Assembly: GCF_030505615.1 (NCBI RefSeq)
Contig: NZ_CP129992.1
Coordinates: forward strand, 1,054,001-1,118,000
Direction of reading: 5' to 3'
Source: Salinibaculum rarum
Lineage (GTDB): Archaea > Halobacteriota > Halobacteria > Halobacteriales > Haloarculaceae
Length of the DNA: 64,000 bases
Shown: positions 1-64,000 of the stretch, piece after piece
Layout of the letters: every line of letters starts with the position of its first letter
Position numbering within the stretch: the stretch's first letter is position 1
The notes under the pieces: model-generated
Seen by the model: the letters and a program-made list of their open reading frames with translations, nothing else
What the model was told of the DNA's origin: nothing
Database searches by the model: none
Made by a program: the position numbers and the translations under genes

Positions 1-686
1 CGCTGGCCGACCTGACCCTCGACGACCGTGCGCTCCTCGTCGAGGATACGCTCGTGCTCGCAGATTGCCACCTCGGCCGTGGCCCCTCCTCGAACGTCGA
101 ACTCCCGATGGGCGATGGCTCGGACGTGCTCGACCGCATCGAGGCGTTGCTCGCCAGACACGACCCGGCGACGCTGGTCGTCGCCGGTGACTTGCTCCAC
201 TCCTTTCGGACGATACCCCGTACCGTCGAGCGCGTCGTCGACGGCATCGCGGCCGCGACACGCGAGGCGGACACGCGCATGGTCGTCGCACCCGGCAACC
301 ACGACACGATGCTGTCGTCGGTCTGGGACGGGCCGACCGAGGCCGAGTACCGCGTCGGCGACACGGTAGTCTGTCACGGCCACGAAGCTCCCGACACTGA
401 GGCTGACCGCTACGTCGTCGGCCACGACCACCCGACTATCACCATCGAGGGCCAGCGCCGTCCCTGCTATCTCGCCGGCGACGGCGTCTACCGCGGGGCA
501 GCCGTCGTCATGGTGCCGGCGTTCAACAGGTTGCTCCGCGGCGTCGAGGTCAACGAGATGGGGGCGGCCGATTTCATGTCGCCGCTTCTCACGGACGTCG
601 ATGCCTTTGCCCCCGTCGTCCTCGACGAGGACAGTCGCGAAACCCTCTCCTTTCCGCCGCTGGGGGAGTTTCGCCACCGGCTGTGA
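1..686 (+). CDS. Metallophosphoesterase, 5' end cut by the window
   Basis: Calcineurin-like phosphoesterase of the archaeal ICC/YkuE-like type (COG1407-like). The reading frame is open from base 3 with no start, so the gene begins upstream; 227 codons remain. Metal-binding motifs appear in the family order: ADCHLG (D-x-H), VVAGDLLHSF (GD), APGNHD (GNHD), CHGHEAP and VVGHDHP (GHxH-like). These coordinate the two metals that hydrolyse phosphoesters. The C-terminal part after the last motif is short, as usual for this group. Substrate is unknown. In some archaea such genes lie beside a Lhr-type helicase, but the upstream neighbour is not visible here. Family assignment is firm, biological role is not. 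Confidence 0.85.
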   Translation, partial: LADLTLDDRALLVEDTLVLADCHLGRGPSSNVELPMGDGSDVLDRIEALLARHDPATLVVAGDLLHSFRTIPRTVERVVDGIAAATREADTRMVVAPGNHDTMLSSVWDGPTEAEYRVGDTVVCHGHEAPDTEADRYVVGHDHPTITIEGQRRPCYLAGDGVYRGAAVVMVPAFNRLLRGVEVNEMGAADFMSPLLTDVDAFAPVVLDEDSRETLSFPPLGEFRHRL

Positions 687-751
687 GGACAGCGCCGCCG
701 CGACGACGGTGAGCCGCTACTTTCATATTCGCGACCCGTGGACTGTAGGGT

Positions 752-895
752 ATGGTACAGATTGGAGTGCTCTTCCTCGCGTTCACGCTGCTCGTCCTGT
801 TGCTTTTCACTATCGCCGCAGCCGTCTACGTGCCCCAGGTGCTGTCCGAGCACGGACACGACGAGGACGAGGACGGAAACGGCCACGCGGCCTGA
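752..895 (+). CDS. Small single-pass membrane protein, 47 aa
   Basis: A short open frame starting ATG and ending TGA. Residues 4-28 form one strong hydrophobic segment (GVLFLAFTLLVLLLFTIAAA and on), followed by a charged His/Asp/Glu tail ending GHAA. It lies between the phosphoesterase and the converging FAD oxidoreductase gene, in a spot that would otherwise be a 227-base gap. No family is recognised. The clear helix-plus-acidic-tail composition supports a real small membrane protein, but without homologues it remains a prediction. Confidence 0.5.
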   Translation: MVQIGVLFLAFTLLVLLLFTIAAAVYVPQVLSEHGHDEDEDGNGHAA

Positions 896-913
896 CCCGG
901 CCAACACGCCCGA

Positions 914-2173
914 TTACCGTTCTGTCGCTGCCAGCGCAGCGGTCCGGCCACTCTTCATCGCGCCCTGTATCGACGACCACTCGGTGTAGTCGCCGGCCAG
1001 GAACACCGGTCCCTCGGGGTCGTCGACGCTCGGCAGTGACGAGCGAAAGCCCGGCGGCTGGTCGAACTGGGCGACGTCGATGCGGTCGGTCGCCAGCAGT
1101 TCGAGCCCGGAAAACTGGTTTTCGGGATACCACGACGCCAGCGCGTCGCGGACCTCCGCCGCGAGTTCGTCGTCGCTCGCGTCCTGTTTGCCAAGGAAGG
1201 TCGCACTCAGCAGTTTCTCGTCGTCGGGGGCCAGTTCGGGCGCGACGGCCGACATCGGCGCGACCTGGTTTGGCCGGTCGTCGGCGGCGTTGAGCACGAG
1301 TCGGCGCCCGCTCGTGAAGTGCTGTGTCGCCGGCAGGCGGAAATGCTGGGTCACACAGCTCCGGGGGGTCGTCGGAATCGACCCGACATCGGTCAGCTCC
1401 TGTGCCGTCGGCGGGTCCGTCGCGACGATAGCGTCGTCAGCGCTGACCGTCTCGCTGCCGGTCGTCACCGTCACGCCGCCGTCCTCGGCGTCGACCGCCT
1501 CGACTGTGGTTTCGGTGACAATCTCCGCCCCGGCCTCTCGTGCCCGCCGTGCCAGCTGGTCGGGAATCGCTCCCATCCCAGCCGCCGGGACGGCGGTCTT
1601 GCCCGTGCTCAGCATCTTGAAGGTGTACTCGAAGACAGCCCGCGAGGTCGACAGCGAGCGGTCGAGGGTGATGCCGCCGTAGAACGGGGCCGCGAAGTTT
1701 TCCCGAAAGCGCGCCGAGAAGCCGCGGTCGGCGAGGAACGCCTTGATGCTCTGGTCGTCGTGGCCCAGCGCCGCGTCGACGGACTGGTTCGAGAGGTCCC
1801 GGCGGAGTTTCAGCACGCGGAGCTTGTCGCCCAGCGTCACCTCGCGGTTGAACAGTGACTCTGACAGTGCGGTCGGGTCACGGAGCGGGTCCGAGAGCAC
1901 CGAGCGCTGGCCGGGACGCGCGATGGTCGCGCCGGGCGTGAAGTATCGAAGGTCCAGCGCGTCGAGGTCGAGTTCTCGCTGGACGGCGGGGTAGCCGGTG
2001 AGGAGAACCTGAAACCCGCGGTCGAGCGTGAACCCCTCGACGTCTCGACTGCGGACCCGGCCGCCGACCGAGTCGTTGCGTTCGAACAGCGTCACGTCCA
2101 CGTCCCGGTCGGCGAGCGTGCGCGCGGCGACCAGTCCTGCCAGCCCGCCGCCGACGACCGCTACTTCCGTCAT
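914..2173 (-). CDS. FAD-dependent amine-oxidase-like oxidoreductase (protoporphyrinogen oxidase/desaturase fold)
   Basis: A 419-aa flavoprotein. The start is taken at the ATG giving MTEVAVVGGGLAGLVAA, because this places the dinucleotide-binding GxGxxG motif at the N-terminus; an ATG nine codons upstream is open but leaves an unlikely leader. Residues near 30 carry the E of the FAD ribose site (LFERNDSVGGRVRS), and the family R-G-F segment (DRGFQVLLTGYP) follows. The C-terminus ends with the second FAD motif, VFLAGDYTEWSSIQGAMKSG. This architecture is shared by phytoene desaturases, protoporphyrinogen oxidases and amine oxidases; haloarchaeal genomes carry several of unknown substrate. It converges on the small membrane gene. 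Fold confident, substrate unknown. Confidence 0.8.
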   Translation of the reverse strand: MTEVAVVGGGLAGLVAARTLADRDVDVTLFERNDSVGGRVRSRDVEGFTLDRGFQVLLTGYPAVQRELDLDALDLRYFTPGATIARPGQRSVLSDPLRDPTALSESLFNREVTLGDKLRVLKLRRDLSNQSVDAALGHDDQSIKAFLADRGFSARFRENFAAPFYGGITLDRSLSTSRAVFEYTFKMLSTGKTAVPAAGMGAIPDQLARRAREAGAEIVTETTVEAVDAEDGGVTVTTGSETVSADDAIVATDPPTAQELTDVGSIPTTPRSCVTQHFRLPATQHFTSGRRLVLNAADDRPNQVAPMSAVAPELAPDDEKLLSATFLGKQDASDDELAAEVRDALASWYPENQFSGLELLATDRIDVAQFDQPPGFRSSLPSVDDPEGPVFLAGDYTEWSSIQGAMKSGRTAALAATER

Positions 2174-2285
2174 ATCCTCTCCTGTGGGCGCCACCACCAA
2201 AACGGCTGTGAGCGACGGGCCAGCCGTTCGCCGCTGTGGACCACGAACGGACAGGAATTAGTCGGCGCGGTCCAGAGTTCCGGCT

Positions 2286-3470
2286 ATGGAGACGACTGCG
2301 GCCTTCGCCGGCTTCCGCTGTACCGACTGCGGTGCGAGACACGACAGCGACGAGTCACACCGCTGTCCGGACTGTGGCGGCTGGCTCGATGCCGCCTACG
2401 ACCACGGTGAAATCGACCTCGACCACGAGCACCTCACGCCGGACGACACTGCCGGGCTCGCCGCCTTCGCCGACCTGCTCCCTTTCGGAGCCGAGACGCT
2501 CGTGACACTCGGAGAGGGTGCGACCCCACTGCTTGCCTGCCCCGACCTGGCCGCGGACCTCGGCGTCGAAGCGGTCTACGTCAAAGACGAGGGCGCGAGC
2601 ACCACCGGCGCGGCACTGGACCGCGGGATGGCACTCGCCGTCACCGCCGCCCGCGAACACGGCGCCACCGACGTTGCACTGCCCTCGATGGGCAACAGCG
2701 GGCAGGCTGCCGCCGCCTACGCCGCCCGCGCTGACCTCGATTCGCACTCCTTTGTCCCGTCTCGGACGCCCTTCGTCAACAAGGCGATGGTGAACGTCCA
2801 CGGCGGCGACATGTCCGTCGTCGGCGGCCGCTACGCCGACGCCGCCGAGGCTTTCCAGGACGCGATGGGCGAGGAAGACTGGTACTCCGTCGCGCCGTTC
2901 GCCAGCCCCTACCGCCACGAGGGGATGAAGACACTCGCCTACGAAATCGCCGCCCAACTGGACTGGGCGGCCCCCGACGCCGTCGTCCACCCGACTAGCC
3001 ACGGTGCCGGCATCGTCGGCCTCCGGAAGGGCTTTGCCGAACTGACGACCCACGACCTCCTCGACGACGAGGCGCGACTGTACGCCGCCCAGGCCGGCGG
3101 CTGTGCCCCCTACGCGACGGCGTGGGAGGACGGCGCGGACGACCCCGCTCCCGTCGAGCATCCCGACACCATCGTCGGCCCGCTGGAGATTCCCGACCCG
3201 GCCGGTGGCGAGTGGGTCATCGACGCGCTCGAAGCGACCGGCGGCGCGGCCGTCGCGACCGGCGACCAGGGCATCCTCGAAGGTGCCGTCTCGCTGGCCG
3301 AGACTGGCGTCACGATGGGTGCCTCCGGCGGGGCCGCACTCAGCGGTGCGCAGGTGCTGGCCGACCAGGGCGCCTTCGACAGCGACGACGTCCTCGTCCT
3401 GGTCAACCCCACCACCGGGAACAAGGAGGCCGACATCCTTCGCAGTCACCTGATGAGCAAGGGCATCTGA
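2286..3470 (+). CDS. Threonine synthase-like protein lacking the PLP lysine
   Basis: A 394-aa protein of the PLP-dependent fold-type II family. It has the N-terminal zinc-ribbon typical of archaeal threonine synthases (CTDCGARHD and CPDCGGW, residues 12-33). The core motifs follow: VTLGEGATPL, VYVKDEGASTTGAALDRGMA, PSMGNSGQAAAAYAAR, and a C-terminal glycine-rich loop. In threonine synthase the segment is normally PTGSFKDRG, whose lysine forms the Schiff base with PLP; here the codons read G-A-A-L-D-R, with Leu (CTG) in its place. Another family segment, normally PxGxGxxxxGxxKGF, reads PTSHGAGIVGLRKGF. Length fits the family. Either a non-catalytic or repurposed paralogue, or an enzyme using a different residue. 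Family confident, activity doubtful. Confidence 0.75.
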   Translation: METTAAFAGFRCTDCGARHDSDESHRCPDCGGWLDAAYDHGEIDLDHEHLTPDDTAGLAAFADLLPFGAETLVTLGEGATPLLACPDLAADLGVEAVYVKDEGASTTGAALDRGMALAVTAAREHGATDVALPSMGNSGQAAAAYAARADLDSHSFVPSRTPFVNKAMVNVHGGDMSVVGGRYADAAEAFQDAMGEEDWYSVAPFASPYRHEGMKTLAYEIAAQLDWAAPDAVVHPTSHGAGIVGLRKGFAELTTHDLLDDEARLYAAQAGGCAPYATAWEDGADDPAPVEHPDTIVGPLEIPDPAGGEWVIDALEATGGAAVATGDQGILEGAVSLAETGVTMGASGGAALSGAQVLADQGAFDSDDVLVLVNPTTGNKEADILRSHLMSKGI

Positions 3471-3539
3471 GGCGGGCCGGTTCCGTCGCGGCCACGTCCC
3501 GTTCGACACACCCAAGTTTCTGCTGGCGGACGAGGCTGT

Positions 3540-4877
3540 ATGAGTAGCGAGCGCGACGCGACTACCGGGGCCGCCGGTGACGTCTCGCGGCGCCGCGCGC
3601 TCGCCACCGTGCTCGGCATCGTCTTTATCGACCTGCTTGGCTTTGGCGTCATCATCCCGGTGTTGCCCTTCTACGTCCGGAGCTTCGGCGTCAGCGACGT
3701 GTTCATCGGCCTGCTTGCGGCCTCGTACTCGCTGACGCAGTTCGTCTTCGCGCCGTTGCTTGGCCGGCTCTCCGACGAGCGTGGCCGCCGGCCCGTCCTC
3801 ATGCTCTCGGTCTTTGGCAGTGCCGTCGCCTGGACGCTCTTCGGTCTCGGTGAAGAGTTCCAAGTACTCTTTGGCACCGTCGGCGGACTCGGCGTGCTCT
3901 TTGCCGCCCGGATGCTCGCCGGTGCGATGGGTGGTAACATCGCCACCGCGCAGGCGTACATCACCGACGTAACCCCCAAAGAAGACCGGGCGGCCGCGCT
4001 CGGCCTCATCGGCGCGACGTTCGGGCTGGGCTTTGTGTTCGGCCCGGCGCTCGGTTCGGTCGTCGCCAGCGACTCCGTCGTGACGGCTGCCCGGAATATC
4101 CTCCCGAGTTTCGTCCCCGCGACGACGTTCTCGCTCCCGAGTTTCCTCGCCGCGGGCCTGAGCCTGCTCGCCTTCGTCGCTGCCGCGCTCTTTTTGCCCG
4201 AGCCAAACCGGACGCGAACGACCAGAGCAGAGAGTGGACTCGTCTCCCAGTTCCGGACCGCGCTCGCCGACGCGGACCTCCGCCCGCTCGTGCTCGTCTT
4301 TCTGGTCGTCTCGCTGGCCTTCTCGGGCGTGCAGGTCGCCTTCATCCCGTTTGTCGCCGACATCTACGGCTACCAGGAAGCACAGGCCGGGCTGTTGTTG
4401 ACCTACATCGGCGTGCTCGGGGTTCTCAACCAGGGTGTCGTCGTCCGCGCGCTCTCGCGGCGGTTTGCAGACGAACGTCTCGCCGTCGGTGGCGCGTCGC
4501 TGTTGCTCGTCTCGCTTGTCCTGTTGCCCTTCGCCCCGATTCTCGGTCGGGCGCTGTTCCCCGCCGTCCTCGGTGCGTCGCCGGAACTGGTCGCGTTGCT
4601 CGTCGTCCTCGCAATCCTCTCAAGCGGGAACGGCCTCCTGAACGTCGGCACGGCGTCGATGGTCTCCGCGGCCGCCGACGAGGACAGCCAGGGCAGTGCC
4701 TTCGGCGTCACCCAGGGCGCAGGGAGTCTGGGACGGACCATCGGCCCGCCGGTGATGACCGCCATCTACGTGCTGGTCTACTGGGCCCCGTTCCTGCTCG
4801 GTGCCACGCTCACGGCGTTCGTCGTCGCGGCGCTGGTCGTTCTCGTGCGGCGGTCAGAAGTGTTTACTGACGTGTGA
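3540..4877 (+). CDS. MFS transporter, TetA-like drug/metabolite exporter
   Basis: A 445-aa major facilitator superfamily protein. After a hydrophilic N-terminus the first helix reads VLGIVFIDLLGFGVIIPVLP, the classic start of the TetA/MdtG-like DHA1 group (D and G-P rich). The cytoplasmic loop 2-3 signature is present as LLGRLSDERGRRPVLM. About twelve hydrophobic segments follow, with a polar loop in the middle (residues about 225-240). Substrate cannot be told from sequence. The gene stands alone, 70 bases after the threonine-synthase-like gene on the same strand, and converges with the J-domain gene. Confidence 0.82.
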   Translation: MSSERDATTGAAGDVSRRRALATVLGIVFIDLLGFGVIIPVLPFYVRSFGVSDVFIGLLAASYSLTQFVFAPLLGRLSDERGRRPVLMLSVFGSAVAWTLFGLGEEFQVLFGTVGGLGVLFAARMLAGAMGGNIATAQAYITDVTPKEDRAAALGLIGATFGLGFVFGPALGSVVASDSVVTAARNILPSFVPATTFSLPSFLAAGLSLLAFVAAALFLPEPNRTRTTRAESGLVSQFRTALADADLRPLVLVFLVVSLAFSGVQVAFIPFVADIYGYQEAQAGLLLTYIGVLGVLNQGVVVRALSRRFADERLAVGGASLLLVSLVLLPFAPILGRALFPAVLGASPELVALLVVLAILSSGNGLLNVGTASMVSAAADEDSQGSAFGVTQGAGSLGRTIGPPVMTAIYVLVYWAPFLLGATLTAFVVAALVVLVRRSEVFTDV

Positions 4878-4886
4878 TACGGCCGT

Positions 4887-5504
4887 TCACTCGGCGTGTT
4901 TTTTCGCCAGCGTGTACGCCTCGCGGACGCGCTTGAACTCGTCTTCGTTGCCACCCTGGTCGGGGTGGACCTCCTTGACTTTCCGCCGGTAGGCCCGTTT
5001 GACCTCGTCGACGGAGGCGCCCGTCGGGACGCCGAGTTCGGCACAGGCGGCCCGCAACGGGTCGATGGCGCTGGACTCCTCATCTTCGACGCTAATGTCT
5101 GGGGTCTCGAAGGGGAGCCGAGCGCCGAGTGCGGAACCGGGCATCTCGTGTTCGACCAACACCGGCTCGGTTTCCGTGGGGACGATGCGGTAGTACGCCC
5201 GTGCGTCGAAGGTGATTGCCACGTCACGCTTTGGCAGGTAGAAGGCGATGTGCTGGCCCTCGACGAAGTGGTTCTCGGCGTACTGCTCGCCGATGGCATC
5301 GAGATACTCCCGAAACTCGGTGCGGCGGCGCGACTCACCGCTCGTCCGGCGTCTGCGATGGGGGGACCGTCCCGGGAGCAAGCGCTCGGCCAGTACGAAT
5401 GCCACCGCCACCACCACCGTGCCCGCGGCACCGAGTGCGATGCCGGTGACGAGAGCCGGCGGCAGCCCCGCTATCCCAGCCTGCAACACAGGCCAGTATA
5501 GCAC
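4887..5504 (-). CDS. Membrane-anchored J-domain protein
   Basis: A 205-aa protein. Residues about 12-40 form a membrane segment (LVTGIALGAAGTVVVAVAFV), then a basic stretch, a middle region of unknown fold, and a C-terminal J domain from about residue 150: ELGVPTGASVDEVKRAYRRK, then EVHPDQGGNEDEF with the HPD tripeptide that stimulates Hsp70 ATPase. Unlike DnaJ, the J domain is last and there is no Gly/Phe or zinc region. It probably recruits DnaK to the membrane or to a specific client; the client is unknown. It follows the PAC2 gene on the same strand with a 49-base gap. Confidence 0.8.
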   Translation of the reverse strand: MLYWPVLQAGIAGLPPALVTGIALGAAGTVVVAVAFVLAERLLPGRSPHRRRRTSGESRRRTEFREYLDAIGEQYAENHFVEGQHIAFYLPKRDVAITFDARAYYRIVPTETEPVLVEHEMPGSALGARLPFETPDISVEDEESSAIDPLRAACAELGVPTGASVDEVKRAYRRKVKEVHPDQGGNEDEFKRVREAYTLAKKHAE

Positions 5505-5553
5505 CTGAACGAGTAAGAATCGTTCGCTCTTTGTCAGCTACGCTCGGGCGGTC

Positions 5554-6306
5554 TCAGCCGATGTACCGCAGGTCCTCGTCCGTCGCCGCCGGCGCGCTCT
5601 GTTCCATCTCCTGTATCTTCCTGACGACCTCTTCCATCTCCTCGGCGCGGTCTTCCAGCGAGCCGAAATCGACTTCGAACCCGAGGATGTCCTGCAGGAC
5701 TTCGAGCACTGCCTGTGCGCTCTTGGGGTCGACCAGATAGCCGCTGGTTTCGCCCATCAGACACGCTGCGGGGACGTCACGACGCTCGCCCAGGCCGAGC
5801 AACAGTCCGCTCACGCCGACGATGCCACCAGCGGGTTCGTCGCCGCGGAACTCGACGCCGGCGTCTTCGAGTTCGTCGCGCTGCTGTTCGGTCGTCGTCG
5901 CGCCGATAACGTCGTACTCCTCGATGAGTTCGCCCGTCGGGACGCCGCCGAGTGCAAAGACTCGCTCGACGCCCAGTTCCTCGGCGACATCGAGGAAGGT
6001 GTTCGTCAGTCCGTAGTGGCCGTTCGTGTCCTGGGCCTGGTGGTCGCCGGTGAGTACCAGCAGGTCCTGGCCGTCGGTTTCGACGGCGTGAATCTCGGCA
6101 CACGCGAGCTGTGTCAGTCCGTCTTCGACGCTGACCTGTGGCGGGAGATGCGTCGAGTAGATGCGCCGGACGAGCGTCCCGTCCTGTTCCTCGACGAGAT
6201 GCTCGGCGGCGAGTTTGCCGACGTGGCCGACGCCAGGCAGCCCCTCGACCAGTACCGGGTTCGAGAGGTCCGCCTCGGCGACTGCCTCGATGTCGAATTC
6301 GTCCAT
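5554..6306 (-). CDS. PAC2-family protein (proteasome assembly chaperone-like)
   Basis: A 250-aa cytoplasmic protein of the PAC2 / COG2047 group. Family motifs are visible: NPVLVEGLPGVGHVGKLAAE near residue 16, LLVLTGDHQ, GHYGLTNTFLDVAEELG, and a Gly-rich PAGGIVGVSGLLLGLG near residue 160, followed by the C-terminal helix that would contact a partner. The protein ends DLRYIG, which resembles but does not match the HbYX tail of true proteasome-assembly chaperones (Tyr is third from last). It is the last gene of the L44e-S27e-aIF2-alpha-Nop10 operon, 5 bases after nop10, a gene order found in many archaea that links translation and protein quality control. Confidence 0.85.
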   Translation of the reverse strand: MDEFDIEAVAEADLSNPVLVEGLPGVGHVGKLAAEHLVEEQDGTLVRRIYSTHLPPQVSVEDGLTQLACAEIHAVETDGQDLLVLTGDHQAQDTNGHYGLTNTFLDVAEELGVERVFALGGVPTGELIEEYDVIGATTTEQQRDELEDAGVEFRGDEPAGGIVGVSGLLLGLGERRDVPAACLMGETSGYLVDPKSAQAVLEVLQDILGFEVDFGSLEDRAEEMEEVVRKIQEMEQSAPAATDEDLRYIG

Positions 6307-6311
6307 ACCCC

Positions 6312-6494
6312 CTATTCCCGGTTGCGGCGCTTAAGAGCGCGTCGATACTCGCCGTGTGGGTCCGCTGGGTTAAACGGCGCTGGCGCGCTGTTGACCGCCT
6401 TCCCGCCACACTCGGGACACTCCTCGCCGAGTGTGTACACCGGTCGCTCGTGGGTGTCCTCCCAGTCGGCACAGACGAGAATATCGGATTTCAC
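6312..6494 (-). CDS. nop10: Nop10, H/ACA RNP protein
   Basis: A 60-aa protein read from a GTG start, chosen because it gives VKSDILVCADW, the normal N-terminus and length of archaeal Nop10; no ATG gives a sensible start. Motifs: RPVYTLGEECPECGG (the zinc/beta-hairpin part) and NPADPHGEYRRALKRR (the C-terminal helix that binds the pseudouridine synthase Cbf5). Nop10 belongs to the box H/ACA particle that directs pseudouridylation of rRNA. It lies 7 bases after the aIF2-alpha gene and 5 bases before the PAC2 gene, so the operon is probably transcribed as one unit. Confidence 0.93.
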   Translation of the reverse strand: MKSDILVCADWEDTHERPVYTLGEECPECGGKAVNSAPAPFNPADPHGEYRRALKRRNRE

Positions 6495-6501
6495 GGGCGC
6501 G

Positions 6502-7302
6502 CTATTCGTCGTCTTCGTTTCGCTCGCGGTGGTACTCCCCGCTGCCACCGTGGTCGGCGACGACGGCGCTTGCGCGCTCTGCGCTCGCTTCGAGTTCGGA
6601 TTCGGCGGTCTTGTAATCGGGCGCCTGCACGCGGATGCGGTACTCCGGAGACCCGACGTAGGTCACGTCGAGTTCGACCTCTTCAGGCACGTCCCCGTTG
6701 CCCTCGGCCGCCTGCAGCGCCTCCTTGATGATGTCCACGCCGTCACTGGTCGGGCATTCGAGGTCGACATAGCCCGTGACGTTGACGTAGGGCACCGAGA
6801 CGTTGTCCCGGGCCGTCTCGACGATGGCCTCGATTTCGTCTTCGTCGAGGTCGGAATCCTCGAGCGCTTCCGTCCCGTGGATGGCGGCCTGCTCGAAGCC
6901 GTCGTACATCGAGCCGAAATCGGCGAGCAGTTCGTTCGCGATGGCGGCGTACTGCTCGTCGTCCATGTCCTCGCCGAAGGCGATAGTCATCCACTTCTCG
7001 GCTTTCTGCTCGTTTTTCCACTCCTGAATCTTGTCCTTGCGCTGGTGGTCGTTGACGTCTTTCAGCGAGAGGTCTATCTGCTGGGCGCTCTCGTCGATGT
7101 CGAGCACCTTCGCGACGACGCGCTGGTCGACGTTGACGTGGTCGCGGACGTTCTTGATCCAGCCGGAGGCGACCTCGCTGATGTGACAGAGGCCGCGCTT
7201 GTCTTCGTACTCCAGCAGGTCGACGAAGACCCCGAAGTCCTCGATTTCGTCGACGCGCCCGACGACGAGTTCGCCGGGTTCGGGCCAACCGCTGTACTTC
7301 AT
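6502..7302 (-). CDS. eif2A: Translation initiation factor aIF2, alpha subunit
   Basis: A 266-aa protein that matches archaeal aIF2-alpha along its length. Domain 1 is an S1 OB-fold at residues about 9-85 ([20 protein letters not shown], then [14 protein letters not shown]). Domain 2 is helical, and domain 3 near residues 170-255 is alpha/beta and contacts the gamma subunit. With the beta and gamma subunits it delivers initiator Met-tRNA to the small ribosomal subunit; the initiator tRNA gene lies in this same window at 13.2 kb. Its start overlaps the S27e stop by 4 bases, indicating translational coupling. Highly conserved, so the call is firm. Confidence 0.96.
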
Positions 7303-7472
7303 CGGGCCTCGACTGTTTCAGTGACGTCGCCCTCGATGGCCGCCTTGCCGCCGGTGGGCCGTGCGAGCGTGTGCCCACAGACCGCACAGGCGACTTCCGT
7401 GGCGGCTTTCCCGAAGACGACCTGCTCGTTTTCACAGTCCGGACAGGTGACGCGGTAGAAGCTTCCTGCCAT
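7299..7472 (-). CDS. rps27e: Ribosomal protein S27e
   Basis: A 57-aa zinc-ribbon ribosomal protein of the small subunit, found in archaea and eukaryotes. The start is the ATG giving [17 protein letters not shown]; the frame is open upstream but this start gives the usual size and lies 2 bases after the L44e stop. Zinc ligands are two CxxC pairs, CPDC (residues 10-13) and CAVC (residues 29-32). It ends with the aIF2-alpha start overlapping its stop. Part of the translation operon read leftwards from the promoter near 7795. Confidence 0.95.
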
Positions 7473-7474
7473 AG

Positions 7475-7756
7475 TTACTCCTGGAATTTGAGTCGGCCGG
7501 CACGCCACCCTTCGCGCTGGTGGGCCTTGCCACACTCACCGCAGCGGTAGGTGAGCTGAGTCTTTTTGGTCGGCTTGTCGCCACCGGGGACCTTCGAGAA
7601 CTTCCCGTCGTTCCCGATGCCCGAATTGCGCTCGCGCTGGCGGTCAGCGACCTTCTTCATGCCCGAGGAGCGGCCCGAACGGACCTTCTCGACCTCGTGT
7701 TCGTGGTGTTCGTTACAGTGCGGACAGTACGTGTTCATCCGGCGTGGCATCTCCAT
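7475..7756 (-). CDS. rpl44e: Ribosomal protein L44e
   Basis: A 93-aa large-subunit ribosomal protein of the archaeal/eukaryotic L44e (L36a) family. The start is the ATG giving [17 protein letters not shown], which matches the family N-terminus; a GTG/ATG further upstream would lie in the promoter. Two CxxC pairs (CPHC near residue 11 and CGEC near residue 73) form the zinc site, and the basic linker [20 protein letters not shown] is almost invariant in the family. First gene of the operon. A TATA-like element lies 37-42 bases upstream of the start. Confidence 0.96.
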
Positions 7757-7790
7757 ATATATCGACCTTGCGGCGCTGTTAGACAGCGGC

Positions 7791-7800
7791 ACTTAAAACC
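7791..7800 (-). promoter_or_regulatory. TATA box for the L44e operon
   Basis: On the minus strand the bases read GGTTTTAAGT. The core TTTTAA is 37-42 bases before the L44e start codon, placing transcription initiation about 10-15 bases before the ATG. This fits a haloarchaeal promoter with a very short leader. The stretch is an A/T island in G+C-rich DNA, with no competing element between it and the gene. Confidence 0.55.
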
Positions 7801-7952
7801 CAAACGATTGTCGTCCACTCTTTGCCCCCGTCGCCTCTCGCCTGCCCCGCTGTGACCCGGCCGACTGCTCTCTCCTTACGTACAAACACCGAGCGAGGCG
7901 CGGACGCCTACACGGTACATTTTTGGCACGTCCTCCTGACCAGTCTCACAGC

Positions 7953-9107
7953 ATGTCGGAGACGACGATAGCCGTAGACGACCTCTGGATCGAACGGGTC
8001 TCCCGACGGCTCGGATTCGGGGCTGTCTCCGAGCGCCTCGTCGGAACGGACGGGTGGGGTCCCTACCTGTTTATCGTCACTGTCATCCTGGTCCACCTCC
8101 CACTTTTGTCGCTCGTCGGCTGGACACAGACCGGCGTCCTGTCGTTCACTGCGAACCCGGGCGAGATATTCCAGGTCGTCGCCTGGCCCGCTGCCGTGTG
8201 GATTCTGCTCCGGACGAAACAGCGCTACGTCGAAACTGTCCGGAACCTCCCGGCGGCGATCGACGAGGACGTCCAGGACCTCGACATCGAGTGGCGCCCT
8301 ACCGCACGCCTGCTGACTGCCGTGGGCGTGCCGGCCAATCCGTCGGGGAAGGCAGACGCGAAACTCGAAGAAATCGCTCCGGACCCTATCCGATACGGCA
8401 TCCTCGCCGTCGGCCTGGCGGTCTACGGTGGTGTCTTGCTGACCAATCCCGCAAATCTGGTCGGGCCCGTCGCCGACCTTACCGGCCCGTTCGTTGCGAC
8501 CGTCCGGTTTTACTTCATCATCCCGTTCGTCCTCTATCCCATCGGGGCGGAGTTCCTGGCCGTCGTCATCGGAACGCTCGTCTTGCTCCCGTTCAAGATT
8601 CGCCGTGCGCGACTGCTTGATTTCTCGGACCCACACGGCTACGCGGGACTGTCGCCCTCGGGGGAGGCGTTCAAGAGCGTAGCCGTCTCGTATTTCATCC
8701 TCTTGACGCTGTTCACCGTGTTCCAGACGGTCGCTGTCGGGACGAATCCGACCGACCAGTTCTCCGTGGCGTTGCTTGCCGGCGGACTCCTCGTCGGCCT
8801 GGTGCTCTTTTTCGGCCCGATGCTGTGGCTCAAGTCCTTTACTGGCGCCGCCAAGGAAGCGAAAATCGACGCCCTCGCCGACCGCTCCCGGCAGGTCGGC
8901 ACGACTGACGAACTCTTCCCCTACGCCGAACCGGACTCGATGGACGACGCGAGTCAGTACACCTACAACCACATCCGGATGCAACGCGTCGAATCGACCA
9001 GCGAGTTCCCCTTCGACACGTCGATGCTCCAGGAGGTTCTTTTCGCGCTCCTCCTGCCGTACGTCACGTCGATTGCGTTCGATTTCCTGTTACAGAGTGC
9101 CGTCTGA
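7953..9107 (+). CDS. Multi-pass membrane protein, paralogue of the interrupted gene at 51.8 kb
   Basis: A 384-aa protein with no recognised family. The start is the ATG giving MSETTIAVDDLWIERVSRR; an upstream TTG is open but not favoured. About six hydrophobic segments are visible (residues about 45-65, 75-95, 150-172, 185-225, 250-275, 280-300), then a cytoplasmic-looking helix with KEAKIDALADRSR and a last hydrophobic segment VLFALLLPYVTSIAFDFL. The protein encoded from 51849 shares its plan and short matches throughout: LxIE....LGF....GPYLF at the N-terminus, F-DP....G..P-GE..K in the middle, KEA-I-AL-D in the tail. Role unknown. Confidence 0.7.
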   Translation: MSETTIAVDDLWIERVSRRLGFGAVSERLVGTDGWGPYLFIVTVILVHLPLLSLVGWTQTGVLSFTANPGEIFQVVAWPAAVWILLRTKQRYVETVRNLPAAIDEDVQDLDIEWRPTARLLTAVGVPANPSGKADAKLEEIAPDPIRYGILAVGLAVYGGVLLTNPANLVGPVADLTGPFVATVRFYFIIPFVLYPIGAEFLAVVIGTLVLLPFKIRRARLLDFSDPHGYAGLSPSGEAFKSVAVSYFILLTLFTVFQTVAVGTNPTDQFSVALLAGGLLVGLVLFFGPMLWLKSFTGAAKEAKIDALADRSRQVGTTDELFPYAEPDSMDDASQYTYNHIRMQRVESTSEFPFDTSMLQEVLFALLLPYVTSIAFDFLLQSAV

Positions 9108-9250
9108 CTGGATTTGCGCTCGGCGCCCCTCGCTGGAAAATTGACGCGACAATGGCTCAATTCCAGGCGAAGTCGAACATCTGCCCGTTCGCCACTGTCC
9201 GGGGGCGGTGGTTCGAAGCCCATAAGTGCAATTCCTCCGAAGAGCCGAGT

Positions 9251-9511
9251 ATGCAGAAGCTCATCATCCGTGGGGACCCCGGTATCCGGAAGGGTGCCGT
9301 CATCGAGTACGACGGCGAGGAGTTCGTCTGCTTCGGTATCAACCGCAACGGCGACTGGCACGGCCCCGACCGTCCCCAGCTGTGGTGTACCGTCGGCAAA
9401 CCCGACGAAGAGGAAGACTACGAGACACGCAATTACATCCCGAACTTCCTCGACGTCGAGGCTGTCGACGCCGAAGCCATCACTGTCATCCAGGCTAAAG
9501 CCGAAGCCTAA
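9251..9511 (+). CDS. HAH_0734-type small haloarchaeal protein
   Basis: An 86-aa cytoplasmic protein. The ATG giving MQKLIIRGDPGIRKGAVIEY is preferred over upstream codons because this is where the recognisable haloarchaeal protein family begins. Conserved features are EYDGEEFVCFGINRNGDWHG, a Trp/Cys pair LWCTVG and the acidic NYIPNFLDVE segment. I recognise it as similar to the HAH_0734 family of unknown function; that is recall, not a search. Its stop codon overlaps the stop of the convergent DUF2298 gene by 3 bases, with no room for a separate terminator. Confidence 0.75.
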   Translation: MQKLIIRGDPGIRKGAVIEYDGEEFVCFGINRNGDWHGPDRPQLWCTVGKPDEEEDYETRNYIPNFLDVEAVDAEAITVIQAKAEA

Positions 9512-11784
9512 TCGACGGCGTATATCGTCACGTCATCGAACTGCTTTGCGACGGTGACTCCGGATACCTCCGCGACCGTTATCTGCCCGTACCTGGCTCG
9601 TTCTGCCGGCCCGACGTAGACGTACTCGACGTTGTAGGTCTCCAGTAGCTCCCGCTGATAGCTCGCGTTCTCGCTGGTGTAGATGTCCTCGACGTCCTCT
9701 AGCCGTTGCTGGTAGGGCTGTTCGCCCCGGTACTGTGCCTCGTGGTACCATCCCAGCACTGTCGGCACACCGGTCAGGCTCGCCGGCGCGCTCGAGCCCC
9801 GACCCTCGTCGGGTGACCAGACGTAGCCGCCCGGCGCGGCGGTAGTTATCGTCGGCTGTCCCTCGCGGCTGTCAATCCAGCGAATGGCCGGGGCGTCTCG
9901 CGGATACTGATACTCCAGGTACGCCGTCGCATCGAGGGTCGGCCCCTCGGCGACGACGGCGGGTCCCTGATTTTCGCCATCGGCGTGGTTCACCAGCGCC
10001 AGCGGTGCGTACAGCCCGCTCGTCACGACGAGCACCGCCGCGAGTGCGCTGGCCCCCGTTGCGAGTCGGCTCCGGTCGACAGCGAGACGACTGGCCGGCC
10101 ACCCGGCGACGAGTCGTGCGAGCAGTGCCCCCGCCGCGACCGCCCAGAGCAGCCACACCTGCGCGTACGGTTTGAAGATGGTGTTGAACCGCTCGCCCTC
10201 GACGGTCGCCAGTTCGACGACGAGGAGGATGCCCGCGCCTGCGACGACGAGCATCGTCGCAAAGCCGACGTCGTCGGTCTCCTGGAGGAGCCACCACCCG
10301 CCGACCACGAGCGGCCCGGCCAGCCCGAGCGCCGGGAAGCCGAGCAGAATCGTCGCGCCCAGCACGAGTCCACCGGCAATCCAGACGGCGGCGAGGGGAC
10401 GGCCCAGCGTGCCGCCAACGCGTCGCGCCAGCGCGACGGCAAAGACCGCGAGGAACGCGCCGTGGACGAGCAGGAGGCTTCCGACCGGCGTCCGAACGTC
10501 CCAGAGTGTGGCCGAGCGGCTCGGGCCGTCGAGCATGACGCCGGTCCAGAAGGGAAGCGTCCAGAGGACGCCGAGAGCGAGGACGACTGCGGCGGCCGCC
10601 AGTCCGAACCCGACTCGGCGGAGTTCTTCGAGGGCCCAGTGCTCGCGCGGTCCCACACGGTCGGCGTATCGCTCGGGCAGCACCGTCGCGGGGTCTGTCG
10701 GCGCCAGCGCGACGGTCAGCACCACCAGCCCGCCGACGGTCGGGAACGACCAGAGGCTGACGAAGCCAAGGAGTCCCGCAACTGGAGGGACCACACCAAT
10801 CAGAACGCCCAGTCGCTTTTGCCACTGCTCGGCGGGGAGTCGCCAGTACGCAAGCAGGAGTCCGACGACGAGCAACAGGAACGGCTGGGCCATCATGTGC
10901 GCGTGGAGGTCGCCGTTGAGCCACGCGAAGAAGGGAAACTCCGTCGCCGCCATCGCCGTTTCGGGGTCGCTCGCGTCCACCGGGACGACCCGCGTCGCCT
11001 CGAAGTAGTAGAACTCACCGGGCGACCACTCCAGCACACTCGATTCCAGCCCGACTCCGTCGACGACGACCGTCGCAAGCGCGTCGGGGAGCAGCCAGAC
11101 GAGCACGCGCGCGGCCGTCTCCAGATTCCCAGCGAGACCGACGAAGAAGGCGCCGAAGCCGGCCGCGAGCCGCCGCGACACGTCGTAGGGGTCGACGAGC
11201 GCCCCGGCGACGCCGTACGCGGCACTGACCAGCGTCGCGTAGAAGCCAGCCAGCGCGAGATTGTACGCGAACCGCGTCGCCGTGCCCGACAGTGTCGTCA
11301 ACAGCGCGGTCAGCATGTGCCCGCCGTAGTAGTACTTGACCGGCTCGCCCGCGAACCACATGTCTTCGGGCGGGAGCGACCCCGCCCGGTCGAGAGTCCG
11401 AAGCAGGCCGAAATCGAGGAACTTCTCGCCGATGGCGACCGGTAGTGGCGCGGCGGCCGGGTCGACCGCACGGATGGCGATGACGAGCGCGAACGCGAGC
11501 GTGAAGACGACCCCGACCTCGCCGTAGGCACGCCAGTCGATGTCGGTCCGGCCGGCCGTGAGGATGGAACCGACGACCAGCACCGCCAGCCCGGCCACCG
11601 CTGCGGGCCAGCCGAAGGCCACCTGGCCGACGAGGTGCCCGACGACGGCCAGCGTCGCCAGCGCGGCCGGAATCGCCAGCCCGGCCCGTGCGCCGCTGGG
11701 CAACAGCCACGACGCGAGCGGGAGAGCGGCCAGCCCGAGCGAGAGAAAGAGCACGAGCCAGAGGGCGGCGAGACCGAGTTCCAT
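9508..11784 (-). CDS. DUF2298 large membrane protein (Chlor_Arch_YYY type)
   Basis: A 758-aa integral membrane protein with roughly a dozen or more hydrophobic helices, starting MELGLAALWLVLFLSLGLAA. It has the DUF2298 hallmarks near residues 140-170: FLDFGLLRTLDRAGSLPPED followed by MWFAGEPVKYYYGGHMLTA. A further conserved segment, FPFFAWLNGDLHAHMMAQPF, lies near residue 285. The fold resembles GT-C glycosyltransferases such as oligosaccharyltransferase-like enzymes, and family members occur in haloarchaea and Chloroflexi. The extracellular C-terminal part carries a soluble domain. Divergently transcribed from the GT2 and GtrA genes, which suggests a joint role in lipid-linked sugar handling; no substrate is known. 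Confidence 0.85.
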   Translation of the reverse strand: MELGLAALWLVLFLSLGLAALPLASWLLPSGARAGLAIPAALATLAVVGHLVGQVAFGWPAAVAGLAVLVVGSILTAGRTDIDWRAYGEVGVVFTLAFALVIAIRAVDPAAAPLPVAIGEKFLDFGLLRTLDRAGSLPPEDMWFAGEPVKYYYGGHMLTALLTTLSGTATRFAYNLALAGFYATLVSAAYGVAGALVDPYDVSRRLAAGFGAFFVGLAGNLETAARVLVWLLPDALATVVVDGVGLESSVLEWSPGEFYYFEATRVVPVDASDPETAMAATEFPFFAWLNGDLHAHMMAQPFLLLVVGLLLAYWRLPAEQWQKRLGVLIGVVPPVAGLLGFVSLWSFPTVGGLVVLTVALAPTDPATVLPERYADRVGPREHWALEELRRVGFGLAAAAVVLALGVLWTLPFWTGVMLDGPSRSATLWDVRTPVGSLLLVHGAFLAVFAVALARRVGGTLGRPLAAVWIAGGLVLGATILLGFPALGLAGPLVVGGWWLLQETDDVGFATMLVVAGAGILLVVELATVEGERFNTIFKPYAQVWLLWAVAAGALLARLVAGWPASRLAVDRSRLATGASALAAVLVVTSGLYAPLALVNHADGENQGPAVVAEGPTLDATAYLEYQYPRDAPAIRWIDSREGQPTITTAAPGGYVWSPDEGRGSSAPASLTGVPTVLGWYHEAQYRGEQPYQQRLEDVEDIYTSENASYQRELLETYNVEYVYVGPAERARYGQITVAEVSGVTVAKQFDDVTIYAVD

Positions 11785-11887
11785 TGCCGATAGACACGCC
11801 CGCCGCGGGTGAAATCTCTTGTGAACTGTCGACAGAGTGGTCCACGAGCCGAATATCTTTTATTCAGCGCAGTGGTGTGTCCGAGCA

Positions 11888-12652
11888 ATGAGTTCCGCGG
11901 TCGGGCTGGTGGTCCCCGCCTACCGTCCCGATGTCGACCGCCTCGCGGCGTACGTCCGCTCACTCCGGGAGAATCTCGACCTCGTGACGATTCGCATCGA
12001 ACTCGATGCCCCAGTCGACGGTGTCCCGGCGGGACTGGCGGACCTGCCCGCCGAGATACACACCGTCCCCTACCGCCGGGGGAAAGGCGCTGCCATCACC
12101 GCCGGGTTCGAGGCGCTCTCGACTGACGTGCTCGCCTTCGCAGACGCCGACGGTGCCACGCCGGCCGACTCGCTGGCCGAAATCCTCGCGCCGGTTCGAG
12201 ACGGGACTGTCGACCTCGCGGTCGGTTCCCGACGCCATCCCGAGGCGACGGTCGACGCCCATCAGACCCTCGCTCGTCGGTATCTCGGTGACGGCTTTGT
12301 GTGGCTTGCCCATCGGTTGCTCGAGGTGGACCTGTACGACTACCAGTGCGGTGCGAAAGCCATCGATGCGGCCGCCTGGGAGGCTGTCCGCCAGCACCTC
12401 TACGAACCCGGCTTTGCCTGGGACGTGGAACTGATCGCCATCGCCGGTGCCGTCGACCTCTCGGTCGCCGAAATCCCCATCGAGTGGCACGACCGGCCGG
12501 GGTCGACGGTGTCGCCGGTGCGTGACTCGCTGCGACTCGCCCGCGCGCTCGTGACTGCTCGCCACCGCGCGAAACGACTCCGGGACAGCCGGTTGCACAC
12601 GGCACTCGCTGCCCGCCGCGACGAAGAGTCAGCGCTGGTCGAGCAGAAATGA
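11888..12652 (+). CDS. Family 2 glycosyltransferase (dolichyl-phosphate sugar synthase-like)
   Basis: A 254-aa GT-A fold enzyme. The ATG giving MSSAVGLVVPAYRPDVDRL is chosen because it puts the nucleotide-sugar strand at the N-terminus. Motifs include RRGKGAAITAGFEAL (about residues 61-75), the metal-binding DADGATPADS (DxD-like) near residue 90, and VGSRRHPEA and YDYQCGAKAID further on, typical of DPG synthase/DPM1-like enzymes that move a sugar from a nucleotide to dolichyl phosphate. No transmembrane helix is evident. It is translationally coupled to the GtrA gene by an ATGA overlap, so the pair probably makes and then flips the lipid-linked sugar. Confidence 0.85.
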   Translation: MSSAVGLVVPAYRPDVDRLAAYVRSLRENLDLVTIRIELDAPVDGVPAGLADLPAEIHTVPYRRGKGAAITAGFEALSTDVLAFADADGATPADSLAEILAPVRDGTVDLAVGSRRHPEATVDAHQTLARRYLGDGFVWLAHRLLEVDLYDYQCGAKAIDAAAWEAVRQHLYEPGFAWDVELIAIAGAVDLSVAEIPIEWHDRPGSTVSPVRDSLRLARALVTARHRAKRLRDSRLHTALAARRDEESALVEQK

Positions 12653-13110
12653 CGGACTCTCGGGTCGACGCCCTCCTTTCCGGGGCACGATTTGGGCAGT
12701 TCGTCTCCGTCGGCGTCGTCGGCGCGCTCAGCGATAACGTGGTGCTGGCGACGCTGACGCTCGCCTTCGACGTTCCCGAACTGTGGGCGAAAGCCGCCGG
12801 CGTCGAGACGGCAATCGTGGTGATGTTCCTGGTCAACGAACACTGGACGTTCGCCGGACAGGGCGCCACAGGCCGGATTCCGTTTCTCAAGCGACTGGGA
12901 AAGTCACATCTGGTCCGGTCTGGGGGCGTCACCGTGCAGTTGTTCGTCTACTGGCTGCTGGTGACGTACATCGAGTTCAAACTGCTCGTGTTCGGGACGG
13001 ACCTGTGGTTTCTGGCGGCCAGTCCCATCGCAATCGGTGTCGCGATGTCGGTCAACTACGTCTTCGAGAGCCTGTTCACATGGGAAGTTCACACGGGCGA
13101 CCCGCGGTAA
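12649..13110 (+). CDS. GtrA-family membrane protein
   Basis: A 153-aa protein with four predicted membrane helices, the GtrA layout. It starts MTDSRVDALLSGARFGQFVS, then helix 1 SVGVVGALSDNVVLATLTLA, the family K-x-x-A-x-E segment ELWAKAAGVETAIVVMFLVN followed by NEHWTFAG (family N-x-x-W-x-F), helix 3 TVQLFVYWLLVTYI and helix 4. GtrA-like proteins are thought to move polyprenyl/dolichyl-linked sugars across the membrane. Coupled to the GT2 gene immediately upstream by a 4-base overlap, in keeping with that role. Confidence 0.85.
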   Translation: MTDSRVDALLSGARFGQFVSVGVVGALSDNVVLATLTLAFDVPELWAKAAGVETAIVVMFLVNEHWTFAGQGATGRIPFLKRLGKSHLVRSGGVTVQLFVYWLLVTYIEFKLLVFGTDLWFLAASPIAIGVAMSVNYVFESLFTWEVHTGDPR

Positions 13111-13140
13111 AATCTCACAGACGGCCGCCCAATCACAATC

Positions 13141-13147
13141 CTTAAAC
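13141..13147 (+). promoter_or_regulatory. TATA box of the initiator tRNA gene
   Basis: The bases CTTAAAC lie 24-30 bases before the 5' end of the tRNA, the expected archaeal TATA distance for a transcript starting at or a few bases before the mature end. The preceding bases CACAATC are A/T-richer than the flanks. No other element is seen between the GtrA stop and the tRNA. Confidence 0.6.
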
Positions 13148-13170
13148 AGTGAACGGAGTTACGAGAGAGT

Positions 13171-13350
<180 letters not shown>

Positions 13351-13376
13351 CTTTTCACGAACTCACGAGCGCCGCG

Positions 13377-14484
13377 TCAATCGTCGGTAACAGACTGGAC
13401 TTGCAACACGTCGGCTTCGAGACGCCGGGCGTGTTCGAGTCGGATGTCGCGTGCGCTGGCAGGCGAGAGCGTACCGAGCCGGTCGATCTCCTCGGTGAGT
13501 GGGTCGTAAGCGTCGGTGTCGAACCCCATCCGTTCCAGATACGACCGGACGGCAGCCGACTGCAGACCGTCGCGGATGGCCGCGTTGACGTACTCCTGGA
13601 CGGCGTCGAACTCGGGGAGGACGATTGTGTCGGCGGTCCGGCGGCCGGCCTCGCCGTGGATGCGGACGGTGGTATCCTCGAGCTGGGCGACGGTGTCGGC
13701 GATGGTGTCGGCCAGCCGGAGCACGTCACTCGGGAGCGTGGCATCGGGCGAGCGCCACTCGACGGTCCCGAACTCCTCGCGGAACTGGACGGGCGTCCAG
13801 ACGGCGCTCTCGGGGTCGAAGTGTTCCTCGACGGCCCTGACGTCGATGCCGGCGTCGATGGCCGCCCGTCGGAACTTCTCGTAGCGGCGTTCGAGCCGTG
13901 CGTCCCACTCGTCGGCGTCGTCGACGTAGGGCCAGAGCCGGCCCTGGCCGTCGAGGTCGTCGTAGGCGAGCCAGCGGTAGAGCTTCGAGCGGGCGCCGGC
14001 CGCGATGTGGCGACCGTGGAAAAAACGGCGAGGAGTTCGCGAGCGCGAGCGCGGGATCGAGCGCGACGAGCGTGTTCAACTGGTCGACCTCGCGGCCGGG
14101 GAGTTGCTCGATGTGGACGTGCGTCCCCGCACAGTGGCGGACGTACTCGAAGTCGCCGCCGACCACGGTGTCCTGAATGTCCGTCCGTTCGCTTGGCAGG
14201 TCTGCAATCTCCTCGGTGTGGACCGGCGTCGCCAGTGGAACGAGTCCGCGGTCCAGTTCCTCGGCCCGGCGGAGGACACGCCCCAGCCGTCCGAGCAGTT
14301 CCTCGCGCAACTCGGCGGTGGTCTCACAGGGGGTTGTCTTGACCTCCAACAGCGGCTCGACGAACTCCCGTTCTGCGCCCTCTGTCGCGTCGACCAACCC
14401 TGTTGGCTCGGCCAGATATCCCTCGTCGTCGACGACCCAGTACTCGACTTCGATGCTCCGTCGGAGTGGTTTTGCTTCTGGCAC
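13377..14484 (-). pseudogene. gshA: Glutamate-cysteine ligase, frameshifted
   Basis: Two overlapping frames together encode one complete protein of about 368 aa of the haloarchaeal glutamate-cysteine ligase family (GshA), which makes gamma-glutamylcysteine, the main thiol of these organisms. The N-terminal part starts at GTG 14484 (PEAKPLRRSIEVEYWVVDDE) and includes EPLLEVKTTPCETTAELREE and CAGTHVHIEQLPG, both active-site segments. It shifts at a run of six A (14020-14025; T on the coding strand). With five bases the frame reads SPFFHGRHIAAGARS and continues to WTPVQFREEFGTVEWRSPDA and the stop at 13377. The rest of the second part is undamaged, so the shift is recent or a sequence error. Programmed slippage at the T run is possible. 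Confidence 0.82.
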
Positions 14485-14719
14485 GGGCAGGTGTGGAGAC
14501 TCTGTTCTGGCTAGCGTGCTGTACGACGATATGGCACCGTCAATTTGGGCCTATTATGTGAGTGTATGACTATCTAAATGGCTAATAGACTATCGGATGT
14601 GGGAATAATTGCGATCCGCTAAACGGTTCGGGGGCCAAATGAGAAAAATTCTGTAAATAGTAAATTACGGTGGTGGCGTGGGTCCGCCGCCCTTCGGGAC
14701 CGCGCGCTGTCCGACGCCG

Positions 14720-14938
14720 TTAGTCGTCGTCGGCTTCCGTGCGCTTGTTTTTCACGTCGGCAATCGCGCCACCGACGTCGACGCGTTTCTCGCCGACGGT
14801 TGCGCCGACGAGTGCCCCGAGACCGGCGGCAGTGCTGGCGGCGTTCCGACTCACGAGCGCGCCGAGAGCGCCGCCGACGGCGGCACCGATTGCTGCATGC
14901 TTGACACGACTTACCGTCCGTTTGATTCGTTTGCCCAT
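14720..14938 (-). CDS. Small glycine-zipper-like membrane protein, 72 aa
   Basis: Start at the ATG giving MGKRIKRTVSRVKHAAIGAA. After a basic N-terminus come two Gly/Ala-rich hydrophobic stretches, AAIGAAVGGALGALVS and STAAGLGALVGATVGE, whose small residues every fourth position resemble a glycine zipper, then a charged tail VKNKRTEADDD. Frame continues upstream without a sensible start. It could be a small membrane-associating protein; no family is recognised. It follows the 90-aa gene with a 55-base gap on the same strand. Confidence 0.55.
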   Translation of the reverse strand: MGKRIKRTVSRVKHAAIGAAVGGALGALVSRNAASTAAGLGALVGATVGEKRVDVGGAIADVKNKRTEADDD

Positions 14939-14993
14939 ATGCCAGCCAACGAGCGGCCGGTGTAAAAAGCTGCTCGCTATCTGAAACGAGCGG

Positions 14994-15266
14994 TCACTGG
15001 TCCAAAATCCGGTCGGCAGCGCGGCGCGCGGCGGCGACGTGTTGGTCGCCTTCCTCGTGGCCGGTGCCGTCGATTTCTGCGAGCAATTCCGCGACGTTCT
15101 CGACGCGCTCTCTGGCAACGTCCTCCGTGAGGGCTCCCTGCGCTGTGTCGCCGGCGATGGCTTCGGCCTCCCCGAGCAGTCGGTTTGCCGACTCCTCGAG
15201 TGGCAACTCTTCGGTGGCCGCCAGATGGTCGTGCAGCGAAGCCAGGAGTTCGTCGAGGTCGCTCAT
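14994..15266 (-). CDS. Acidic helical protein of unknown function, 90 aa
   Basis: [20 protein letters not shown] at the N-terminus, continuing as a predicted all-helical, highly acidic soluble protein ending AAARRAADRILDQ. No motif or family is recognised. Its ATG overlaps the hpt stop codon in an ATGA arrangement, so it is translationally coupled to hpt and shares its transcript. That coupling and haloarchaeal composition make it a real gene; the function is unknown, possibly linked to purine salvage only by position. Confidence 0.7.
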   Translation of the reverse strand: MSDLDELLASLHDHLAATEELPLEESANRLLGEAEAIAGDTAQGALTEDVARERVENVAELLAEIDGTGHEEGDQHVAAARRAADRILDQ

Positions 15267-15835
15267 CAGCCGTCACCCTCTTCGTCGACGATGACAACTT
15301 CGCCGTCCTCGACGACGACGTTGATGAGCGTCTTGGGCCTGTAGCCGGCCTCTGCGACCTTGTTTTCGCCGTCGGCCTTTTTGATGACACAGACGATGTC
15401 AGCGATGTCGGCGCCGATGTCGTCGAGTGCGCTGGTGATGCCACGGAGGGTGCCACCCGTCGAGAGGACGTCGTCGAGGATGAGTACGCGGTCGCCCTCG
15501 TAGACGTCGTTGATGTACATCTCGCCTTCCGAGTAGCCGGTGACCTGCGAGAGTGCGACTTCCCCCTCCAGCCCGTAGCTTCGCTTCCGGACGACGACCA
15601 GCGGGATGTCGGTCATCAGCGAGACGGCAGTCGAGATGTGAATGCCCATCGCCTCGGGGGCGACAATCTTGTCGACGTTGTCGAGGTCGGCTTTGCGGAT
15701 AATCTGGATGACGATCTCCCGGAGCAGTTCCGGGCGCAACATCGGGACGCCGTCGCTGACGGGGTGGACGAAGTAGTGATAGCCCTCTTTCTCGACGATT
15801 GGCGCGTCGAGCAGCGACTTTTTCAATCGGTCCAT
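15266..15835 (-). CDS. hpt: Hypoxanthine/guanine phosphoribosyltransferase
   Basis: A 189-aa purine PRTase of the archaeal HPRT type. The ATG giving [20 protein letters not shown] is used because it gives the family length and start; an ATG 13 codons upstream would overlap the preceding gene. The PRPP motif is [17 protein letters not shown] (about residues 119-135), and the flexible loop/purine region includes [29 protein letters not shown] is the hydrophobic strand before it. It salvages hypoxanthine and guanine with PRPP. The 90-aa gene follows with a 4-base overlap. Confidence 0.92.
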
Positions 15836-15873
15836 AGCAGAGGTACCGTCAGCCACACCAAAAAAGTGATTCA

Positions 15874-17811
15874 TCAGACTGCAACTGCGATGGCGTCACT
15901 TATCGCGCCGACGACCGGCAGGATGTACTCGCCGACGAAGGCGAAATGAGAGAGGCCCGCAAGCAGCAAAAAGACGGTTCCGGCAGCGGCCGCGAGCCCG
16001 AGTGCCACGGCAGCCACCGGGTCGGCCCGCCGGTCGACCACGCTGACGAGTGACGCGACGGCCACAGCCACTCCCAGTCCGAACCCGAGCAGCGCGTGGA
16101 CGCGGGCGGCCTCACCGACGGCGTACTGGCCCACGACGAAGTACGCGAGCAGCAACTGCCCGCCGAGCGCGACCCCGGCTCCGTACGACCACAAAAGCGG
16201 TGACCGATGGGTTTCGAGCAGTCGCCGTACCGGTGCGGTCCCGGCTAGCAACACCACGCCTAGCGGGTACAACACGAGGAGATACCTGACCGTCACCTGC
16301 GTGTTGAGCGGGAGCCGACCGTTGTAGATGAGGACGAACCCGACGACAAACAGGAGCGCCAGCGCAGTTGTTGCATCGAGTGACTTTCGGAGTCTCTCGA
16401 CGCCACCAGTGAGAGCGCCGACCACAGCGCCGACGGTCGCACCGAGGAGCGGGGCCGCTTCGAGCAACGAGAGGTTGATACCGACGAACCGGGCGTCCTG
16501 GCGGATTCCGTCGACGCTGCTGGAGACGTACGTCCGGAGCAGCGACTCGGTGTTCGTGAGTTCTGCGAGGCTACCAGTTGTTATATCCAGTACCTCTCTG
16601 ACGATGACGCCGACTGGGCCTGCGCCGAGTCCGACGAGGAACTCTTCGAGCCGTCCGCCGATACTGCTCGCGCCATCTCCGCCACCGGTATTACTGCCAC
16701 TACTGACGCCACTACCACTGCCACCACCGCTGCCACCGCCACCACTGCCGCCACCGCCGAGATTCTCCTGTGTTGGCGAGGTGAGTCCGCTGTCGTCCAT
16801 CGCTCTCGGCGGTCGAAGCAACTCTCCCGTGACGAGGCTGTTCGTGACCAGCAGTGGGACAAGCGAGAGCGCGAAAGCACCGAAGACCATCGCTAATGTC
16901 CGTCTGTCGTTTGCGGGAGCGGTCGGAATGTCGACGAGCAGCAGTGCGCCGAAGACGAACAGCGCTTCGGCCGCGTGAATCGTCGTGAACAGCCCGACGA
17001 GTGCGTACGCGCCAGCGCGGTAGACCGGCACCGGACCCAACCCCGAAACCGTCGGTGCGGCGTCGGCGTCACGACTCCGCGCGAACGCGTACAGTACCCC
17101 GACGAGGACCAGCGCCGAGAAGACGTGTCGCTTGGGAATCGTCGCCCAGAGTCCGATCGGCGTCGCGACGACGACGCCGGCACCGGCAAACAGCCCCACC
17201 GCCGTCCCGTGTCGTCGCCGGAGGAGTCGATAACAGAAGACGGCCACCAGCCCCGCCGCTACCGCAGCGGTCAGCTGTAAGGCAAGCACTGCCAGCGATG
17301 CGTCGGCAAACGTCCGGACGAGAGCGGCGTTTGCCAGAAACGACGCCACGACCAGGCCGGTCCCGCCGTACAGCACCGGTCGCTCGTAGTCGGTGAGCCT
17401 GCTCACCTGGACTGCGAGCGCGAGCGCGAGCAGATGCCAGCCGGCGACGAGCGCGACGTGGAGGTTCACCACGCTGTCGACGGCCTGGAGCACCCACAGT
17501 GCCGGCAGCGACAGTACGAGTTGGCCGTAGTTGCGGCCGTAAACGTAGCCATCGCGGGTGTTCGTCCCCGGCGCGCCGAACGCGTCCGGGCCTGTTGTAT
17601 CGAGCCAGACGCGGCCGTGGCTGAGCGCCTCCAGCCCCCGAACCAGCGTAAAATTGTCGTTAATGAACACGCCGGCACGCCAGGTGAGCGTCACGAAACA
17701 CAGCGTCGCCAGGAACAACACCAAGCCGAGTCGGTCGCCGAACACGCGCCGGCCGACCGCCCGCATGGCGCTGTGGGCCCCAGCCCAGCGGTCACGCCAA
17801 CCGCTGTTCAC
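15874..17811 (-). CDS. Large multi-pass membrane protein with Gly/Ser linker
   Basis: A 645-aa integral membrane protein, perhaps GT-C/ArnT-like by its layout: a first helix, then a long extracellular loop with [38 protein letters not shown] and YVYGRNYGQ, then many helices. That loop resembles the first loop of archaeal dolichol-dependent glycosyltransferases, but no definite motif confirms it. The middle (about residues 345-385) is a Gly/Ser segment made of GGGGS-type units. C-terminal half has another six or so helices. Next gene upstream (the secreted protein) overlaps by 4 bases. Substrate unknown. Confidence 0.7.
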
Positions 17812-18293
17812 GCTGTCACCTCGACGGTTATCGGCTCGGAGTAGAGGACTGTCTCGCCGTTGTCACCCCGGAGGACGAGCCGGAGTTCGCCCTCGTAGCT
17901 ACCGTTCGAAATCCGCTCGCCCTCCAGTGCCGCCGACTCGATAGAGAAGTTCGCCTGTCCCTCGCCCATCCGTTCGAGTCCGTTCACAGCGCTGGTGCCG
18001 TACCCGAGACCCTCGATGCTGATGGAGTAGGTCACAATCGGATTGCCCCGCAACTGCGAGATATCGACGGTCGCGCTGGGAACGCGCAGGTAGTAGACGT
18101 TCCCGCCCTGCCGACCGGGGTCTAGCGTGGCGGTGTCGGGCATTGAGACGACAGTCACCTCCGCAGTCCCCTGCCCGAGCGGTCCCTGGTCGCCCCCGCG
18201 GTCGGGGACGGTCCACAGTGGCGTCCCGGTCGCTGCCGTCGCCAGTACCATGAGGCCCACAGCGGCAAATACCACCACCCGACCCGGAGTCAT
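17808..18293 (-). CDS. Secreted protein of unknown function, 161 aa
   Basis: N-terminal signal-like helix VVVFAAVGLMVLATAATGTP after MTPGR, then a predominantly beta-strand domain (VYYLRVPSATVDISQLRGNP, ELRLVLRGDNGETVLYSEPI). No cysteines and no lipobox. The sequence looks like a small extracellular beta-sandwich. Its stop overlaps the start of the 645-aa membrane protein by 4 bases, so the two are translated together and probably act together at the cell surface. It sits downstream of the first pilin with a 90-base gap. Confidence 0.65.
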   Translation of the reverse strand: MTPGRVVVFAAVGLMVLATAATGTPLWTVPDRGGDQGPLGQGTAEVTVVSMPDTATLDPGRQGGNVYYLRVPSATVDISQLRGNPIVTYSISIEGLGYGTSAVNGLERMGEGQANFSIESAALEGERISNGSYEGELRLVLRGDNGETVLYSEPITVEVTA

Positions 18294-18383
18294 TGTCGAC
18301 TATCCGCAATCGGGGGGCATAAAATCGTCGCACGGCGCTGTCGCTGGTGGGCTGGTGCGCAAAAAACTGAATTCGGGAGTCGA

Positions 18384-18818
18384 TTATGCGGAATCTTCAG
18401 CGAGCGTCGCGGAGTTCTCGCCGTTGTCCCAGACGACTCTGATATCGTAGTTGCTCACTTTCCCGGTAACATTGACATAAGCACTATTTCCGGACGTGAC
18501 TTCACTGTCGCTCGCGCTCACGGTACCATTTGGACCGCCGTTACTATCCGTCCAATTGCCGTTATTATTGTTGTTCCCTCGAATGTACAGCTCTGAGGGC
18601 TTAATTGAGTCCCCGCTGTCGTGGGTAACGGTTACTATATTACTACTGTTTGGCCCATCGAAAGTGAACGTTGCCTGTGGCTGTGCCTCCCCTGGACCCA
18701 ACCCGAGCACGAAGGATGCAATCACCGCTGCCAGGATGACAGTAATCGCGACCATCAGGATGACCCCGATGACCGGGCTCACTGCGTCGTCGTCGTTTAG
18801 CAGTCTTCGTAGACGCAT
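18384..18818 (-). CDS. Type IV pilin (PilA-like), first copy
   Basis: A 144-aa haloarchaeal pilin. The prepilin N-terminus is [20 protein letters not shown]; the processing site precedes [17 protein letters not shown], the DUF1628-type pilin start, so the prepilin peptidase cuts after D11. A hydrophobic helix (residues about 15-40) ends FVLGLG, followed by an Asn/Ser/Thr/Gly-rich secreted domain ([10 protein letters not shown]). It is likely a subunit of adhesion pili. It lies 90 bases before the secreted-protein gene and 344 bases after the second pilin gene. The transmembrane segment is almost identical to that of the second pilin. Confidence 0.9.
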
Positions 18819-19162
18819 AAGCGAGGCTTATTTTCCAGGGTATAAATTAATTGGGGTTGGTTGAGCGTTGAACTGACGCAGACTATCAAAACTGGGGCTT
18901 CTTCACGCGCTGAAAAAGCCGCTCTGTCTTGTATTTTTGCTCTGAACTCTCTCCAATTATCACAGATGATACTTAGGCAGCAAATATGGCATTAGAAGTG
19001 AAATTGCATCAATTCATAACAAATATTCCGGTGGTATGCGTAATAGATATTCCGCGACTGCCAAGACAGCTCACGGATGAAACTCCTGCTCGGTCCAGCA
19101 TCGCTGTTTGTCCGACTGTCTACAGAATGAATAAGCTGCAGAAGAAAATTCAGAGAACGCGC
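18819..19162. other. Intergenic region between two pilin genes
   Basis: This 344-base stretch is richer in A+T than its surroundings and has no supportable protein-coding frame; the one sizable forward frame (about 18986-19336) runs antisense into the second pilin. It holds the promoter and leader of the first pilin. On the minus strand, A/T-rich segments occur directly upstream of 18818 (AATTAATTTATACCCTGGAA), giving a TATA-like element TTTATA near 18841-18846. No tRNA, repeat or hairpin stands out. Confidence 0.4.
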
Positions 19163-19567
19163 TTAGCTAGTATCGTAGTCGTATTTACTGAGCGTCGCCG
19201 TGTCCGTCCCTGCGTCGTTGGTCCAGATGATGCGTATCGTCCCTTCACCAGAAGTGACGTTCACTTCGGCTGTATCACCAGCCGCAATCTCTGTTGGGAA
19301 CGGAGTGTTCAGCCTTTCGACATCCCCTTTGATTGACACACTATCGTTCTGCAGCGTCGCACCACCGTCGTGTGTGACGGTGATGTTTCCGCCGCTCGTG
19401 GTATACGAGAAACTAGCCTGCGGTGCGGTGTCGCTAACCTGTTCGCCGAGTCCCAGCACGAACGTCGCGATGACGGCCGCCAGAATCACCGTGATGGCGA
19501 CCATCAGGATGACGCCGATGACCGGACTCACTGCGTCGTCGTCGTTGAGGAGTTGTTTCAGTTTCAT
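19163..19567 (-). CDS. Type IV pilin (PilA-like), second copy
   Basis: A 134-aa pilin starting [20 protein letters not shown]; the upstream codons in this frame do not give a pilin N-terminus. The hydrophobic segment matches the first copy nearly residue for residue, with one Ser/Thr change at FVLGLG. The exposed domain differs: SFSYTTSGGNITVTHDGGAT then RLNTPFPTEIAAGDTAEVNV. The pair thus shares the assembly helix but has different surface domains, as in multi-pilin haloarchaeal pili. A TATA-like element lies about 120 bases upstream, giving a leader near 95 bases. Confidence 0.9.
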   Translation of the reverse strand: MKLKQLLNDDDAVSPVIGVILMVAITVILAAVIATFVLGLGEQVSDTAPQASFSYTTSGGNITVTHDGGATLQNDSVSIKGDVERLNTPFPTEIAAGDTAEVNVTSGEGTIRIIWTNDAGTDTATLSKYDYDTS

Positions 19568-19686
19568 GATTTCCGTGTCCTGCGCCCGCCGCCCCGGCGT
19601 CACAGGCCTGTCTCGTCTCCGAATGTAGAACCTGCTGCCCAACCGCGCCGGCAGATGCGCTTCACTTTATTCAGAAGTTGCGACGC

Positions 19687-19694
19687 TATATAAA
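19687..19694 (-). promoter_or_regulatory. TATA-like box upstream of second pilin
   Basis: On the minus strand the bases read TTTATATA in an otherwise G+C-rich region, the best TATA match in the 270-base gap between the pilin and coaBC. It is 120 bases from the pilin start, implying an untranslated leader of about 95 bases, long for a haloarchaeon. It may instead serve as a minor element; nothing else in the gap competes. Confidence 0.4.
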
Positions 19695-19837
19695 TGCTGG
19701 CGTTGTATCGAAGAATGATACCGCGACAGCTTCTGTCATGCCATCTTACGCCACTTTCAACGCTGGTTTCATATCCCGCTGTGGCGGGCCTATGACCTCC
19801 TTGGCGGGCGTGGCTGAGTAGCGTCCCCACGGTTCGC

Positions 19838-20995
19838 TCAGGACAGCACTGCTGCGAGTTCGTCTGCAATTTCTGCGCCGAGGGTTGCCTTCGACCCGGC
19901 GACGTGCTCGGTACTCCCCGGGCGGACGATGACCGCCTCCGTTTCGTCTGCACCCATCACGCTCGCGCGATTCCCGACGACGAAGGCCAGTCCGGCCCGG
20001 TCGAGCAGGGCACGAGCCTTCTCCACGATGGCCTCTTGGTCGCCCCCGGTTTCGGCTTTGAACCCGACGATAGACAGGTCGGGATGCTCGTCGCGGACCG
20101 TGTCGATGAGCTTCGGCGTCGGCTCCAGTTCGAGTGTGTGGCTGTCCTTTCCCGAGCGTATCTTTTCGGCGCTTTCCTCGATGGTGTAATCGGAGATAGC
20201 CGCCGCCGAGACCAGTGCGTCGGCGTCGTCGGCGTGGGCCTGGACCGCGGCGAGCATCTCCGCGGCGCTCTCGACTTGTTCGACGGTCGCCCACGCGATG
20301 TCCGGTCCGTCGTGGACGACGGTCACGTCTGCACCGCGGGCGTAGCAGGCCCGAGCGACCGCCCGGCCGGTGCGTCCCGATGCGCGATTCGAGAGCGTTC
20401 GGATGGGGTCGATCGATTCGGTGGTCGCGCCGCTGGTGACGACGACGTGCTCGCCGGCCAGGGACTGCTCGGTCGTCGCCCGCGCGAGTTCGGTCACGAT
20501 GTCGCTCTCGGCGGCGATTTTGGCCTTCCCCTCCTCGATGCGTGGGTCGACGAAATCGACGCCCCACGACTCCAGTTGGTCGATGGCGTCGAGCACGCCG
20601 GGGTGGTCGTACATCGGTTCGTGCATCGCCGGAACGACGACGGTGGGCACGTCCGCGCCGAGTGCCGTCGTCGCGGTCGTCGTCACCGGCGTATCGTCGA
20701 TTGCGGCGGCCATCTTCCCGACGGTGTTTGCCGTCGCCGGCGCAATCAGCAGCACGTCGGCCCACCCTTCGCGACCGCACAGTTCGACGTGCTCGACGTT
20801 CCCGGTAATCTCGGTGACGACGGGATTTTCGGTGGCAAATTCAAGCGCCCACGGATGGATGATGTGCTCGGCGGCCGATGTCGTCACCGCCCGGACCGAG
20901 GCCCCCTCCCGACGCAGTTCGTGGGCGAGTTCGACCGTCTTCACCGCAGCAATCGACCCGGCCACGCCCAGCGCGACGTTCACTCCTGCCAGCAT
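19838..20995 (-). CDS. coaBC: Bifunctional phosphopantothenoylcysteine decarboxylase / phosphopantothenate-cysteine ligase
   Basis: A 385-aa two-domain enzyme of CoA synthesis. The ATG giving MLAGVNVALGVAGSIAAVKT is chosen over one nine codons upstream because it starts the flavin-binding fold (GVAGSIAA). The N-terminal CoaC domain (to about 180) has APATANTVGKMAAAI, the PASANT-like motif, and PAMHEPM, the P-x-M-x-x-x-M substrate segment. The C-terminal CoaB domain has VVTSGATTESIDPIRTLSNR (phosphopantothenate and nucleotide site) and FKAET. Together they couple cysteine to 4'-phosphopantothenate and decarboxylate the product. MfnA, pantoate kinase and phosphopantothenate synthetase are also in this window. 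Confidence 0.93.
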   Translation of the reverse strand: MLAGVNVALGVAGSIAAVKTVELAHELRREGASVRAVTTSAAEHIIHPWALEFATENPVVTEITGNVEHVELCGREGWADVLLIAPATANTVGKMAAAIDDTPVTTTATTALGADVPTVVVPAMHEPMYDHPGVLDAIDQLESWGVDFVDPRIEEGKAKIAAESDIVTELARATTEQSLAGEHVVVTSGATTESIDPIRTLSNRASGRTGRAVARACYARGADVTVVHDGPDIAWATVEQVESAAEMLAAVQAHADDADALVSAAAISDYTIEESAEKIRSGKDSHTLELEPTPKLIDTVRDEHPDLSIVGFKAETGGDQEAIVEKARALLDRAGLAFVVGNRASVMGADETEAVIVRPGSTEHVAGSKATLGAEIADELAAVLS

Positions 20996-21035
20996 ACGTC
21001 CACTCCCGTGGCGCGCGAACATAAATGCGGGTGGG

Positions 21036-21767
21036 CTACTCGTCGACGCTCGGGTGCTGGCTTGGCTCGTCGGGATGTGGCTCGCTGAACTGCGACTGCA
21101 TGACTTCCCGCGCTTCCCGTTCGCGGCGCTTTCGCTCCTCGTCTGTTATCTCTTCACAGCCCGGCGGCACGTCTCGCCCCCGGTCGGTGAAGTATCCCTC
21201 CGGTGCGACCCAGTCGTGATAGAACGGCACGGCCGAGTCGTCGATGACCGTCAGCGCGACGCTGGCACCGTCGCCGGCCGCGACGACGGTCTGGTGGTGC
21301 GTCTCGGCGACGCGACCCGCGGCGTACAGTCCGTCGACGTCGCTCTCACCGTGTTCGTCCACGTCGAGGTACGTCTTGCTCCCGCGCTTGACCAGCCCCA
21401 CGTCGAGGGCGGCCAGGTAGTCCGTATCGGCCCAGGAGGTGCAGATGACGTACTCTGCGGTCACACTCTCTGTTGTACCGGCGACATCGACCTCGAAGCG
21501 ACCGTCGTCTGCGAGACTGACACCTTCGACTTGCCCTTCGCGAATCTGGCAGTCGTTGCGCTGGGCTTGCTCGCGCGTCAGGTCCAGAAAGCGGCGTGCG
21601 TTGACCCCGGCCGGGAACCCGGGGACGTTCTCGAGGTGTGCGTTCCGTTCGAGGATGGGGTCCCCACCGTCGAACACCAGTGTGTCCAACCCCGCGCGTG
21701 CGGTGAAAATTCCGGCAGTCAACCCCGCCGGCCCGGCACCGACGATACAGACGTCTCGTGTCTCCAT
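21036..21767 (-). CDS. Thioredoxin-reductase-like FAD protein without redox cysteines
   Basis: A 243-aa flavoprotein. It begins METRDVCIVGAGPAGLTAGI with the GxGxxG FAD motif, has ERNAHLENVPGFPAGV like thioredoxin reductases, and ends with the second FAD motif GLYAAGRVAETHHQTVVAAG. It is shorter than thioredoxin reductase (about 310 aa) and the region that normally holds the NADPH domain with its CxxC pair is missing: after the segment YVICTSWADTDYLA it goes directly to the second FAD motif, and no CxxC occurs. So it cannot reduce thioredoxin in the usual way. A charged C-terminal tail (DEERKRREREAREVMQ) is unusual. Electron partners are unknown. Confidence 0.75.
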   Translation of the reverse strand: METRDVCIVGAGPAGLTAGIFTARAGLDTLVFDGGDPILERNAHLENVPGFPAGVNARRFLDLTREQAQRNDCQIREGQVEGVSLADDGRFEVDVAGTTESVTAEYVICTSWADTDYLAALDVGLVKRGSKTYLDVDEHGESDVDGLYAAGRVAETHHQTVVAAGDGASVALTVIDDSAVPFYHDWVAPEGYFTDRGRDVPPGCEEITDEERKRREREAREVMQSQFSEPHPDEPSQHPSVDE

Positions 21768-21888
21768 ACCCATCCGTTCGCGCTGCCCGACCAGAAGGTG
21801 ACGGATTCATTTCAGGGTGGGCCCGCGACGCGTGGCGGTGGGTTGCCACAATGCGTGAACATTAGGATGTCCAGCCCAATGTGGCGGT

Positions 21889-22422
21889 GTGGACGCTGTC
21901 GACGTCAGCACGGTGATCTATCTGCCCGCCACGGACGTCTACGAGTTTCTGCTGGACTTCCCGCGGTATGCCCGCTACTCCGAACACCTAGACGAGGTTC
22001 GCCGCCGTGACGGCGACGGGTCGCCGGGAACGCGCTACGACATCACGTTCTCGTGGTGGCGCCTCTCCTATACGGCTAACTCGCGGGTGACGGACGTGGA
22101 CCCGCCAAACCGCATCGACTGGCGACTCGTCAGGGACATTGACGCGCGCGGGCACTGGGCTGTCGTTCCCGAACCCGAGTCGGCGCCGGACCCGGAGACG
22201 CCGGCGACGCGCGTGCGCCTGTACATCGAGTTCGCACCAGGGTCTGCCGACAAGGGCGCCCTCGGACTGCCCGCGACGGTCTCACTCGACTGGCTCGTCG
22301 ACCGCATCAAACCGAAGGTGACCGCAGAAGCAGAGCGAATCGTCGAGCGCATCGTCGCCGACCTCGAAGGGGAACCACGCGAGGTGACACTCGACGTGCA
22401 CACCACCCCGGATTCGCTGTAG
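21889..22422 (+). CDS. SRPBCC-fold (polyketide-cyclase/lipid-binding-like) protein
   Basis: A 177-aa soluble protein starting with GTG. Features match the START/SRPBCC family: an N-terminal strand VDVSTVIYLPATDVYEFLLD, the F-P-x-Y-x-x-Y-x-x-H segment DFPRYARYSEHLDEVRR, and a C-terminal long helix (KPKVTAEAERIVERIVADLE) that closes the hydrophobic cavity. Such proteins bind lipids, quinones or aromatic molecules; the ligand cannot be told. The gene stands between two leftward genes and is separated from the thioredoxin-reductase-like gene by 121 bases in a divergent arrangement, which may share a promoter region. Confidence 0.75.
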   Translation: MDAVDVSTVIYLPATDVYEFLLDFPRYARYSEHLDEVRRRDGDGSPGTRYDITFSWWRLSYTANSRVTDVDPPNRIDWRLVRDIDARGHWAVVPEPESAPDPETPATRVRLYIEFAPGSADKGALGLPATVSLDWLVDRIKPKVTAEAERIVERIVADLEGEPREVTLDVHTTPDSL

Positions 22423-22436
22423 AAACTGAGAGTTGT

Positions 22437-23387
22437 CTACCGACCGATATCGTAGGTGTCGATGGTCGCGCTGACGACACCAGCGCTTCCGCTCTGGCTG
22501 ACGCTGGTATTTCGCGCGTACGAGAGAATCCCGCCGCTAGTGTCGTTGCGTTCGACGTATTCCTCGAGGTCACCGGTGTTGACCTCGCTCTCGTTGTCGA
22601 AGACGAACACTCGCTTGAACTTTGAGTTTTTGCCGTTGATAGTGATCGACGTCCCCGACGCGACCATCCCGCCGAAATCGCCCCGGGCGATAGACTCCCG
22701 GGAGCTGCTGATCTCGTCGCGGAGCGTCCGCCCGTAGACGATCGTCCCGCCGAGTTCGTTTGCCAGCGTGCTGAACGCGTCGTCGTCGTTGACCGCGCGA
22801 CCCTCGCCGTTTTGGCCGACGTCGATTATCGTCTTCGCGTTCTCGACCGCCGAACTGAACGTGTTGCCAAAGCGGCTCCCCGTCGCCTGGGCAGAAATAA
22901 TCGCGTTCCCGCTGACTGCCCACGCCTGTCTGGCGTCGTCTGTGTCGTCGCCGTCGGGAATATAAATATCGTAGTTCCCTTTCGAGTCTTCCTGGGAGTA
23001 CTCACCGCCGTCGCCGGCCCCACTTGGAGTCGTTAGCTCACTGTCGACGTCGCCGACATTGTACGACCCTTTGTACACTGTCCCTGACTCGAACGACAGC
23101 TCCATGTTGAGTGATTGCCACGAAACGCCGGTCCGGTAGCTTCGTTGCCGCTGGGCGTACGTGTTTGGGCGGAGATTGTTCCGGTTCCCGTGTATCTGTG
23201 TCGGACTGCTCACTCTGAAGCGAACGGCCTCGCTGTCAGGTTCGAGTTCTCCCGCTGCGGGCACCCAGTTCGCAAACGCCCCGCTCCCGCCGCCTCCGCC
23301 GAGGAACGGAATCTGCTCACACCCCGCGAGCATCCCTGCACCCGCGGCCGCACTCGTCGCCAGAAATTGCCGTCGTGTCGGTTTCAT
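22437..23387 (-). CDS. Tat-exported lipoprotein of unknown function
   Basis: A 316-aa protein with an unmistakable twin-arginine signal and lipobox, TRRQFLATSAAAGAGMLAGC, so it is folded in the cytoplasm and anchored outside through the lipidated Cys. A Gly-rich linker follows (FLGGGGGSG). The mature domain begins NWVPAAGELEPDSEAVRFRV and has alternating strands and turns with Tyr/Ser/Thr-rich stretches; it contains no further cysteines. No domain family is recognised. It ends 14 bases from the SRPBCC gene's stop, converging on it. Confidence 0.75.
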   Translation of the reverse strand: MKPTRRQFLATSAAAGAGMLAGCEQIPFLGGGGGSGAFANWVPAAGELEPDSEAVRFRVSSPTQIHGNRNNLRPNTYAQRQRSYRTGVSWQSLNMELSFESGTVYKGSYNVGDVDSELTTPSGAGDGGEYSQEDSKGNYDIYIPDGDDTDDARQAWAVSGNAIISAQATGSRFGNTFSSAVENAKTIIDVGQNGEGRAVNDDDAFSTLANELGGTIVYGRTLRDEISSSRESIARGDFGGMVASGTSITINGKNSKFKRVFVFDNESEVNTGDLEEYVERNDTSGGILSYARNTSVSQSGSAGVVSATIDTYDIGR

Positions 23388-23502
23388 TCCAATTTCACCT
23401 TTTTTACCGTCTCATAAATGTGTACTGTTTTTCCAGTCCAGCGGAGAGACTCCGCTCTCGTGACCGCGGCGAAGCGACGAGAAAGCGGTGTCGCGGCGGG
23501 CG

Positions 23503-24192
23503 TTACTCTTCGAACTCGCCGTAGTCGCCGCCGTACTTCATGAAGAAGTAGGCCAGGCCGAGCGTCCCGGCCATCACGAGCATGGTGGCGACGCCGAGCG
23601 CCTTCGCGCTGCTGGGGAGGTCACCGGGGCCGGCGTTGCCGCCAGTTTCGACCGTCGGGTAGTCGGTTCCGACCACGACGACACCGAGCATCCCACTCGC
23701 CTCGTGGGGGATACAGACGTAGTTGTAGATGCCGTCCTCTTCGAACGTGTACTCGTACGTGCCGGAGGACTTGGGTGACCCGGAGTTGAACACTTCGTCG
23801 CCTTGCTCGACGACGTTGTGTGCGCCGCCTTCACCGGTCCACTCCCAGACGACCGTCGCACCGTTGTCGACGTGGACCGCAGCGGGACCGAACGCCAGTC
23901 CGGAACTCCCCGCGCCGACTTCGACGACTACCTCGTCCTGGCCTCGCCGGTCGGCAATCGACCCGTCGAAGTTGTTCGCGTCGTCGAGAAACCCGCCGAG
24001 GTCCGGCTGGCCACCGCCACCACCGCCGCCGCCTCCGGAGTCGGTTTCGTTGCCGGATGCGGTGGTTTCGTTGCCGGCCTCTGTCCCGTTTTCCTGTGCG
24101 GTCGCGGTCCCCGTTGCTGCGGCGGCAGCCGTCGTTCCTGCCGCTGCCTGCATGAATCGACGGCGCGAGACACTCGCGTCGTTGTCGCTCAT
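23503..24192 (-). CDS. Halocyanin-type blue copper protein with C-terminal anchor
   Basis: A 229-aa membrane-tethered cupredoxin. The N-terminus SRRRFMQAAAGTTAAAAATG is a Tat signal with an Ala-rich core and a probable cut after AQ. A Gly-rich linker with nine consecutive Gly leads to the plastocyanin domain (residues about 85-175). Copper ligands are visible: His in EGGAHNVV, then Cys, His and Met in YVCIPHEASGM. Unlike the common lipid-anchored halocyanins, it has a C-terminal transmembrane helix (ALGVATMLVMAGTLGLAYFF). It would carry electrons at the outer membrane face. Next gene downstream on the same strand is the Tat lipoprotein. Confidence 0.9.
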   Translation of the reverse strand: MSDNDASVSRRRFMQAAAGTTAAAAATGTATAQENGTEAGNETTASGNETDSGGGGGGGGGQPDLGGFLDDANNFDGSIADRRGQDEVVVEVGAGSSGLAFGPAAVHVDNGATVVWEWTGEGGAHNVVEQGDEVFNSGSPKSSGTYEYTFEEDGIYNYVCIPHEASGMLGVVVVGTDYPTVETGGNAGPGDLPSSAKALGVATMLVMAGTLGLAYFFMKYGGDYGEFEE

Positions 24193-24238
24193 ACGTACCG
24201 CTTCGAAATCACGCGTAGTGAATACTTCGCTTCCAGAT

Positions 24239-24511
24239 TCAGGGCAGCAAGTTCAGATAGCCCGCCGCGAAGGCGAGCGCCAACACGACCCCGATTGCGA
24301 CGAAGAGGGCGTTCTCGAGGTCGATTTCCTGGGCTTCGAGTTCCTCCGGTACGTCCATCTTCCCCGCGACACCCGCGTCGATGCCCCCACTGTCGTCGGT
24401 TTCCTCCTCGTCTGCGGGGACGCCGTCGCTGTCGCTTGCCGTATCGCTCTCGTCTTCGAGGTCCGACAGCGAGTACCGCCACTCTTCCTCGTCGTCGGAG
24501 TCGGTTGCCAT
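24239..24511 (-). CDS. Acidic single-span membrane protein, 90 aa
   Basis: MATDSDDEEEWRYSLSDLED starts a strongly acidic cytoplasmic region of about 60 residues with a mostly disordered composition, followed by a helix-break segment (DVPEELEAQEIDLENA) and one C-terminal membrane helix LFVAIGVVLALAFAAGYLNL. Nothing more is recognisable. It is located between metG and halocyanin genes, 44 bases after the metG stop and 46 bases before the halocyanin start, all in the same direction, so it may be co-transcribed. The start is the ATG at the beginning of the acidic region; upstream codons in frame lie in metG. Confidence 0.65.
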   Translation of the reverse strand: MATDSDDEEEWRYSLSDLEDESDTASDSDGVPADEEETDDSGGIDAGVAGKMDVPEELEAQEIDLENALFVAIGVVLALAFAAGYLNLLP

Positions 24512-24555
24512 ACTGGTCCTTGGCGGTCCACGCTCAAAAGGCTGGCCGGTCGGGC

Positions 24556-26661
24556 CTACCGGATTTTCGTCCCCGGGCCGCTGTCGCCGTGGGTCGTCAG
24601 GATGTCTGCGTCCTCGCCGGCCGCCAGCAACATGCCGTTTGACTCGTAGCCGAACAGTTCCGCCTGTTCCATGTTCGCAAGCAGGACACACCGTGTACCC
24701 GGCAGGTCCGCGGCGTCGTGCAGTCCCTTGATGCCTGCGACCACCTGGCGCTGCTCGACGCCGATGTCGACCTCCAGGCGCATCAGGTTGTCCGAGTCCT
24801 CGATTTCCTCGGCGGCCGTAATCTCGCCGACGCGGATGTCGAGGTCTTGGAAGTCCTCGAAGGAGATGCGGTCCTCGGCGAGGGGTTCGAGGTCCGTCTC
24901 TTCGTTCTCCGTCTCGTCGCTCTCACTGGCTTCCGCGACGCGCTCGCGCAGTGTCTCGTTTAAGTCTTCGACTTCCTCGTCCTCGATTTCCGTAAAGAGC
25001 TCTTCGGGTGCGTCGAACTCGGCGGGCGGGGCGTCGAGTGCGTCGCTCAGTTCGGCGTCGGCGACGGTGCCTGCCTCTCCGAGTTGGTCCCACAGCGCGG
25101 CAGCCTTCTCGGGCATGATCGGCTGCATCAGGACGGCACACGCCTTCGCAACCTGCACGCAGTCGCGGATGACCTGTGCGGCCTGCTCGGGGTCCTCGTC
25201 GACGAGGTTCCACGGTTCGTGGCGCTGGATGTAGCCGTTGCCAAAGTCCGCGAGGCCGACGGCCACGTCCGAGATGTCCCGGAGCGTGTACTCGGCGACG
25301 GCGTCCTCGAAGTCACTGATGGCGTCGGTGATGCGCTCGCGCACTTCGTCGCTCACGTCGGCCTCGGGCGTCCCGTCGTAGTTGCGGTGGGCAAAGAGAA
25401 GCGCCCGGTAACAGAAGTTCCCGAGATTGCCGACGAGTTCGCCGTTGACCCGCTCTTGGAAGCGGTCCCACGAGAAGTCGACGTCCTTCTCGATGCCCGA
25501 CCCGGTCGTGATGTAGTACCGGAACAGGTCCGGGTGGAAGCCGGTGTCGAGATACTCGTCGGCCCACACGGCGCGATTGCGCGACGTGGAGAGTGCCTTC
25601 CCGTCGATGCCGACGAATCCGGTCGCAAGTACCGCTCGGGGTTCGCTGAATCCTGCCGCCCGGAGCATCGTCGGCCAGAAGACGGTGTGGTGCTGGATGA
25701 TGTCCCGGCCGATGACGTGGACGATTTCGCCGGCGTCGTCGGTCCACTCCTCGTCCCACTCGGTGCTGGGCCGTCGCTCTCCGTCCAGCTTCCAGACATC
25801 TTCCCAGTCGTACTCCTCGGCGCCGACCCGCTCGGTGTACTGTTTCGTCGAGGAGACGTACTCGATTGGAGCGTCGACCCAGACGTACAGGACGAGGTCC
25901 TCCTCGGTGTCGCCCTGTTCGGGATAATCAATACCCCAGTCCATATCCCGCGTGATACAGAGGTCCTGCAGCTCACCTTCTATCCACTCGCGGGGCTGGT
26001 TGCGGGCGTTCTCGGTCCCTTCGAGGCGGTCGATGAAGTCCTGGAGATACTCCTGAAAGTCCGACAGGCGCAGGAACTTGTGTTCGCGCGTCCGGTACTC
26101 GGCGGGATTGCCCGTCAGCGTCGAGACTGGGTCTTCGATTTCGCCGGGTTCGAGGTGGCGCTGACAGCCCTCGTCGCACTCGTCGCCCCGTGCCTGTTCG
26201 CCACAGTACGGACAGGTTCCTTCGACGTAGCGGTCGGGGAGCGGTTGGTCTTCCTCGCTGTCCCAGGCGACCTGAATCTCCTTCTCGATGACGTGGCCCT
26301 GGTCGGCCCACGTGGAGACGAAGTCCTGGGTCATCTCCGTGTTCGTCTGGTCGTGGGTGTGCCCGTAGTTGTCGAAGTCGACGTTGAACTTCGGGAACGT
26401 CTCGGCGTAGGTCTCGTGATAGTCGAGTGCGAACTCCTCCGGCGAGACGCCCTCCTCGGCGGCGTTGACCGCGACGGGTGTGCCGTGCATGTCCGACCCG
26501 CAGACGAAGGCCGTCTGCTGGCCGACGCGGTCGAGTGCCCGGGTGTAGGTGTCGCCGATGACGTACGTCCGCAGATGGCCCACGTGCAGGTCACCGTTGG
26601 CGTAGGGTAACCCGCAGGTGACCACCGCCGGATTGTCCGTCGGCAGTCGGTCGTGACTCAT
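24556..26661 (-). CDS. metG: Methionyl-tRNA synthetase
   Basis: A 701-aa class I synthetase. The start is the ATG of MSHDRLPTDNPAVVTCGLPY because it sets the catalytic core at the N-terminus. HIGH signature: NGDLHVGHLRTYV (residues about 22-34). The zinc knuckle CPYCGEQARGDECDEGC is near residue 150, and KMSKS appears as GKALSTSRN near residue 350. An alpha-helical anticodon domain (about 420-560) is followed by a Glu-rich linker and a C-terminal OB-fold EMAP/Trbp tRNA-binding domain (DFQDLDIRVGEITAAEEIED). It charges both initiator and elongator tRNA-Met; the initiator gene is in this window. The acidic membrane protein gene follows after 44 bases. Confidence 0.97.
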   Translation of the reverse strand: MSHDRLPTDNPAVVTCGLPYANGDLHVGHLRTYVIGDTYTRALDRVGQQTAFVCGSDMHGTPVAVNAAEEGVSPEEFALDYHETYAETFPKFNVDFDNYGHTHDQTNTEMTQDFVSTWADQGHVIEKEIQVAWDSEEDQPLPDRYVEGTCPYCGEQARGDECDEGCQRHLEPGEIEDPVSTLTGNPAEYRTREHKFLRLSDFQEYLQDFIDRLEGTENARNQPREWIEGELQDLCITRDMDWGIDYPEQGDTEEDLVLYVWVDAPIEYVSSTKQYTERVGAEEYDWEDVWKLDGERRPSTEWDEEWTDDAGEIVHVIGRDIIQHHTVFWPTMLRAAGFSEPRAVLATGFVGIDGKALSTSRNRAVWADEYLDTGFHPDLFRYYITTGSGIEKDVDFSWDRFQERVNGELVGNLGNFCYRALLFAHRNYDGTPEADVSDEVRERITDAISDFEDAVAEYTLRDISDVAVGLADFGNGYIQRHEPWNLVDEDPEQAAQVIRDCVQVAKACAVLMQPIMPEKAAALWDQLGEAGTVADAELSDALDAPPAEFDAPEELFTEIEDEEVEDLNETLRERVAEASESDETENEETDLEPLAEDRISFEDFQDLDIRVGEITAAEEIEDSDNLMRLEVDIGVEQRQVVAGIKGLHDAADLPGTRCVLLANMEQAELFGYESNGMLLAAGEDADILTTHGDSGPGTKIR

Positions 26662-26716
26662 GTGCTCTGTTTCTGGTATGGAGGTCAAAAACACCGCCGG
26701 TTTCCGGGTGCGCCGC

Positions 26717-28399
26717 TCAGTCCGAGTCTGCCGACGCCACCGGCACCGACTCCGCTCCGACTCGGCTGGTCGTCGGTATCGAGAATCGAACCGTCGACCC
26801 GTCATCGGTGGTAAACGAGACTGTCCCACCGAGCGCACGCGCCCCCCACGAGATGAGCCACACGCCCAGACTGCTCGCGTGATTGAGCGGGGTTTCGGTC
26901 CCGGACTTCACCGGCTCGATTTCAGAGTCCGGGATGCCTGGCCCGTCGTCGGCGACGGTCACCTCGACTTCCTCGCCCTGCCGCGCCGAACTGACCGTCA
27001 CCACTGGCGCGGCGCCGCCGTGGACCAGCGCGTTTTCGACTATCTCCCGGACGACGACCCGGACGATTTTGGGATCGGTCTCTATCTTGCCCGCCGCCAT
27101 CGACTTCTCGATGTCCGCTTTCGGGTGGTCTGTGGCCAGGTCGTCGACGATGTCACAGACGAGTGCGTCGAGGTCGACCGAGACCGCCTTCGACTCCCGC
27201 TCGAACATCTGTTCGACCTCCAGTGCCTTCTCACTGATTTCTGACAGCCCTCGTGCCCGCTGTTCGACGGTCTCCCCGAGTTTGGCTATCTCGCTTTCAC
27301 TTTGACTCTCTATCTGGTGTGCGGTCCCGAGAATCACGGTGAGGTCGTTGCGGAGATTGTGTCGGAGTATCCGGTTGAGTACCTGCAGGCGCTCCTGGCG
27401 CCGAACCAGCGTTGTCACGTCCTGGATGACGAGACTCTGCCCGATTTCGACGCCATGCCAGTTCGACACTGGAGACGTTTTGACCTGGTAGGTTCGACCG
27501 CGTCGCTGAAAGCGCACGGGAAATTCCGCGAAGTCGTCCACGTCGAAGACTGCGAACAGTTCCGCGCGTGGCGTTCCGACGAGGCTGTCGCGACCGAGGT
27601 AATCACAGGCTCGGGGGTTGGCCTGCACGACGGTCTCGTCCCCGATGACGACCACGCCGTCGTCGAGGTCGCGCAGCACCGCCCGCTCACCGATGCGAGC
27701 GACGGCAGGTATCTGTGTCAGGAACTGCTCGCGAAAGACCGCATACCCCCAGAGTATCGACTGTGGCCCGAGTGCAACCTGTGTGATCGGAAACCCTTCG
27801 ACTGGGACGCCGATGATTGCCCCGACGCTACCCAGGACAGTCACGAGTGTCCCGCCCGCGAGCGCGAGTGCCTGCCCGACGAACAGCCGGTTGCGCTCCA
27901 GAACCGTCTTCCCGACGAGCACCAGTCCCGCAGCGAACACCGCGTAGATGTACACCCCGAGTAACGCGCCGACCGGGCCGATAGACGACAGGACGACCGT
28001 CCCTGCGGGTATCGTCGACTGCGTTAGCTCACCGACCAGTGGCGACCAGGTCGGGCTGACGGTGTAGAGGACTGCCCCGGCGACGAGTGGCACCGTCGCG
28101 ACCCGAAACAGCCAGCTGTGTATCCATCGGTCACGCCCGGTGTACTGAATAATAAATGCCAGCCACAGGCCGGCCGAAAGCAGACTCAGGGCGGTTACGG
28201 TACCCCACAATCCGATGCGGAGTGAGCCGTGTGCCACGAACAGACTGACGAGCGTCAGACCGGCCCACAGCATCGAGACTGTCTGGAGGGCGGCGAACAA
28301 CCCCGCGCTCGGTCGCTCCCGGTTTTTCCAGCCGACGGTGGCCAGCCAGCCGAGCAACACCGTGTTCACCGCCAGGATGGCAGGAGTGAGAACCGACAT
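26717..28399 (-). CDS. Sensor histidine kinase with 7TM-like N-terminal module
   Basis: A 560-aa membrane kinase. The ATG giving MSVLTPAILAVNTVLLGWLA is chosen; the upstream in-frame codons lie in the promoter. Residues 1-215 form seven hydrophobic segments, the histidine-kinase N-terminal 7TM module. A PAS-like domain follows (GDETVVQANPRACDYLGRDS). The phosphorylated His is in NRILRHNLRNDLTVILGTAH, then the ATPase part: N-box EIVENALVHGG and G1 DDGPGIPDSEIE. No receiver domain or separate response regulator is seen next to it, as is common for haloarchaeal orphan kinases. The input signal is unknown. Confidence 0.88.
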   Translation of the reverse strand: MSVLTPAILAVNTVLLGWLATVGWKNRERPSAGLFAALQTVSMLWAGLTLVSLFVAHGSLRIGLWGTVTALSLLSAGLWLAFIIQYTGRDRWIHSWLFRVATVPLVAGAVLYTVSPTWSPLVGELTQSTIPAGTVVLSSIGPVGALLGVYIYAVFAAGLVLVGKTVLERNRLFVGQALALAGGTLVTVLGSVGAIIGVPVEGFPITQVALGPQSILWGYAVFREQFLTQIPAVARIGERAVLRDLDDGVVVIGDETVVQANPRACDYLGRDSLVGTPRAELFAVFDVDDFAEFPVRFQRRGRTYQVKTSPVSNWHGVEIGQSLVIQDVTTLVRRQERLQVLNRILRHNLRNDLTVILGTAHQIESQSESEIAKLGETVEQRARGLSEISEKALEVEQMFERESKAVSVDLDALVCDIVDDLATDHPKADIEKSMAAGKIETDPKIVRVVVREIVENALVHGGAAPVVTVSSARQGEEVEVTVADDGPGIPDSEIEPVKSGTETPLNHASSLGVWLISWGARALGGTVSFTTDDGSTVRFSIPTTSRVGAESVPVASADSD

Positions 28400-28737
28400 C
28401 ACCTGTCGGAAAAGATACAGTCGACCTGTATGAATATTTCCCCGCAAACGGTGTCTTGGCTTCCGGCTTTTCGCTTCGGCGCCGCCACAGAGTGTGATTG
28501 CACTGACGTGGGCCGGCGGCTGTGCGACCTCGCTTCCCGCAAGTCGACTTTTGCAGTGCTATCAGGGCGGTGACGATCTGTTACGAAGAGTGTTGGAATG
28601 AGCACCAGCATCCGCGCGAGCGATGCGAGCGCGCTTTCTCTGAATCGAGGCCAACGGCCGAGATTCAGCCTTTTTCACCCACGTTTTTGCCGTGAGCGGT
28701 GAGCGCGAAGCTCTCACCCGAACGGGAAAAAGATGGT
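28400..28737. other. Intergenic region downstream of mfnA
   Basis: These 338 bases separate mfnA from the kinase gene on the same strand. The minus strand carries a T-run CTTTTTCCC just after the mfnA stop (28726-28734) and an imperfect hairpin built on GTGAG/CTCAC (28700-28720), which together could end transcription. The other end has the kinase promoter. No coding frame, tRNA or repeat stands out. I find nothing further in it. Confidence 0.4.
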
Positions 28738-29796
28738 CTAGTACCAGTCTAAGTCGGCGACGAACGAGCGCAGCATCGACCGGGTGACGTGGGGCATACA
28801 GACGACGCGCATCTCTCCCGACCCAGTCTTCGAGACGCGCCAGCCACGGTCCCGGAGTTCGTCGGTCATCGGCACCGAGAGGTCTGCCGCGACGAGTGGC
28901 AACTCCGGCCCGACGACCTCGTGGCCGCGATGGGACAGCGACTCGGCCAGCCACTCGGCGTTGTCCATTGCCCGCTCGTAGGTCTCGCGGTACCCTTCCT
29001 TCCAGAGTGCGTCCATCGCGGCGACGGCGCTGGCGACGCCCGCCCCCGAGCGTGTCCCCGTCAGCGTCACCTGTGCGGTCGATTCGAGGTACGGCGTATC
29101 GATTGCCAACTCGTCGAGCAAGGTCGGGTCACGCGCGAGCAGGCCGCCGGCGGGAACAGCCGCGCGGCCGACCTTGTGCGGGTCGATAGTCAGCGTATCG
29201 ATGGCGGCGTCGTCGAAGGCCCACTCGTGGTCGGTAAAGGGCAGGTAGAACCCACCCCACGCGGCGTCGACGTGACAGAGCGCGCCGGCGTCCTCGGCGA
29301 TGTCCGCGAGTGCTGGAATCGGGTCGACGTAGCCGTACTCCGTCGACCCGGCGACGCCGACGATGCAAACGGTGTCGTCGTCGGCCAGTTCGGAGACTGC
29401 ATCGAGGTTCGCGCGGTGGTCCGTCGTCGGTGCCGTTCGCAGTTCGACGCCCAGCAGTTCGGCGGCCTTCTGAAAACTGAAGTGTGCGCTCTCGGGGATG
29501 ACGACGTTCGGGTCGTCGGTGTCGCCCCGGTTGCGTGCGATGCGAATCGCCTGGATGTTGGCTTCGGTGCCGCCGCTGGTGACGTAGCCAGCGGGGTCCT
29601 CGAGGCCGGCGACGGTTCCCAGCATGTCGACTGCGTCACGTTCGAGTTCGGCGACCGTCTCGTAGGTGCCAGGGTCGCCGGGGTTCGTTGCGAGAAACCG
29701 CTCGGCAGCCTGCCGTGCCGCGGGATGGGGTTCCGTACACATCGAGGAGAGGACCCGGTCGAAATCCTGCGGGGTGGCCTGCTGGGCCTGCTGCAT
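28738..29796 (-). CDS. mfnA: MfnA-family decarboxylase (L-tyrosine / L-aspartate decarboxylase)
   Basis: A 352-aa group II PLP decarboxylase, a normal length for archaeal MfnA. The PLP lysine sits in [18 protein letters not shown] (about residue 210). [16 protein letters not shown] near residue 70 and [14 protein letters not shown] near residue 165 are the other typical segments. In methanogens MfnA makes tyramine for methanofuran; in archaea without methanofuran the aspartate-to-beta-alanine reaction supplies CoA synthesis, which is the likely role in a haloarchaeon. The presence of coaBC, pantoate kinase and phosphopantothenate synthetase in this window agrees. The family is firm, the specificity inferred. 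Confidence 0.9.
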
Positions 29797-29908
29797 ACCT
29801 GTTAGTAACGACGTGTGCGCTTAGAAGTTACGCTCGTCGCGACCGGTTTTCACGCCGCTCGTTCGGGCGCTTCGATGCCGTAGCGGAGGGGAAAAGAGCC
29901 GGTCGGCG

Positions 29909-32191
29909 TTACCGAACGGAGTCGAGCAGCAGTTTCTGTTCGGTCCGTTTGACCTCGTGTTGCACATCACGGACGGCGTCGATGTTCGCCGAAATCGAGG
30001 TGACGCCCTCGTTGACGAGGTGTTTGACCATCTGCGGTTTCGACCCGGCCTGGCCACAGATGCTCGTATCGACGTCGTGTTCGCGGCAGGTCTCGATGAC
30101 GTCGCTGATGAGTTCGAGCACTGCGGGGTGGAGTTCGTCGTAGCGGTTGGCGACTTGCTCGTTGTTGCGGTCGACCGCCAGCGTGTACTGCGTGAGGTCG
30201 TTGGTCCCGAAGGAGGCAAAGTCGATGCCGGCTTCGGCCATCTCGTCGACGGTCAGGGCCGCTGCGGGGGTCTCTATCATCACGCCCCACTTTCGCTTTG
30301 TCGTGTCGACGCCCGCTTCCTCTAGATGCTCGCGGGCCTGAATCACGTCCTCGGCGTCGTTGACGAGTGGGACCATGATTTCGACGTTGTCGTAGCCCAT
30401 GTCGTACAGTTTCCGGAAGGCCCGGAGCTCGTGCTGGAAGACGTCCGTCCGGTCGAGGCTCCGCCGAATGCCACGATAGCCAAGCATCGGGTTGTGTTCG
30501 ATCGGCTCGTCGTCGCCACCGTCCAGTTGTCGGAACTCGTCGGTGGGCGCATCGAGCGTGCGCACCCGAACCGGGCGCGGGTAGAACTCCTCTGCGACGC
30601 CGCGGACGCCGTCGACGATTTCCTCGACGTAGGCGTCGACGCTGTGGTCCTCGATGTACCGTTCGGGCGTCTTGCCCAGGGAGAGAATCATGTGCTCGAT
30701 GCGAAGCAGGCCGACACCGTCCGCACCGGTCGCAGCGGCGCGCTCTGCGGCGTCCGGAATCGAGACGTTGACCTTCACTTCTGTTGCGGTCATCGGTTTG
30801 ACTGGCGTGTCCGGGCGAACCTCCTCGACGGCGTCGTGTTGTTCGGCCTCTTTGGCACCGGCCTCGACCGTTCCTTTCTCGCCGTCGATAGTGACGACCC
30901 GCCCGTCTTCGAGTTGGTCGCTCCCGTGCTCTGCGCCGACGACGGCGGGGACGCCGAGTTCCCGCGAGACGATGGCGGCGTGGGACGTCATCCCACCCTC
31001 GTCGGTGATGATTCCCGAGGCGCGTTTCATCGCCGGGACCATGTCCGGAGTGGTCATCTCGGCGACGATGATGTCGCCCTCGCTGACTTTGTCCAGCTGG
31101 TCGAGCTTGCTGACGATGCTGACAGTCCCAGAGGCACGGCCCGGGCTGGCACCGAGCCCCGAGAGGATAACTTCGTTTTCCCCCTCGACCTCGGTTGCAC
31201 TCGTCTGGCCGGCGCCGTTCCCGCTGGCGCTGGCGCCCTCGTTTGCACCCTCGCTGATGGTGGTAATCGGTCGCGACTGGAGGATGTACACTTCGCCATC
31301 GTGAATCGCCCACTCCACGTCCTGTGGTTCCTCGTAGTGGTCCTCGATTTCCTCACCGAGGTCGAGCAGTGCGTCGAGTTCCGAGTCCGAGAGGACACGC
31401 TCGCCGCGCTTTTCGTCGGCCACTTTCCGCTCGACGGTCTTGCCGGTGTCTTCGTCCCGGACGTGCATCACCTTCTTGTCGGCGACGTTCTGTTCCTGTA
31501 TCTCACCGGTCTCGCGGTCGATGACGTAGTTGTCCGGCGTCACGGCACCGGAGACGACGGCCTCACCGAGCCCCCACGCGGCCTCGATGGTGACGACCGG
31601 CGCACCCGTCGACGGGTGCGAGGTGAACATCACGCCGGACTTGTCGGCGTCGACCATCTCCTGGACGACGACGGCGATGTCGACGGTCGTGTCGTCGAAG
31701 CCCTGCTCTTGCCGATAGTAAATCGCTCGCTGGGTAAACAGCGAGGCCCAGCACTCCCGCACCTTGTCGAGCAGGTCGTCGCGGGTGATGTTGAGAAAGG
31801 TCTCCTGCTGGCCGGCAAAGGAGGCGTCGGGCAGGTCCTCGGCCGTGGCCGACGAGCGGACGGCCACGGAGGCGTTCTCGCCGATTCGGTCGTACGCTTC
31901 CAGGATGCCCTCGCGCTGCTTGTCGGGAATCTCGGTCTCCCGAATGAGCTGCTGGGCATCCTCTGCGGCCTCGGCGAGAGCCTTCGAGTCGTCGGAGTCG
32001 ACGTTGACGATGTCGAACAGCTCCTCGTCGATGCCAGTCTCTTCGATGAACGAACGGTACGTGTCTGCTGTGACAATGAAGGCGGGCGGAACGGGCAGGT
32101 TGGCAGATGTCATCTCCCCGAGTGACGCTGCTTTCCCACCAACGGCCGCCAGGTCGTCGCTCCGGACGTCCTCCAGCCAGAGTACAGCCAT
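29909..32191 (-). CDS. ppsA: Phosphoenolpyruvate synthase
   Basis: A 760-aa enzyme converting pyruvate and ATP to PEP, AMP and phosphate, the entry to gluconeogenesis. The N-terminal ATP-binding domain begins MAVLWLEDVRSDDLAAVGGK with the family KAASLGEM. The phosphohistidine domain has DEGGMTSHAAIVSRELGVPA (catalytic His near residue 415). The C-terminal TIM barrel contains GADGVGLLRIEHMI and ends with ICGQAGSKP, whose Cys is the catalytic acid. The Gly/Ala-rich hinge segment (EGASASGNGAGQ) near residue 330 is a haloarchaeal feature. Upstream, the small gap to the PhzF-like gene carries no obvious promoter of note. Confidence 0.95.
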   Translation of the reverse strand: MAVLWLEDVRSDDLAAVGGKAASLGEMTSANLPVPPAFIVTADTYRSFIEETGIDEELFDIVNVDSDDSKALAEAAEDAQQLIRETEIPDKQREGILEAYDRIGENASVAVRSSATAEDLPDASFAGQQETFLNITRDDLLDKVRECWASLFTQRAIYYRQEQGFDDTTVDIAVVVQEMVDADKSGVMFTSHPSTGAPVVTIEAAWGLGEAVVSGAVTPDNYVIDRETGEIQEQNVADKKVMHVRDEDTGKTVERKVADEKRGERVLSDSELDALLDLGEEIEDHYEEPQDVEWAIHDGEVYILQSRPITTISEGANEGASASGNGAGQTSATEVEGENEVILSGLGASPGRASGTVSIVSKLDQLDKVSEGDIIVAEMTTPDMVPAMKRASGIITDEGGMTSHAAIVSRELGVPAVVGAEHGSDQLEDGRVVTIDGEKGTVEAGAKEAEQHDAVEEVRPDTPVKPMTATEVKVNVSIPDAAERAAATGADGVGLLRIEHMILSLGKTPERYIEDHSVDAYVEEIVDGVRGVAEEFYPRPVRVRTLDAPTDEFRQLDGGDDEPIEHNPMLGYRGIRRSLDRTDVFQHELRAFRKLYDMGYDNVEIMVPLVNDAEDVIQAREHLEEAGVDTTKRKWGVMIETPAAALTVDEMAEAGIDFASFGTNDLTQYTLAVDRNNEQVANRYDELHPAVLELISDVIETCREHDVDTSICGQAGSKPQMVKHLVNEGVTSISANIDAVRDVQHEVKRTEQKLLLDSVR

Positions 32192-32320
32192 TACGTGTAG
32201 GCACTCGAACGAGGATAAAGAAGCTTCTGACTCCGCTCTCAGTGGGTGTCTGTCACTTCCTGTGGCCGGATTCGAACCTGTCGATACCGCCCTGTTGCCG
32301 ACTTCTCGACGGCGCCGCTC

Positions 32321-33217
32321 TCAGACCTCGATGATGTCGTCGTCTTCGACTGGCGGGACTGTTACGGTCCCGTCGAGGCTGGTGACGGTGTGGCCGCCGA
32401 CCCGCAGACCGCCGCCGGCTTCGACGTGGACCCGGCCCGGCCGGTCGATGAAATGTCCCTGCTCGACGCCCGTCGTCGCGTCCTCGATACTGCCCCGCTC
32501 GAAGAGATGGGACACCAGACCGCCGGCGACTGCCGGGAGCGCTGGCGTCTCCAGCCCGACGGTTCGGCCTCCGACCGACCGTTCCGGCGGCACGAACGCC
32601 CGCATGTGACAGGCGGTGTCGGCCGCCAGCGTATCGAACGTGAACCCACAGACCACATCGGCGTCGGTCGCGTCTGCGACCGCCGACAGCGCCGGCGCAT
32701 CCGGACGTGCACCGCTGAGATGTTCGAGGAAGTTCACTGGCACGACGAGTGTGTCGATGCCGACCGAGAGCAGTGTCGGCGGGAAGTCCGCGCCCACGTC
32801 CCGGATTGAGGCGGGGTCGATACCGAGCGCGTCGGCCACGCGGGACTCCTCGATATCTGCCGGCGTGGCCGTCGGCGGCGACTGCTCGACCCAGACGCCG
32901 CCGTCGCTCGTCACCTCGGTCTCGACGGTTCCCGCGGCCGTCGAAAGCGTGTGCTCTCCGACCTCACGATCGCCACGTTCGTGCTGGAAGCCGACCGTTG
33001 CTATCGTCGCGGCCGGATGGTGGTCGAGCGGTCCCGACGGGCCGCTCACGCGGAGGCCGTCGCCGTCCGGAAGCGCGATCGTCGTCGCGAACTCGCCCGC
33101 GACCGCAGCGACCTGTTCCTCGGCCAGCCCATCACCGTCGGGGACGACGCCGACGGGGGCGCCGCCGGTCGGCTCGGCGGCACACGCGTCCACGAGACAC
33201 GCCTGTCGTGTTTCCAT
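32321..33217 (-). CDS. PhzF-like protein, divergent active site
   Basis: A 298-aa protein with the PhzF two-domain diaminopimelate-epimerase-like fold. It begins METRQACLVDACAAEPTGGA and PVGVVPDGDGLAEEQ, matching the opening of PhzF proteins. In typical members the catalytic Glu lies in a motif like LNxSETxF, followed by a strand and (P)LCGHATLA. Here the equivalent stretch is AGEFATTIALPDGDGL then LDHHPAATIATVG; the Glu of the SET motif and the Cys/Gly of the CGH motif are not present. So the isomerase reaction is probably lost or altered. In the C-terminal half CGFTFDTLAADTACHMRAFV resembles the family. Function unknown. Confidence 0.65.
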   Translation of the reverse strand: METRQACLVDACAAEPTGGAPVGVVPDGDGLAEEQVAAVAGEFATTIALPDGDGLRVSGPSGPLDHHPAATIATVGFQHERGDREVGEHTLSTAAGTVETEVTSDGGVWVEQSPPTATPADIEESRVADALGIDPASIRDVGADFPPTLLSVGIDTLVVPVNFLEHLSGARPDAPALSAVADATDADVVCGFTFDTLAADTACHMRAFVPPERSVGGRTVGLETPALPAVAGGLVSHLFERGSIEDATTGVEQGHFIDRPGRVHVEAGGGLRVGGHTVTSLDGTVTVPPVEDDDIIEV

Positions 33218-33285
33218 ACCCAGTGGCCGACCGGCGTCCCCATGAAACCGTCGGGACTTTCCGCGGCGTGGCCGTCGCCCCCACT

Positions 33286-33777
33286 ATGTCAGCAGACGAC
33301 GGACAGACGGCACGACTCTCCCAGTCACACACCGAGATGACGGAACTGTTGATGCCAGACGACACCAACTTCTTCGGCCGCGCGCTCGGGGGCGCAGTGC
33401 TGCACTGGATGGATATCTGTGGGGCGATTGCGGCGATGCGCTTTTCGAACAGCCAGTGTGTCACGGCCTCGATGGACCACGTCGATTTCATCTCGCCTAT
33501 CGAACTCGGGGAAATCGTCGTCGTGCAGGCGTATGCCTTCGATACGGGGCAGACGAGCGTCGACGTGAAAGTCGACGTGATGGCCGAAGAACCGCGGACC
33601 GGGGAGTCACGCGACACCACCTCCTCGTTTCTGACCTTCGTCGCCGTCGACGAGGACGGCACGCCGACCGAAGTCCCCGAACTGGTCTGTGAGAGCGACG
33701 CCGAACGCGAGCACCGGGATAGCGCTCGCGACCAGCGGCAAGACCAACTCGAGACGCTCATCGATAAAATGGAATAG
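33286..33777 (+). CDS. Acyl-CoA thioesterase, hotdog fold
   Basis: A 163-aa YciA/BACH-type thioesterase. The ATG at 33286 gives MSADDGQTARLSQSHTEMTE, the usual start for the haloarchaeal members; the long upstream frame overlaps the convergent gene and is not coding. Conserved segments: LMPDDTNFFGRALGGAVLHW and MDICGAIAAMR, containing the hotdog helix and the catalytic Asp, then HVDFISPIELGEIVVVQAYA. It hydrolyses acyl-CoA to free CoA. Divergent from the PhzF-like gene, with which it shares a short promoter region. Substrate chain length unknown. Confidence 0.9.
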   Translation: MSADDGQTARLSQSHTEMTELLMPDDTNFFGRALGGAVLHWMDICGAIAAMRFSNSQCVTASMDHVDFISPIELGEIVVVQAYAFDTGQTSVDVKVDVMAEEPRTGESRDTTSSFLTFVAVDEDGTPTEVPELVCESDAEREHRDSARDQRQDQLETLIDKME

Positions 33778-33968
33778 GCCTGCGGTGGCACAGCGTCGCC
33801 ACCCGTGGGTGTCCGGGTCTGTACGACAGAAAAACCGTGTCGAGGGCTACTCGACGGAACTATTTCGAGGGTACGGTTACCCGATGTACACCCTGTCGGG
33901 TAGGCCGCAGACTGCTTCGTGGCGATGTCGTTCGCGTGTGGTTGGTTGCTGTCATTGGTCCAGTCGTG

Positions 33969-34145
33969 TTACTCCTCGATTCGGTGACTCAGGACGATCT
34001 CCGCGAGGTCCTCGCGGTCCTGTCCGCCGTCAGTCATGATGTTGTCGTCGTCGGTGTTGATGTTCGGGACCATCGGTGCGCCAGTGTTCTCTGCGTCTGT
34101 GAAGTGGGTGTACATTGGTTCTCCGTAACCCTCATGGTCTGCCAT
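33969..34145 (-). CDS. Small acidic haloarchaeal protein, 58 aa
   Basis: MADHEGYGEPMYTHFTDAEN starts a small acidic protein ending LSHRIEE. No cysteine pair or membrane segment. A clear TATA box (TTTATATA, minus strand) lies 32-39 bases upstream of the ATG, supporting transcription from here. No family is recognised. A further in-frame ATG 14 codons upstream lies within the TATA region and is rejected. Its start region has a short resemblance to an inverted stretch near 33866-33892 (see findings). Confidence 0.65.
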   Translation of the reverse strand: MADHEGYGEPMYTHFTDAENTGAPMVPNINTDDDNIMTDGGQDREDLAEIVLSHRIEE

Positions 34146-34176
34146 GAAGGTTGTACTCGTTCCGATGGGCGGGATG

Positions 34177-34184
34177 TATATAAA
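34177..34184 (-). promoter_or_regulatory. TATA box of the 58-aa protein gene
   Basis: Minus-strand TTTATATA, the strongest TATA match in the window, 32-39 bases before the start codon at 34145. It implies a leader of a few bases. The adjoining bases on the upstream side (CATTATG) are also A/T-rich; the BRE position directly before the box reads ATTATG. No operator-like inverted repeat is apparent. Confidence 0.65.
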
Positions 34185-34320
34185 CATAATGGTCTATCAT
34201 TGAGGTTGCCGGAATCGAGGGACGACTGTCCCGTCACTGACGCCACAACTCGGCCCGACAGTCGCTCTGTCGCCAGCGGACTTCGAAGGGATTGTGTTCC
34301 CGCGCAGTTTGCCACAGCGT

Positions 34321-35274
34321 GTGTCGCTGTTGAGCATCTTCGCAACGGCAATCCTCCCTATCGTCGCCATCGCGACGGCCGGATTCGTTCTCGGTCGCCG
34401 CCGCGACGTGGCTGCCGGCCCGCTGAACACTGTCACTATCTACGTTCTCGTCCCGGCGCTTGTCTTTCACAGCCTCGCGACCACCGCTCTCAGCGGCGAG
34501 ACGCTCGCCAGCGTCGCCATCGGCGTCTTCCTCTTTACCGGTGTGATGGCATTCCTCTCGGAGGGGACCGGCCGCGCGCTCGGTGAGACTGAACCCATTC
34601 TCGGGAGCTTCGTCCTCGTCAGTATCTTCTCGAACGCCGGCAACTACGGCATCCCCGTCTCCGAGTTTGCCTTCGGCGCCGTCGGCCGCTCGACGGCCGT
34701 CGTCTACATCGTCGCCCAGTCGGTCGCGATGTACACGCTCGGTGTCTATCTCGCGGCCCGCGGCGAGGGCGATGACTGGTACTCCGGCATGCGTGCTATC
34801 TTCGAAATCCCTCTCGTTTACGTCGTCATCGCTGCCCTCGCTGCGCGGTGGCTCGGCGTCGTCCCCGCTGTCGATACGGCGACGATGGAGACGCTGAAAC
34901 TCGTCGGTGACTCCTCGATTCCGGTCATGCTTCTCATCCTCGGCATCGAACTCGCAGAGACTGACTACAGCGCCGCCGCGCTCCGTGTCACGCCGGCCGT
35001 CACGCTGAAGATGCTCGTCGCGCCGCTGATTGCTGTCGGTATCGTCGCCGTCGTCGGCTTCCAGAACACGACCGTCGCACGGGTGTTCGTCCTCGAGTGC
35101 TCGATGCCAGCGGCCGTGACGACGCTCATTCTCACTGGGGAGTTTGCCGGCTCGACGCCCGACGGCATCGAGGCCACCGAGTACGCTGGCACTGCAATCT
35201 TCGTCTCGACTGTCCTCTCGGTACCGCTGTTGACTGGCCTTATCGCACTTCTCCAGTCCGTCGTCGTCCTCTGA
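34321..35274 (+). CDS. AEC-family (auxin efflux carrier-like) transporter
   Basis: A 317-aa membrane protein with ten predicted helices in two five-helix repeats. The start is taken as GTG giving VSLLSIFATAILPIVAIATA, the typical AEC opening; a GTG nine codons upstream is possible. Motifs: AGFVLGRRRDVAAGPLNTVT, IFSNAGNYGIPVSEFAFG (the N-x-G-x-x-G-x-P signature of the first repeat), and VLECSMPAAVTTLILTGEFA near residue 260 in the second repeat. AEC carriers export organic acids or similar small molecules; the substrate is unknown. It is divergent from the 58-aa gene. Confidence 0.85.
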   Translation: MSLLSIFATAILPIVAIATAGFVLGRRRDVAAGPLNTVTIYVLVPALVFHSLATTALSGETLASVAIGVFLFTGVMAFLSEGTGRALGETEPILGSFVLVSIFSNAGNYGIPVSEFAFGAVGRSTAVVYIVAQSVAMYTLGVYLAARGEGDDWYSGMRAIFEIPLVYVVIAALAARWLGVVPAVDTATMETLKLVGDSSIPVMLLILGIELAETDYSAAALRVTPAVTLKMLVAPLIAVGIVAVVGFQNTTVARVFVLECSMPAAVTTLILTGEFAGSTPDGIEATEYAGTAIFVSTVLSVPLLTGLIALLQSVVVL

Positions 35275-35320
35275 GAGAGCGGCCGCTCCAGTCGGGTGAA
35301 AAACAGGACAGAACGTGGCT

Positions 35321-35446
35321 CTACTTTGTCCGCCCGTCGTCGCGGACGTACGTCAGCGCGTCCACAAACGAATCGATGTCTACCCTGTCTTCGGACTCTG
35401 CCAGCCGTTCCCGGAGTTTTGTTGGCGTCATGTGTACTGGTACCAT
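35321..35446 (-). CDS. Very small acidic/basic protein, 41 aa
   Basis: A short frame from ATG 35446 to TAG 35321 giving MVPVHMTPTKLRERLAESED then RVDIDSFVDALTYVRDDGRT and K. A second in-frame ATG at 35431 gives 36 aa. The composition is helical and amphipathic with codon use like its neighbours. It fills most of the gap between the AEC gene and scpA and is preceded by an A/T-rich patch (TTATTATG, minus strand, near 35458-35468). No homology is recognised; a small regulatory or antitoxin-like protein is possible, but there is no specific evidence. Confidence 0.45.
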   Translation of the reverse strand: MVPVHMTPTKLRERLAESEDRVDIDSFVDALTYVRDDGRTK

Positions 35447-35518
35447 ACAACACCCCACATAATAGTTCTTTCGCTGCCAGTGGTCAGCTGATTGAAACCG
35501 AGCGGAAAACAGCGTCGG

Positions 35519-36427
35519 TCAGTCCGCGATGGCTTCGCCGGAGCCAGCCGTCGCAGCGGGGTCCTGAATCCAGAGGTCGCCAAAGAGGTCGTCTTGCTGG
35601 AGTCGGACCTGCCCGCGGTGTGAGAGAAAGAGCAGTCCGAGGAACGTCTCGACGCGTGAGCCACCGGCGCCCTGAATCTCGCGGTAGAGCACTTCGTCCC
35701 GGCCCTGCTCGTAGTGTTCGCGGACGGCCGCGTGGACGTCCTCGATGATTTCGTCGATGTTCTCGCTGTGGGCGGTGCCGGTCACGTCGGCCTCGGTGGG
35801 CTCGTCGTCCATCCGGAGGTCGTCAGCGGACCGGTAGTCAAGTTCCTGTGTCCCCCGCTGGAACCCACTCGACGAGCCGCTGGTGTCGTACTCGCGGGAT
35901 TCTTTCCACCAGTTGTCCCGCTCTGCTTCCCGGAGGTCCCTGACCAACTCGTCCAGCGTCTGTGGCATCCCGCGGGCGCGCTTGCGTTCGAGCCGGCGGT
36001 CCATCTCCGCTTCCAGCGTGGCGAAGGGGTCGTGGTCGCCCGCTGGCTCGCTTCCTTCGGCCATCGCCTGCTCCCACGGCTCGGGTTCTGGCTCCTCGTC
36101 GTCATCCGCTTCGAGCATCGCGTCGCTTTTCATCCGCAGCAGGACGCTCGCGTAGAACAGCGCCCGCCCGGAGGTCTGGAGGTCCGCGTCGTCCAGCCGG
36201 TCGAGGAACTTGTCTGTCACCGAGACGATGTCGATGTCCCAGGGGTCGATTTCGCCGTCTTCTGCCAACCCGACCAGCACTTCGACCGGTTCGACTTCGT
36301 CGCCGTTGTCATCGTCATTTTCTCCTTCGTGGGTATCGTCGTCCAGCAGTGCGGCGGCGCTCTCTCTGCCCGACCGGTCTCTGTCTTCGTGGCCGCTGAT
36401 GTCGAGTGGGATGTCTTCCTCAGTCAT
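35519..36427 (-). CDS. scpA: ScpA, kleisin partner of Smc
   Basis: A 302-aa kleisin. The start is the ATG giving MTEEDIPLDISGHEDRDRSG; upstream codons fall in a repeat-rich spacer. Segment VEPVEVLVGLAEDGEIDPWD and IDIVSVTDKFLDRL at residues 45-80 is the conserved N-terminal Smc-neck-binding helix region. A long acidic, poorly conserved middle follows. The C-terminal winged-helix domain (SRVETFLGLLFLSHRGQVRL) binds the Smc ATPase head. The N-terminal 45 residues are unusually acidic. Directly downstream of smc in the same direction, separated by 177 bases, the normal archaeal order for a condensin unit. Confidence 0.93.
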   Translation of the reverse strand: MTEEDIPLDISGHEDRDRSGRESAAALLDDDTHEGENDDDNGDEVEPVEVLVGLAEDGEIDPWDIDIVSVTDKFLDRLDDADLQTSGRALFYASVLLRMKSDAMLEADDDEEPEPEPWEQAMAEGSEPAGDHDPFATLEAEMDRRLERKRARGMPQTLDELVRDLREAERDNWWKESREYDTSGSSSGFQRGTQELDYRSADDLRMDDEPTEADVTGTAHSENIDEIIEDVHAAVREHYEQGRDEVLYREIQGAGGSRVETFLGLLFLSHRGQVRLQQDDLFGDLWIQDPAATAGSGEAIAD

Positions 36428-36429
36428 GT

Positions 36430-36604
36430 CGTACACTTCCCTGGCTGGCTTCGCGGGTCGCATTCGCTCCCCGCTTGCTTTGACGAGGACTCACTTCGTT
36501 CGTCCTCGCTGCTCACGGGTCGCGGTCGCTCCCCGTTCGCTCCTCCGAGACTCCTCGCTACTCGCGGCTCCACCCGTCGCCGCTCGCCTTGACGAGGAGT
36601 CTCG
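36430..36604. repeat. Imperfect repeat block between smc and scpA
   Basis: This 175-base gap consists of three diverged copies of a G+C-rich unit. Each contains a CGGGTCGC..TCGCTCCCCG-like core followed by a stretch such as GACGAGGACTCACTTCGTTC or CGAGACTCCTCGCTACTCG. Copies start near 36450, 36517 and about 36568. The units have short internal inverted repeats (for example GACGAGGA with TCCTCG). There is no supportable coding frame. Similar spacer repeats occur elsewhere in haloarchaeal operons, so this probably spaces two genes of one transcript, but may also act on RNA stability. Confidence 0.5.
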
Positions 36605-39600
36605 CTAGTCATCAGCTGGCACCTCCATATCGTCCTCGTCGCCATCACCTGAGAGGTCGATGCCGGTCACCGCAGAGACGTTGTCGTCCTGCATCGTCAC
36701 CCCGATGGCCCGCTCGGAGCGTTCGAGCATCGCCGAGCGGTGGGAGACGACGACGAACTGCGCGTCGCCGGCGAGTTCGTCGACCATCTCCCCGACCAGG
36801 TCGGCGTTGGCCGCATCGAGGAAGGCGTCGACCTCGTCGAGCGCGTAAAAAGGCGCGGGGTTGTGCCGCTGGATGGCGAAGATAAACGCCAGCGCAGTCA
36901 GCGACTTCTCGCCGCCGCTCATCGCCTCGAGTCGCTGGATGGGTTTGTCGCTGGGCTGGGCCTTCATCGTCAGACCGCCGTCGAACGGGTCTTCCTCATT
37001 TTCGAGGTGCAACCGACCGGACCCGTTCGAGAGGCGCTCGAAGATGTCCTGGAACTGCTCGTCGATGGCGTTGTACGACTCCATGAACGTCTCTTTCTTC
37101 CGGGACTCGTAGGTCGCGATGCGGTCCCGGATGCCCTCTGCCTCCTCGACGAGCGTTCCCTTCTTTTCGAGTAAGTCCTCGAGGTCTGCCTGCACCTCGT
37201 CGTACTCCTCGATTGCGAGCATGTTCACGGGTTCGAGCGCCTCCATCTCGGCTTCGAGCCGCGTAATCTCCGATTCGACCTCGTCGTGGTCGGGAATCTC
37301 CTCGGGGTCGAACTCCCCGACTTCGCCGGCGAGTTCGTCGATTTCCCACTCCAGGCGCTCCGATTCCTCGCGGGCCGTCCCGAGTTTGTCCTCGACGCGC
37401 TGGACCTTCTCTTTCTGCTCGTCGCGAACCTGGCGCGCCTCGTCGACGTCCTCACGGAGGTCCTCGCGTTCGGCTTTCAGCTCCGAGAGTTCTTCTTCGA
37501 GTTCGGCGACGGCGTCTTCCTTCTCGTCGAGGCTCTCCTCCTTTGCCTCGATGTCTGATTTCAGCTCCTCGATGCGCTCGTTTGCGTCTGCCTTGCGCTC
37601 CTTGGCCGACTCGACTTTGGCCTCTAGCTCCTCGATTGCGTCCTCGGCGTACTCCTTCTCGAGTTCGAGTTCGCTCAGTTCCGAGTCGAGACTGTCGCGC
37701 TTCCGGCCGAGGTCGTCGATGTCCTCGCGGATGGACTCAGATTTGGCAGTCAGTTCCGGCAACTCCGAATCCTCGACTTCCGCTTCGAGTTCGTCGATGC
37801 GCTCCTCGATGGTCGCTATCGCCTCGTTTTGCTCGGCAATCTCGCCTTCCAACTCGTCCATCTGCTCGGAGACCGACTCGCGGTCTTCTTCGATTTCGGT
37901 CAGTTCCGTCTCGAGCTGGTCGATTTTCGACTCGGTCTCCGAGATTTCGGTCTGCTTGCGCTCGATACTGCTCTGAATCTCGCGGACCTGGTCGCTGGAA
38001 TCGCTCTGTCTGTCTCGCGCGTCGTCCAGCCGCTCTTCCACGTCTCGGATGTCGCTGCGGATGTCCTGGCGCTGGTCTTCGAGTTCGTTGATTCGCTGGG
38101 CGACCCGCTCTAGCTGGCCGTCGCTACCCTCGAAGGAATACCGTGACCCTTTCTTCGAACCGCCGGTCATCGCACCGCTTTTCTCGACGAGGTCGCCGTC
38201 GAGTGTCACCAGCCGGAAATCACCCATCAAATCGCGGGCTGTCTCCATGTCCTCGACGACGACGGTGTCACCGAGGACATACGAGAAGATGCCCGCGTAC
38301 TCGCTGTCGAAGTCGACGAGGTTGTAGGCGAAATCGACGACGCCGTCGTGGCTGGGAAGGGTCGGGAGCGAGCGACTGTGCATCTCCGTCAGCGGGAGGA
38401 AGGTCGCCCGGCCCGCGTTGCGGGATTTCAGATACTCGATACAGCGCTGGCCGACGCCGTCGTCGTCGACGACGACCTGTGCCAGCCGTCCGCCGGCGGC
38501 CGTCTCACACGCCGTTGCGTACTCGCCGGAAACGCTGCCAAGTTGGGCGACGGTCCCGTGGACGCCGTCTTTGCCGGCGTTGAGGATGGTCGTCACCGCG
38601 CGGCCGTAGGAGGAGTCGCCCGACTGGTCTGCCTTCGCTTCGAGTTCGGCGTACTCCTGTTGGGCCGCGCTAATCTTGTCCTCGATTGCTTCGAGGTCCG
38701 ACTGCAGTTCGCTCTTCTCGGCTTTGAGGTCCTCGACGACTTCGCTGATGGTGTGGTAGTTCTTCTCTGCTTTTTCGAGTTCGGCTTCGAGGTCCGCAAT
38801 CTCGGCTTCGAGCTCCGGAATCTTTGCTTTGGCCTCCTCGATTGCGGCCTCGGTCTCGCGTTGCTCGTTCGAGCGCCGTCGGGCCTCGTCGAGCAGGCGG
38901 TCCTGTTCGCGCTGGAGGTCGTTTTTCTCGGATTTTGCTTTCTCCAGCGCTGCCTTTTTCTCCTCCAGTTCGTCTTTGACCTCTTCGAACTCCTCGCCGA
39001 CCTCGTCGATTTTTTCCTCGACTTCTTCGAGTTCGCTTTCCTTTTGCTGGATGTCGGCGGCAATCGAGGATTTGGCGACTTTCGTGTCCTGTATCTCGCT
39101 CTCTACGTCCTCGATTTTCTCCTGCTTGCGGTCGATTTTGACAAAGGCCTGTCGGCGCTCGTTTTCGGCGTCTTCGACCTTCTCCTCCTCGTTTGCAATC
39201 TTGTCTTCGAGGCGGGCGATGTCGCCTTTGATCTCCTCGATTTCCCGCTTGATGGCGAGCTGTTCGTCCTCGCCTTTCCGCTCGATCTCCTCGTTGAGTG
39301 ACTCGAGTTCGCTTTCGAGGTCCATCACGCGCGCCTGGCGCTCGTCGAGTTCGGCCTGGCGCGTTTCGAGCGTCTCAGTCAACTCCTCGATTTCGGCCTC
39401 GATGTCGGCCAGTTCCTCGCGTTTGTCGGCGAGTTCGGCGGCCTTCCGGTAGCCCTCGTACTCCTCTTTCTCGTCTTTGAGTTCCTGGTACTCGAGTGCC
39501 GTCTCGCGTTCGTCTTCGAGCTGGTCGAGCCGCTCTTCTTTCTCTTCGATGCGCAACTCCGCTTCGTCGATGCGGTCCTCGACGGTATCCAGTTCGCCGA

Positions 39601-40192
39601 AGGCGTCCTCCTTTTTCGCGTCGAACTGTGCGACGCCGGCGATTTCGTCGATGATCTCCCGGCGCGACCCGGGCGTCATGTTGATAATCTCGGTCACGTC
39701 GCCCTGCATCACGACGTTGTACCCTTCGGGGGTGATACCGGCCTGCGCGAGCAGGTCCTGGATGTCGCCGAGGTTGACCGAGCGACCGTTGATGTAATAA
39801 TACGAGTAGTAGTTCTCTTCGGTCTCCTTGACCCGGCGCCTGATGCCGATTTCGTCGACGTCGCCGACGTCTTCGGTCCCGGCGGCGTTGACGACCTGCG
39901 ACCGCTCCAGCGTTCGGTCCTCGTTGTCGAGGATGACCTCGACGCTGGCTTCGCGTTCGCCGTCGAAGGACCCGCCGTCCTGGTGACCGGGGTTGTAGAT
40001 GAGGTCGGTCAGTTTCTCGGCGCGGATGCCGGAGGTCCGAGCGAGGCCGAGCGCGAACAGCACCGAGTCGATGATGTTCGACTTGCCGGAGCCGTTCGGG
40101 CCGCTGACGGTCGTGAAATCTTCGTAGAAGGGGATTCGAGTCTTCCGGCCGAAACTCTTGAAATTGTCGAGGACGAGCTCTTTGATATGCAT
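36605..40192 (-). CDS. smc: Chromosome segregation protein Smc
   Basis: A 1195-aa SMC ATPase. It starts MHIKELVLDNFKSFGRKTRI; Walker A is GPNGSGKSN at residues 33-41. Two long coiled coils (about 170-500 and 690-1020), rich in Glu/Lys/Leu, flank a globular hinge (about 520-680, SYGRAVTTILNAGKDGVHGT). The C-terminal head has the ABC signature MSGGEKSLTALAFIFA and Walker B PFYALDEVDAFLD. With ScpA it compacts and segregates the chromosome. The glutamate after Walker B is present, so ATPase activity is expected. The acidic coiled-coil gene precedes it by 27 bases and scpA follows. Confidence 0.97.
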   Translation of the reverse strand: MHIKELVLDNFKSFGRKTRIPFYEDFTTVSGPNGSGKSNIIDSVLFALGLARTSGIRAEKLTDLIYNPGHQDGGSFDGEREASVEVILDNEDRTLERSQVVNAAGTEDVGDVDEIGIRRRVKETEENYYSYYYINGRSVNLGDIQDLLAQAGITPEGYNVVMQGDVTEIINMTPGSRREIIDEIAGVAQFDAKKEDAFGELDTVEDRIDEAELRIEEKEERLDQLEDERETALEYQELKDEKEEYEGYRKAAELADKREELADIEAEIEELTETLETRQAELDERQARVMDLESELESLNEEIERKGEDEQLAIKREIEEIKGDIARLEDKIANEEEKVEDAENERRQAFVKIDRKQEKIEDVESEIQDTKVAKSSIAADIQQKESELEEVEEKIDEVGEEFEEVKDELEEKKAALEKAKSEKNDLQREQDRLLDEARRRSNEQRETEAAIEEAKAKIPELEAEIADLEAELEKAEKNYHTISEVVEDLKAEKSELQSDLEAIEDKISAAQQEYAELEAKADQSGDSSYGRAVTTILNAGKDGVHGTVAQLGSVSGEYATACETAAGGRLAQVVVDDDGVGQRCIEYLKSRNAGRATFLPLTEMHSRSLPTLPSHDGVVDFAYNLVDFDSEYAGIFSYVLGDTVVVEDMETARDLMGDFRLVTLDGDLVEKSGAMTGGSKKGSRYSFEGSDGQLERVAQRINELEDQRQDIRSDIRDVEERLDDARDRQSDSSDQVREIQSSIERKQTEISETESKIDQLETELTEIEEDRESVSEQMDELEGEIAEQNEAIATIEERIDELEAEVEDSELPELTAKSESIREDIDDLGRKRDSLDSELSELELEKEYAEDAIEELEAKVESAKERKADANERIEELKSDIEAKEESLDEKEDAVAELEEELSELKAEREDLREDVDEARQVRDEQKEKVQRVEDKLGTAREESERLEWEIDELAGEVGEFDPEEIPDHDEVESEITRLEAEMEALEPVNMLAIEEYDEVQADLEDLLEKKGTLVEEAEGIRDRIATYESRKKETFMESYNAIDEQFQDIFERLSNGSGRLHLENEEDPFDGGLTMKAQPSDKPIQRLEAMSGGEKSLTALAFIFAIQRHNPAPFYALDEVDAFLDAANADLVGEMVDELAGDAQFVVVSHRSAMLERSERAIGVTMQDDNVSAVTGIDLSGDGDEDDMEVPADD

Positions 40193-40219
40193 GGGGGTGC
40201 TCGCGAGAGAGTCCCGGCG

Positions 40220-40540
40220 TCAGGCCACGATGATGTCCGAGCCGGACTCTTCGGTGTTGTCCTCACTCTCGGAGGCCTCGGTGTTAGATGTGTCGGCTGT
40301 CTCCGTCGATTCTCCCGGCTCGGGCACTCTGATGTCGCCGTCCGATTCCGACGCCGTCTCTGTCGCTTCGGTCTCCGATTCCGACTCTGACTCGGGGACA
40401 AATCCCAGGTCGTCGTCGACGGCACTCTCCAGTTCCCGGAGACGGACCTTGCACTCGACGAGTTCGTCGGTCAGCCCCTCGACCGACGCTTCCAGTTCCT
40501 TGACCCGCGATTCGAGTTCCTCGACTCGGTTACCGCACAT
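40220..40540 (-). CDS. Coiled-coil protein with Ser/Glu-rich tail (DUF7518-like), before smc
   Basis: A 106-aa protein from ATG 40540: MCGNRVEELESRVKELEASV starts a leucine-zipper-like coiled coil (residues 5-45, with heptads such as VEELESRVKELEASVEGLTD). The rest is a low-complexity acidic tail, rich in Ser, Glu, Thr and Asp (ESESESETEATETASESDGD). I recall a haloarchaeal DUF7518 family like this beside smc, but did not search. Stop and smc start are 27 bases apart, so it is probably part of the smc-scpA transcript and could bind Smc or DNA through the coiled coil. Confidence 0.7.
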   Translation of the reverse strand: MCGNRVEELESRVKELEASVEGLTDELVECKVRLRELESAVDDDLGFVPESESESETEATETASESDGDIRVPEPGESTETADTSNTEASESEDNTEESGSDIIVA

Positions 40541-40703
40541 ATGATACACCGTTACACTCCGATTACATAAACGTATGTCAGACAATGGTTCGAAATCGGA
40601 CACAAGCGTGTATCCCCTTGAAACGGGCTGTGGCTGCGAAAATCAACGTTCACGACTCTCAGACGGTGTCCTAACTATCTGGAGAAGAAACGAGGGTATG
40701 TCC

Positions 40704-42332
40704 CTACTCGGAGAGGAGTGACTCGTCGGCGTACTCCTCGCGGAGGTCCTTCTTCGAGAACTTCCCGGTCGCAGTTTTGGGCACTTCGTCGATGAAGACG
40801 TACTTCTCTGGCTTCCAGAAGCTCGGGAATTCCGCATCGAGCAGGGCGCTCAGTTCCCCTTCGAGGTCGTCGTCGCTCAGTTCGGTCCCCTCTCGGCGAA
40901 CGACGAAGCCGACGGGTCGCTCCTGATAGCGCTCGTGGGGGACGCCGATGACAGCGGCCTCGCTGACGGCGTCGTGGCCCATCATGGTGTTTTCCAGTTC
41001 CTGTGTGGAAATCCACTCCCCACCGGACTTGATGACGTCGTCCGCCCGGTCGACGATGTCCATGTACCCGTCCTCGTCGACGGTGACGATGTCGCCAGTC
41101 CGCAACCAGTCGTCTTCGAAATCCTGCTCGTTTGCCGCCGGGCGCTGGTGATACTCCGTCGTGACCCACGGCCCGCGAATCAGCAACTCGCCGAAGTCTT
41201 CGCCGTCCCACTCGATCCGCTCGCCGTCGTCACGGACCACCTTGAACTCAAGGCCCGGCAAGACGAGTCCCTGCTTGCCTCGCTTGTCGAGTTGGGTCTC
41301 GTAGTCGGCGTCCTCCAGCGTGCCTTTCAGCGTCGCCGTCGACCCGATGGGCGAGGTCTCGGTCATCCCCCACGCGTGGACGACGGTCACGCCCAGGTCG
41401 TCGTACGCCCGGATGACACTCTCCGGGGCCGCCGCGCCGCCGATGTAAATCTCATCGAGCGTCGAGAGGTCCACCTCGTTGTCCTCCAGATATTCCAGGA
41501 GGCCCAGCCACACCGTCGGGACGCCGGCGGTGATGGTCACGCCCTCTTCTTCGATGAGATGTGCGAGGTCCTCGGGGTCCGGTGAGGGGCCGGGATAGAC
41601 GTGCTTTGCCCCCGCCGCCGCCGTCGCGTAGGGCATCCCCCAGGCGTTGACGTGGAACATGGGAACGACGGGCATCACCACGTCCGTATCGGCGATGTTC
41701 ATCCCCATTGGCGTGAGTTCGGCCATCGTGTGACTCCAGAGCATCTGCTGGGTGTACTCGACGCCTTTCGGCTTGCCGGTGGTTCCGGAGGTGTAACACA
41801 TCCCGGCCGGCGTCTCGCCCGAGAGCTGCGGCCAGTCGTACTCGGTGTCCTGGCCGCCGACGAAGTCGTCGTACGCGACAGCGTTCGGGAGCCCCACATC
41901 GGGCACCTCGGAGCCGATGACGACAAACTGCTCGACGCTCTCGAAGGCGTCTTCGTCGTAGGCCCCCGCGACTTTCTCGGCCAGCGACGGGTCGACGAAA
42001 ATGATGCGGTCCTGTGCGTCCTCGACGATGTACTGGAGGTGTTCGTCGGGAAGCAGTGGATTGACGGTGTGCAACTGCGCACCGGTACTCGGCGCAGCGA
42101 AGTACGTCTCGAAGTGCCGGTCGTGGTTCCAGCAGACTGTCGCGACACGGTCGCCGTCGTCAATGCCGGCCTCGTCGAGTGCGTTGGCCAGCCGGCCGAC
42201 CTGGTCGGCGTACTCGGCGTAGGTCGTTCGTGTCATTCCTTCGTGTGTGCGCGAGACGATTTCTGTGTCGGGGTACAGGTTCGCCGCACGCCACAGGAAC
42301 GGTCGCAGTGTCTGTGGTGTCCCTCCTGGCAT
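40704..42332 (-). CDS. Acyl-CoA synthetase (AMP-forming), medium/long-chain type
   Basis: A 542-aa ANL-superfamily ligase that activates a carboxylic acid to its CoA thioester through an acyl-AMP. Start is ATG 42332 ([20 protein letters not shown]). The P-loop is [16 protein letters not shown] (about residues 187-202). Also present are [15 protein letters not shown], the A5 motif, and [20 protein letters not shown], the A8 hinge with Asp/Lys-type residues, ending with [14 protein letters not shown] (A10 Lys). Substrate cannot be read. The gene stands alone, running from a promoter region shared with the divergent gatB. Confidence 0.92.
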
Positions 42333-42447
42333 ATCTCATTAGTTGAGCGGACTCCTGATATACGTTCTCACAACACATGCAAGGCACGTTTGTCAGCGTT
42401 TATCCGGTGCGTCAGGCTTTAGCCACCGCGTGCCGAATCACGGTGTA

Positions 42448-43926
42448 ATGGCGCAAGTACAGGAACAGGAGGACCTCGCGGTCGTCATCGGGCTGGAGGT
42501 CCACGTCCAGCTCGAAACCGCGACCAAAATCTTCTGTGGCTGTTCGACGGCTCCTGCCGACGAGCCCAACACCCGAACCTGCCCGGTCTGCCTCGGTCTC
42601 CCCGGCGCGCTCCCGGTGCTCAACGAGGGTGCCGTCGAGGCCGCCGTCAAGGTCGGCAAGGCTATCGACGCGGAGATTCCCGAACGCACACGCTTTCACC
42701 GGAAGAACTACTACTACCCCGACCTCCCCAAGAACTTCCAGATTACGCAGTACGACGCCCCGATCTGTCAGTCCGGCGAACTCGAATTTTCCGTCGAAGG
42801 CGACCGGCGCACGGTCGGTATCGAGCGTGCTCACCTGGAGGAAGACCCAGGCAGTCTCCAGCACAAAGGTGGGTCTATCGACACCGCCGACTACACGCTC
42901 GTCGACTACAACCGCGCCGGAACCCCACTGCTGGAAATCGTCACGGAACCCGACTTCCGCTCTGCCGACGAGGTCCGCTCGTTTCTCGCCAAACTCGAGG
43001 AAGTTCTCGAATACCTCGGTGTCTTCGACGCCGAACGCGACGGCAGTCTCCGCATCGACGCCAACCTCTCTGTGGTCGACGCCACCGAGGTCGGTGACGA
43101 GGGCCACATCGACACTGCGGTGCTCGAATCGGCAAACCGCACCGAGGTCAAGAATATCTCCAGTCACAAGGGCGCAGAGAAGGCCCTGGCCTACGAGGCC
43201 CAGCGACAGAAAAACGCCGTCCAGCGCGGGCGCGCGGTCGAACAGGAGACCCGTCACTGGGACGAGAGCCGTGGCATCACCGTCTCGATGCGCTCGAAAG
43301 AAGAGGAGAAAGACTACCGCTACTTCCGCGAGGCCGACCTCCCGCCACTGGAAGTCGCCGACTGGAAAGAGGAGATTGCGATTCCGGAACTGCCCGACGT
43401 CCGGCGCGAGCGCTTCCGCGAGGAGTACGGCCTGAGCGAGGAGGCGGCGGACAAACTCACCTCCACGAAACAGGTCGCGGACTTCTTCGAGGACGTCGCA
43501 AGCGAGTTCGACGCCGATCTCGCGGCGACGTGGGTCGCCGATAACCTGCTTGGCGAACTCAACTACCGTGACATGGCCGTCACCGACGTGACCGACCGCC
43601 TCGACGAAATCACGCGGCTGGTCGAACTCGTCGCCACCGACGAGATTACCGCCAAGAACGCCCGCGAGACCGTGCTTCGCGATATGCTCGACGAGGGCGA
43701 CGACCCCGACGCTATCGTCGAGGCGGAGGGACTCGGCAAGACCAGCGGCGACGCGGTCCAGCAGGCAGTCGAGGAAGCCATCGAGGAAAACCCCGACGCA
43801 GTCGAGGACTTCCACAGCGGCGAAGACGGCGCCCTGAACTTCCTCGTCGGCCAGGTGATGCAAAAGACCGGGGGCAGTGCCGACCCCGGGGACGTGAATC
43901 AGCTGTTGCGCGAAGCGCTGACGTAG
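42448..43926 (+). CDS. gatB: Asp/Glu-tRNA amidotransferase subunit B
   Basis: A 492-aa GatB. ATG 42448 gives MAQVQEQEDLAVVIGLEVHV, the family start (GLEVHVQL). The Cys-rich zinc site is CGCSTAPADEPNTRTCPVCL, followed by the kinase-like core LPGALPVLNEGAVEAAVKVG and the conserved HRKNYYYPDLPKNFQITQYD. The C-terminal YqeY-like helical tail has GQVMQKTGGSADPGDVNQLL, the tRNA-binding part. With GatA and GatC it converts Asp-tRNA-Asn and Glu-tRNA-Gln to Asn/Gln-tRNA. GatA and GatC are not in this window. AspRS, 3.9 kb downstream, makes the Asp-tRNA-Asn substrate if nondiscriminating. Confidence 0.96.
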   Translation: MAQVQEQEDLAVVIGLEVHVQLETATKIFCGCSTAPADEPNTRTCPVCLGLPGALPVLNEGAVEAAVKVGKAIDAEIPERTRFHRKNYYYPDLPKNFQITQYDAPICQSGELEFSVEGDRRTVGIERAHLEEDPGSLQHKGGSIDTADYTLVDYNRAGTPLLEIVTEPDFRSADEVRSFLAKLEEVLEYLGVFDAERDGSLRIDANLSVVDATEVGDEGHIDTAVLESANRTEVKNISSHKGAEKALAYEAQRQKNAVQRGRAVEQETRHWDESRGITVSMRSKEEEKDYRYFREADLPPLEVADWKEEIAIPELPDVRRERFREEYGLSEEAADKLTSTKQVADFFEDVASEFDADLAATWVADNLLGELNYRDMAVTDVTDRLDEITRLVELVATDEITAKNARETVLRDMLDEGDDPDAIVEAEGLGKTSGDAVQQAVEEAIEENPDAVEDFHSGEDGALNFLVGQVMQKTGGSADPGDVNQLLREALT

Positions 43927-43979
43927 TTGTTGCCTCCCCCATCGAAAACGTCTTTCTTGTGCTGTCGTAATCTCTCGCA

Positions 43980-45089
43980 ATGTCCCACCGCCGTCGTCTC
44001 ACTACGATTCTTGCGGTAGTCACCGCACTCGCGTTCGTCCGGCCGGCCGCGGCCCACACCGGGACGACACACGCCGGGACGCCCCACTGGCTCCTGGCTG
44101 GGCTCGTCGCTGTCGGCTTCGTCGGCATCGTCGTCGGGTGGCGGCGACTCGCCCGGAACGGAGTGGGGAACCGCGTAGGTAGTGTCGCCCTCGTCGGTGG
44201 ACTCCTGGCGGTCATCGTCGGCGGTATCGGGCTCGTCGAAATCCAGGTGACCCCACAGGTCGCCCCCTCCTGGGCGAGTTCCGGCGAACTCGTCACCATC
44301 GTCGCCGCGTCGGCGCTCGCAGTCGGGAGCCTGCCCGTCGTTCGCTGGCGCTGGCCCGAACGCCCCCGCTACGTCGCGCTCGCGTTCGTCCTCGCGGTTT
44401 GGATTGCCTACCCGGTCGTGCTCCCGAACGGTGGACTGACCAATCCGCTCGGGTACGTCGTCGTCTTCGCGGTCCCGGTCACCATCGTCTACGTCTTCGC
44501 CCGCGATGGTGGCAACCGACTCGTCCGTGCGCTCTCGGACCGCATCTCCAGACTCGTCGCCGCCAGCGCTTTCCTCCTGTTCTCGATATTCTTCGCCGTG
44601 TCGGCGGGCACGGTCTCGTTCAATCCCGACGTCACCGCCCGGACCGCCGGTGAGGCGTTCGTGCGACTGCATCCCGTCGCCTCGCCGCTGGTCTACTGGC
44701 CGGCCGCAGAGTTTCACTTCCCGTCGATTCCGGTCTCGGGCTACGTCTCTGTCGGCTCTGCACTCCTCATCGCCGTCCTCGGTGGGCTCGTGGCACTGAA
44801 CGCTGGACTGGTCACTCGACAGTGGCAGGCCGGGGGTGACCCCGACTCGGACGGGGCGGTGCTCGGTGCCGTCGCCTCGTCGGGTGCGACCGCCTGCTGC
44901 TGTTGTGCCCCTGCTTTCTACGCTGTCGCCGGCTCGGTCTTCGGGACGGCCGCCAGCCCGGTCTACTGGGCCTTTCTCGACCCCACCTCACCGGTCGGGG
45001 GACTGTTCCTCGCGGCCAGTGTCCTCCTGCTGGTCGGGAGCGCGATTCGGTTCGTCGACACCGACACCTGCCAGATACCCTCCGCTTAG
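43980..45089 (+). CDS. Exported/membrane protein with four consecutive cysteines
   Basis: A 369-aa membrane protein. The N-terminus MSHRRRLTTILAVVTALAFV ends AAAHTGTTHAG, like a signal peptide followed by a His-rich start of the mature chain. About nine or ten hydrophobic helices follow. Near residue 308 is the run GATACCCCAPAFYAVAGSVF: four adjacent Cys within a membrane-edge segment, which could bind metal or form a disulfide. A small Cys near the C-terminus is DTDTCQIPSA. No family is recognised. It is 53 bases after gatB on the same strand and precedes topA. Confidence 0.7.
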   Translation: MSHRRRLTTILAVVTALAFVRPAAAHTGTTHAGTPHWLLAGLVAVGFVGIVVGWRRLARNGVGNRVGSVALVGGLLAVIVGGIGLVEIQVTPQVAPSWASSGELVTIVAASALAVGSLPVVRWRWPERPRYVALAFVLAVWIAYPVVLPNGGLTNPLGYVVVFAVPVTIVYVFARDGGNRLVRALSDRISRLVAASAFLLFSIFFAVSAGTVSFNPDVTARTAGEAFVRLHPVASPLVYWPAAEFHFPSIPVSGYVSVGSALLIAVLGGLVALNAGLVTRQWQAGGDPDSDGAVLGAVASSGATACCCCAPAFYAVAGSVFGTAASPVYWAFLDPTSPVGGLFLAASVLLLVGSAIRFVDTDTCQIPSA

Positions 45090-45125
45090 TCCTGAGGTCC
45101 CCGTTCGAGCGGTTCCTGACACCTC

Positions 45126-45156
45126 CGCGCGTGCGCTCGCGCGAGCAGACGCACGC
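45126..45156. other. Alternating purine-pyrimidine inverted repeat before topA
   Basis: The bases CGCGCGTGCGC, CTCGCGCGAG and CGCACGC run one after another. GCGTGCG (45129-45135) is the reverse complement of CGCACGC (45150-45156), with the palindrome CTCGCGCGAG between, so a stem with an internal palindrome is possible. The alternating Pu-Py sequence is Z-DNA prone. It lies about 100 bases upstream of the topA start, between the membrane-protein gene and topA. It may be a transcription terminator-like structure or a supercoiling-sensitive element. Confidence 0.4.
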
Positions 45157-45252
45157 ACGCTCGCACACCCGCGCTGTCTGTCGGTTAGCCGAAACGTTTT
45201 AGAACTGGGCCGGGCCTAAGAGAGCGTAGATGTTCCCCAGAGGTGACCAGCC

Positions 45253-47781
45253 GTGGACCTGATAATCACGGAAAAGGAAAACGCCGCCCGCCGTATCGCG
45301 GAGATTCTCAGCGAAGGCACCGCCGAAGCCGAGCGCCGGAACGGTGTCAACGTCTACCGCTGGGGCGACAAGCGCGTCGTCGGTCTGTCGGGCCACGTCG
45401 TCGGGGTCGACTTCCCGCCCGAGTACGCCGACTGGCGCGACGTCGAACCCGTCGAACTCATCGACGCCGACGTGACGAAATCGCCCACGAAGGAAAACAT
45501 TGTGGCGACGCTGCGAACGCTTGCTCGCCGCGCCGACGAAGCGACCATCGCGACAGACTACGACCGCGAGGGTGAACTCATCGGGAAGGAAGCCTACGAA
45601 CTCATCCGCGACGAGACGGACGTCCCCATCAAGCGGGTGCGCTTCTCCTCGATTACCGAAAACGAGGTCCAGGAGGCGTTTGCCAACCCCGACGACCTCG
45701 ATTTCGACCTCGCGGCGGCTGGCGAGGCCCGCCAGATTATCGACCTCGTGTGGGGCGCGGCGCTCACCCGATTTCTTTCGCTGTCGGCACGACAGCTGGG
45801 CGACGATTTCATCTCGGTCGGGCGCGTGCAGTCCCCGACGCTGAAACTCATCGTCGACCGCGAGCGCGAGATTCAGGCCTTCGACCCCGAGGATTACTGG
45901 GAGCTGTTCGCGGACCTGCAAAAGGACGGACAGGGCTTCGAAGCCCAGTACTTCTACGACGACGACGGGAGCGAGGCCGAACGCGTCTGGGACGAAAGCG
46001 AGGCCGACCGGGTCTACGAGCAGTTACAGGCCGCTGACGCCGTGACCGTCTCGTCGGTCCGCCGCCGGAACCGGACCGATACGCCGCCGACGCCGTTCAA
46101 TACGACCGCCTTCATCAGCGCGGCCAGTTCGCTTGGCTACTCTGCCCAGCGAGCGATGTCCATCGCCGAGGACCTCTACACCGCTGGCTACCTCACCTAT
46201 CCCCGGACCGACAACACGGTCTACCCCGACGACCTCGAACCCGACTCGCTGCTCGATGCCTTCGTAGGTAGCAGCGAGTTCGGCGAGGATGCCGAGATGC
46301 TGCTTTCACTCGACGACATCGAACCGACCGCCGGTGACGAGGAGACGACCGACCACCCACCGATTCATCCGACCGGCGAACTGCCACCGCGCGGCGAACT
46401 GGGCGACGACGAGTGGGAGATTTACGAACTGGTCGTCCGGCGCTTCTTCGCGACGGTCGCAGAGGCCGCGACGTGGGAACACCTCCGCGTGGTCGCAGAC
46501 GTCGGCGACTGCCACCTCAAAGCCAACGGCAAGCGACTGCTCGAGGCCGGCTACCACGCCGTCTACCCCTACGCCAGCACCAGTGAGAACCACGTTCCCG
46601 ACGTCGAGGAAGGCGAACAACTCGGACTGAGCGAGGTCCGACTCGAAGACAAACAGACCCAGCCACCCCGTCGCTACGGCCAGTCTCGCCTCATCAAGAA
46701 GATGGAGGAGCTGGGGCTGGGGACGAAGGCCACCCGACACAACATCATCGAGAAACTCTACGACCGCGGCTACATCGAGAGCGACCCGCCGCGACCGACC
46801 GCGCTTGCCGAGGCCGTCGTCGAGGCCGCCGAATCCTTCGCCGAACACGTCGTCAGCGACGAGATGACTGCCCGGCTGGAAGCGGACATGGCCGCTATCG
46901 CCGACGGCGAGGCGACGCTCGACGACGTGACCGACGAGTCCCGCGAGATGCTAGGGAAGGTCTTCGAGGAACTCCGCGAGTCCAGCGAAGACATCGGCGA
47001 ACACCTCCAGGAGTCGCTGAAGGCAGACCGTCGACTCGGCCCCTGTCCCGAGTGTGGCGACGACCTGCTCGTCCGGCGTAGCCGGCAGGGGTCGTACTTC
47101 GTCGGCTGTGACGGGTTCCCCGAGTGTCGCTACACGCTGCCCCTGCCCAACACCGGCGAACCCCTCGTCCTCGACGAGACCTGCGAGGACCACGAGATGA
47201 ACCACGTCAAAATGCTCGCCGGGCGCGATACCTTCGTCCATGGCTGCCCCCGCTGTAAGGCCGAGGAGGCCGACGACAGCGAGGATCGCGTCATCGGGGA
47301 GTGTCCCGAATGTGGTGAAAGCGTTGCTCCAGAGGAGCAACGAGACGGAGGCGGCGAAGCCGCCGACGCCCACGGTGGTGAACTGGCCATCAAACAGCTC
47401 CGCTCCGGTTCGCGACTGGTCGGCTGTACCCGCTACCCCGACTGTGACTACTCGCTGCCGCTCCCTCGTCGGGGTGACATCGAGGTGACCGACGAGTTCT
47501 GCGAGGAGCACGACCTGCCCGAACTGGTCGTCCACAGCGGCGACGAGCCGTGGGAACTGGGCTGTCCCATCTGCAACTACCACGAGTACCAGGCCGAGCA
47601 GGCAGTCGAGGACCTCGAAGACCTCGACGGGCTGGGCGCGAAAACGGCCGAGAAACTCGCCGACGCTGGCGTCGAGTCGCTGGCGGACCTCGACGGTGCA
47701 GATGTCGAAGCGGTCGCGACGGCCGTCCAGGGCGTCTCGGCCGACCAACTCCGCGAGTGGCAGGCACAGGTCTCGGCCTGA
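45253..47781 (+). CDS. topA: DNA topoisomerase I (type IA)
   Basis: An 842-aa enzyme with a GTG start giving (M)DLIITEKENAARRIAEILS. TOPRIM motifs are ITEKENAARR and ATDYDREGELIGKEAYELI. The catalytic tyrosine is in GYLTYPRTDNTVYP (about residue 316). The C-terminal region (from about 595) has zinc-finger segments: CPECGDDLLVRRSRQGSYFV then GCDGFPECRYTL, CPRCKAEEA, CPECGESVAP and CTRYPDCDYSL. It ends with a helix-hairpin-helix module LDGLGAKTAEKLADAGVESL. It relaxes negative supercoils. A GTG start and an upstream structure (see the alternating-sequence feature) are the only oddities. aspS follows after 45 bases. Confidence 0.97.
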   Translation: MDLIITEKENAARRIAEILSEGTAEAERRNGVNVYRWGDKRVVGLSGHVVGVDFPPEYADWRDVEPVELIDADVTKSPTKENIVATLRTLARRADEATIATDYDREGELIGKEAYELIRDETDVPIKRVRFSSITENEVQEAFANPDDLDFDLAAAGEARQIIDLVWGAALTRFLSLSARQLGDDFISVGRVQSPTLKLIVDREREIQAFDPEDYWELFADLQKDGQGFEAQYFYDDDGSEAERVWDESEADRVYEQLQAADAVTVSSVRRRNRTDTPPTPFNTTAFISAASSLGYSAQRAMSIAEDLYTAGYLTYPRTDNTVYPDDLEPDSLLDAFVGSSEFGEDAEMLLSLDDIEPTAGDEETTDHPPIHPTGELPPRGELGDDEWEIYELVVRRFFATVAEAATWEHLRVVADVGDCHLKANGKRLLEAGYHAVYPYASTSENHVPDVEEGEQLGLSEVRLEDKQTQPPRRYGQSRLIKKMEELGLGTKATRHNIIEKLYDRGYIESDPPRPTALAEAVVEAAESFAEHVVSDEMTARLEADMAAIADGEATLDDVTDESREMLGKVFEELRESSEDIGEHLQESLKADRRLGPCPECGDDLLVRRSRQGSYFVGCDGFPECRYTLPLPNTGEPLVLDETCEDHEMNHVKMLAGRDTFVHGCPRCKAEEADDSEDRVIGECPECGESVAPEEQRDGGGEAADAHGGELAIKQLRSGSRLVGCTRYPDCDYSLPLPRRGDIEVTDEFCEEHDLPELVVHSGDEPWELGCPICNYHEYQAEQAVEDLEDLDGLGAKTAEKLADAGVESLADLDGADVEAVATAVQGVSADQLREWQAQVSA

Positions 47782-47826
47782 CACCGAAAGACTGTGCTTA
47801 AGTCCGGGCCACCAGAATAGGGCGGC

Positions 47827-49131
47827 ATGGACGACCGTACTTACACGGCGGACGCAGCACCCGGCGACACCGTCACTGTCGCCGGCTGGGTCCACGAGAT
47901 TCGCGACCTGGGTGGTATTGCCTTCCTCATTCTCCGGGACACCACCGGCAAGATTCAGGTCAAATTCGAGAAAGACGAGATGGCCGACGACCTCGTCGAG
48001 ACGGCCCTGGACGTGCACCGCGAGAGCGTCATCACCGTCTCCGGCGACGTCGAGAAAGAAGAGCGCGCCCCCACTGGCGTCGAGATTACGCCCGAGACCA
48101 TCGAGGTGGTCGCCGAGGCCGACCCCGAACTCCCACTGGACCCGTCCGGGAAGGTCGACGCAGAACTCTCGACGCGACTGGACAACCGCACGCTCGACCT
48201 CCGGAAAGACGAAGTGAAGGCAATCTTCGAGATTCGCGCCGAGACACTTCGAGCTGTCCGCGAGCACTTCCGTTCGGTCGGCGGGACGGAGATCAACACG
48301 CCGAAAATCGTCGCAACCGGGACCGAGGGCGGAACCGAACTGTTCCCCATCACCTACTTCGGCGAAGAGGCCTTCATGAACCAGAGCCCGCAGCTGTTCA
48401 AACAGCTGATGGTCGGCTCCGGACTGGAGCGGGTCTTCGAAATCGGCCCAATCTTCCGCGCCGAGGAGCACAACACGCCCCGCCACCTCAACGAGGCCAC
48501 CAGCATCGACTTCGAGTCGGCCTTCATCGACCACACCGAAGCGATGGACGTCTGTGAGGGCGTCGTCCGCGCTGCCTACGAAGGCGTCGCCGAGAACTGC
48601 GCCGAGGAACTGGAGACGCTCGGGCTCGCCGAGGAGTTCGAACTCCCCGAGGGCGATTTCCCGCGCCTGACCTACGAGGAGGCCATCGAGCGGGTCAACG
48701 CGACGGGCGAACTCGACGAACAGCTCGTCTGGGGTGACGACCTCTCGACGGAAGCCGAGCACGCACTCGGCAACGACGTCGGCCAGCACTACTTCGTCAC
48801 CGACTGGCCAAGCGAAATCAAGCCCTTCTACATCAAAGACCACGACGACGACGAGCAACTGTCGACCGGCTTCGACCTGATGCACCCCTCCCTCGAACTC
48901 GTCTCCGGTGGACAGCGTGAACACCGCTACGAGCACCTCATCGAGGGATTCCAACAGCAGGGACTGGAGCCCGAAGCCTTCGAGTACTACACGAAGATGT
49001 TCAAGTACGGCATGCCGCCCCACGCCGGCTGGGGGCTGGGTGCCGAGCGACTCGTGATGACGATGCTCGGACTGGAGAACATCCGCGAGGCCGTGCTCTT
49101 CCCGCGAGACCGTCAGCGCTTGTCGCCGTAG
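47827..49131 (+). CDS. aspS: Aspartyl-tRNA synthetase, probably nondiscriminating
   Basis: A 434-aa archaeal class IIb synthetase. The N-terminal OB-fold anticodon domain starts [19 protein letters not shown], and the C-terminal catalytic core carries motif 2 ([14 protein letters not shown]) and motif 3 ([11 protein letters not shown]). In the anticodon domain His23 stands where a discriminating archaeal enzyme has Trp, and Pro82 (in RAPTGVEI) stands where it has Lys. These two changes mark nondiscriminating archaeal AspRS, which also charge tRNA-Asn and depend on GatCAB. gatB is 3.9 kb upstream in this window. The gene follows topA with 45 bases between. Confidence 0.95.
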
Positions 49132-49149
49132 GCGACCTCTCTGAGAGCC

Positions 49150-49175
49150 AGCGAGACGAAGTAGCGAGTCTCGCT
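49150..49175. terminator. Hairpin between convergent aspS and di-HiPIP genes
   Basis: AGCGAGAC (49150-49157) is the reverse complement of GTCTCGCT (49168-49175), with a 10-base loop. It lies 18 bases after the aspS stop and 64 bases from the stop of the convergent gene, so it could halt RNA polymerase from both sides. No T-run follows on either strand, so termination is a suggestion only. Confidence 0.35.
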
Positions 49176-49238
49176 TGCCCGACAACGGTTATCTCCGTGG
49201 GCAACACCACTGGACAGGAACCTGCCGAGCGGCGCCAG

Positions 49239-49994
49239 TCAGGCCTCACTGACGTGCTCCCAGAGGGTACACCAGTCTTCGACAGCGATGTACCCCTCTA
49301 CTTTTGCACAGGCGCCCCAGGTGTCACCGTTCTGGTCGGGAATGAATTCGGCGCAGGTCCCACAGGACTCTCCAGGTGCTGCGTCGCCATCGGCAATCGC
49401 TTCGACGGACTCGGTCAGGTTCACCTCTCCGTGTGACGCGAGATTCTCGGGGTCGCGCGCCTCACCGGCCTGTGAGTCTGCCGTCCGATACCCTTCGGGT
49501 ACCTCGGCGGTGGCAAGTTCGTCTTCGGTCATGCCGTCGGGAACCGAGGGCTCCGGCAACACCTCGTAGACAGCACACCAGTCGGCCCGGTCGATGTACC
49601 CTTCGACCTCGGCACAGGCGCCATATCCGTCACCGTTCTGGTCGATGATGTAGTCGGCGCAGTTTCCACAGGACCGCCCCGGCTGGTGGGCGGCGTTTTC
49701 CTCTGCCTCGTCGTACTCAGAGAAGGTGACTTCGTTTTTCGTACTCAGCTCGTCCGGGTTCCGCTGTTCGCCACCCAGCGACATCGCACGCATGTACGCC
49801 TCCGGTACGGGGCCAGTTTCGAACTCCGATTCGGAGACTCCGTCTGGAAGCTCTTCCCCGTCGCCGTCTTCCGTGCCGTTTTCCGTGTCGTCCGGACTGT
49901 CGCCCGCACAGCCTGCAAGACCGAGTAGCGCCGCACTGCTGGTCAACTGTATCATTCGACGTCTGGTTTTCTCGATTCGTGGCTGGTCTGGCAT
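49239..49994 (-). CDS. Tat lipoprotein with two tandem HiPIP-like domains
   Basis: A 251-aa exported iron-sulfur lipoprotein. The N-terminus has a twin-arginine signal and lipobox (TRRRMIQLTSSAALLGLAGC). Two copies of a high-potential iron-sulfur motif follow: CGNCADYIIDQNGDGYGAC with EVEGYIDRADWC, and CGTCAEFIPDQNGDTWGAC with KVEGYIAVEDWC. Each has Cys-x2-Cys-x14-Cys-x12-Cys, the ligand pattern of a single 4Fe-4S cluster of HiPIP type, ending in the usual WC-x-x-(W/Y). The domains are joined by an acidic linker and are about 45% alike. It would carry electrons outside the membrane. No HiPIP reductase or oxidase gene is adjacent. Confidence 0.85.
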   Translation of the reverse strand: MPDQPRIEKTRRRMIQLTSSAALLGLAGCAGDSPDDTENGTEDGDGEELPDGVSESEFETGPVPEAYMRAMSLGGEQRNPDELSTKNEVTFSEYDEAEENAAHQPGRSCGNCADYIIDQNGDGYGACAEVEGYIDRADWCAVYEVLPEPSVPDGMTEDELATAEVPEGYRTADSQAGEARDPENLASHGEVNLTESVEAIADGDAAPGESCGTCAEFIPDQNGDTWGACAKVEGYIAVEDWCTLWEHVSEA

Positions 49995-50153
49995 CTGTAA
50001 TCTAGCGGTTCCCGTTATATGCGATTAAATCAACCTTCGCTTGTCACCGTCTGACAATTGTGGTTGGTTCACGACTGTCGCTTTCCCCGCTCTCTCGATA
50101 GAAATGCACCAGTAACACACTACCAGGTAGTAGTCGGCGAAGAAGAGTAGCTA

Positions 50154-50441
50154 TTACCGGCCGGTCTGTGGCGCTATCGACGCATAGAGGATGACGAAGC
50201 CGACGGCAAACACGAGTGACTCGATAGCGTGAATCTCAGTGAGCGTCAGCGTGACGGTACCCAGTAGGTACGACTCGACGATGAGTCCGACCCCGAGACA
50301 GGCAAAGCCAGCCATCGTGTACTGAAAGGTCCGTTCGCCGGTCCGTCGGTACGCACGATAGCTCGTGATCGTGATTGCAACAGCGGCGAGGACACCGACC
50401 AGTCTGGCCGCAACCAGGACGAGTGTGGCTGACGCGACCAT
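50154..50441 (-). CDS. Small three-helix membrane protein (DUF7521-like)
   Basis: A 95-aa protein from ATG 50441, MVASATLVLVAARLVGVLAA. Three hydrophobic helices are visible, with a polar loop SYRAYRRTGERTFQYT between the first two. The start codon overlaps the stop of the upstream winged-helix gene (ATGA), so the two are translationally coupled. I recall a haloarchaeal DUF7521-type membrane protein always next to such a regulator. That pairing suggests a membrane sensor and DNA-binding response, but there is no direct evidence. Confidence 0.75.
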   Translation of the reverse strand: MVASATLVLVAARLVGVLAAVAITITSYRAYRRTGERTFQYTMAGFACLGVGLIVESYLLGTVTLTLTEIHAIESLVFAVGFVILYASIAPQTGR

Positions 50442-50794
50442 CACTCTTGGTTTTGCAGTTCCGACCAGACAGAGACGAACCGGTCTACGTTGTCCTCCTC
50501 GTGAATTTCGACCTCGACGCTGGAATCGCCTGGCTTGACCGAAATCTCGACTTCTTCGACCGCCGTCGCGTAAACGGTGTAGTGGGTCCCCTCCTCGTCG
50601 ACCTGTTCGACTGGCAAGACCAGCCCTGCCTCCTGGAGATTCTCCAGTCGACGATAGACTGTCTTCAACGATGCGCTGCAGGTCTCCTGCAGGTCTTTTG
50701 CGGATTGCGGGCACTCGTGGATGTGTGTAAAAATAGCTCGGGCCGTCTTGTCGCTGAGTACGTCGAAGACCGTTTCAGTTTGCTGACGGAACAC
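50441..50794 (-). CDS. Winged-helix transcription regulator (ArsR/HTH type)
   Basis: A 117-aa protein, MFRQQTETVFDVLSDKTARA at the start. Helix-turn-helix segment: HIHECPQSAKDLQETCSASL then KTVYRRLENLQEAGLVL (the recognition helix and wing), residues about 24-60. A second part (VEEVEISVKPGDSSVEVEIH) is a beta domain. Only one Cys pair (C27, C38 in this numbering), not a metal site. It is coupled to the small membrane protein gene by a 4-base overlap and may sense through it. The A/T-rich region at 50795-50840 is its promoter. Confidence 0.85.
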   Translation of the reverse strand: MFRQQTETVFDVLSDKTARAIFTHIHECPQSAKDLQETCSASLKTVYRRLENLQEAGLVLPVEQVDEEGTHYTVYATAVEEVEISVKPGDSSVEVEIHEEDNVDRFVSVWSELQNQE

Positions 50795-50915
50795 AGAGGA
50801 ATAACGACTATTATAACAAATAAATATAACTAATGGGGAATGACATTTCTATTGGTGGCTCTGGCTCCCCTGATTACTGACGGCTCCAGCGTGGGCCCGC
50901 GCAGTGACGTGGTCT

Positions 50916-51425
50916 TCAGTCAGAGACTTCCCCAATCGCACGTTCGCGCAACGTTCCGGTCATCTGGACGCCGTGATGGTCGGTGCGGCGAAGCACGCGC
51001 TTTGCCTGTGTCGTCGAGAAGTACTTGTCGTCGGCCGTCGCTCGCACGACCACACCGAACGTACTCGTGACAGTCGCACCGAGCCCGTCGGCAATCGCCC
51101 GCAGTCGTTTGTCACCGGACACCAGGGCCGTGGTTTCCGCCCGGTCCCGGCCGGCCAGCAACGCCGCAACGAGTGCCACGTCGCTGGTCCGCTCGTCGGC
51201 GTCGAGCAGCGCCATCGCGTCGTCCTCGAACTCTGACAGTCCGCTGACGGTCGTCGACACCTCGTACTCGTCGAGGAATCGGTCGAGGTTCGTCGCCGCT
51301 GGCTCGACGTCGACCTCGGCGGCGACGGCGTCCAGTACGACCACGGTACCCTCGAAGGCATCGAGTAGTTCCAGCTCGCCGACCTGTCCCAGTTCGTACA
51401 GCGTGGTGGCGTCGACGAGAATCAT
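50916..51425 (-). CDS. PIN-domain toxin (VapC-like)
   Basis: A 169-aa PIN ribonuclease-like protein. ATG 51425 gives MILVDATTLYELGQVGELEL, with the first catalytic Asp at residue 5. Further acidic positions are in FLDEYEVSTT, ERTSDVALVAALLAGRDRAE and SGDKRLRAIADGL, in the PIN order. The C-terminal extension is longer than in compact VapC toxins. It overlaps the antitoxin stop by 4 bases, the usual toxin-antitoxin arrangement with the antitoxin upstream. As a toxin it would cleave RNA, possibly tRNA; the target is unknown. Confidence 0.8.
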   Translation of the reverse strand: MILVDATTLYELGQVGELELLDAFEGTVVVLDAVAAEVDVEPAATNLDRFLDEYEVSTTVSGLSEFEDDAMALLDADERTSDVALVAALLAGRDRAETTALVSGDKRLRAIADGLGATVTSTFGVVVRATADDKYFSTTQAKRVLRRTDHHGVQMTGTLRERAIGEVSD

Positions 51426-51724
51426 AACTCGCCTGCGCGTTCGGCGTCGAAGCTCAGGTCTGTCTCGTCGAGTTGGGTCGTCAGCCCCCGCTCGTGGGCG
51501 AGTTCGAGCCACTCGCCGACCGACAGCCCCGCCAGCCGCGCGGCCTCGCCGACCGAGGCGTCACCGCTCTGATACCGCTCGACGGCATGGCGCTCCCGGA
51601 GCGTCGCCAACCCCTCCCCGAGCGCCTTCCGTATCGTCGTGCTCTTGTCCGATTCGAGTAGTTCGGTCACCGTCTCCAGTTCCTCGTTTGCGTCCTCCGA
51701 GAGTCGCACACTCACAGTGGGCAT
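51422..51724 (-). CDS. UPF0175-family antitoxin
   Basis: A 100-aa protein, MPTVSVRLSEDANEELETVT, with a ribbon-helix-helix-like N-terminus that would bind its own promoter DNA. Then a helical part (SDKSTTIRKALGEGLATLRE) and the UPF0175 segment SVGEAARLAGLSVGEWLELA, which resembles a helix-turn-helix. It is the likely antitoxin for the PIN protein, and is translated just before it. A short A/T-rich stretch near 51725-51760 (ACATTATATACAATGCCC on the minus strand) carries the TATA element. The in-frame extension further upstream reads through the promoter and is not coding. Confidence 0.8.
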   Translation of the reverse strand: MPTVSVRLSEDANEELETVTELLESDKSTTIRKALGEGLATLRERHAVERYQSGDASVGEAARLAGLSVGEWLELAHERGLTTQLDETDLSFDAERAGEL

Positions 51725-51848
51725 TGTATATAATGTACTACAACGCAAACATACTAATACACTTGGGTCAACTGGGTGCCCGCCCGCGAGAACGCTGGCG
51801 GCGTATGTTCCGATAGAACAATACTCCCAACACCGTAATCGTGTGCGT

Positions 51849-52937
51849 ATGTCCGTCGCAGAGACGTATCGAGACACACTGCTTATCGAGATTATCGCAC
51901 AGAAGTTGGGATTCAATCGTCTCGCAGCGTGGCTTCTCGGGTCGGCCTCGTCTGGCCCGTATCTGTTCGTCGCCCTCGGACTGTTCGTCGAATACGGGAT
52001 ATTCGACGTGTACAACTACCTCGTGACCGACAAAAGCTCATTTATCACGACGCCGAACTCGCTGGCAATCCCGCTGATGACCGTCATCGGGCTCATCGGG
52101 CTCCGATACATCCACGACGAGTACGCCAAGGCTGTCGTCGGGATTGGTATCGAGGACACCCATCTGAGCCTCGACCAGAGCGTCCGGAGTGAGTTCGAGG
52201 GACTCGTTTCCTTCCGGGTGCGTCTCGGCGCCTACCTCGCCGCTCTGGTCGGCTACTACGCATTCGTGTCGCTGGTCATCGGGATTCCCGGCCTCATCGA
52301 GATTAGCGGCATCGGCCTCGTCGTGTACGGCCAACTGGTGACGTTTCCGCTGATTATCGTCCCCATCCTCACGGAACTCGCAATCACGTACATCGCCGTT
52401 CACCTTCTCGTCCCGCGGCGGCTCAAGCGGGCAGACATGGGTCTGTTCTTCTACGACCCACGGAATCTCGGCGGGTTTGGCCCGGTCGGGGAGTTGCTGA
52501 AGCGGTCGTACTACATCTACACTGCCATCCTGTTGCTGTGGTTTCTCCAGACTCACGCCCCGGTGCTTCTCTCAGGTGTCGTCGACTCACCGTATCCCGC
52601 GCCGGGGCCGATCTTCCAGGTCGTGCTTTCGGCGATCTGGCTCATCGGTGTGCTGACGATTGCGTACTCGATGTTCCGCGTGCACACGCTCATGAAATCG
52701 AAAAAGGAAGCGCGAATCAGCGCACTCGAAGACGAAATCAAGCGTCTCGTCAGGAATCCGTACGACGCCACCGCGACGAACATTACTGACCACGAACGGT
52801 ACGAGAACGCATAGACGAATCTCGAAGAGGTCAAACAGACCAAGACCTATCCGACCACGTTCACCATGTGGTCGCAGATATTCCTGAGCGTGCTCCTGCC
52901 CCAGGCGCTGAACATGGTCGTCCAGCTCCCACAGTAG
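51849..52937 (+). pseudogene. Multi-pass membrane protein interrupted by in-frame TAG
   Basis: ATG 51849 (MSVAETYRDTLLIEIIAQKL) is open for 321 codons to TAG at 52812-52814, but the same frame continues for 40 codons to TAG at 52935-52937. The 3' part encodes a helix YPTTFTMWSQIFLSVLLPQA that corresponds to the last membrane segment of the intact paralogue at 7953-9107 (its residues include DTSMLQEVLFALLLPYVTS). Across the rest the two share LxIE....LGF, GPYLF, F-DP and KEAxIxALxD. So the TAG seems to cut a conserved C-terminal helix. Either a recent nonsense mutation, a sequence error or a read-through stop. About six membrane helices remain before the stop. Confidence 0.7.
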
Positions 52938-53025
52938 TCGGTCGCTGGCTCACGGCGCGTGCGTACCGAACTCTCTCAATCGTATCCGAACTTTCACACC
53001 TTTGCTGCTGATACGCTGTCGGTAG

Positions 53026-53226
53026 ATGCGAGCAGCGATAGTGACTGGCGTGAAGGTCCTCGGAGTGCTGGCAATCGGCACACTCGTTGCCAATCTCGGA
53101 CTCGCGTTCGTTCCCCTTCGGGCGTCCGTTGAGTTCCTGTTGATGCGGGTCGTCATCCTAGGTCTATCGCTGGCCGTCGGCGTCGCTTCCGCACACAAGA
53201 TAGAAGAAATCGTCACCGGGCAGTAG
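53026..53226 (+). CDS. Small two-helix membrane protein, 66 aa
   Basis: MRAAIVTGVKVLGVLAIGTL starts a protein with two hydrophobic helices (residues about 6-30 and 35-55) and a short polar end KIEEIVTGQ. No family is recognised. It follows the interrupted membrane gene after 88 bases and precedes the methyltransferase by 74 bases, all on the same strand. A short, strongly hydrophobic composition supports a real gene. Confidence 0.6.
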   Translation: MRAAIVTGVKVLGVLAIGTLVANLGLAFVPLRASVEFLLMRVVILGLSLAVGVASAHKIEEIVTGQ

Positions 53227-53300
53227 CGGCGGTAACACCCGAGTGATGCACTCGGTGGCAAAGCCACGCTGTTTATGTCGTTTCCTTTGGCATCTCCTGT

Positions 53301-53894
53301 ATGGCTCGCTTTCAGAACACGGGACTGCCCGACTGGGACTGGTGGGGCAAACTGTGGCCGACGCCCGGCGAAACGCTCCGTCGACTCGGGCTCTCGACTG
53401 GAGACAGCCTCGCCGAGATTGGCAGCGGGAACGGCTACTTTGCACTCCCTGCTGCCCGCATCGTGGACCCTGCTCCCGTGTACGCAGTCGACATCGACCC
53501 CGAGTCGCTCGAGGAACTCGCCCATCTCGCCGACCAACACGACGTCGAGAACATCGTTTCCGTCGAGGGTGATGCCCGGTCGCTTGCGGGTCTTCTCCCC
53601 AAGACGGTCGACGTTGCGATGGTCGCGAATACGTTCCACGGCATCCAGAACCCCGCTGCGTTCGTCGACGACGTCGTTGCCATCCTCAACGACGGTGGGC
53701 GATTCATCATCGTCAACTGGTGCGACCGTCCCCGAGAGGAAACGACAGTCGCTGGCGAGCCACGAGGCCCACCGACCGACCTCCGCCTCTCCGCCGAGAC
53801 GACCCGTGACATCGTCGAGGAGGCAGCCGACCTCACACTGGCACGACGAATCGAGATACCCCCGTACCACTACGCGCTCATCTTCGAACGATAA
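53301..53894 (+). CDS. Class I SAM-dependent methyltransferase
   Basis: A 197-aa Rossmann methyltransferase. ATG 53301 gives MARFQNTGLPDWDWWGKLWP. The SAM-binding motif I is LAEIGSGNGYFALPAARI (residues about 37-54), motif II VYAVDIDPES, motif III EGDARSLAGLLPKTVDVAMV, and post-motif GGRFIIVNW. Trp-rich N-terminus with WDWWGKLWP is distinctive. Substrate cannot be told; a small-molecule or metalloid substrate is possible. A TATA-like GTTTATG lies about 30 bases before the start. Confidence 0.83.
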   Translation: MARFQNTGLPDWDWWGKLWPTPGETLRRLGLSTGDSLAEIGSGNGYFALPAARIVDPAPVYAVDIDPESLEELAHLADQHDVENIVSVEGDARSLAGLLPKTVDVAMVANTFHGIQNPAAFVDDVVAILNDGGRFIIVNWCDRPREETTVAGEPRGPPTDLRLSAETTRDIVEEAADLTLARRIEIPPYHYALIFER

Positions 53895-53951
53895 CTGCCG
53901 GCAGTTCTCCGTCACTTTGCCTTCGTGAGTTGTCGAAGGGGCGGCGCCCGA

Positions 53952-56189
<2,238 letters not shown>

Positions 56190-56301
56190 ATTGAACACTC
56201 TGAGGGGAAGAACCGTAAATCGCACTTGCACTGTCATCACTTGACGCGGGATGGGCCGGCGACACCAACCATTAAGCGCCTCGGTGTCCGACCGGTGGCC
56301 A

Positions 56302-57141
56302 ATGACCGACGTTGCGACGGCGTTCGTGCCGGGCCACATCACCGGATTCTTCACCAAAGACGCGGACCCGGACCCGACGAAAGCCGGCTCTCGCGGCGGG
56401 GGGCTGACACTCTCCGACGGCGTGACGGTGACGGTCCGGCCGAGTGACGACCCCGAGACGTATCTCGACGGCGACCCCGTCGAGATGGGGGCTGTCGACC
56501 GCGTCCTCGACGCCCTCGACGTCTCGGCGCAGGTTCGTGGGGTCACTGACCTCCCGCTTGGCTCCGGATTCGGCGTCTCCGGGGCGATGGCACTCGGGAC
56601 GGCACTCGCGGCCAACGATGCCTTCGAGCGAAAACTCTCCGAGCGGGAACTGACGACCATCGCACACGGCGCGGAAGTCCAGGCGGGGACCGGCCTCGGC
56701 GACGTGGTCGCACAGGCCCGCGGGGGCGCGCCGATTCGACTCGAACCGGGCGGGCCACAGGACAACGAACTCGACGGTATCCCCGCTCGCTCGCGCGTGG
56801 AGTATCACGTCATCGGGCAACTCTCGACGGACGATGTCCTGGCCGATGCTGGCGACAAGCTCACCCAGGCAGGGACTCGCGCGCTCTCGATGGTCGTCGG
56901 GGAGCCGACCCTCGAGACGTTCATGCGTGCCGCCCGGCAGTTCTCCCGGGAGGCCGACCTGATTACGCCCGACGTTCGAGAGGTCATCCTGGACGTCTCC
57001 GAGGCCGGCGGCACTGCCGCGATGGCGATGCTCGGCCGGACGGTCTTCGCGCTCGGGACCGGCCTCTCGGATGCCGGCTACGACCCCGATGTCTGCCGGA
57101 TTCACCCCTGTGGCGGGACACTCCAAGAGCCAGGCGAGTAG
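56302..57141 (+). CDS. Pantoate kinase (archaeal CoA pathway)
   Basis: A 279-aa GHMP-superfamily kinase from ATG 56302 ([20 protein letters not shown]). The opening V-P-G-H-I-T-G-F is the GHMP motif I region, the ATP loop is [17 protein letters not shown] (residues about 87-103), and motif III is near [16 protein letters not shown]. In archaea pantoate is phosphorylated first by this kinase, then joined to beta-alanine by phosphopantothenate synthetase, the gene located 1.1 kb downstream. It converges on the 349-aa membrane gene. Confidence 0.92.
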
Positions 57142-57153
57142 TCTCTCCCTCAC

Positions 57154-58203
57154 TCACTCGGTGTCGTCCCACTCGATTGTCTCCGAGCGGTCGGTCTCGC
57201 GGAGGACGAACGGCCCGATTGCCAGGGTTCGCTTGGCGATGGTCGCAATCCGCAACACGTAGGCGAGCAGGATGACGAAGGGGGCAAGCGCTATCGTCGT
57301 CGCAGCGCTGACCACCCAGACGAGGTTGTCGACGCCGAGCGTCGTACCGATGATAGTGCCTGGCGTGTCCAGAAAGAGGACGCCAGCGATAGCGACGACG
57401 AGCGCCGGGACGGCGGCATAGAGGATAGACCGTGAGAGGTTGATTAGCTCCCACTGGAAGTACAGCGTCTTGATGTGTTCGCGGGCCGGGCCGAACAACC
57501 GCAGTGTCTCGAGGAGGTCATCGAGTGCTTCGTCGGCGTCATCGGTGAGCACGTCCCCGTACTCCGTCTGGAGCCGCTTTCCCTCGTAAATCTTCCACGA
57601 GTAGTTGTAGTCGAGGGCTGCGTGGAGAACCTCGAAGGTTCCGAACTCGGCGTCGGCCAGGCGCTCGTTGACGTGTGCTGCGTTGGCTTCGAGCCCGTCG
57701 GTGTAGCTGTTGACATCTTTCCAGACGTCGCCGGTGTCCTCGACGGCTGTGGCGAGTGCGTCGGCCTGCGTTCGCGTCGCGTCGACGAGTGACTGGAGGA
57801 ACGCAGCGGGTTCCGGCGGACTCACGTTGGCATCGATGAGGTCGGCAGCGTCCGCACGAAACTGCATCGCCCCCTCCATGCGCTCGCGCTGGTCACCGGC
57901 CGCACCCAGTTCCTGTGAGATGACCAGTTGTGTGATAGTGACGACGAGCGTGACGCCGGTGATGATGGCGGTCACGAGTGCTTGAAACAGCGTCTCGTTT
58001 GGGTCTGACTGTCCCAGTACCCTGCGCAACGGGACCGGTGCGAACGCGCTAACGAGCACCAGGACACCGAAGAATCCGGCGAGGATGCCGGCAGTCACGA
58101 GCCATCGGTCGGCGTTCAGGAGCGCCCAGAGCTTCCAGCTACTCTCCGCCGCACGGCCACGCATCGTACCGGCATCGCCGCTCTCGGCCGCCGAGTCGGT
58201 CAT
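57154..58203 (-). CDS. Membrane protein of unknown function, 349 aa
   Basis: ATG 58203 gives MTDSAAESGDAGTMRGRAAE, then two helices near residues 35-110 (VTAGILAGFFGVLVLVSAFA, LVTAIITGVTLVVTITQLVI). A cytoplasmic helical domain of about 130 residues follows (NYSWKIYEGKRLQTEYGDVL, with ALDDLLETLRLFGPAREHIK). Two more helices near the C-terminus end the protein. No family is recognised. It sits on the opposite strand between the pantoate kinase and phosphopantothenate synthetase genes. The symmetric 2 + 2 helix layout may form an oligomeric membrane module; function unknown. Confidence 0.7.
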   Translation of the reverse strand: MTDSAAESGDAGTMRGRAAESSWKLWALLNADRWLVTAGILAGFFGVLVLVSAFAPVPLRRVLGQSDPNETLFQALVTAIITGVTLVVTITQLVISQELGAAGDQRERMEGAMQFRADAADLIDANVSPPEPAAFLQSLVDATRTQADALATAVEDTGDVWKDVNSYTDGLEANAAHVNERLADAEFGTFEVLHAALDYNYSWKIYEGKRLQTEYGDVLTDDADEALDDLLETLRLFGPAREHIKTLYFQWELINLSRSILYAAVPALVVAIAGVLFLDTPGTIIGTTLGVDNLVWVVSAATTIALAPFVILLAYVLRIATIAKRTLAIGPFVLRETDRSETIEWDDTE

Positions 58204-58280
58204 ACGCCCCCTACACGACCATGCGTGTTCAGCCTTGTTCATGCCAGTCTGCTTTTGCCGCTGGGTCCCCCACCCTCGGT

Positions 58281-59030
58281 ATGGACGACATCGACGTGCC
58301 GGAGAGTCACCCGCGCTACCAGTCGCTTCTGACGCGCCACCGCATCGAAGACGGGGTCGAGAAGGGCATCACGAGCCAGCAGGGACTCATCGCGCAGGGC
58401 CGGGGCGAAACCTTCGATTACCTCCTCGGTGAGGAGACGATTCCCAGCGCCGACGATGCGGCGCGTGCTGCCGCCGCCCACCTCCTGCTCGCTGACCATC
58501 CCGTCCTCTCGGTCAACGGCAACGTCGCAGCGCTGGTCCCCGGCGAGACGGTCGATCTCGCGGACGCGACCGGTGCCGACATCGAAGTCAACCTCTTCAA
58601 CCGCACCGAAGAGCGCATGCAGGCCATCGCCGACCACCTCCGGGCGCACGGTGCCGAGACCGTCAAGGGGCTGACTGCAGACGGACGGATTCCGGGACTG
58701 GACCACGAGCGCGCCAAAGTCGACGCCGACGGCATCGGGGCGGCCGACGTCGTGGTCGTGCCACTGGAAGACGGTGACCGCGCGGCGGCGCTCGCGGAGA
58801 TGGGCAAAACCGAAATCGTCGTCGACCTCAACCCGCTCTCGCGGTCGGCCGAGAGCGCGACGGTCCCGATAATCGACAACATCATCCGTGCACTGCCGAC
58901 CGTGACCGCCCACGCACGCGACCTCGCGGACGCAGACGAGTCGCAGTTGCGAGCAATCGTCGACGAGTTCGACCCCGAGGAAACGCGGGCCGCAGCAGAA
59001 GACGCGATTCGGTCGGGCGAACTGGCGTGA
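58281..59030 (+). CDS. 4-phosphopantoate-beta-alanine ligase (phosphopantothenate synthetase)
   Basis: A 249-aa archaeal enzyme joining 4-phosphopantoate to beta-alanine with ATP. Start at ATG 58281 (MDDIDVPESHPRYQSLLTRH). Family segments: SHPRYQSLLTRHRIEDGVEK, ITSQQGLIAQGRGETFDYLL, LSVNGNVAALVPGE, VDLNPLSRSAESATVPIIDN, and the ending DADESQLRAIVDEFDPEETR. Beta-alanine is supplied by MfnA and 4-phosphopantoate by pantoate kinase, both in this window. Length is normal. The gene is divergent from the 349-aa membrane gene. Confidence 0.93.
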   Translation: MDDIDVPESHPRYQSLLTRHRIEDGVEKGITSQQGLIAQGRGETFDYLLGEETIPSADDAARAAAAHLLLADHPVLSVNGNVAALVPGETVDLADATGADIEVNLFNRTEERMQAIADHLRAHGAETVKGLTADGRIPGLDHERAKVDADGIGAADVVVVPLEDGDRAAALAEMGKTEIVVDLNPLSRSAESATVPIIDNIIRALPTVTAHARDLADADESQLRAIVDEFDPEETRAAAEDAIRSGELA

Positions 59031-59099
59031 CACTCTCAGTCGCTCCGGTTTGACAGCGTCTCCCCGTGTCTTTACGGTCGCTCGGCCCCACTCACCGGT

Positions 59100-59747
59100 A
59101 TGAGCCTGCAGGTCGACGTCAGGAAACTTGACCTTTTCAACAAAATCTCCAAAGAGGGGTCACGGCGGGTGGCTGACAGCCTGAGCCAGATGACCGGTAT
59201 CGACGCCCGAATCCACGTCTCGATGCTCAACTTCCTCGCCATCGAGGACGTCAAGACCCACCTCGGTCACGAGAAGAAAGTCGGCATCCACGTCGAGTTG
59301 ACCGAGTCCCCACACGGCTACGTGCTCTTTATGCTGACACCTCGCGACAGCAAGCGCCTCGCCCAGCTCATGCTGCCGGGCGACGGCGGTGACACGGGGT
59401 CTGGCTTTACCGACATGGAGCGGTCGGCGATTCAGGAGATTGGAAACATCATGACCTCGGGGTACATCGACGGCTGGGCGAACGTCCTCGATACGACAAT
59501 CGACATGGGGACCCCGGAGTTTACCTTCGGACCGGCCCACAAAATCATCCAGAAGATGGGCGGGTGGCCCGACGAGGACATGGTCTTCGTCCTCGACTCG
59601 AAAATCGTCGCCGGCGGCGAGGACATAGACCTGACCGTCTACACCTTTCCGCGACTGCGCGAACTCGTCGACCTCGTCCAGAAAATCGACGTCGAGACCG
59701 ACATCGAGACCGATACTGTCGCCGACGAAAGTCTGACCAGCTACTGA
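59100..59747 (+). CDS. cheC: CheC-family chemotaxis phosphatase/adaptor
   Basis: A 215-aa CheC-like protein. ATG 59100 gives MSLQVDVRKLDLFNKISKEG. The CheC/CheX signature appears at MERSAIQEIGNIMTSGYIDG (residues about 103-122), with the Glu and Asn of E-x3-N needed for CheY-P dephosphorylation. The family's second, N-terminal copy is degenerate (EGSRRVADSLSQMTG), as in a single-active-site CheC. In haloarchaea CheC proteins act with CheD in archaellum control. No che or arl genes are adjacent; the C-terminal acidic tail VETDIETDTVADESLT is extra. The stop overlaps the convergent thiR gene by 7 bases. Confidence 0.88.
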   Translation: MSLQVDVRKLDLFNKISKEGSRRVADSLSQMTGIDARIHVSMLNFLAIEDVKTHLGHEKKVGIHVELTESPHGYVLFMLTPRDSKRLAQLMLPGDGGDTGSGFTDMERSAIQEIGNIMTSGYIDGWANVLDTTIDMGTPEFTFGPAHKIIQKMGGWPDEDMVFVLDSKIVAGGEDIDLTVYTFPRLRELVDLVQKIDVETDIETDTVADESLTSY

Positions 59748-60682
59748 CTGCCGTTCTCCGTTCCTGACGTTGCCTCGAGTAGCTCGATTGCGCGCTCGGC
59801 TGCTTCTGTCGCCGTCTCACCGAAGACGTACGTCACCGGCGGGATGCCGAAGGTTCCCTCGTGGTAGATGACCCGTGGGACCTCGCCGCGTTCGTCGAAT
59901 CGCTCGCGGAGTCGCCGGCCGCGATTCTCGTACCCGGCCTCGAACTGCAGTGGGTCGTAGCCCTGCTCGCGGGCGGCCACAAGGAGCCCGTCGGAGGTCG
60001 CGAGGTTCAGCGCGCCACGAACGTCGGGGTCTGTGCTCATCGCGGCCAGAATCGTCTCCGCGACACGCTGGGAGGCACCGAACTCCGAGTCAGCCGGCAC
60101 GATGACCCGCGACCCGACCGTCTGGAGGCGACCCGGTACCGCGGCCACGTCCGTCTCGTCTGTCGCACCCGGCACGGCAGTTCCCACGTTGGTGCCGACG
60201 TTGGGGATGTGGGCAGCGATACCGCGGGCGTTCGCCAGCCGACGTGACGCTCGGCGGACGGCGGCCAGTGCGGCACGTTCGGCCGCGACGGCGTCGTCGC
60301 TGCCGCGAACACAGAGGTCACAGCCGATGCCTTCGAGGGCAGGCATCTCTTCCTCGTGGACCGCACAGATGGGACCGCGGTCCTCGAACTCGCGAATCAG
60401 TGCCAGTAGCTCGCCGAGCGCTTCGTAGCCGTCCATCGACCCGGAGACGAAGCCGTCGGCGATCGTCTCGACGGTCGTCTGGAGGCGCTCGTCCTCGACG
60501 AACCGCTCTTCGACTGCGGTGTCGCCGCTGACGTACTGACTGACCGCCGCCTGACTCACGCCGAGATGGTCGGCAATCTCCTGCTGGGTGAGTCCACGGT
60601 CGTCCAGTTCGGCGGCGAGGACGACACGGACTGTCGGGAGGAACCGCTCGACGACGATTTCGCTCGGAAACCGCAGCGTCAT
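59741..60682 (-). CDS. thiR: ThiR-like HTH-ThiN repressor of thiamine genes
   Basis: A 313-aa regulator. The helix-turn-helix is TQQEIADHLGVSQAAVSQYV near residues 32-51. The second half (about 130-310) is a ThiN domain, with FGASQRVAETILAAM, ALNLATSDGLLVAAREQGYD and VIYHEGTFGIPPVTYVFGE. Between them are Cys residues with the CDLC pair (GIGCDLCVRG), a possible metal site. In Haloferax such a fusion, ThiR, represses thi4 and thiC in response to thiamine. Here it is divergent from thi4 with a 115-base shared region. Its own TATA-like element (TTATCA) lies about 24-30 bases upstream of the ATG, so the transcript is nearly leaderless. Confidence 0.88.
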   Translation of the reverse strand: MTLRFPSEIVVERFLPTVRVVLAAELDDRGLTQQEIADHLGVSQAAVSQYVSGDTAVEERFVEDERLQTTVETIADGFVSGSMDGYEALGELLALIREFEDRGPICAVHEEEMPALEGIGCDLCVRGSDDAVAAERAALAAVRRASRRLANARGIAAHIPNVGTNVGTAVPGATDETDVAAVPGRLQTVGSRVIVPADSEFGASQRVAETILAAMSTDPDVRGALNLATSDGLLVAAREQGYDPLQFEAGYENRGRRLRERFDERGEVPRVIYHEGTFGIPPVTYVFGETATEAAERAIELLEATSGTENGSQ

Positions 60683-60728
60683 GGCTACCGGTTCGGGCGG
60701 CCATGTGATAAGTCCATCCGACGACGCC

Positions 60729-60758
60729 GTACAACCGACTTGTACAGACTTATTATAA
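60729..60758 (+). promoter_or_regulatory. Candidate ThiR operator and TATA box of thi4
   Basis: GTACAA (60729-60734) and TTGTAC (60740-60745) form a perfect inverted repeat around CCGAC, a typical dimeric HTH half-site spacing. It ends 5 bases before TATTATAA (60751-60758), the TATA box of thi4, whose ATG is at 60798. The inverted repeat covers the BRE region, so a bound ThiR would block TFB/TBP. No other inverted repeat of this quality exists in the 115-base thiR-thi4 gap. Confidence 0.55.
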
Positions 60759-60770
60759 CGAAAGTGATAA

Positions 60771-61718
<948 letters not shown>

Positions 61719-61891
61719 AGCTCCAGTTTCTCCTCTCTGCCTCTCTTTTTGCTGTCGTCACACTCCGATAGACGCCTGTCGTCCCCCGCGCATAAATAGT
61801 GGGTATATGTCTACAACAATTGCGTACAGAGAAAAGAAATAATACTACGAGGCGCTATTGGTTGATAGACACTGTCTAAACATCTTCAAAG

Positions 61892-62398
61892 ATGAGCGAA
61901 ACCCAAACCAAAATGGCCGAGACCGAACTGGAGGGGGAGAGCGAGGCGGTACGGATGGTCCTCTGGACGCGCCGTCCAGTCTGTGGCCCACGGACGGACG
62001 TCATCGACCGCCTGAGTAGCATGCGCGCAGACGGGACAATCGGTTCCTTTACCGTCGAGACCTGGCCAGACGAGGTGGCAATCTCCGAACACACCGAACA
62101 CGCACGCGTCGTCGAAGTGTACAAAGAGTACCTGCTCTGGGCCGAGGAACACAACCTCTCGATTACGCCGCCGTTCGAGCGTCGGACTGCGACCTCACTC
62201 GTCGGGGGCACAGAGGACGTTCTCACGGTCCCGATTATGTGTCTGGCCGTCTACGACAACGGCCTCAGCGGTGTGTATCCCTGCACCAGCGAGCACCGAA
62301 CCTGGAGTGTCACCGATTACCTCGATGCCTACGAACGTGCCGGCGGTCGGCCGGCGACAGCCGAGAACGAGGTCGAATCCCCCGTCTACGAGAGCTGA
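61892..62398 (+). CDS. Haloarchaeal protein of unknown function, 168 aa
   Basis: ATG 61892 gives MSETQTKMAETELEGESEAV. After the short acidic N-terminus comes a domain with RMVLWTRRPVCGPRTDVIDR, DGTIGSFTVETWPDEVAISE and VPIMCLAVYDNGLSGVYPCT. The pattern 'WTRxPV...RLxxLxxxGxIxxFxVxTWP' is seen in a family of small haloarchaeal HTH-associated proteins, from memory. The A/T-rich 170 bases upstream (61790-61890) carry a TATA-like TAATAC. It might be a regulator, but no recognition helix is clear. Confidence 0.7.
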   Translation: MSETQTKMAETELEGESEAVRMVLWTRRPVCGPRTDVIDRLSSMRADGTIGSFTVETWPDEVAISEHTEHARVVEVYKEYLLWAEEHNLSITPPFERRTATSLVGGTEDVLTVPIMCLAVYDNGLSGVYPCTSEHRTWSVTDYLDAYERAGGRPATAENEVESPVYES

Positions 62399-62466
62399 AC
62401 CACACGACGACTTTTTCACACCTGTTAGGCATACGACTGGTGACTCTCGGCCCCCTATCTCCTGGT

Positions 62467-62577
62467 ATGGAACCAAGACTCATCACCGAAGGGGACGGCG
62501 ACGCAATCTTCCAGTCAGGGGCCAAAAGCGAGTGGCTCCGGACAGACACCGTGGTCGACCTCGCTGACTGGAACTGA
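62467..62577 (+). CDS. Very small haloarchaeal protein, 36 aa
   Basis: ATG 62467 opens MEPRLITEGDGDAIFQSGAK then SEWLRTDTVVDLADWN. The segment 'W-(I/L)-R-(T/S)-D-T-x-V-D-L' near the C-terminus recalls short haloarchaeal DUF7331-like proteins. It is spaced by 68 bases after the 168-aa gene and 55 bases before the DUF6775 gene, in the same direction, so it may belong to a short operon. Homology is weak because the protein is short. Confidence 0.5.
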   Translation: MEPRLITEGDGDAIFQSGAKSEWLRTDTVVDLADWN

Positions 62578-62632
62578 GGCGGACTGTCATCGAACCGAAA
62601 GCTGTTTTCGGCGTTTTGTTCCTAGGTTGGGT

Positions 62633-63418
62633 ATGACCACCGGAGCGGCCACGCCCGTCGACCGGGTGACGCTCTATCGTGCCCCCACGACCGAGGCAGA
62701 CGCCGACGGTATCGCCGAGTGGCTCCGCGACCGCATCGACGCGACTGTCGAAGTCCGGGACCGCTTTCTTTCCCGGTACGCCGACGACGACATCGCAGAG
62801 GAGTTCGCCGCAGCGCGCGTTCTCGACCCCTACGACCGCGAGACCGGCAACACGATGCTGGGTATCGTCCGCTACGAGGAACGCGCTCTCGAGAACCCCG
62901 AGCGTGCCGGCGGCGTCATCTACGACGGACTGCAGGTCCAGCAGATTCTGGGCCAGCGCATCCCCCAGCGCGAACGCAGTCTCGACCACCTCCACGTCCC
63001 CCTCCTCGACCGGGTCGTCGGGACGTGGGGCGACCACGACGGGCGCTGGCACAAGCGCGTGAACGTCCTCGGCCAGCCCGCGCTCGTCTCGGTGCCCGGC
63101 CTCTACGAGGCGCCCGCGAAACCCGAACAGTACTACAAAGAACAGCAAAAACACGCGATGCTCTCCGGGGATTCACCGCCGCGAGAAGTGCTCGAAAACG
63201 AAGTCGAGGGGGAGTTTCTCGTCGCCGACGACCCCCGGACGACCGAGGCGCTGTGTGGGTACGTCCTCCAGGCGTACCACTATCTCGCGACTGGCGAGTC
63301 GTTCTGCGACGACGCGGACTGTCGACTCCACAATCCACACCGCCAGCCGGGTGTCGTCGAGGCACAGCTCCGTGAACCGGAATTTTGCGATGCCCACGCC
63401 GAGGCGTACGGACCGTAG
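62633..63418 (+). CDS. DUF6775-type putative metallopeptidase
   Basis: A 261-aa protein. ATG 62633 (MTTGAATPVDRVTLYRAPTT). The C-terminal half matches the archaeal DUF6775 pattern: YDGLQVQQILGQRIPQRERS, LDHLHVPLLDRVVGTWGDHD with WHKRVNVLGQPALVSVPGL (metallopeptidase-like core), then YEAPAKPEQYYKEQQKHAML, VLQAYHYLATGESFC, and the Cys/His-rich ADCRLHNPHRQPGVVE near the end, likely a zinc site. The LHVPLLDR region lacks an obvious HExxH. The family resembles archaemetzincins in outline. No function has been shown for it. The methyltransferase gene converges with its stop. Confidence 0.75.
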   Translation: MTTGAATPVDRVTLYRAPTTEADADGIAEWLRDRIDATVEVRDRFLSRYADDDIAEEFAAARVLDPYDRETGNTMLGIVRYEERALENPERAGGVIYDGLQVQQILGQRIPQRERSLDHLHVPLLDRVVGTWGDHDGRWHKRVNVLGQPALVSVPGLYEAPAKPEQYYKEQQKHAMLSGDSPPREVLENEVEGEFLVADDPRTTEALCGYVLQAYHYLATGESFCDDADCRLHNPHRQPGVVEAQLREPEFCDAHAEAYGP

Positions 63419-64000
63419 TCACTCGACGCGCCCAGCCAGCACGCCGAGATACCCGCCTGCGAACGTCTCGAAGCGGCGCTGCTCTGTCCGCTTGGCCAGC
63501 GTCTTCCGCGCTCGAGTGACCCGCTTTTCGAACGTCGTGGCGTGTGACGACCGCGACAACCGGGCGCCTGGCGCCGATAGCCGAACGAATCCTTCGAAGG
63601 CAAGATTGAGTGGTACGGCGAGCGCGCCGTCGCTCCGCTGGAAGTTCAACAGCGCGACGCGTCCGCCCGGGCCGACGAGGTCACACCACCGCTCGACTGC
63701 CGGCGCGGGGTCGTCGAACATCCCGACGACGAAGGTCGCGAGAACCGCGTCGGCGTCGTCGACTGGCGGCCGGGTCGCGTCGGCCTGTACGTAGTCGACT
63801 CCCCGACCCACACGTTCGGGGTGGGTCCGCGCCCGCGCGAGCATCTCCCTGGTGAGGTCGATGCCGACGACCCGGCCCGACGGCCCGACGCGGTCGCGGA
63901 GGTGGGGAACGTTCGCGCCAGTGCCACAGCCCATCTCGACGACGGTATCGCCCGCCGAGAGTCCAAGGAAATCAGCGGTCCGGGCACGCCACGAGCGCAG
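63419..64000 (-). CDS. Class I SAM-dependent methyltransferase, 5' end cut by the window
   Basis: The frame is open to the right edge, so the start lies beyond base 64000. The visible 193 codons begin LRSWRARTADFLGLSAGDTV. Motif I is VVEMGCGTGANVPHLRDRV, then VVGIDLTREMLARAR, VQADATRPPVDDADAVLATF and GPGGRVALLNF. This is the UbiE/Methyltransf_11 class I fold. The substrate is unknown. The stop is directly next to the stop of the DUF6775 gene, with no gap. Confidence 0.82.
   Translation of the reverse strand: MRSWRARTADFLGLSAGDTVVEMGCGTGANVPHLRDRVGPSGRVVGIDLTREMLARARTHPERVGRGVDYVQADATRPPVDDADAVLATFVVGMFDDPAPAVERWCDLVGPGGRVALLNFQRSDGALAVPLNLAFEGFVRLSAPGARLSRSSHATTFEKRVTRARKTLAKRTEQRRFETFAGGYLGVLAGRVE

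Follow-up and report, generated by a model that had tools for sequence, protein, structure and literature searches.

The locus and its threonine synthase-like gene

The window analysed here is a stretch of 64,000 nucleotides from the haloarchaeon Salinibaculum rarum (NZ_CP129992.1, positions 1,054,001 to 1,118,000), and its features are collected in Table 1. The gene under study starts with ATG and has an intact reading frame of 394 codons for amino acids. Its product (the window protein) matched the fold type II family of PLP enzymes in Pfam (PALP, E 7e-59, 200 bits). The best NCBIfam model was NF006050/PRK08197 'threonine synthase' with 293.3 bits (cut-off 303), and TIGR00260 gave 115.9 bits (cut-off 167.1), so that the protein lies below both threonine synthase family cut-offs. 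The top structural neighbours of its AF2 model (pLDDT 84, pTM 0.88; low confidence at residues 165-171) in Foldseek were threonine synthases. On the one hand, the window protein shares with threonine synthases (ThrC; TIGR00260 and NF006050 PRK08197; 2D1F, 1UIM, 2ZSJ and 2C2B) the PF00291 fold type II, a sequence match over residues 58-383, the DRG and PYRxEGxKT motifs and the zinc ribbon of archaeal ThrC. On the other hand, it lacks the Schiff-base lysine, carries SHGAG in place of GGGVG and has Pro at the position of Thr375.

Table 1. Features of the locus in window coordinates; Lys+ and Lys-less denote homologues with and without the Schiff-base lysine
Feature	Position	Strand	Basis or remark
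FAD-dependent amine-oxidoreductase/HpnE-like gene, divergently transcribed	914..2200	-	PF01593, E 3e-50
ThrC-like pseudoenzyme gene	2286..3470	+	394 aa, fold type II PLP-enzyme family, PF00291
N-terminal zinc-ribbon cysteines C12, C15, C27, C30	2319..2375	+	sequence
Former Schiff-base motif, residues 107-113, TGAALDR (canonical TGSFKDR)	2604..2624	+	T107, D112, R113 invariant
Leu111 codon CTG, replacing the PLP lysine	2616..2618	+	sequence, alignment
N137 of the GNxGQ loop (substrate/cofactor loop), kept in the window protein	2694..2696	+	alignment
Small-domain segment, residues 158-176, PSRTPFVNKAMVNVHGGDM	2757..2813	+	R160, K166, M168, G173 in all 140 Lys-less proteins
PYRHEGMKT, residues 208-216, conserved, common to threonine synthases	2907..2933	+	alignment
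Degenerate PLP-phosphate loop PTSHGAG, residues 236-242 (Lys+ form PTGGGVG)	2991..3011	+	alignment
P375, Thr in all Lys+ homologues	3408..3410	+	alignment
C-terminal tail LRSHLMSKGI, conserved	3438..3467	+	R386, L389 in all Lys-less proteins

The product of the FAD oxidoreductase gene reached 116 bits against HpnE, below the cut-off, and it stayed under all curated NCBIfam cut-offs. This gene was found divergent and directly upstream at 109 Lys-less and 22 Lys+ loci, with a median gap to the ThrC-like gene of 184 bp at the Lys-less loci. The Lys+ copies that also occupy this locus show that Lys-less and Lys+ genes are orthologous by position, so that the former are more than a paralogue family of their own; the Lys+ copies of family f4 that lie off synteny are paralogues. 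The syntenic Lys+ orthologues (e.g. L011, L020, L030 and L145) are about 56-60% identical to the window protein and carry the same N- and C-terminal signatures, which are well kept in the subfamily (METTxAF and LRSHLMxxG), but unlike the window protein they retain PTG(S/T)FKDRG and YPTGGGVGL. The kept gene order beside the FAD oxidoreductase may stem from a slow pace of rearrangement and not from a link in function.

Just downstream, a conserved translation-linked block (4887-7792, minus strand) encodes a DnaJ-domain protein, a PAC2 protein, aIF2-alpha and L44e. PAC2 and aIF2-alpha also flank a divergent ThrC-like copy (L222) in another genome of the same family, G003. The gene at 3540-4874 (plus strand) encodes an MFS transporter akin to Tet-type efflux pumps, far below their cut-offs, and is a singleton among the related loci compared.

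The lysine position and the PLP site

The segment at the former Schiff-base motif reads KDEGASTTGAALDRG. An alignment with solved threonine synthases, which read KxEGxNPTGSFKDRG here, placed L111 at the Schiff-base lysine, as the sequence-only reading of this DNA had claimed; its codon is indeed CTG, but it lies one base before the position given there (about 2617-2619). Of the 203 proteins of the subfamily that were analysed, 63 carry Lys at this position and 140 lack it. The replacements in the latter are A (38), L (37), T (28), V (17) and G (6), with fewer R, F, I, Y, D, E, H and S, which makes 13 distinct residues standing in for the lysine. The sister species Salinibaculum litoreum, whose protein is 79% identical to the window protein, has Phe. 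A sequencing or frameshift error was ruled out, since the lysine is missing clade-wide and through codons such as CTG, CTC, GCC, ACG and others; chance or error for Leu111 in particular is excluded by the Phe of S. litoreum and by the 140 homologues without Lys. The idea that Leu itself is conserved in orthologues was rejected by the same spread of residues. Considering that the position is nearly free inside a fixed motif, nothing specific took over from the lysine. In addition, no alignment column gains Lys in the 140 Lys-less proteins, and a compensating or migrated lysine elsewhere was rejected as far as the alignment can tell.

Outside this position, the Lys-less proteins are constrained. 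The residues T107, D112 and R113, which flank the former lysine, are identical in all 140 of them, and so are G136, R160, K166, M168, G173, A186, P208, P230, P236, Q269, P305, D327, R386 and L389. The median dN/dS of close pairs was 0.175 for Lys-less vs 0.197 for Lys+ proteins, and no internal stops occur in the subfamily matches listed. Accordingly, the window gene is neither an error nor a pseudogene; its product has the marks of a pseudoenzyme, as an enzyme homologue without catalytic motif residues whose frame is intact and under purifying selection.

The rest of the PLP site showed a different picture. We take the phosphate loop to be a PLP contact from what is well established for enzymes of fold type II, not from a measured distance. 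Its form TGGGVGL is present in 59 of the 63 Lys+ proteins vs 2 of the 140 Lys-less ones, and 54% of the Lys-less proteins have an acidic residue within the loop. The Thr at position 375, which by analogy with the family presumably contacts the PLP ring nitrogen, falls from 100% of Lys+ to 47% of Lys-less proteins, 42% of which have Pro there. F110 falls from 94% to 16%, K214 from 94% to 2% and N137 from 95% to 65%, and all four zinc-ribbon cysteines are kept in 83% of Lys-less vs 95% of Lys+ homologues. The altered downstream loop described by the sequence-only reading was confirmed. Its statement that other PLP-binding and zinc-ribbon elements remain holds for the zinc-ribbon cysteines, but not for the phosphate loop, the Thr375 position and others. 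Its suggestion that catalysis has been lost appears likely from the missing lysine and loop, and loss of PLP chemistry in the window protein is strongly supported at the level of sequence.

The two Lys-less proteins with an intact loop, L083 and L086, both have Thr at the lysine position and are among the youngest losses; these most recent losses could still hold PLP non-covalently. Conversely, the loop is altered in four Lys+ proteins (L007, L110, L111 and L124), all of them nested among Lys-less ones, so that loop and lysine may decay in either order, or the lysine may have been regained. Their destroyed or altered loops (LEGTEGL, TGAGTGL) would fit possible regains or half-decayed intermediates; one base change, from Thr ACG to Lys AAG, suffices to restore a lysine. 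An independent-pairs test of loop decay against lysine loss gave 3-4 concordant and 0 discordant pairs among only 6, too few for significance.

Distribution and repeated loss of the lysine

Homologues with about 40-79% identity were found in essentially every haloarchaeon searched. At E<=1e-30, which lets in canonical ThrC as well, relatives were present in 295/295 genomes of the order. At E<=1e-58 they were present in 97/98 genomes of the own family (intact in 72 of its 73 good genomes) and in 79/79 genomes of f4, the family with Haloferacaceae that includes Halorubrum. The only own-family genome missed at this threshold, G003, has a more divergent copy, which is also Lys-less (Thr), as are the deep copies of families f12 (Val) and f11 (Arg). 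The sampled f1 genomes comprised 78 with Lys-less copies only, 14 with Lys+ copies only and one with both, and many f4 genomes have a Lys-less copy plus a separate Lys+ paralogue. Outside the order, the matches were canonical-like ThrC with 30-36% identity; therefore, the subfamily looks haloarchaeal. A separate basal Lys+ subfamily (L132, L134, L136, L137, L139 and L218) has PTNTFKDRG, with Asn for Gly after PT, and an intact TGGGVGL; some genomes carry it together with the Lys-less gene.

The whole genome of S. rarum (3.54 Mb, 3 contigs) was searched for the canonical ThrC that the sequence-only reading had proposed to look for, and two further homologues with the lysine were found, at C1:797568-798791 (PTGSFKDRG) and C1:2387401-2388501 (PTGSTKDRG). 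Both exceed the TIGR00260 cut-off of 167, with 285 and 193 bits. The first is present in 73/73 good own-family genomes at 73-90% identity, from which we infer that threonine synthesis is independent of the Lys-less gene. Identity to the sister species is 79% for the Lys-less protein vs 90% for the canonical ThrC, indicating that the Lys-less protein evolves faster. In Haloferax volcanii, a transposon mutant of HVO_2969 (thrC3) requires added Gly/Ser/Thr (PMC4300041); this gene could belong to either ThrC subfamily.

On an IQ-TREE phylogeny from which the lysine motif and phosphate loop had been left out, the lysine state required 8 changes by parsimony (range 6-8), 6 of which are forced by well supported branches; if the lysine is never regained, 14 losses are needed. 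Forcing the Lys-less rows into one clade cost 580 log-likelihood units, and a single ancestral loss was rejected by the AU test (p = 9e-6). Young losses include L028/L029 (Thr) beside L030 (Lys) and L083/L086 (Thr) beside L074 (Lys); L009/L010/L018/L033 are a recent loss relative to Lys+ L026, and in genus g21 of family f7 the Thr and Arg copies adjoin Lys copies in the tree. By this sequence-based reconstruction, it is shown that the ancestor carried Lys and that the lysine was lost several times independently. The sequence-only reading held that orthologues with Lys would speak against it. Such orthologues do exist in synteny, but they indicate an ancestor with Lys followed by repeated loss, and they do not rescue the window protein as an enzyme.

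A probable role without PLP chemistry and its alternatives

Retention of the gene by nearly every haloarchaeon, together with many independent losses of its lysine, implies that its job probably no longer needs the cofactor. We consider it probable that the window gene encodes a pseudoenzyme derived from a ThrC/PRK08197-type PLP enzyme, with a haloarchaeal role that does without PLP chemistry, probably the binding of a ligand or partner. The non-catalytic function would have been present already in the lysine-bearing ancestor, predating the losses. The fold may serve as a binding module, in which the mobile small domain (R160/K166/M168/H172/G173) and PYRHEGxKT would take up a small ligand; alternatively, the cleft and the conserved C-terminal tail may contact a partner protein, for which the best candidates would be the product of the FAD oxidoreductase gene or an active ThrC paralogue. 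Threonine itself would be made by the canonical ThrC copies. Chances are about even that this nearly universal haloarchaeal protein turned from a PLP enzyme into a binding protein free of the cofactor 6 to 14 times in parallel, because the function under selection was non-catalytic before the lysine loss.

Non-covalent PLP binding was suggested by the sequence-only reading. Catalysis with PLP held in this way, in the absence of a Schiff-base lysine, is supported by the retained GNxGQ and PYRHEGxKT segments and D112/R113, and by the complete phosphate loop of L083/L086. However, we find it unlikely, because the phosphate loop is gone in 138/140 Lys-less proteins and often acidic, and the Thr375 position (Pro in 42%) and others are not retained either. 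Also, the few PLP enzymes that work without a Schiff-base lysine have one fixed substitute (e.g. His), whereas here the replacing residue is unconstrained. A Schiff base formed by a migrated lysine, such as K166 or K215, is very improbable: K100, K166 and K215 are conserved, but equally so in Lys+ proteins, no column gains Lys in the Lys-less ones, and the phosphate loop is gone. Least credible is a decaying relic, a slow series of pseudogenes without function. The eroded PLP site and the faster evolution relative to canonical ThrC would be in keeping with it, but dN/dS of 0.1-0.3, the lack of stops among the matches listed, the near-universal retention and the invariant residues are not, and a functionless relic was rejected on dN/dS and retention.

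The sequence-only reading also offered a regulatory paralogue. The protein is indeed a paralogue beside two Lys+ threonine synthases, and a regulatory role is plausible but unproven. In its specific form, the protein would be an obligate non-catalytic subunit in a hetero-oligomer with an active ThrC paralogue and would boost or regulate the synthesis of threonine. This is doubtful, yet it is the most conceivable of the alternatives: the fold and termini of the Lys-less protein are conserved, every good own-family genome has a canonical ThrC, and there are precedents in LCB1 of serine palmitoyltransferase and the dead paralogue of trypanosomatid deoxyhypusine synthase (PMC2748086, PMC3663545, PMC12727527). 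On the other hand, canonical ThrC is also found in genomes whose copy kept Lys, and the two genes are unlinked. We favour a binding role without PLP chemistry, and the gene points to a conserved function that may be linked with the FAD oxidoreductase.

Several PLP-enzyme homologues without PLP function or lysine resemble the window protein in this respect. LCB1 and the ornithine decarboxylase antizyme inhibitors act without catalysis (PMC2748086), and Rv3778c of M. tuberculosis is a Lys-less homologue (PMC12910592). Unlike the window protein, none of these is a relative of threonine synthase. The families of LCB1 and Rv3778c are of fold type I and that of the antizyme inhibitors is of fold type III, and we know of no comparable recurrent lysine loss in any of them. 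The tryptophan synthase beta-like (TSB-like) pseudoenzyme of eudicots is of fold type II, as is the window protein, and activates its partner allosterically, but it arose by changes at two other key residues and forms one core-eudicot-specific family (PMC12727527). In our literature search of open-licence papers, we found no published description of a haloarchaeal Lys-less ThrC. As a probable pseudoenzyme of a PLP family, the haloarchaeal protein stands out by its recurrence and near-universality. PLP-enzyme relatives without the lysine have been known one family at a time; a class-wide gene that sheds its PLP lysine repeatedly, with Lys+ orthologues sharing its locus, allows a direct test of the order and causes of pseudoenzyme evolution. 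If our reading is true, these genes would be a natural replicate series from moonlighting enzyme to pseudoenzyme, with living intermediates in which the loop is intact and Lys gone, or Lys present and the loop gone.

Finally, 70 Lys-less proteins were scanned with an E-value chosen to match the NF006050 threonine synthase cut-off, and 22 of them reached or exceeded it. Public annotation therefore likely labels them threonine synthase, an annotation trap that would mislead metabolic models.
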